DNA of 27,145 nucleotides from a candidate division KSB1 bacterium (GTDB lineage Bacteria > Zhuqueibacterota > JdFR-76 > DREG01). Under the pieces are notes generated by a model. That model was not told where the DNA came from and did not search any database. It saw only the letters and a program-made list of their open reading frames with translations. Shown in pieces: positions 1-27,145 of the stretch; position 1 is the first letter of the stretch; the number at the start of each line of letters is the position of its first letter. Made by a program: the position numbers and the translations under genes. Location: the NCBI GenBank assembly GCA_022566355.1, contig JADFJB010000057.1:1-27145 (forward strand), in the 5' to 3' direction.

Positions 1-85
1 ATTTAACCTGGTTGAAATGGTCATTAAAAAAGGCCGGACCGTGTTTGCCAGAGGGACTGTTGTATCAGAGGAACTTTACGATTGA
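1..85 (+). CDS. 3' end of an unidentified protein (partial)
   Basis: An open frame enters from the left edge and stops at TGA 83-85, leaving 27 C-terminal residues. The tail contains VIKKGRTVFARG. A beta-strand pattern of the type 'vIkxGrxV' is common at the C-termini of amidohydrolases, but thioesterase-fold proteins can look similar, so I do not assign a function. The next gene begins 57 bases downstream, so this gene may share its transcript. The frame and stop are directly visible; the identity is unknown. Confidence 0.45.
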   Translation, partial: FNLVEMVIKKGRTVFARGTVVSEELYD

Positions 86-141
86 ACTCCAGTAAAAAAA
101 TAGTATTCATTATTTATTTGATGTAAGAAGGAGCAAGTTTT

Positions 142-1296
142 TTGAGAAAAATAATCACCCCCCAATTGTTTTTATTGTTACTGCTTTCAGTTTCCATTTC
201 CTGTTCATCTTCGGATAACCCCTTCAGTTTAAGTGATGTTGAGAGAAGTGAATTTATTTCCGTTCTGAAAGTCGAATTGGTTGGCGCCGAAAATGAAACA
301 ACAGTAGATAAGGCAGTCCCTGAGATAGGGACAAGTGACCAATTATTAGTCGGAAAATATAGGGGCGTAGAAAGTGGGATAGTCGTTAAATTTGAGTCAA
401 TCAGTGATAATATATCCGGCACTATTAAAGAAGCCTTATTGATTTTTAATCAAATTGGCAATATAACCGGTGATTCTACAAACAGCATTTCTGTTGAAGC
501 TCATGAGGTGACAACTTCTTGGACAACTGAAAACGTCGATCCGGCGGCAATTTTATTGTCATCCGGAACAGAACTTTTGGGTAGTGTAACATTTGCTATA
601 GATAGTACTGGCCTGGATACGATTCGTATTTCCGAAGAGCTTGTTCAACGTTGGTTAGACCAACCCGGTTCTAACAATGGTGTCCTGGTTTTGGCTCCGA
701 ATGCAGAAGATATATTCGTATATTCATCTGATGAAAAAAGTCTTGGGCCTATTTTAGCTTTGACCTATATTGAAAATGATTCCACAAAAAATGTTACATT
801 ATCAGATTCTGATGCTTCTTCAGTTTTCACCTTTGAAGCCATACCTGCCGATCGGCATTCTATTTCAACTGGATTGGAATCGGAGTTATTTATCAGTTTT
901 TCTTTTCCGGACATCCCGGATAATGCCACGATCAATTTTGCAAATATTGTTATGAAAGTTGATACAGCTAATTCAATTTTTCCGTCTACTGAAACTTTCT
1001 TTTCGCTTACAAGGATAATCGCAATTTTGAGTGATGGTCAATTTACCGGTGAGGTTGACTCCACAGTTATTGGCCTTACGAATTACAATAACGGCCCGCA
1101 GTTGACCGTTGAAATTACTGCGTTGCTTCAGTTGGCAATCAATGAGAAAAAGGAAGATTTCGGATTTCGTATAGCTACTTTGGATCCTACCAGAAGCATC
1201 TTTAGAACATTGCTATATACGAGCGAAGCGGATTCAACCAATAAACCCAGAGCGGAAATATTCTATACTCTTCCACCAGTATCCCAAAGCAATTAA
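142..1296 (+). CDS. Lipoprotein with two DNRLRE-like modules
   Basis: A 384-residue predicted surface or periplasmic lipoprotein of unknown function. Residues 1-21 form a signal peptide with a run of leucines ending in SISC, so Cys21 is the likely lipidated residue; the -3 position is Ser, which is a loose lipobox. Residues about 60-210 resemble the DNRLRE domain: LLVGKYRG near the start, an A-LLIFNQ strand, a TTSWTTENV segment, and a GPILALTYI end strand. Residues about 230-378 repeat the same plan more loosely. DNRLRE domains are beta-rich and often found on secreted proteins. The start is TTG 142, with AAGGAG at 128-133, eight bases upstream. The barrel gene starts 10 bases after the stop, so the two are probably cotranslated. 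The domain assignment comes from pattern recognition only. Confidence 0.7.
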   Translation: MRKIITPQLFLLLLLSVSISCSSSDNPFSLSDVERSEFISVLKVELVGAENETTVDKAVPEIGTSDQLLVGKYRGVESGIVVKFESISDNISGTIKEALLIFNQIGNITGDSTNSISVEAHEVTTSWTTENVDPAAILLSSGTELLGSVTFAIDSTGLDTIRISEELVQRWLDQPGSNNGVLVLAPNAEDIFVYSSDEKSLGPILALTYIENDSTKNVTLSDSDASSVFTFEAIPADRHSISTGLESELFISFSFPDIPDNATINFANIVMKVDTANSIFPSTETFFSLTRIIAILSDGQFTGEVDSTVIGLTNYNNGPQLTVEITALLQLAINEKKEDFGFRIATLDPTRSIFRTLLYTSEADSTNKPRAEIFYTLPPVSQSN

Positions 1297-1306
1297 TGGA
1301 GGCTTC

Positions 1307-2509
1307 ATGTTTCAGAAGTTAAATAAAGTTTTAGTTTTTTTTATTTTTTCCCTTTCATGCTCAACAGTTTCTTTTGCAGATGGTTCGATTTATTCGCTAC
1401 GGGGGCTTGGGCTTCAGTATCATTATTATGGGAATCGCGCAACAGGAATGGGCGGAGCGATTATTGCGATCTCAGATCCAAATGATTTAAATTGGTTAAA
1501 CCCTGCTGCTTTGGCGGGAATTAACCGGGTCCGATTTTCTTCCCAATTTATTATGCAAACTCTAAATATAGAAAATAGCAACCAAAAACATAAAACAAAT
1601 TATGCTAATTTTAACGGGTTTATGGGAGCATTTCCAATATCTTCCGGAATCGGAATTGGCTTTGGTTTGCAACCGATTACCAAAATAAATTATAGTTTCG
1701 AAACGCTAGATACAATAGGTGTTTACGACTACACTACGTCTGTGAACAGCTTTGGGGGTCTTAATCGTGTTTTTATTTCAAGTGGATTTAAAATTCATTC
1801 CAGATTGCGATTGGGAGTCAGTTTCAGCTATGTGTTTGGGAAAGCCAATGAAGATTGGCGAGTTAATTATGTAAGTGAACGCTTCATAGACACACGTGAC
1901 GAATTTAGTTCAAGATTTAAAGGATTTAGCACAAGGTTTGGTGCTGTACTAAATCCAATAAAAGGATTAAACATCGGTGGAGTTTATGAAACTAAATACG
2001 ATTTGAGTCGAAATTTTGAAGAAGTTTATTTCGGTAATCAAACTATTACCAGCACCTCTGATTTTGATTTTCCAGGTTTGTGGGGAGTTGGAATTTCTTA
2101 TCAAATGAAGCAGAAATTTCTTTTGGCATTTGATTATGTAAATCAAGATTGGAGTACATATCCCTCAAATACTCAAAATAGTATTTCGGAATTTACTAAT
2201 TTTGAGCGGATTTCCTTCGGTCTGGAATATACTCCAGCAGTGGATAAATTCGCTAAGTTTCTTCAGAGAAGCAAATACAGAATTGGTTTCGCAATGGAGC
2301 AACCATATGTGCTTGATTATTCAGGAAGAGAATTATCAACTATTTTTGTGACTGCCGGGTTAGGAATACCTTTTGCCAGCCGTAGCGGATCAATTGATCT
2401 GGCAATTGAATATGGTAAACGAGGCAGCGTATCTGATAATACTTTCGAGGAACAGATATTTCGACTTAGCTTTTATGTTACCGGCGGTGAGTTGTGGTTC
2501 CAGCGATAA
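1307..2509 (+). CDS. FadL/PorV-like outer-membrane beta-barrel protein
   Basis: A 400-residue outer-membrane protein. A signal peptide (residues 1-24, ending VSFA) precedes a mature chain rich in alternating aromatic strands, as in the OmpP1/FadL and UPF0164/PorV group. The N-terminal block at residues 44-70 (RATGMGG, then ISDPNDLNWLNPAALA) is the hallmark of that group. The C-terminus ends in a strand, VTGGELWFQR, with an aromatic residue near the end, as expected for barrel insertion. FadL members move hydrophobic substrates, while PorV is a type IX secretion component; sequence alone does not separate these. GGAGG lies just upstream of ATG 1307. The preceding DNRLRE lipoprotein is a plausible partner. 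Confidence is high for the barrel and low for any particular transport role. Confidence 0.8.
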   Translation: MFQKLNKVLVFFIFSLSCSTVSFADGSIYSLRGLGLQYHYYGNRATGMGGAIIAISDPNDLNWLNPAALAGINRVRFSSQFIMQTLNIENSNQKHKTNYANFNGFMGAFPISSGIGIGFGLQPITKINYSFETLDTIGVYDYTTSVNSFGGLNRVFISSGFKIHSRLRLGVSFSYVFGKANEDWRVNYVSERFIDTRDEFSSRFKGFSTRFGAVLNPIKGLNIGGVYETKYDLSRNFEEVYFGNQTITSTSDFDFPGLWGVGISYQMKQKFLLAFDYVNQDWSTYPSNTQNSISEFTNFERISFGLEYTPAVDKFAKFLQRSKYRIGFAMEQPYVLDYSGRELSTIFVTAGLGIPFASRSGSIDLAIEYGKRGSVSDNTFEEQIFRLSFYVTGGELWFQR

Positions 2510-2560
2510 TAAGCCAAAATTAATACATGTAATTCTTGTAACAAATCCTTCAAAAATACC

Positions 2561-2592
2561 TTGACATTAGAACTATTATTTACTTAATTTTG
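2561..2592 (+). promoter_or_regulatory. Candidate promoter of the TPR gene, Bacteroidetes-like
   Basis: TTGACA at 2561-2566 is followed, 21 bases after its TTG, by TAATTTTG at 2585-2592, which matches the TAnnTTTG -7 element of Bacteroidetes primary sigma factors. The same stretch also reads as TTGACA-17-TTAATT for a conventional sigma-70 promoter. It lies in the 140-base gap before the TPR gene, about 58 bases from its start codon. Confidence 0.45.
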
Positions 2593-2649
2593 CATTGATG
2601 TTTAGAATTCAACTAGAAATATGTTCAAAAAAAAATCGGAGGTCATCAA

Positions 2650-3933
2650 TTGAAGAAAAAACTTAAATTAAGTCGGAAAACGTTTTCTGTTTGGGGAATT
2701 TTATTAGGGCCATTTCTTCTCTATCTTATTTATACAATCGGTTGTACACAGTCAGCAGGAACCAAGCAGGCTATGAGTCCGGAGAGGAAAAAAGCGATTG
2801 AAGATTCTCTTCAAAAAGTCAAAGAATTTGAGATTACTAAAAATTGGAGTACGGCTTTCGAGTACTACAAAAACGAAAACTATACTGATGCAAAACGTTA
2901 TATAATGAAAGTCATCCAATTAGATCCTGAAATGCAATTAGCTGATAAAATTCATTACAATGATATTTATGCACGCCTGTCAAATTGCTATGTCAAAGCT
3001 AATATGCCGGATAGCGCCCAAAGTGCTCTTGAGCAGGGATTAAAATACTTCCCGGATAATATTTACTTGCACGAGAGTTTAGGTTTCATGTTTCGGAAGA
3101 GAAATCAATTTGATGGTGCGATAAAACATTATAAAAAAGTCTCTGAATTACAAACTGACAAATCTGAAATTTATAAAATACTTGGGGATTTATATCGACG
3201 TACGCAACAAATTGATCTCGCTATTGAGCAATATGAGAATTATACTAAATTAGAGCCAAATGATCGAGATGCCAAGGACACATTGACCGGGATGTACAGT
3301 GCCACCGGAAGAAGTGAAGATGCATTAGCTAGTAAAGAAAAAATGTTAGAAGAGAATCCCGAAGATGCTGGTCTAATGTACGAATTGGCAACGGTTTATT
3401 TTGATGAAGGTAATTATCCTAAAGCTATAGTTATGTTTAATCGTTTGTTGCAAAAAGAACCTAAAAACACTGATGCTTTGAATAATGTTGTGGAAGCTCA
3501 TCTCAACACAGAAAATTATAGCAGCGCACTGAATGTCCTCCAAAAAATTCTAAATTTGGATAAGAATAATATCAATGTTATAATCAAAATGTCTGACGTT
3601 TACCGGACTCAAATTCGTTATACTACAGCCAGAAATTGGGCCAGGAGGGCACTTAAAATCGATAGAAACAGTGGACTAGCCTTTATTTCAATTGGTAAAA
3701 CTTATCAAGAAGCAGCTAAAACTTGCGTTGATAAAAAGGGTTCATTTAAATATGATGATCGATTGGTTTATCAAAAAGCTTACAATGAATTTAAAAAAGC
3801 CTCTCGTGATCCATTTATGAAAGGACAAGCTGAAAGACATATGAAAGGTATTGAAGGAAATTTACCGACGGCAGAAGATAAATTCATGAATACTTATACA
3901 GAACCTAAAGAAGCTTGCTACAAATGGATTTAA
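2650..3933 (+). CDS. TPR-repeat protein, probable lipoprotein
   Basis: A 427-residue protein with a basic N-terminus, a hydrophobic segment at residues about 14-30 and Cys32 in IYTIGC. It is either a lipoprotein or a protein held by an N-terminal membrane anchor. Residues about 60-350 contain roughly eight tandem tetratricopeptide repeats with typical spacing, for example IYKILGDLYRRTQQIDLAIE and LMYELATVYFDEGNYPKAIV. A final degenerate repeat at about 350-390 carries an insertion. TPR arrays bind other proteins, and the partner cannot be read here. Cys residues near 359 and 424 could pair if periplasmic. The start is TTG 2650 with a strong CGGAGGTC at 2637-2644. The gene has its own candidate promoter and is followed by a strong terminator, so it is probably monocistronic. 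Confidence 0.75.
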   Translation: MKKKLKLSRKTFSVWGILLGPFLLYLIYTIGCTQSAGTKQAMSPERKKAIEDSLQKVKEFEITKNWSTAFEYYKNENYTDAKRYIMKVIQLDPEMQLADKIHYNDIYARLSNCYVKANMPDSAQSALEQGLKYFPDNIYLHESLGFMFRKRNQFDGAIKHYKKVSELQTDKSEIYKILGDLYRRTQQIDLAIEQYENYTKLEPNDRDAKDTLTGMYSATGRSEDALASKEKMLEENPEDAGLMYELATVYFDEGNYPKAIVMFNRLLQKEPKNTDALNNVVEAHLNTENYSSALNVLQKILNLDKNNINVIIKMSDVYRTQIRYTTARNWARRALKIDRNSGLAFISIGKTYQEAAKTCVDKKGSFKYDDRLVYQKAYNEFKKASRDPFMKGQAERHMKGIEGNLPTAEDKFMNTYTEPKEACYKWI

Positions 3934-3983
3934 GTGGAGATTAATTTCATATTGCTCTTTTGAAAGTTTATATTAGTTTGATG

Positions 3984-4017
3984 AAAAATTGGCGTCTGTA
4001 TGACGCCAATTTTTTTT
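3984..4017 (+). terminator. Rho-independent terminator after the TPR gene
   Basis: A perfect 13-bp inverted repeat (3984-3996 with 4002-4014) encloses a five-base loop TGTAT and runs into T residues to 4017. The GC core is GGCGTC/GACGCC. It sits 50 bases after the TPR stop. The ATG at 4000, which could be taken as an upstream glyA start, lies in this loop, so the terminator argues for the glyA start at 4042. Confidence 0.88.
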
Positions 4018-4041
4018 AATAGTGTCCTAAAGGATTTAAGC

Positions 4042-5343
4042 ATGTTTCGGTATGATGAATTGCGAGATACGGATGTTGAAGTATATGATTCCATAGTAGG
4101 AGAAATTCGTCGGCAAAACAATGTGCTTGAGTTAATCGCTTCGGAGAATTTTGTTAGCTTAGCTGTAGCCCAGGCGCTTGGAAATGTAATGACGAATAAA
4201 TATGCCGAGGGATTACCATCCAAAAGATATTATGGGGGCTGTGAGTTTGTGGATATTGCCGAAAATCTCGCACGCGAACGCGCTAAACAATTATTTGATG
4301 CAGATCATGTAAATGTTCAGCCGCATTCTGGCGCTCAAGCAAACATGGCTGCTTTCCTGGCATTTCTAAAACCTGGTGATAAAATTATGGGGATGAATTT
4401 AGCACACGGTGGACACTTAACCCATGGCAGCCCAGTTAATATTTCCGGGAAATATTTTAAGATTATTCCTTATGGGGTTCGTAGAGATACAGGTTATATT
4501 GATATGGATGAAGTAGAATCGCTGGCTAAGAAAGAGCGACCAAAGTTGATTCTCGCTGGTGCAAGCGCTTATTCAAGAGAAATTGATTACAAAGCATTTC
4601 GTCTCATTGCTGATCAAACCGGGGCAAAATTAATGGCAGATATCGCACATCCGGCTGGCTTAATAGCATCCGGACTCATAAAAAGTCCCATACCCTACAC
4701 TCATGTTGTAACGACTACGACTCATAAAACATTACGAGGGCCACGCGGCGGAATGATAATGGTAGGTAGAGATGGTGAAAATGATATGGGCATAACCACA
4801 CCCAAAGGCAAGGTTAGAAAATGGTCGGAGTTGATCGATAGTGCTGTGTTCCCGGGTATTCAAGGTGGTCCCTTAATGCATGTGATTGCTGCAAAAGCAG
4901 TTGCATTTAAAGAAGCCCTTCAACCTGGTTTTATTGAGTATTCAAAACAGGTTATTCAAAATGCGAAAACGATGGCTGCCGAGTTATTGGAAAAAGGTTA
5001 TGATATTGTTTCCGGGGGAACTGATACACATTTGATTCTTGTTGATTTAAGCAACCGTGGAATTACAGGTAAAATAGCAGAACGTGCATTGGAGAATTCG
5101 GGAATAACGGCAAATAAAAATATGGTTCCATTTGATACCCAAAGTCCTTTTGTAACCAGTGGAATTCGTATTGGTACACCGGCGTTGACCACAAGAGGGA
5201 TGAAGGAAGAACAAATGCGAATCATTGCATCGCTCATCGATAAGATATTAACTTCTCCTGATGATGAAAATATTACAAGGGAAGTTCAAAATGAAGTCCA
5301 AAATTTGTGTGAACAATTTCCATTATATACACTGCCTAATTAA
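4042..5343 (+). CDS. glyA: Serine hydroxymethyltransferase
   Basis: A cytoplasmic PLP enzyme that interconverts serine plus tetrahydrofolate with glycine plus 5,10-methylene-tetrahydrofolate, the main source of one-carbon units. The 433-residue chain matches the family length. The N-terminal block includes [14 protein letters not shown] and the substrate loop [15 protein letters not shown]. The Schiff-base lysine is Lys229 in [14 protein letters not shown], the same number as in E. coli. The start is ATG 4042 because AAAGGA at 4029-4034 lies seven bases upstream. The in-frame ATG at 4000 falls inside a terminator hairpin and would add 14 non-conserved residues. nrdR follows after 15 bases and probably shares the transcript. 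The sequence shows no frameshift and no missing catalytic residue. Confidence 0.97.
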
Positions 5344-5358
5344 AGTTGGGACTTAAAT

Positions 5359-5808
5359 ATGAAATGTCCATATTGCGGCGTAAATTCCGATAAAGTCATT
5401 GACTCCCGGGAAATAACAAATGGATACATCATAAGACGAAGACGTAATTGTTTAAATTGTAAGAGAAAATTCACAACGAAAGAATTTGTTGTCGATTTAC
5501 CTATTGTTATCATTAAGCACGGGGGTATTCGAGAGGCTTTTGATCGGAAAAAATTACAAAAAGGAATTGTAAGAGCTTGCAATAAACGGCCAATTTCGGC
5601 AGAACAAATAGATCAAATTGTGGGTCAAATTGAAGGGGAGTTGCAAGATTTAAAAACTAGGGAAATTGAAGCTCATATAGTAGGCGATTGCGTAATGAAA
5701 CATCTACGAAAAATTGATGACGTTGCCTACATTCGATTCGCATCTGTTTATCATAAATTTGAAAGCAAAGAAGAATTTTTGGTAGAACTTAAACGACTGC
5801 AAAAGTAA
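5359..5808 (+). CDS. nrdR: Transcriptional repressor NrdR
   Basis: A 149-residue ATP/dATP-sensing repressor that binds NrdR boxes upstream of ribonucleotide reductase operons. The N-terminal zinc ribbon has Cys3, Cys6, Cys31 and Cys34 (CPYC and CLNC) around the basic IIRRRRN segment. It is followed by an ATP-cone domain (residues about 46-140), which starts near VIIKHGGIREAFDRKK and contains VAYIRFASVYHKF. Length and motif spacing are normal. The gene follows glyA by 15 bases with only a weak ribosome binding site, consistent with coupling. The glyA-nrdR pairing recurs in several phyla, though neither protein regulates the other as far as I know. No ribonucleotide reductase gene lies in this window. 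The opposite-strand foldase gene converges on it from the right. Confidence 0.96.
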   Translation: MKCPYCGVNSDKVIDSREITNGYIIRRRRNCLNCKRKFTTKEFVVDLPIVIIKHGGIREAFDRKKLQKGIVRACNKRPISAEQIDQIVGQIEGELQDLKTREIEAHIVGDCVMKHLRKIDDVAYIRFASVYHKFESKEEFLVELKRLQK

Positions 5809-6007
5809 CCAGGGCGATATCAGATCAATTTTAAAAGGAATGTTTTTGCAAAAGGGGTTGTAATTTCGTTAAATAAATTTAAGAAAAAGTTCAGGCAGAA
5901 ATAAGGCCATCCTAAATATCGATTAAATACATCACGAGCTCTCAACAGTAGATTGAATGGCCTAGCAATGAGAGATTAAAAATTGGATTGTTAACAACCT
6001 ATTTCTT

Positions 6008-7816
6008 TTAAGATCTGTTTGGCCGTGAATCTTTTATTTCAGCTTGTTCTTTTAGATGAGCATACCAATATGTAAATGATTGTTGCCGTTTTTGATTCAA
6101 TAATTGTTGATAAAGTAAAGCTTTTTGTGTCTCGAATCCTGCTTCATCTATGGCTAGCTTATTGACTAGCTTAATCAGGTAATATCCTCGAATCCCCTCA
6201 ACCGGTTCTGAAATTTCATTATCATTCAAAGAGAAAGTCGTTCCGATGAATTCGGGGTCCCTACCAACTGAAGGAATGGTTTCATCCCTCGTAAAGTTAG
6301 TAGTGGTTTTGATTTCCAGGGAATCTTCGGCCGCAATTCGTTCGAAATCATCCGAGACAGTCATTCTTGATCTAATTTTTGCTGCTTTTTGGTGAGCCAT
6401 TTCTTTACGCATATCAGCTCGTAGAATATTACGAATACTAATTTGAACGTCATCGATTGGTTTAATTCTTTTTTCTTGAATTTCACTAACAGAGGCAACA
6501 ATAAACCCTTGATCGGTTTCAAATGGCTCCTCACGGACCGCTCCTATTTCAGAATTAAACACAAATTGACTGATGTCGTTCGAAAAGCCGATGCCGGGTA
6601 TAAAGCCGCCGGCATTAAAAAAAGCAGAACTAATGATGGTTAATGTGGAGTCATTGGCGATTAATTCGTCTAACTCATCATCTTCTAATGCAATTGCATC
6701 CATTGCGAATAACATTGCTTTGGTTTGCAAATCTCTTTGAGTTTGACTCCCAGGTTCAAATTTCAAAAGAATATGACTGGCACGTACTTTTTCTTCACCA
6801 TCTTCAGTTTTTTTCTCTTCTACTTTTAACAGGTGGAGCCCAAACTGGGTTTCAATCGGACCGACGACTTCTCCTACGTTTGCACCAAATGCTGCGTCTT
6901 CAAACGGTTTCACCATGGCGTTTTTCCCAAAAAATCCAAGGCTACCACCTGATCCTTGTGCAGTAGGATCTTCAGAAAAGGTTTCCGCGAGGGAGGCAAA
7001 ATCCTCGCCATTGTTTATCCTAACAAGCAGATCCTGTGCTTCATTCAACACTGCTTGAGAATCATAAGCGGTTGGAATTAAAGGAAATAGAACATAATCT
7101 ATTCTTCGTTTTTCTACTTCCCTGTATTTCTCCTGATTTTCATTATAGTAGGTTTCTATATCATTTTCGTCAATTTGAATATCCTCTGAAATGTAGTCAT
7201 TAGGATTAAAGAAAATATATTTCACATTTGCTTTTTCATTTTTCTTTACATATTCCCATCTAATTTGTTCGGGAGTGATAATCGTAGCGGCAGAAATGAG
7301 ATTTTGTAATTTTTGGTAAGGAAGCGTTGATCTGATATATTGTTCAACAGGCAGCCAATCATTTCTGGGGTCTGAAAGGGCTTGACGATATTTTACCATA
7401 TCGAAATAACCATCTGTCTGGAAGGTTTCATTTGTCCTAATGAGGTCAGGTGGATTATCTTTAATTATGGATATTACCTCACTATCAGTCGCAGCTATTC
7501 CTCTGCGCTTAATTTCTCTTAGCATTAATATTTCCTGTATCATCACTTCCCAAACCTGGTTTTCTATCTGATCCATTTCCTGGTCGGTAATTTCTCCGTT
7601 TCCCTGGCTCCTTCTAAAATCAATAATGTTTTGAATACTTTGGTAATATTGGTCGGCCATAATTTTTTCACCATCAACTTCACCCAGCACGTTAGTTCGG
7701 GTTCTCAACCCCGTAATGTCCATGCCCCATTCGAACACGATTAAGCCGACAAAAGAGCCGGCAATGACCCACACAAATATTTTGGCAACGGATCCTCTTA
7801 ATTTTTGCATTACCAT
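6008..7816 (-). CDS. PpiD/SurA-like peptidyl-prolyl isomerase, membrane-anchored
   Basis: A 602-residue periplasmic foldase anchored in the inner membrane, built like PpiD. A short cytoplasmic tail and one transmembrane helix (residues about 11-30) precede a SurA_N-type chaperone domain (about 42-230). The first parvulin domain spans about 237-337 and carries FSEDPTAQGSGGSLGFFGK and GPIETQFGLHLLKVEEK. A second parvulin-like region begins at RASHILLKF (residues 345-353) but lacks the SEDP/GGxLG signature, so it is probably structural. Its expected role is folding of envelope and outer-membrane proteins. The start at 7816 has AAGGA eight bases upstream on the minus strand; the ATG at 7810 is possible but too far from it. 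The gene converges on nrdR, with no clear terminator in the 199-base gap. Confidence 0.9.
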   Translation of the reverse strand: MVMQKLRGSVAKIFVWVIAGSFVGLIVFEWGMDITGLRTRTNVLGEVDGEKIMADQYYQSIQNIIDFRRSQGNGEITDQEMDQIENQVWEVMIQEILMLREIKRRGIAATDSEVISIIKDNPPDLIRTNETFQTDGYFDMVKYRQALSDPRNDWLPVEQYIRSTLPYQKLQNLISAATIITPEQIRWEYVKKNEKANVKYIFFNPNDYISEDIQIDENDIETYYNENQEKYREVEKRRIDYVLFPLIPTAYDSQAVLNEAQDLLVRINNGEDFASLAETFSEDPTAQGSGGSLGFFGKNAMVKPFEDAAFGANVGEVVGPIETQFGLHLLKVEEKKTEDGEEKVRASHILLKFEPGSQTQRDLQTKAMLFAMDAIALEDDELDELIANDSTLTIISSAFFNAGGFIPGIGFSNDISQFVFNSEIGAVREEPFETDQGFIVASVSEIQEKRIKPIDDVQISIRNILRADMRKEMAHQKAAKIRSRMTVSDDFERIAAEDSLEIKTTTNFTRDETIPSVGRDPEFIGTTFSLNDNEISEPVEGIRGYYLIKLVNKLAIDEAGFETQKALLYQQLLNQKRQQSFTYWYAHLKEQAEIKDSRPNRS

Positions 7817-7952
7817 TTTATAGATTCCTTCTTTGGTTGAAACTAAAAACTAGTTTTAATTAAATTTTCTATTTTTATAAAGCTTTAATTTACGATGGAA
7901 TTTGCCATCCATCCAACGAATTTACCAGAAAATAAATTGAAAATAAATGAGT

Positions 7953-9152
7953 TTAATTCCCCATCAAATCATTCTCAATATGCTGCCCCACTTTCGTTTT
8001 AATTTTTGGCCAAATTTTTTTACCCGGTTCTATTTGGTTATGATCTGCTAAAAGAACATCATCACCCAGAGTTGCTCCCAGGTTTGTTAGGCCTGTATCG
8101 ATCACCTGGTTTTTAATTTTACTTTTTATTGTTAGATGATCTTTAGAAGCGTGTTTTAGAATACAACTCTCACCGAGATTGACTCTTTCTCCGAGAACAG
8201 AATGTGAAATTTTACATAAATTGCCAATTTTGCTTGAACCCATGATTATTGAATTCTCTATCTGGCATCTAGTTCCGATCTGTGTATTGTTACCAATCGT
8301 TGTGTGTGGCCCGACTTTTGAGGATTTACCGATTACACAATTGGAGCCTATGCAAACCGGACCTTCAATAGTTACACTTTCTTGGATAATACTATCATGA
8401 CCAAGTTGGAGGGTGCCATTTAATTCCACGGAATTTTCCAAATGACCATCTATTATGTGATCAAAATTATGTTCAAAAAAATAGGTTTGAGTCTTTAATA
8501 AATCCCACGGATATCCTGTTGGCAACCAATATTCTTTCAAAGAGATTACTTGAAACGGTTGTTGTCTGGCAATATTGAGTACAGCGGAAGTAAGTTCGAT
8601 TTCTCCACGTTCACTTAACGGCGTTTTCTCAAGTTCATTAAAAATAGAAGAATCAAAAAGATAGCAGCCGACATTAGCTAGGTTACCAATATTTTCTTTT
8701 GGCTTTTCAACCAAGTTCAGAACTATGCCTTCATCATTTACCTGGTACACGCCATATAACGATGGATCTTTAACGATCATTGCCAACGCAGCATAGCGAA
8801 AATGCAATAATTTCATAATATCGCTTTTTGCGAATAAATCATCCCCATTCATCACGATACATCTATCAGTCACATAATGTGCCGCTTGTAAAACAGCATG
8901 TCCGGTGCCCAATTGTTCTTTTTGTTCAACATAAGTTAGTTTAATGCCTTTGTAATTTGAACCCAGGGTTTCTTGAATCATATCTTTACGATAACCGACA
9001 ATCAAAATGACTTCTTGAACAATATCTACCAATTGATCGAGGTTATAATAAATCGACGGTTTGTTAAGTACCGGTAATAGTGGCTTTGGCCTTGTAAGGG
9101 TTAGAGGGTAGGTTCTAGTGCTTTTTCCTGCTACCATCATAATAGCTTGCAT
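7953..9152 (-). CDS. Sugar-1-phosphate nucleotidyltransferase with beta-helix acyltransferase domain
   Basis: A 399-residue bifunctional-type enzyme with GlmU-like architecture. Residues 1-230 form a nucleotidyltransferase fold: AGKSTRTYPLTLTRPKP at 8-24 (a variant of the usual GxGTRxxPLT loop, with Ser in place of Gly), QLGTGHA at 80-86, and the metal-binding NGDD at 102-105. Residues about 250-380 are hexapeptide repeats (IGSNCVIGKSSKVG, IGNNTQIGTRCQIE) that form a left-handed beta-helix. The reaction is formation of an NDP-sugar, possibly preceded by acetylation as in GlmU or the archaeal ST0452 type. The sugar cannot be read from sequence. The start has GGAG six bases upstream on the minus strand. 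The foldase gene lies 136 bases downstream on the same strand, and uvrB is divergent. Confidence 0.85.
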   Translation of the reverse strand: MQAIMMVAGKSTRTYPLTLTRPKPLLPVLNKPSIYYNLDQLVDIVQEVILIVGYRKDMIQETLGSNYKGIKLTYVEQKEQLGTGHAVLQAAHYVTDRCIVMNGDDLFAKSDIMKLLHFRYAALAMIVKDPSLYGVYQVNDEGIVLNLVEKPKENIGNLANVGCYLFDSSIFNELEKTPLSERGEIELTSAVLNIARQQPFQVISLKEYWLPTGYPWDLLKTQTYFFEHNFDHIIDGHLENSVELNGTLQLGHDSIIQESVTIEGPVCIGSNCVIGKSSKVGPHTTIGNNTQIGTRCQIENSIIMGSSKIGNLCKISHSVLGERVNLGESCILKHASKDHLTIKSKIKNQVIDTGLTNLGATLGDDVLLADHNQIEPGKKIWPKIKTKVGQHIENDLMGN

Positions 9153-9187
9153 TCAATTCTCCATTGAGTTGATTGAATTCATAATAC

Positions 9188-9323
9188 AACGTGAGTTCCA
9201 TATAATTTAATTAAGCTTAAGGAAAGCATTCAAAATTTGCAGCCTTCGACTCCGCTCAGGCAGCCGAATTTAAGCCATGGTGAGCGGAGTCGACCACGGA
9301 TTCACTTTTATAGAACTCACGTT
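9188..9323. repeat. Nested palindromic repeat (REP/MITE-like)
   Basis: Two concentric perfect inverted repeats lie in the divergent intergenic region. The outer arms are AACGTGAGTTC (9188-9198) and GAACTCACGTT (9313-9323). The inner 13-bp arms are TCGACTCCGCTCA (9246-9258) and its reverse complement (9281-9293), separated by 22 bases. The inner arms are clearly richer in GC than their surroundings. There is no open frame inside. The structure resembles a small non-autonomous palindromic element or a paired REP sequence; no target duplication is obvious at the outer ends. Confidence 0.65.
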
Positions 9324-9427
9324 AATATAAAAATTAATGACCTAAATAATACTGGCAAAGTTGCACACAGTCAATTTAAAAACCCGTGCTAGTTTCAATT
9401 GAAGGAATTGTAACAGCCCAATCGTCC

Positions 9428-9456
9428 TTGATTTTACTTTAGTTCACTTCTATATT
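9428..9456 (+). promoter_or_regulatory. Candidate uvrB promoter
   Basis: TTGATT at 9428-9433 and TATATT at 9451-9456 are separated by 17 bases, a good sigma-70-like arrangement. It would place transcription start about 35-40 bases before the uvrB ATG at 9500. Confidence 0.45.
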
Positions 9457-9499
9457 AAATATTCTGTTGAATAATGATAAATGAGAATTTTTTGGTATT

Positions 9500-11494
9500 A
9501 TGGACAAATTTTTACTGAAGACACATTTTACTCCCAAAGGTGATCAAGAAAAAGCTATTCAAGAATTATCAGAAGGTTTCCAGCGAGGAGATAAATTTCA
9601 AACATTGTTAGGAGTTACCGGATCGGGAAAGACCTTCACGATGGCCAACGTAATTGCGAACCTTGGCCGGCCAACATTAATCATTTCTCACAATAAAACC
9701 TTGGCCGCACAATTATATGGCGAGTTCAAGACCTTTTTTCCTAATAATGCGGTTGGTTTTTTTATAAGCTATTTTGATTATTATCAACCCGAAGCTTATA
9801 TGGTGACTACTGATACTTATATCGAAAAGGATTCATCAGTTAATGATGACATTGATCGATTACGATTGAAAGCCACAAGCGCTTTATTGGAACGGGAAGA
9901 TGTGATTATCGTAGCTTCGGTTTCCTGTATTTATGGATTGGGTTCGCCGGATGAGTACAAAAACCTGATGCTGTATTTGGAACGCGGACAAAACATTGAA
10001 AGAGATGCAATCCTCAGAAAATTGGTGGATATTCATTATACCAGGAATGATTTTGATTTTCACCGTGGAACATTTCGCGTAAGGGGAGACGTAATTGAAA
10101 TTTTTCCAGCTTATGATGAAATACCAATTCGCATTGAATTATTTGGCGATGAAGTGGATTCGATTTACAATGTGAATCAATTGACCGGAGAGATAATAAG
10201 TGATATGCCGCGGCTCGCACTCTATCCTGCAAAACATTATGTTACCAGCCAACCTCGGATGGAGAAAGCAATTGAATCGATTCGTCTTGAATTGCAAGAA
10301 AGATTGACAGAGTTGCGCACTCAGAATAAATTACTCGAAGCGCAGAGATTAGAAATGCGAACGAATTATGACATCGAAATGATGGAAGAGTTAGGGTATT
10401 GTTCGGGAATCGAAAACTATTCGAGACATTTAACAGATCGCCAAGCGGGTGAGCGGCCATTTACTCTCTTCAATTTTTTTCCAAAGGACCTCTTAACCAT
10501 CATAGATGAATCCCATGCAACAGTTCCGCAAATTGGTGCAATGTATAGTGGTGATCGCTCCAGAAAAGAGGTACTGGTTGAACATGGTTTCAGACTACCT
10601 TCCGCGTTAGATAATCGGCCTCTGACGTTTGAGGAATTTGAATCCGTGGTTGATAAAGTTCTTTTTGTCTCTGCCACACCTGCAGAATTTGAATTGGAAA
10701 AATCCAAAGGAGTTGTGGTAGAACAAATCATTCGGCCTACCGGATTAATTGATCCTGAAATTGAAATCAGACCAACCAAAGGCCAAATTGATGATTTGAT
10801 TGTTGAGACAAAAGAAAGAGCAGAAAACAAAGAACGAACATTGATAACCACTTTGACGAAAAGAATGGCCGAAGACTTAACCGATTATTTGGCAGATTCT
10901 GGGGTGCGTGTACGATATCTTCATTCTGAAATCAATGCTCTTGATCGGGTCCAGATATTGCGTGATTTAAGATTGGCTGAATTTGATGTACTTGTCGGAA
11001 TAAATCTGTTACGAGAAGGACTTGATCTTCCGGAAGTTGCCCTTGTAGCCATTCTTGATGCAGATAAAGAAGGATTTTTAAGATCAGAAAGATCTCTTCT
11101 GCAGACTGCCGGCAGAGCTGCACGCAATGTTAATGGCAAGGTAATTTTTTATGCCGATGTGATAACCGATTCAATGAAAAAAGTAATCGATGAGACTAAT
11201 CGCCGCCGTGCCATTCAACATCAAAATAATGTCGATAATAATTTGACGCCTACAACGATTTACAAATCCATCGATGATGTTATGGAAACAACACGAGTCG
11301 CTGATGCAAAAACCGTGAAATGGAAGAAAGCTTCATCCATCAGGTTACCTCGTGAGAATATGGCTATTGAAGAAACTTTGGAATTTTTAGAAAAAGAAAT
11401 GCATACGGCTGCTGTTAAACTTGAATTTGAATTAGCGGCTGAAATCCGGGATGAGATTGAAAAACATAAAAGTAAATATACCAGCCGAAAATAG
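9500..11494 (+). CDS. uvrB: Excinuclease ABC subunit B
   Basis: The damage-verifying helicase-like subunit of nucleotide excision repair, which receives DNA from UvrA and recruits UvrC. The 664-residue chain is full length. Visible motifs are Walker A GVTGSGKT (38-45), the strand-separating beta-hairpin start DYYQPEAY (93-100), the DESH box at 336-339, helicase motifs near [16 protein letters not shown] and [17 protein letters not shown], motif [11 protein letters not shown], and a C-terminal UVR coiled-coil (about 625-660, [20 protein letters not shown]) that binds UvrC. The ribosome binding site is weak. The gene has its own candidate promoter. The 69-base gap to the next gene has no terminator, so readthrough into the lipid A block is possible. 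Confidence 0.98.
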
Positions 11495-11563
11495 GAAGTA
11501 TTACACTTTCAAAATTGTCTGCTTTCTGAGTCTGAGATCCACAATATTTAGCAAGGAGGATTT

Positions 11564-12574
11564 TTGAATAGGGTGAAAATTGGTGTTATTGGAGTTGGTA
11601 AACTTGGAATTTTCCATTTACAAAACCTTATGCAGATTCTTAATGCGGAAATTATCGGAGTTCATGATATCGATTTCAACCATGGAACCAAAATGGCATC
11701 GGAATATGATATCGAGTATTTTAAGAATTGTACGGACCTATTAGAACGGGTTGATGCCGTAACGATTGCTGTGCCTACCATAAGTCATTTTGAAGTTGGA
11801 CTATTGGCTATGCAGCATGGCAAGGCTGCCTTTATTGAAAAGCCAATTGCGGCGACTATCCGGGAAGCCAAACAAATGGTCGAATATTCTTCTAAGAATT
11901 TAATCCCATTACAGATTGGTCACATCGAAAGATTCAATCCTGCCTTTCGTTGTTTGGTCCTGGAGGAAACCAATCCTATGTTCATAGAAGCCCATAGGCT
12001 GGCTTCTTTTGATCTCCGTGGGTCTGATGTAGCTGTTGTATTGGATTTAATGATTCATGATATTGATTTGGTATTGACAATCGTCAATAGCCCGATTAAG
12101 CGAATAGATGCCAATGGTGTGTCTGTTATTTCAGATTCTGAAGATATTGCCAATGCACGAATCCAATTCGAAAATGGCTGTGTCGCTAACTTAACGGCTA
12201 GTCGAATCTCATTAAAAAAGATGCGGAAAATGCGCCTTTTTCAACAAAATTCGTACATTTCAATGGATTTTCTGATTGGCCTTACGGAAGTGTACGCATT
12301 AAAAGAACTTCCTCAGAATATGGCAGCTACCACACCAATCCCCTGGGGTGTAATCGAAAAAGATGGATATCGTAAACAAATCACTTATGAAAAAAAGAAG
12401 GATGAAGAAAAAAATGCTTTAAAAGCAGAATTAATTGCTTTTGTAGATGCCATCCAAAAAGGGAATAAACCTATTGTCACCGGAGAAGATGGACTACGAG
12501 CGTTAGAAATTGCTGATCAAATACTACAACAAATCAAAATCAATAATCATAAAAATTCTTATCCGGTACTATAG
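11564..12574 (+). CDS. Gfo/Idh/MocA-family oxidoreductase
   Basis: A 336-residue NAD(P)-dependent sugar oxidoreductase. The Rossmann loop GVIGVGKLG is at residues 7-15, the family EKP motif has Lys93 (IEKPIA), and the active-site strand at 161-166 gives Asp161 and His165 (DLMIHD). It lies eight bases before lpxB, in a lipid A block. In some bacteria an oxidoreductase of this family (GnnA) oxidises UDP-GlcNAc at C3 so that GnnB can make a 3-amino sugar for lipid A with amide-linked chains. That role is possible here, but no GnnB-like aminotransferase is present in the window, so it remains inference. The start is TTG 11564, four bases after AAGGAGGA; GTG 11573 is an alternative three codons in. 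Confidence 0.85.
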   Translation: MNRVKIGVIGVGKLGIFHLQNLMQILNAEIIGVHDIDFNHGTKMASEYDIEYFKNCTDLLERVDAVTIAVPTISHFEVGLLAMQHGKAAFIEKPIAATIREAKQMVEYSSKNLIPLQIGHIERFNPAFRCLVLEETNPMFIEAHRLASFDLRGSDVAVVLDLMIHDIDLVLTIVNSPIKRIDANGVSVISDSEDIANARIQFENGCVANLTASRISLKKMRKMRLFQQNSYISMDFLIGLTEVYALKELPQNMAATTPIPWGVIEKDGYRKQITYEKKKDEEKNALKAELIAFVDAIQKGNKPIVTGEDGLRALEIADQILQQIKINNHKNSYPVL

Positions 12575-12582
12575 GAATTAGA

Positions 12583-13716
12583 ATGGATACGGTTTTAATC
12601 ATTGCCGGGGAAAAATCCGGAGATCACCATGGCTCTGCTCTTGTGAGGGAGCTTTTGAAGATAGATTCTGCCTTAAATGTTTTTGGCATTGGTGGACCCT
12701 CTATGCGTGATGCGGGTGTAGATACTGTATATGACATTTCACAAATGGGCATCATCGGGATTTGGGAAGTTGTCAAACATTTACCATTTATTCACAAAGC
12801 AATCAATCATTTGAAGGAGTTGATAGAAACAAAGAATCCCCAATTGGTCATTTTGATTGATTATCCTGGATTCAATTTGAAAATTGCTCAATATGCACAC
12901 TCAAGAGGAATTAAAGTTTTGTATTATATTAGCCCACAGGTTTGGGCCTGGGGTTCAGGGCGAATCAAAAAAATTGCGAAATGTGTGGACCACATGGCCG
13001 TAATTTTTGATTTTGAGCAATCATTATTTTCAAAACACGGAATTCAATCAACATTCGTTGGCCATCCACTTTTGGAAAGTGTGGAAGTCAAGTTAGGTAG
13101 AGAAGAGTTTCTATCGAAATATAATCTTCCCAGTGATAACCCAATTTTGGGATTGTTTCCAGGCAGCCGTGAGCAGGAGATTCAGCGAAATCTACCTGAA
13201 ATGGTCAAAACGGCACATCTCTTTGTACAAAGCAATCCCAATTTTAAGATTGGATTAAGTTTAGCAGATAATTTGCCTATTGAAATTTACGCAAAGCACT
13301 TGGAAGGCACTTCCATTACGAATGTTTTAGACAACCAGGCATTGATGAGATATTCCGCTCTGTCTATTGTTGCTTCCGGTACCTCAACGCTGGAATCCGT
13401 AATTCTAAATACTCCATTTGTTGTTGTGTATCGAGTCTCACCAATTACATATTGGATTATAAAAAAAATATTCATAAGAATTGAAAACATCTCGTTGGTA
13501 AATATTGTTGCCGGCAAATTGGTTGTACCTGAGTTTATTCAATATGACTTCAAGGCCGAAAAAATAGCTCCTGTCCTGAATGATATTATGAAAGATGAAA
13601 AAGTACGTAACGAGATGTGCGCAGGATTTGAATTAGTTCGCCAAAAATTAGGTACCGCAGGAGCTTCTGCCCGCGTGGCAAAATTGGCTGCCTCAATACT
13701 AAGTGAGGGTTCGTGA
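12583..13716 (+). CDS. lpxB: Lipid-A-disaccharide synthase
   Basis: A membrane-associated GT19 glycosyltransferase that joins UDP-2,3-diacylglucosamine to lipid X, forming the lipid A disaccharide 1-phosphate. Its 377 residues match the family. Motifs are AGEKSGD (8-14), DYPGFN (93-98), ISPQVWAWG (116-124), GHPLLE (160-165) and LFPGSREQEI (191-200). Ser/Thr-rich nucleotide-binding residues follow around 263-275 (SIVASGTSTLE). The start is ATG 12583, with AGGA upstream. Its stop overlaps the GTG of the next gene (GTGA at 13713-13716), so translation is probably coupled. lpxA, lpxC and lpxD are not in the window. Confidence 0.97.
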   Translation: MDTVLIIAGEKSGDHHGSALVRELLKIDSALNVFGIGGPSMRDAGVDTVYDISQMGIIGIWEVVKHLPFIHKAINHLKELIETKNPQLVILIDYPGFNLKIAQYAHSRGIKVLYYISPQVWAWGSGRIKKIAKCVDHMAVIFDFEQSLFSKHGIQSTFVGHPLLESVEVKLGREEFLSKYNLPSDNPILGLFPGSREQEIQRNLPEMVKTAHLFVQSNPNFKIGLSLADNLPIEIYAKHLEGTSITNVLDNQALMRYSALSIVASGTSTLESVILNTPFVVVYRVSPITYWIIKKIFIRIENISLVNIVAGKLVVPEFIQYDFKAEKIAPVLNDIMKDEKVRNEMCAGFELVRQKLGTAGASARVAKLAASILSEGS

Positions 13717-14387
13717 GTTCTCTATCCGGTTTACCACTCAGGAAAAAGATTGAGTTTAATATTGCTGTTACTTTTGGGTGGGTAATTATATTTCTTCTTG
13801 GAAAAACCGTGAAGTTAAAATGCGATGGTCTACATCATTTGCTTGAACTTGAAAACCAGGGCTTACCTTATTTGATTTCAGCATGGCACGGCCGCTTATT
13901 AATGCCTTTATTTCGCTTTCGCCATAAAAAACTGATTGTTCTTGTCAGCCAGCATCTGGATGGGGAGATGATTGCGAGAAGCTTACATCGGTTGGGTTAT
14001 CGTACAATCAGGGGAAGTAGCACCCGTGGTGGTTCCAAAGCTGTTCAAGAAATGGTGAAAACGATGAAAAATGGCAATAGTGCGGTTATCATACCAGATG
14101 GACCGACAGGCCCCCGGCATCAATTAAAAATGGGAGTTGTGTACATGGCAATGGTAGCCGGTGTGCCAATCATTCCAATGACTTTTTCAGCAAATTCGGC
14201 TTACGTTTTAAATAGTTGGGATCGCTTTTTGGTGCCTAAACCGTTTTCTTCTGTTTTGATAAAAATCGGTTCACCCATTGAAATACCGAAAAAATGTTCG
14301 AACCGTGAATTGGTTGTTTGGACACGAAAAGTCCAGCAGAAAATGGTAGACCAGGAGTTAGCTGCCGATGCCTTTTTCGCCGCCTAA
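13713..14387 (+). CDS. DUF374 family protein (lysophospholipid acyltransferase-like)
   Basis: A 224-residue protein of the DUF374 group within the LPLAT superfamily. An N-terminal hydrophobic helix (residues about 17-31) is followed by ISAWHGRLLMPLF with His59, VSQHLDGE (79-85), GSSTRGG (101-107) and PDGPTGPR (128-135). These line up with the acyltransferase blocks of PlsC-like enzymes, although the canonical HX4D is altered. DUF374 genes commonly lie next to lpxB, waaA or lpxK, and the exact acyl acceptor is not established as far as I know. The start is GTG, overlapping the lpxB stop, and the 3' end overlaps lpxK by 20 bases, so all three are probably one translational unit. Confidence is high for the family and low for the reaction. 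Confidence 0.88.
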   Translation: MSSLSGLPLRKKIEFNIAVTFGWVIIFLLGKTVKLKCDGLHHLLELENQGLPYLISAWHGRLLMPLFRFRHKKLIVLVSQHLDGEMIARSLHRLGYRTIRGSSTRGGSKAVQEMVKTMKNGNSAVIIPDGPTGPRHQLKMGVVYMAMVAGVPIIPMTFSANSAYVLNSWDRFLVPKPFSSVLIKIGSPIEIPKKCSNRELVVWTRKVQQKMVDQELAADAFFAA

Positions 14388-15429
14388 ACCGGTCTCTATC
14401 TTAACCTGGCCCTTTTCAAAAATATATGGAGCTGGAATCGAGCTGCGAAACCGTGGATTCAATTCAGGATTACTGCCAATTCAAAAACTTCCCAGACCGG
14501 TTATAAGTGTCGGTAATTTAACAGTAGGGGGGACAGGTAAAACCCCTGTTGTGGCTTATTTAGCAAAATTTCTAAAACAACATGGCTTGAAAGTGGCAGT
14601 ACTTACCAGGGGATACAAAAGGGAAACTTCAAAGACAGTTATTTTAAAACAGGGTGATCTTGCTCAAATTCCTTTTCATGAAACAGGTGATGAAGCGAGA
14701 GTACTAGTACATCATGTGGGTAATGGGGGAGTTGTTATTGATCGCAATCGATTTCGCGGCGGAACCGTTGCCATAAACAATTTCAATCCTGATGTGTTTA
14801 TTTTAGATGATGGTTTCCAACATCGGCGATTATTCAGAGAACTGGATATCGTTACGTTGGATGCAAAACTTCCATTTGGAAATAGACAACTGCTTCCATC
14901 CGGCCCTTTACGGGAATCTATAAAAAATATAAAGAGAGCGGATTTATTATGGATTACCCGGGTAAACCAATCAAGCTTTTCTGTAGAAGAAATAAAAAGT
15001 CAAATAAGTTATTCTGTCGATAAGCCTGCAGTCTTTTCAAACCATGAGCCTATTAAAGTAATTGATGTTGCCAGTGAATCAAAACTACCCATCGAATTTC
15101 TTAAAAATCGAAACGTAATTGCTTTTGCTGGAATTGCAAATCCCAATTCATTTCTTGAAACGTTGAAAAAATTGGGTGCAATCGTTGTTAGATTTCACAA
15201 CTTTACAGATCACTTCATGTACACCAAAAAAGAAATTGAATTACTGGCAAATACGCTAAGCGGCTGTAATGCTGAAATTCTTATTACCACAGAGAAAGAT
15301 GCAGTGCGTTTCTCGCGTGAGATTCTGCAAAATATTCCAAATCTTCATGTGTTGCAAGTGGGTATTCAACTCCTTAACGAAAAAGAAGAATTGAAAAAAA
15401 TATTGAAAAATATTGTATTATTACAGTAA
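14368..15429 (+). CDS. lpxK: Tetraacyldisaccharide 4'-kinase
   Basis: An inner-membrane kinase that phosphorylates the 4' position of the lipid A disaccharide to give lipid IVA. The 353-residue chain has a P-loop in GNLTVGGTGKTP (49-60), AVLTRGY (77-83), GDEARVL (107-113), the conserved DDGFQH (147-152) and a C-terminal ITTEKDAVRF strand near residues 310-319. The N-terminal amphipathic/hydrophobic segment (about 9-25) fits membrane attachment. The start ATG lies 20 bases inside the DUF374 gene. In many Gram-negative genomes a Kdo transferase gene lies near lpxK; none is present here. No terminator follows. The 243-base gap to the regulator gene carries only a weak AAGCTG/CAGCTT inverted repeat (15495-15523). 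Confidence 0.95.
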   Translation: MPFSPPKPVSILTWPFSKIYGAGIELRNRGFNSGLLPIQKLPRPVISVGNLTVGGTGKTPVVAYLAKFLKQHGLKVAVLTRGYKRETSKTVILKQGDLAQIPFHETGDEARVLVHHVGNGGVVIDRNRFRGGTVAINNFNPDVFILDDGFQHRRLFRELDIVTLDAKLPFGNRQLLPSGPLRESIKNIKRADLLWITRVNQSSFSVEEIKSQISYSVDKPAVFSNHEPIKVIDVASESKLPIEFLKNRNVIAFAGIANPNSFLETLKKLGAIVVRFHNFTDHFMYTKKEIELLANTLSGCNAEILITTEKDAVRFSREILQNIPNLHVLQVGIQLLNEKEELKKILKNIVLLQ

Positions 15430-15672
15430 GTTGTAACAACTTGATGCAGTCTAAATTAGAAATATAACCTGTATCCAGTTTTATTTGTCATGTAAAGCTG
15501 CCTAAATGGTTTCCGGTCAGCTTGAAAAAATTAAGTCAAGCGCATAATTTGAGTGTTAAGCTATAAGTTAAATTTAGAAAAAACTTAGTAAAACTTTTCG
15601 GAAATAGTTCGATAAAAGATATGGAGTATTGCTATTAAAATATTAAGTTTCAGGTATGTGGAGACTATATAA

Positions 15673-17046
15673 GTGAAAAAACAATACAAAATTTTCATTG
15701 TAGATGACGACAAAAATATTCGTCGAATGATTGAAGTTCATCTTAAGAAGGATAAAATCTATGAGTCCATGCATGCTTCAAATGGTGAATCATGTTTGAA
15801 AATCCTGCAAGAAGAAGTGCCTGATTTAATTTTACTTGATATCCAGATGCCGGGTATTGATGGAATTGAAACTTTAGAACAAATAAAACAGCAATATTCC
15901 CGTATTCCTATTATCATGATGTCAGCTCATGGGACAATAGATATCGCTGTTCGCTCGATGAAATTGGGTGCATACGATTTTATTACAAAACCATTTTCAG
16001 GGGATCGTCTCAATATCACAGTAAGGAACGCGCTTGAAAGCAATGAACTTCGGGGTGAAGTTGAACAGCTTCGAAGGGAATTACAAGAAAAATACCAGTT
16101 CAAACATATCATTGGTCAAAGCGGGGCGATTCAAAATGTATTTCGTTCCGTATCAAAAGTAATAGATAGTAGTGTGACTGTGTTACTTTATGGTGAAAGT
16201 GGATCAGGTAAGGAATTAATAGCGCGTGCAATTCATTATGAAGGACAAAAACGCAGAAACAAACCATTCATTGCCGTAAACTGTTCGGCTTTACCTGACT
16301 CTCTTTTGGAAAGTGAATTATTCGGTCATGAAAAAGGTTCTTTTACAGGAGCCAGCCAAAGAAGAATAGGAAAATTCGAACAAGCTGATGGAGGAACGGT
16401 TTTCTTAGATGAGGTCGGTGAAATGGCGCCGTCTACTCAAGTTAAAGTTTTACGTGTACTTCAAGAAAGGGAGTTTGAGCGGGTAGGTGGAAACGAACTC
16501 GTTAAAGTTGATATTAGGCTGATCTCTGCGACTAATAAGGATTTAGAAGAAGCGGTTCGTAAGAGCGAATTCAGGGAAGATTTATTTTATCGTTTAAGCG
16601 TTTTTCCTATTAAGCTGCCTCCATTGAGGGAACGTAAAGATGACATTCCACTTCTTATTCAATTTTTCATCGAGAAATATACCGTTCGTGAGGAAAAAAC
16701 GGTTAACTCAATGTCCTCGGATGCTATTGAATTGATGATGGCATATCATTGGCCGGGAAATATCCGGGAGTTGGAAAATGCAATCGAACGGGCGATAGTT
16801 CTGGTCACAACTTCAGAAATCGTTGCAAACGATTTACCTGCGAATGTTCGGGTGATCGGTGAACGGCGCGTTGTTGATACCAGTAAAACCTTAAATTCCT
16901 GGATTGAAAATCTTGAGGAGGAAGCCCTACGCAAAGCGCTTTTAGAATGTGAAGGGAATGTTTCCTTGACTGCCAGGAAGTTGGGTATCGGTAGGGCAAC
17001 AATATACAGAAAGGCAAAAAAATACGGCTTGACAATAATCCGGTAA
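15673..17046 (+). CDS. Sigma-54-dependent response regulator, NtrC family
   Basis: A 457-residue transcription activator. The receiver domain (residues 1-120) has phosphoacceptor Asp56 (LLLDIQMPG), acidic residues 11-13, Ser84 and Lys106. The AAA+ domain (about 146-380) has Walker A GESGSGKE (174-181), the sigma-54 contact loop GSFTGA (222-227, with Ser for the second residue of GAFTGA), Walker B VFLDE (243-247), REDLFYRL and WPGNIREL. A Fis-type helix-turn-helix occupies the last about 30 residues (SLTARKLGIGRATIYRK). On phosphorylation it should drive RpoN-dependent promoters. No histidine kinase is adjacent, so it is an orphan here, and I found no convincing -24/-12 promoter in the window to name as its target. 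The start is GTG 15673. Confidence 0.95.
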   Translation: MKKQYKIFIVDDDKNIRRMIEVHLKKDKIYESMHASNGESCLKILQEEVPDLILLDIQMPGIDGIETLEQIKQQYSRIPIIMMSAHGTIDIAVRSMKLGAYDFITKPFSGDRLNITVRNALESNELRGEVEQLRRELQEKYQFKHIIGQSGAIQNVFRSVSKVIDSSVTVLLYGESGSGKELIARAIHYEGQKRRNKPFIAVNCSALPDSLLESELFGHEKGSFTGASQRRIGKFEQADGGTVFLDEVGEMAPSTQVKVLRVLQEREFERVGGNELVKVDIRLISATNKDLEEAVRKSEFREDLFYRLSVFPIKLPPLRERKDDIPLLIQFFIEKYTVREEKTVNSMSSDAIELMMAYHWPGNIRELENAIERAIVLVTTSEIVANDLPANVRVIGERRVVDTSKTLNSWIENLEEEALRKALLECEGNVSLTARKLGIGRATIYRKAKKYGLTIIR

Positions 17047-17117
17047 AATAATTCCATCCATATTTATTAATTCCATTTAATACCCAAACATTTTTTTTAG
17101 ATACTGTTATTACTAAA

Positions 17118-17145
17118 TTGCTTGAAAGGTAGATTTGACTATATT
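17118..17145 (+). promoter_or_regulatory. Candidate promoter for a near-leaderless transcript
   Basis: TTGCTT (17118-17123) and TATATT (17140-17145) are 16 bases apart. Transcription would begin only a few bases before ATG 17157, consistent with the absence of a ribosome binding site next to that codon. This is weak evidence by itself. Confidence 0.25.
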
Positions 17146-17157
17146 ACTTTAGTCAAA
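17134..17157. repeat. Perfect inverted repeat abutting the peptidase start codon
   Basis: TTTGACTA (17134-17141) and TAGTCAAA (17150-17157) are perfect inverted repeats with an eight-base spacer. The last A is the first base of the ATG start. The repeat overlaps a possible -10 box. It could be an operator or an RNA hairpin. Confidence 0.5.
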
Positions 17158-18068
17158 TGTTGCAGCTAGTAATCGGTTTGTTAGTTTATCATAATATGAT
17201 GCTGCCTGGTTTTTCTAATGAAAAATGGCAGATTGTTCGAAATGATTCAGTTCGGATTTACTATTCCGATGGTTATGAAAATATGGCAAAAAAGTTGTTA
17301 ATTAAAAGCACTGAAATTTTGTCAGAATTTAGCCAGGTGCTTGGAATACCTTATGAAGGTGAAGTATTTGTGTTTCTGGTCTCGAATGAAGAAACCTGGA
17401 ATGAGCTTACGAAAGATACAATTCCTAAGTGGAGTGGTGGAGTAACGAAATCCCAAAAGGGAATTACGTATCTTCGAATCTATAGAAACCCACAACAAAT
17501 ACTTCCGATTTTAAGACATGAATTAATGCATTTGATCTTAGGTAAAAATTTTAGGCCCAACATTATCCCAAGGTGGTTCGAAGAAGGATTAGCCACTTTG
17601 TGTTCTAATCAAGATAACTCTGGATTTAGTTTGGTTTTATCCATGGCGAATCTTTCCAACTCCCTTATTCCATTGGCCGAAATCGAGGATGTTTTGAATT
17701 TCAAAAAAGCGAAGGCTGATTTAGCTTATGCCCAAAGTTATGTTGGCGTAAAATTAATTGTTGATTCTATTGGATGGGAGGCAATTCGGAAAATATTGGG
17801 GAATGGACTACAATCAAAACAATGGGATGAAGCGTTCTATTCAGTCCTGGAAATGGATGAGGAAGCATACGAATTGTATTTTTTGGAGTTCATTGAAACC
17901 CATTATCGGTGGAACTTTTTGTATCAATCGGATTATGTTATATGGATTCTGATCCCAATTTCCGTTGTTTTCATTTACTTAATCATCAGGCTGAGAAATT
18001 TTAGAACTTATAAGAAATGGTCAGCCGAAGAAGAGCTAACAAAAAATAATTTAGAATTTGATGAATAA
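17157..18068 (+). CDS. Peptidase MA-like zinc metallopeptidase, membrane-anchored
   Basis: A 303-residue protein with a gluzincin-type active site: HELMH at 121-125 gives two zinc ligands and the catalytic Glu122, and WFEEGLA (140-146) supplies the third ligand, as in the peptidase MA family. The N-terminus (residues 1-18) is a short hydrophobic segment without an early basic residue, a marginal signal sequence. A transmembrane helix at about 260-279 is followed by a basic tail, so the catalytic domain probably faces the periplasm. The substrate is unknown. ATG 17157 is the only usable upstream start, because TGA at 17136 closes the frame; no ribosome binding site adjoins it. The gene overlaps the following acyltransferase gene by eight bases (ATGAATAA). 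Confidence 0.8.
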   Translation: MLQLVIGLLVYHNMMLPGFSNEKWQIVRNDSVRIYYSDGYENMAKKLLIKSTEILSEFSQVLGIPYEGEVFVFLVSNEETWNELTKDTIPKWSGGVTKSQKGITYLRIYRNPQQILPILRHELMHLILGKNFRPNIIPRWFEEGLATLCSNQDNSGFSLVLSMANLSNSLIPLAEIEDVLNFKKAKADLAYAQSYVGVKLIVDSIGWEAIRKILGNGLQSKQWDEAFYSVLEMDEEAYELYFLEFIETHYRWNFLYQSDYVIWILIPISVVFIYLIIRLRNFRTYKKWSAEEELTKNNLEFDE

Positions 18069-18963
18069 ACATAGCCTTAAGCATCACATTGAATATTTTA
18101 TACTCCGTACAATCTGTGGATGGATAAAATCAAAACCTTTACCAGATGCAATAAACAAATATAAAATTTTAGGAAAGATTTGGTCAGAATATTTAAAAAT
18201 TAGAAAAAAAGAAACTCTGGATAATTTGCGACATGCATTTCTGGAACTAAGTGAGAAAGAGATTGAGAAATTAGGGGAAGCGGTTTTTTACCATTTTAGC
18301 CGTTTGGCTGTTGAGGTGGTTTTGTTATCAAATATGATTAAATATGGCTTTGACAATTTTATAGGCGAGAGCAATTGGGAAGTTCTGGAGAATGCCCACG
18401 CGGAAGGAAGAGGCGTTGTTTTTGTTTCAGGACACATAGGTAACTGGGAATTATTGGGAACAGCTATGACGATACGAGGTCTTCCTATCTGGACTTTGGT
18501 CGCAAATATCAAAAATCCGCTCGTTGATCAATTCGTTTATCGACATCGCGTCGATTCAGGAATGAAAATCATTAGAATTAAAGAATCACGACGAATGATA
18601 CAAAAGGGAATAAAGCAGGGGGCAATTATAAGCTTTGTTTCCGATCAAGATGCTGGTAAGAATGGCATTTTCGTACCATTTTTAGGTAAGCCTGCCTCTA
18701 CTCATACCGGGGCTGCGGTGTATGCACTTCGATATAAAGTCCCGTTAGTTTATGGCATGTCATATTTCAAAGATAAAAAGTATCATTTTCACTTTGAACG
18801 ATTCGATGGAAATTCTCAATTAAAATTTTCCCGGGAGAATATTTACAAAATTACTGAATGGTATTCCAAAACGCTGGAGAACGATGTGCGAAAATATCCA
18901 GAACAGTATTTCTGGCTGCACAGAAGATGGAAAACCAGGCCAGAATCGGAGAGCTCCTCATGA
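18061..18963 (+). CDS. Lipid A acyltransferase of the LpxL/HtrB family
   Basis: A 300-residue inner-membrane late acyltransferase that transfers a fatty acyl chain to a lipid A precursor. The signature SGHIGNWELLG contains the HX4E catalytic pair His125 and Glu130. Downstream blocks VSDQDAGKNGIFVPFLGKP and GAAVYALRYKVPLVYG are also typical, as is the C-terminal YFWLHRRWKTRP, a hallmark of the family. Which position it acylates, and whether Kdo is needed first, cannot be read. The start is ATG 18061, overlapping the peptidase stop; the TTG one codon earlier is unnecessary. The stop overlaps the next start (ATGA at 18960-18963). Its place at the head of a glycosyltransferase run links lipid A completion with core assembly. 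Confidence 0.93.
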   Translation: MNKHSLKHHIEYFILRTICGWIKSKPLPDAINKYKILGKIWSEYLKIRKKETLDNLRHAFLELSEKEIEKLGEAVFYHFSRLAVEVVLLSNMIKYGFDNFIGESNWEVLENAHAEGRGVVFVSGHIGNWELLGTAMTIRGLPIWTLVANIKNPLVDQFVYRHRVDSGMKIIRIKESRRMIQKGIKQGAIISFVSDQDAGKNGIFVPFLGKPASTHTGAAVYALRYKVPLVYGMSYFKDKKYHFHFERFDGNSQLKFSRENIYKITEWYSKTLENDVRKYPEQYFWLHRRWKTRPESESSS

Positions 18964-20024
18964 AATATCTGTTCCTGAATTCTGCAAGAAGGTGGGGAGG
19001 GAATGAGCGCTGGACCGCATTAGCTGCCCAGGGACTTGCGGTGCGCAATGAAGTATTTTTTGCTTACCGGAAAATGGAAATTGGTTCCAGATTTGATGTG
19101 CCAAAATATCGATTGCCTTTTTGGAATGAGCTGGATATGCTATCAATCTCCAGGCTAATTTTCCTGATTAAGAAACATCATATAGATATCTTAATCCCAA
19201 CCAAACGCAAAGATTATGTTCTGGCTGGTTTTGCAGCCAAAGCCATGGGAAAAAAGAATGTTCTACGTTTAGGAATAGAACGATCAATAAAAAACACTTG
19301 GACAAACCGTTTGGTATATAACTCCCTTTGTGACGGTATCATCGTCAATGCGGAGGTAATAAAAAACAGACTCGTACAAAGTGGATTTATCCCGCCGGAA
19401 AAAATTCGCATCATCTATAATGGTATCGATTTTCCGGCTCTTCAAGAAAAAGCCAAGCTTAAGAATGGCTTCATAAAACCCTACGATTTCACTATAGCTG
19501 CCATGGGTGAGCTATCCCGGCGAAAGAGAATGGATCTGCTTTTAAGAGCTTTTTCGGTCCTGAAAAAAAAGGATAAATCTAGTATTCCATGGGGAGCGCT
19601 GATTGTCGGTTCTGGTCGGGAAAAAGAAAAATTATCAAAATTAGCACTGGATTTGGAAATCAGCGACCAGGTTATCTTTACTGGCTTTTTGGATAATCCA
19701 TATCCGTTAATCGATAAATGCGATGTTTTTGTTCATACTTCAAAGACTGAGGGGATACCTAATTCGATGCTTGAGGCGATGGCCTTAAAGAAGCCGATCA
19801 TAACAACTGGATTTGGCGCAGCACAGGAGGTTGTCCGTAACGGTTCCAACGGCTATTTGTTGAAGCAGGGGAACGCTGAAGAATTAGCGGATCGCTTGAT
19901 AAAATTGATTAACGATCAAAATACAAGACGGTCCATTGCAAAGGAAGGGTATCATTCTGTGAAACGAATGTTTTCTATGGAAAGGATGGTTGGAGAAATC
20001 GAAGATTTTTGCAGCCAGATCTAG
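18960..20024 (+). CDS. GT4 family glycosyltransferase
   Basis: A 354-residue GT-B fold retaining glycosyltransferase. The N-terminal half opens with KYLFLNSARRWGGNERW, which contains the acceptor-side glycine loop. The C-terminal half has IIYNGID, the MGELSRRKRMDLLLRAF nucleotide-binding strand, and the EX7E pair Glu264 and Glu272 in TEGIPNSMLEAM. It probably adds a sugar to the LPS core or to a related surface glycan, using an NDP- or UDP-sugar that cannot be named from sequence. The start ATG 18960 overlaps the acyltransferase stop and has GGAG about nine bases upstream. An in-frame start about 100 bases earlier would lie inside the previous gene and lacks homology. A gap of 459 bases follows. 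Confidence 0.9.
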   Translation: MKYLFLNSARRWGGNERWTALAAQGLAVRNEVFFAYRKMEIGSRFDVPKYRLPFWNELDMLSISRLIFLIKKHHIDILIPTKRKDYVLAGFAAKAMGKKNVLRLGIERSIKNTWTNRLVYNSLCDGIIVNAEVIKNRLVQSGFIPPEKIRIIYNGIDFPALQEKAKLKNGFIKPYDFTIAAMGELSRRKRMDLLLRAFSVLKKKDKSSIPWGALIVGSGREKEKLSKLALDLEISDQVIFTGFLDNPYPLIDKCDVFVHTSKTEGIPNSMLEAMALKKPIITTGFGAAQEVVRNGSNGYLLKQGNAEELADRLIKLINDQNTRRSIAKEGYHSVKRMFSMERMVGEIEDFCSQI

Positions 20025-20483
20025 GATAAGATTTCACAAATAAAAATATTGTTCATCAATTCGATTTACTGTAACGTTTGCAAGCCGATCCGAACGCAAA
20101 ATCAATTCCGCTAATTTTCTTACTAACCAACGAGAAATTCAGTAGCTCGTCATAGGATTTGAAATGGGACGAAAGATTATTTAGCTATGCCCTTGCATGT
20201 AACAATATGGCCTTCCCGGGTTTAAATAAAGTCGTTACTATAACAATATATCAGATCTACCCTCCTTTCCAATAATCAGTTTCCGAGGGATATCATGTAT
20301 GTTCCGGCACCCAGGCATCTCCAAAAAACACTTGCTTATTATATGAATTGTTCTAAATTAGTAGTCGATTTGAAATAAAATTAGGCATAAATTATTTAAA
20401 TAATTGAAGCGACCTGTTAAGAGCTTCGAGGTTCTGAAACCTCAAATATCTGGGACGACTGTAAAAAAGTTTAGTTAGTTAGT
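20025..20483. other. 459-base gap inside the glycosyltransferase cluster
   Basis: No credible gene is seen on either strand; the longest ATG frame with a ribosome-site-like GAGGG (from 20295) gives only 27 residues of no recognisable family. Near the right end are two adjacent small hairpins: GAAGC/GCTTC (20406-20410 with 20423-20427) and GAGGTT-CTGA-AACCTC (20428-20443). There is no T-run after them. A triple TTAG repeat directly precedes the next start codon. The gap may be a transcript boundary or the site of a lost gene. Confidence 0.6.
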
Positions 20484-21431
20484 ATGAAAATCAGCGGCTT
20501 CTCCTTTGTCAGAAATGGGATTAAACTATACTATCCAGTCGTGGAATCGGTGAAATCGATCCTATCGATTGTGGATGAATTCGTCATTGCTATTGGTAAG
20601 GGTGATGAGGATGATAAGAGCCGTGAAAAGATAGCCGCAATTGGCGATCCCAAGATTAAAATAATCGATACGATCTGGGAGGAGAAATATTTTAAAAAAG
20701 GAGTAATCAACGCGATTCAAACCAATATTGCCAAACAGGCTTGTACTGGCGATTGGCTTTTTTATTTGCAGGCAGATGAAATCGTTCATGAAAAATATTT
20801 ACCTATAATTCAAAAAAGATGTGAAGAATTGGTGGGTAACGAAATGATCGAAGGATTACTTTTTCGATATAAGCATTTCTGGGGTGATTATGAGCATTAT
20901 CATGTCGGTCATGGTTGGTATCCTAATGAAATAAGAATTATTCGTAATCGACCTGATATCAATTCATGGCAAAGCGCCCAATCTTTTCGGAAATTCGATT
21001 ACATCGATAATCCCCGCCAGGAAAACGGGCACCATAAACTGAAAGTGGCGAAAGTAGATGCTGAAATCTATCACTACGGATGGGTACGACTTCCACATTT
21101 GATGCAAAATAAGCGTAGAGCACTTGATTCGGTTCATTGGGGACTTAAACGAGCCCAAGAATATTATGAAACGGCAGCGAAAGAATTTGACTATGGTCCC
21201 TTGAACTTGCTTGCCTCTTTTAAGGGTACCCACCCGAAGGTAATGGAACAAATGATAGCTAAAATGAGCTGGAAGGATAAACTGCAGTATTCGGGAAAAC
21301 CAGATCAATTTAGAGAACCGCATAAGCATGAAAGATTAAAGTATAGATTTTTATCCTTCATTCAAAAATATTTGACTGGAGGAAAGGAAATTGGGGGATT
21401 TAATAACTTTATCCTGGTGAAAGACATGTAA
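20484..21431 (+). CDS. GT2-like glycosyltransferase
   Basis: A 315-residue protein with a GT-A nucleotide-diphospho-sugar transferase N-terminus: ISGFSFVRNGIKLYYPVVES at residues 3-22, a VDEFVIAIGKGDEDDK strand-loop, and LQADE with Asp98 and Glu99 as the likely metal-binding DXD equivalent. The middle (HFWGDYEHYHVGHGWYPNEI) and the later YHYGWVR are seen in Bacteroidota relatives that I recognise only as 'family 2 glycosyltransferase'. Substrate and acceptor are unknown. There is no clear ribosome binding site before ATG 20484, and long non-coding stretches flank the gene on both sides, so it may be its own transcription unit within the glycan cluster. Its family is fairly certain; its biological role is not. 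Confidence 0.8.
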   Translation: MKISGFSFVRNGIKLYYPVVESVKSILSIVDEFVIAIGKGDEDDKSREKIAAIGDPKIKIIDTIWEEKYFKKGVINAIQTNIAKQACTGDWLFYLQADEIVHEKYLPIIQKRCEELVGNEMIEGLLFRYKHFWGDYEHYHVGHGWYPNEIRIIRNRPDINSWQSAQSFRKFDYIDNPRQENGHHKLKVAKVDAEIYHYGWVRLPHLMQNKRRALDSVHWGLKRAQEYYETAAKEFDYGPLNLLASFKGTHPKVMEQMIAKMSWKDKLQYSGKPDQFREPHKHERLKYRFLSFIQKYLTGGKEIGGFNNFILVKDM

Positions 21432-21511
21432 TTTTTTTGGGAGCAATTTAGTCAATGAAGAAAATATCTAGAAACTGGAGAGCAAGGTTAATTGGAATTA
21501 AGGGGTCTGCC

Positions 21512-21573
21512 TTTTAGTCCCACCACTCCCATGTAATCCGCCTATGGCGGATTCCTGCTTCGCATGGCTAAAA
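21512..21573. repeat. 62-bp imperfect palindrome with a strong central hairpin
   Basis: The core is AATCCGCC-TAT-GGCGGATT (21535-21553), a perfect 8-bp stem with a three-base loop. The ends read TTTTAG (21512-21517) and CTAAAA (21568-21573), and CCATG and CATGG lie between ends and core. The GC-rich core stands out in AT-rich DNA. No T-tract follows directly, so it is not a standard terminator. It resembles a REP-like or small mobile palindrome. Confidence 0.55.
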
Positions 21574-21583
21574 AAATATAATT

Positions 21584-22351
21584 TTGAATTCAACCGAAAA
21601 CATAACCATTTCAAATCCTTTATCCGTAGTTATTATTACAAAAAATGAAGAAAAGAATATCGAACGGTGCTTAAAATCAGTTCTCTGGTCAAATGAGATT
21701 GTTGTTGTGGATAATGGATCAACAGATGGAACAGCCGAAATCTGTCGTAAGTATAATTGCAGAATTATTGAATCAGAATGGCTTGGATTTGGACCGTTGA
21801 AACAATTAGCTGTTAATTCGGCGGTTCATGATTGGATATTTTCGATAGATTCCGATGAAGAAGTGAGTGAAACATTAAAAAACAGAATACAGAATATATT
21901 AAAAAGACCTCAATTAAATGGCTATCGAATTAAGATTGAATCGTTTTATTTAGGCAAACAAATTCGCTATTGTGGATGGGATCGGGATTATAAATTGAGA
22001 TTTTTTAATCGCAACTATGGTAATTTTAACGATAATCTCGTCCATGAATCCGTGAGGATGCCTGGCCAAGTGGGAAGAATAGAAGAGCCACTGTTTCATT
22101 ATACCTATCCCACGATTCACTCTCATATTGCGAAGATGGATCGTTATACAGAATTACGAGTAGATCAATTAGTGAGTAAAAGTGAATCGTCGTCGGTGAT
22201 CATAGCAGCATTAAGAGGGATCGCTAAATTTTTTAAAATGTATCTTCTGCAGCGGGGTTTTTTAGACGGAAAGATTGGCTTTGTTCTTTGTACTATTTCA
22301 GCCTTTGGCATTTATTTAAAATATCTGAAACTATGGGAAAAGAATCGATAA
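21584..22351 (+). CDS. GT2 glycosyltransferase, WaaE/KdtX-like
   Basis: A 255-residue inverting glycosyltransferase of family 2. LSVVIITKNEEKNIERCLKS and VVVDNGSTDGT form the nucleotide-binding N-terminus, and IDSDEE (88-93; Asp89, Asp91) is the metal-binding motif. The later CGWDRDYKLRFFNR and LVHESV are characteristic of the WaaE group, which adds beta-glucose to a heptose of the LPS inner core. The C-terminus has a hydrophobic segment (about 232-250). The start is TTG 21584, the only plausible start because TAA at 21569-21571 closes the frame; it lacks a visible ribosome binding site. The 3' end overlaps the next gene by 19 bases. Together with the heptosyltransferase downstream, a core-sugar role is likely but not proven. 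Confidence 0.87.
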   Translation: MNSTENITISNPLSVVIITKNEEKNIERCLKSVLWSNEIVVVDNGSTDGTAEICRKYNCRIIESEWLGFGPLKQLAVNSAVHDWIFSIDSDEEVSETLKNRIQNILKRPQLNGYRIKIESFYLGKQIRYCGWDRDYKLRFFNRNYGNFNDNLVHESVRMPGQVGRIEEPLFHYTYPTIHSHIAKMDRYTELRVDQLVSKSESSSVIIAALRGIAKFFKMYLLQRGFLDGKIGFVLCTISAFGIYLKYLKLWEKNR

Positions 22352-23436
22352 GGGTTTTACATATTGACACAGAAAAAACATGGCGAGGCGGGCAGCAACA
22401 AGCAGCATATCTACTCCAAGCCATGAATGAACAGGATTATTATACAACTCTGGTATGTCAACCGAAATCACCCATGGAAAGTTTTTGCCGCGATAAAGCA
22501 ATTCCTTACATGCCCTTAAGGATGTTCGGTGAAATTGATCTGATCGCCGGGTTTCGGATTGCCAGAATTTGTATCAAAGATAATTATAATATATTACACT
22601 TACATAGCGGACATGCGTTATCGATTGGTTTGTGGGCAAAATTATTTTTTTCAAAGTTAAAACTGATTGCGGTGCGTCGAGTTGATTTTCATATTAAAAA
22701 GAACTGGTTCAGTCAATTCAAATATAAAAATCAATTTTTAGACAAAATTGTCTGCATTTCCCATGGAATCGAAAAAATTCTTCTGGAAGATGGTGTTCCT
22801 GCCCAGAAGTTGGTGACTATTCACAGCGGGATTGATATTCATCGATTTAAAAAAGTACTTCCCTCAAAACATTTTCGACAGAAATTTGGAGTGCCTGAAA
22901 ATAATATATTGGTCGGTACTATTGCTGCACTAGCAAAGCACAAAGATTATCCAAATCTATTGAAGGCTGCTAAAATCGTTATCGAGAAAAGCAGTGGTAT
23001 CACTTTTTTTGCAGTGGGTGATGGTCATGAGAAAGAGAATATCTTGGCATTGGCATATAAATTGGGTTTAAAGGATAGATTTGTTTTTACTGGTTTTCGA
23101 GAAGATATTGGAAACTTTTTGAAAACCTTCGATATTTTCGTGTTGGCTTCAAAGAAAGAAGGTATGGGAACTTCGCTTTTAGATGCACAGAGTGTTGGTT
23201 TGCCGGTAATCGCCTGTGAAACAGGAGGAATACCCGAAATCATTGTTCATGGTAAAAACGGTATACTTGTGCCTCCTGAAAATGAACAAAAACTTGCTAA
23301 CGCGATACTTTTGCTGGCAAATAATTATAAACTACGTGAGTCGTTGGGACAGAATGCAATAGAAACAGTTACAAAATTTAAGATTCATAAAACCGTGATC
23401 AAAAATATAAAATTATATAAGGAGCTATTGGCATAA
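22333..23436 (+). CDS. GT4 family glycosyltransferase
   Basis: A 367-residue GT-B glycosyltransferase. Visible motifs are the N-terminal TWRGGQQQAAYLL, the HLHSGHA segment, VTIHSGID, VGTIAALAKHKDYPNLLKA, and the catalytic-region SKKEGMGTSLLDA. There Glu276 is conserved, but the second acidic residue of the EX7E pair is Asp284. The C-terminal GGIPEIIVHGKNGILVPP completes the donor site. It probably extends the LPS core or a related glycan. The start is ATG 22333, 19 bases inside the preceding gene. A TTG 45 bases earlier is possible, but it would add residues encoded by the overlap and without family similarity. The heptosyltransferase gene follows after 12 bases. Confidence 0.9.
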   Translation: MGKESIRVLHIDTEKTWRGGQQQAAYLLQAMNEQDYYTTLVCQPKSPMESFCRDKAIPYMPLRMFGEIDLIAGFRIARICIKDNYNILHLHSGHALSIGLWAKLFFSKLKLIAVRRVDFHIKKNWFSQFKYKNQFLDKIVCISHGIEKILLEDGVPAQKLVTIHSGIDIHRFKKVLPSKHFRQKFGVPENNILVGTIAALAKHKDYPNLLKAAKIVIEKSSGITFFAVGDGHEKENILALAYKLGLKDRFVFTGFREDIGNFLKTFDIFVLASKKEGMGTSLLDAQSVGLPVIACETGGIPEIIVHGKNGILVPPENEQKLANAILLLANNYKLRESLGQNAIETVTKFKIHKTVIKNIKLYKELLA

Positions 23437-23448
23437 GCTGAGGATGAG

Positions 23449-24501
23449 GTGAATTATAATAAAATACTGGTCATTCAAACTGCTTTTTTAGGCGATGTAA
23501 TAATGAGTACGCCGCTGATAAAAGCGCTGAGAGAAATATTTCCAAAATCTGAAATTGACATCCTTACAATTCCTGCGACCAGTATTGTTTTTAAAGAAAA
23601 TCCAAACGTCACCAACATCCTTCATTATGACAAAAGAAAGCCCTTTCGAAAGTTCGTTTCTTTTATTGATTTAATTTTTAAACTAAGAAAAAGAAAATAT
23701 GATTTAGCTGTATCAATCCAAAGTTCTTTATCTTCTTCATTCTTGATGCAATTGGGAAAGATCCCGACTCGGGTCGGTTTTGCCCGTCAAAAATTTGTCA
23801 CGATACCTGTGACACCTGAAAGTGGACTTCATATTCGAGAACGGTACATCAATTTGTTGAAGCCATTTTCCGATAATAATTTTGACCTGCAAACAGAAAT
23901 ATTCTGGTCACAGGGTGAAGAACAAAAAGCTCAACAAATTGTACAAGAATATCGAGATGACAAATATCTTCTTGGCATTGCACCTGGATCAGTCTGGAAT
24001 ACCAAACGCTGGCCCAAAGAATATTTTGCCGTACTTTTAGGGCTTCTTGAAAAAAACAACATTAAAGTTATCTTAATCGGTGGGCAAGAGGATCGTCTTT
24101 TATGTGACCAGATTCTTGAAAAATCCGGTGCAAAAGCATTAAATTTAGCAGGCAATCTTTCTGTGCTTGAATCTGCAGCAGTTATTCAAAAGTTAGACTT
24201 AATGGTCACCAATGACAGCGCGTCTTTGCATATAGCAAATGCTGTTAAAACTGATGTAAATGCTTTTTTTGGTCCTACGGTTCACAGGTTTGGATGTTAT
24301 CCATATCAGCCCGATGATAAAATGCTTGAAATCGACTTATACTGTCGACCCTGCTCAAAACATGGAAGTAGACGGTGTCCTGAAAAACATTTTCGATGTA
24401 TGCGAGAAATAAAGCCAGAAACAGCTTTTGAGGCCATATTTTCTCATCAAAAAGGAATGGGTAATGAAAAGCAATACAATAATCATATTAACAGGGAATG
24501 A
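23449..24501 (+). CDS. GT9 heptosyltransferase, WaaF-like
   Basis: A 350-residue GT-B enzyme that transfers L-glycero-D-manno-heptose (or a related sugar) from its ADP form to the LPS inner core. The N-terminal KILVIQTAFLGDVIMSTPL includes the catalytic-position Asp16; the donor-binding LGIAPGSVWNTKRWP and VTNDSASLHIANAV follow. A cysteine-rich tail, CRPCSKHGSRRCP with CM downstream, is common in heptosyltransferase II relatives. The start is GTG 23449, preceded by GAGGA. The 3' end overlaps the ATP-grasp gene by 38 bases. A heptosyltransferase implies ADP-heptose synthesis genes elsewhere, since none are here. The assignment to the GT9 family is secure; the exact step is not. Confidence 0.92.
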   Translation: MNYNKILVIQTAFLGDVIMSTPLIKALREIFPKSEIDILTIPATSIVFKENPNVTNILHYDKRKPFRKFVSFIDLIFKLRKRKYDLAVSIQSSLSSSFLMQLGKIPTRVGFARQKFVTIPVTPESGLHIRERYINLLKPFSDNNFDLQTEIFWSQGEEQKAQQIVQEYRDDKYLLGIAPGSVWNTKRWPKEYFAVLLGLLEKNNIKVILIGGQEDRLLCDQILEKSGAKALNLAGNLSVLESAAVIQKLDLMVTNDSASLHIANAVKTDVNAFFGPTVHRFGCYPYQPDDKMLEIDLYCRPCSKHGSRRCPEKHFRCMREIKPETAFEAIFSHQKGMGNEKQYNNHINRE

Positions 24502-25519
24502 CAATTTTTTTGGTCAAACAAGAAAACCCTGGGTGAGTATGGATGCAGATAAAATGCAGAACATATTTTGTGAACATGGTTTTGATGTTGAAAAATATAG
24601 CTTTCATGAGATCCTGAACCAGAGGAAAAGAATTAAAGATTCGATCATTTTTTATACCTTCAGTCAGAAGATAAATAGAAGAGATTATATCAAAGACCTG
24701 GTTCATTATCTGGATGATGGCAGTAATATTTTAATCCCTTCTTATGATTTGCTGTTGTGTCATGAAAATAAGGGATTTCAGGAGCTTTATAAAAAAAGAA
24801 TAAATCTTACATCGCTAAATTCTTATTATTTCAGTAGTTTAAATGAGCTATCCTGTTATGCAATTAATTTTCCAATCGTATTTAAAACAGTGGATACTTC
24901 AAATGGGAGAGGCGTATTTTTAGTAAAAAGCACAAATGAATTGGTAAAATTAATTCAAAAACTGGAGAGACAAACTGTTTTTACAGGGCTGGATTTAGTG
25001 AGAAGGAAATATTTCCGCCGCAAAAAAAGTTACAAAGAATATCCGGACTATAGCAATCGGAAAGATTATTACCAATATAAAGATTATATATTAAAAGAAG
25101 AGAATTTTATTTTACAGGAATTTGTCCCAGATCTCCCATTTTTTTATCGCGTATTGACTCTTTATGATAAATATTATGTAATGAGACGATTTAACAGAAA
25201 AAGTGATTTTCGGGCAAGTAAAACTAAGAAGGAGTATGATATTGAATTTGATTATCGCTTGTTGGACTATGCAAAAGAAGTTTATAATAGATTTGATACA
25301 CCTTTTCTTTCACTTGATATTGGGTTGCATCAAAACAAGTATTATTTGTTTGAATTTCAAGCGTTACATTTCGGCATTGGACCGTTCGTAAGATCAGTCG
25401 GATACTACACTTATGATAATCATAATTGGAGATTTAATCCCAATAAAAGAAGACCCGATATAGAGATAGAAATCGCCAATGCATTTGTTAAATATGTTAA
25501 TGCGCGTTATATTTCCTGA
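24464..25519 (+). CDS. ATP-grasp fold protein of unknown substrate
   Basis: A 351-residue cytoplasmic protein with ATP-grasp features. Residues about 1-110 look like a pre-ATP-grasp domain, and residues 137-153 contain Lys141 (IVFKTVDTS) and a glycine loop NGRGVFLV. The chain continues with LQEFVPDLPFFYRVLTLYDK and ends with the metal-site segments LSLDIG (Asp285) and LFEFQALHFG (Glu297, Gln299). Enzymes of this fold join a carboxylate, activated as acyl phosphate, to an amine or thiol. The usual Glu-x-Asn is Glu-x-Gln here. A tyrosine- and lysine-rich insert occupies about 175-215. The start is ATG 24464, seven bases after AAAGGA at 24451-24456, within the heptosyltransferase gene. Being flanked by sugar and phosphoglycerol transferases suggests decoration of a surface glycan. 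I do not recognise the specific family. Confidence 0.65.
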   Translation: MKSNTIIILTGNDNFFGQTRKPWVSMDADKMQNIFCEHGFDVEKYSFHEILNQRKRIKDSIIFYTFSQKINRRDYIKDLVHYLDDGSNILIPSYDLLLCHENKGFQELYKKRINLTSLNSYYFSSLNELSCYAINFPIVFKTVDTSNGRGVFLVKSTNELVKLIQKLERQTVFTGLDLVRRKYFRRKKSYKEYPDYSNRKDYYQYKDYILKEENFILQEFVPDLPFFYRVLTLYDKYYVMRRFNRKSDFRASKTKKEYDIEFDYRLLDYAKEVYNRFDTPFLSLDIGLHQNKYYLFEFQALHFGIGPFVRSVGYYTYDNHNWRFNPNKRRPDIEIEIANAFVKYVNARYIS

Positions 25520-25633
25520 CTCAAAACTGTTACTAAAAAATAAGCTGGAATTCTTGTTCTCTAATTTTGACAGATAGGATTTGTTTTTGCAACCGAATAG
25601 AAAAAGATCCAAATTTCAATAGATGGTTCAAGC

Positions 25634-26686
25634 GTGATTTTCTCCTATTACCTTTACAAATATCCATATAAATTAATCTGGTATTTTTTTAAACTATTAA
25701 ATAGAAATCCCGCGTTAGTTGTTTATTGTGCTGATCCGCTTGATTACATTGTGTTAAAACCTGTTTTGAAATATTTTCCTCAAGTCGAAATTGCTGTAAA
25801 AAATCGGGTAACAGCCAGATATCTTCTAAAACAAAAGCTAAATATTAAACGGATGCCGTGCTTTCCCAAAGCCGTTATCTTATGTCGTCATGCAACGCAC
25901 AAATTTCCTGAAGAAAAGATCATCAAGATCGGATTCCGTCATGGCGCATTTCATTTTAAAGAATTTGCTAATGCCAGATATTACAACGCATTCGACCTGT
26001 ATTTCATGACCAGTGAGAAAGAAGTTGAAGAAGCAAAGACGAAAAGCATTAAAACAGCTCGTGCGATTGGATTTCCAAAATTGGATCTCCTGTTCAATGG
26101 CTCAATCAATGATGATAGATTAAAGATTACTTTCTGTAAGACCAAACTTGATCAAAACAAAAAAACAGTCATTTTTACTGCTACGTGGGATAAATCTGGT
26201 ATGTCCGCTATTCATTTGTGGGTTGATAGGATTCATGAATTTAGTGAAAATTATAACGTTCTGGTAACTGTACATCCCTGGACGTCAAAAAAATATGTGG
26301 AGAGGTTAAAGAAAATTGCAGGCATATTTTTAATCCAGGACCCGGATGTCTTGCCATATTTAATGATCGCTGATGTATTGATAGGGGATACCAGCTCGAT
26401 CATTGCTGAATTTTGTGTATTGGATAAGCCAATTATAACCCTCAAGGTTGCCGAAACAGACAGAACTGTTCCTGAAATAGTTCGATTATTGAAGGACATT
26501 AGTTATCAAATCGAAAATGTCGATCAATTAAAAGATGTCATTGAATATAATCTGAACAATCCAGAGGAGAGAAGTAAACAAAGACAAAAAGCTAATCGAA
26601 TGATGTTTGATCAATTGGATGGACAGGCGGGAAAGAGAGCAGCGGATATTATTAAAAAAGAATTTCCTGATTTATTTCATTTTTGA
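25634..26686 (+). CDS. TagF-like CDP-glycerol glycerophosphotransferase family protein
   Basis: A 350-residue GT-B-like transferase. The GDTSSIIAEFCVLDKPIITL segment (residues 251-270) matches the signature of the CDP-glycerol:polyglycerol phosphate glycerophosphotransferase family, which is typified by TagF of teichoic-acid synthesis. The two histidines expected to be catalytic are probably His103 (GFRHG) and His214 (VTVHPW). In Gram-negatives, members of this family transfer glycerol phosphate or other polyol phosphates to capsules, O-antigen or core. The start is GTG 25634, since TAG at 25598 closes the frame and no ATG lies between; there is no strong ribosome binding site. It lies 114 bases after the ATP-grasp gene and is the last intact gene of the cluster. 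The family is fairly certain, the donor is not. Confidence 0.82.
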   Translation: MIFSYYLYKYPYKLIWYFFKLLNRNPALVVYCADPLDYIVLKPVLKYFPQVEIAVKNRVTARYLLKQKLNIKRMPCFPKAVILCRHATHKFPEEKIIKIGFRHGAFHFKEFANARYYNAFDLYFMTSEKEVEEAKTKSIKTARAIGFPKLDLLFNGSINDDRLKITFCKTKLDQNKKTVIFTATWDKSGMSAIHLWVDRIHEFSENYNVLVTVHPWTSKKYVERLKKIAGIFLIQDPDVLPYLMIADVLIGDTSSIIAEFCVLDKPIITLKVAETDRTVPEIVRLLKDISYQIENVDQLKDVIEYNLNNPEERSKQRQKANRMMFDQLDGQAGKRAADIIKKEFPDLFHF

Positions 26687-26772
26687 GAGAATTTAGAACC
26701 AAAGCTTTTTCCATAGTGGGATCTGAAATCATTAGTTGATTTGATTCTGGCGATAGTTGGGGAGTAGAATAG

Positions 26773-26964
26773 TTAAAAAAAATAAAGGATAAAATGAAAC
26801 ATGATTCTTATTTAATATTTAGCGTTCCAAATATATGTTCTTTTTCTAAAAGGTTAATAGGATTATTTGGATTAAACCCAATTAGAGATAAAGATTGTAA
26901 CAAAACTTATACATTTAAACAAATGGAAAAAATTGAGATGAAGATATTTATATTGTACAACTAA
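26773..26964 (+). pseudogene. Remnant resembling a SAM-dependent methyltransferase
   Basis: The frame LKKIKDKMKHDSYLIFSVPN, followed by a hydrophobic LIGLFGLNP, resembles the end of the Rossmann core in class I methyltransferases, where a 'LLkeikRvLkpgGylilSvPN' segment is common. Everything upstream is missing: TAG at 26770 and TGA at 26737 close the frame, and the downstream part stops at 26964 after about 56 residues counted from ATG 26794. AAAGGA precedes that ATG, so a 56-residue peptide could be made, but it would lack the SAM-binding half. A decayed gene is the simpler reading. Identification is by motif only. Confidence 0.4.
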
Positions 26965-26969
26965 TGTAA

Positions 26970-27145
26970 GAGGCTTATGAATATATCAAGAAAGACATGC
27001 CTTCTGCTGCCACCTCCCTCCTTGAAAAGTTTGACACATCTATCTCTCGCTTGGCCTTAAACCCATTCATGAGGATCGTCCCCAAGGACGAACGCCTTAA
27101 GGGGCTTGGTTACCGAATGCTAATTGTTGAGAACTATCTCGTATT
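26970..27145 (+). pseudogene. N-terminally truncated RelE/ParE-family toxin, cut by window end
   Basis: The frame EAYEYIKKDMPSAATSLLEK, ending in RLKGLGYRMLIVENYLV, closely fits the RelE/ParE toxin family: an alpha-helical 'yeYi..dsp.aA..ll..i' segment, a LALNPFM and DERLKGLGYR loop, and the RMLIV.NYLVFY strand. In intact members about 15 residues precede the first segment and form a beta-strand. Here an in-frame TAA at 26967-26969 lies immediately upstream, so that strand is lost unless translation restarts at ATG 26997. No antitoxin gene is visible to its left. The segment appears richer in GC than the methyltransferase remnant beside it, which suggests separate origins. The 3' end lies outside the window. 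Confidence 0.55.

Follow-up and report, generated by a model that had tools for sequence, protein, structure and literature searches.

A conserved pair of ATP-grasp ligase and TagF-family transferase genes in LPS-core clusters: a possible undescribed core modification pathway

A gene for an ATP-grasp ligase and a gene for a TagF-family GT-B transferase are adjacent in 13 genomes that span three phyla, with order and strand preserved, and the pair is recurrently embedded among genes of lipid A and LPS-core assembly. Both proteins have the fold of their families and carry putative catalytic motifs. The pair probably decorates the cell surface in an undescribed way, likely through an amide linkage. 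We give an even chance to its being a module for LPS-core modification, in which the ligase would form an amide on a residue set by the transferase. The fuller proposal, an undescribed and patchily spread core pathway in which the GT-B transferase adds a residue and the paired ATP-grasp enzyme amidates it, is advanced slightly more tentatively.

The window, i.e., the whole stretch of DNA analyzed in this study, is a contig of 27,145 bases from a host genome of 4.62 Mb that is 98.5% complete. It contains the following genes, all of which are on the forward strand:

12583..13716, +, LpxB, lipid A disaccharide synthase
14368..15429, +, LpxK, lipid A 4'-kinase
18058..18963, +, LpxL-type lipid A acyltransferase (profile match)
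18936..20024, +, GT4 glycosyltransferase (profile match)
20484..21431, +, weak GT2-type protein (69-74% identity to Melioribacteraceae and G079 cluster proteins)
21584..22351, +, GT2 glycosyltransferase, presumably WaaE-like (orthologue close to the pair in several genomes)
22288..23436, +, GT4 glycosyltransferase (orthologue close to the pair in several genomes)
23449..24501, +, GT9 heptosyltransferase II-like protein (TIGR02195; in 9 genomes an orthologue immediately precedes the ligase)
24464..25519, +, ATP-grasp ligase, 351 residues (RimK/ArgX/LysX-like fold in the predicted structure)
25634..26686, +, TagF-family GT-B transferase, 350 residues, GTG start (PF04464)

The GT9 protein scores above the heptosyltransferase II cutoff of TIGR02195 (143.9 versus 134.6 bits). 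As the preliminary description had it, the ATP-grasp gene starts inside the GT9 gene, with its ATG at 24464 and an overlap of the final 38 bases of GT9, and the TagF-like gene comes next. An AAGGA is located 7 bases upstream of this ATG, and the GTG start of the TagF-like gene agrees with the N-termini of its relatives. No open reading frame of at least 80 residues is present between 26687 and 27145; the contig ends in this stretch, and the downstream genes are outside the view.

The 13 genomes with the pair comprise 8 of the window's phylum (KSB1-type), 3 Fermentibacterota, and 2 Melioribacteraceae; one of the 8 (G018) is counted although its contig ends within the transferase. The intergenic gap is -17 to +12 bases in most pairs, 114 bases in the window, and 319 bases in G079, and a computed gap of -181 bases in G249 is an artefact of over-extended ORF starts. 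A search of 82 genomes from the window's phylum found close forms of both genes in 8, one gene alone in 1 and the other alone in 1, and neither in 72. Both singletons (G071 and G067) are truncated by contig ends, and the co-occurrence gives a Fisher p of 2e-9, a value that ignores shared ancestry. Two Cloacimonadota genomes also have both genes, which are on separate contigs. Conservation in 13 genomes indicates that the arrangement is not due to chance and rules out a pair unique to the window; as for the proposed search for the heptosyltransferase, ATP-grasp, and TagF-like trio in related genomes, 9 of the 13 have the heptosyltransferase directly upstream. In the tree, the pair of the Fermentibacterota locus L011 clusters with the window's phylum with modest support, which suggests a transfer of this pair; the trees agree only partly. 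The pair is patchily distributed among several mostly uncultured Gram-negative phyla, perhaps by horizontal transfer.

More distant homologues of the ligase, from Capnocytophaga, Psychrobacter, G049, G143, G162, and G205, are situated in polysaccharide clusters, and no match to the transferase was found in these genomes at E 1e-10. In the Psychrobacter cluster (L018:6366-16026), three ligase homologues stand in tandem; one ATPgrasp_ST and one PylC-like ATP-grasp protein are also encoded there, together with Wzx/Wzy. At each of two other loci (L017:8968-11005 and L095:8504-10598), the distant homologue adjoins a CapA-like PGA_cap gene. A search of plasmids with the ligase gave zero matches. In the Melioribacteraceae core cluster L012, the ligase is present in two tandem copies (9992-12093), and a RimK-like ATP-grasp gene is located upstream (5386-6261).

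The neighbors of the pair point to lipid A and core assembly. In addition to lpxB, lpxK, and the lpxL-type gene of the window, the orthologues of the heptosyltransferase found upstream of the ligase share 45-65% identity, an MsbA-type ABC exporter adjoins the cluster in L012 and L066, and the L089 cluster contains WaaA and KdsD; WaaA is present in 12 of the 13 genomes. The view that the two genes were appended to a run of LPS-core glycosyltransferases is supported, and the arrangement is conserved across genomes. The exception is the L011 pair, which has a membrane protein, a flippase, and a short GT9 as neighbors. This adjacency to a flippase rather than to core genes, together with the distant ligase homologues that occur among CapA-like, Wzx, or Wzy genes in polysaccharide clusters devoid of a TagF-like gene, would fit a pair that serves a separate surface polymer (an exopolysaccharide or a protein glycan) and merely neighbors the LPS cluster. 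We consider this unlikely, however, as the linkage to GT9, MsbA-type, LpxL, and WaaA genes is recurrent and the ligase gene overlaps the heptosyltransferase gene.

The predicted structure of the ligase (AlphaFold, pLDDT 85.9) takes a full-length ATP-grasp fold, as anticipated. The closest solved structures are RimK (PDB 5zct; Z-score = 20.9, RMSD = 4.1, 270 residues aligned), ArgX (Z-score = 20.8), and LysX (Z-score = 20.1), followed by synapsin (18.4), inositol phosphate kinases (17.5), and D-Ala ligase (17.4). The window protein falls just below the cutoff of the RimK Pfam model PF08443 (20.4 versus 21 bits) and below that of TIGR00768 (20.1 versus 143.4 bits). Lys103, Lys141, Gln218, Arg242, Asp285, Glu297, and Gln299 are invariant across 13 members of the ligase family, including the distant ones; by analogy, Lys103, Lys141, Asp285, and Glu297 are the putative ATP lysines and acidic metal ligands. 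The ligase resembles RimK, ArgX, and LysX in overall fold and in most ATP-binding residues, whereas identity to them is only 12-16%, with differences in the substrate loop and at one metal residue. RimK-like ligases usually have a Mg-binding Asn where the ligase has Gln (EFQ), and the FRSN-type substrate motif of RimK corresponds to FRAS here; given these two replacements, the ligase may not act like RimK. The replaced Asn, along with the match to the ATP-grasp inositol phosphate kinases PPIP5K and ITPK (Z about 17), would fit a kinase, or some other enzyme that is not a ligase, with a core sugar or a precursor as its substrate. Such an activity is improbable in our judgment because RimK, ArgX, and LysX are clearly nearer (Z about 20-21) and PF08443 matches 12 of the 13 family members (best E 3.5e-11). 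Amide chemistry, as envisaged earlier, is plausible for the modeled fold.

RimK, ArgX, and LysX act on proteins or carrier proteins, whereas the ligase described here sits in an LPS-core cluster. A UDP-sugar dehydrogenase family is represented in all 13 genomes with the pair, and uronic acids are thus possible carboxylates. In Campylobacter jejuni, the C-terminal TupA-like ATP-grasp domain of Cj1438 makes an amide on capsule glucuronate (PMC11800379). Like the pair as proposed here, this system links a transferase to an ATP-grasp enzyme that decorates a Gram-negative surface glycan; the domain of Cj1438, however, shares its chain with a GT2 and belongs to a capsule cluster, while the ligase of the pair is RimK-like, stands alone, and lies beside a TagF-like enzyme among LPS-core genes.

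The TagF-like protein scores well above the PF04464 cutoff (66.5 versus 22.1 bits), which all 8 transferase family members match, and its top-scoring relatives of known structure are TarL, TagF, and Cps3D. His214 is equivalent to His584 of TagF in the profile alignment. A loop of the form RHG(A/P)(F/Y)xFK that contains His103 resembles the His444 loop of TagF by eye and in its spacing; this match rests on motif and spacing because the profile alignment failed to place His444. Catalytic roles of TagF-family histidines have been reported (PMC5974469, PMC10299916). In KSB1 bacterium 4572_119, which belongs to the window's phylum, an 11-residue in-frame stretch with the presumed catalytic His103 loop is missing from the TagF-like gene (L010:1535-2548), which represents either a true loss or an assembly error and counts against a core modification module. 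The model of the transferase has a pLDDT of 76.8 and resembles UDP-GlcNAc 2-epimerases, BshA, WaaA, and TagF with high RMSD; all of these folds score within Z 16-18, so that structure comparison cannot pick the donor.

The family relationship and the retained equivalent of His584, together with the phosphodiester polymers that Gram-negative TagF-like enzymes build (PMC5974469, PMC10299916), raise the prospect that glycerol- or ribitol-phosphate is transferred from a CDP-polyol to the core in a teichoic-acid-like modification. The genomes argue against this donor. No TagD (glycerol-3-phosphate cytidylyltransferase) scored over the cutoff in the 9 genomes with the pair that were searched, and G060 has not even a sub-cutoff match. 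The TagD-like matches that were checked all score far below the TagD cutoff and proved to be nucleotidyltransferases of the RfaE-II type or related to it; in two of them GmhB is part of the same protein, and this picture fits ADP-heptose synthesis. TarI was not found in the host genome, in which there is a single strong IspD. Three annotated TagF-like loci on plasmids have a cytidylyltransferase gene within the same cluster, whereas none was seen next to the pair. In addition, the position of the glycerol-pocket proline of TagF (Pro447; Gly99 in CroT) is occupied by Phe or Tyr in the transferase of the pair, according to a motif alignment made by eye. On these grounds, transfer of glycerol- or ribitol-phosphate is disfavored, and the glycerol or other polyol phosphate decoration of the preliminary description is not supported; we regard it as a poor prospect, although CDP-polyol could possibly be supplied by some other route. 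The Gram-negative enzymes Cps3D, Cps7D, and Bcs3 CroT from H. influenzae type b share the TagF-family GT-B domain and, as far as the motif comparison goes, catalytic His motifs with the transferase, but they are large multidomain polymerases that use CDP-glycerol or CDP-ribitol, while the transferase of the pair is a single-domain protein of 350 residues for which a CDP-polyol pathway was not found. A fused RfaE-II/GmhB-type protein, with two steps of ADP-heptose synthesis in one chain, is encoded in the host genome (L032:871-1950), and this fusion also occurs in G046 (L034).

For the preferred reading, a core modification module, we infer the substrates and the site of the reactions as follows. 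Both enzymes would act on the cytoplasmic side, before flipping of the lipid A-core. In the step after the heptosyltransferase, the TagF-like GT-B enzyme would extend the growing core by a residue; its nucleotide-activated donor is probably a sugar rather than TagD-made CDP-glycerol. The ATP-grasp enzyme, with the chemistry suggested by its fold and family, would convert a carboxylate, which could belong to the added residue, to Kdo, or to a uronic acid, into an acyl-phosphate and join it to an amine. The outcome would be a decoration held by an amide, and the two steps may come in either order.

In a search of open-access literature, we found no paper on the pair or on ATP-grasp enzymes in LPS-core clusters, and none that joins ATP-grasp with LPS, heptosyltransferase, and amide. 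One match that combined ATP-grasp with the LPS inner core was unrelated to the pair. To call the pathway undescribed is fair for the pair itself, but each component has precedent in Gram-negative surface polysaccharides. Very little is known of LPS-core chemistry in the uncultured phyla with the pair, and the strict pairing of the two genes within core clusters leads us to predict a specific modification there, probably amide-linked. If this is true, ATP-grasp amidation of surface glycans would extend from capsules to the LPS core.
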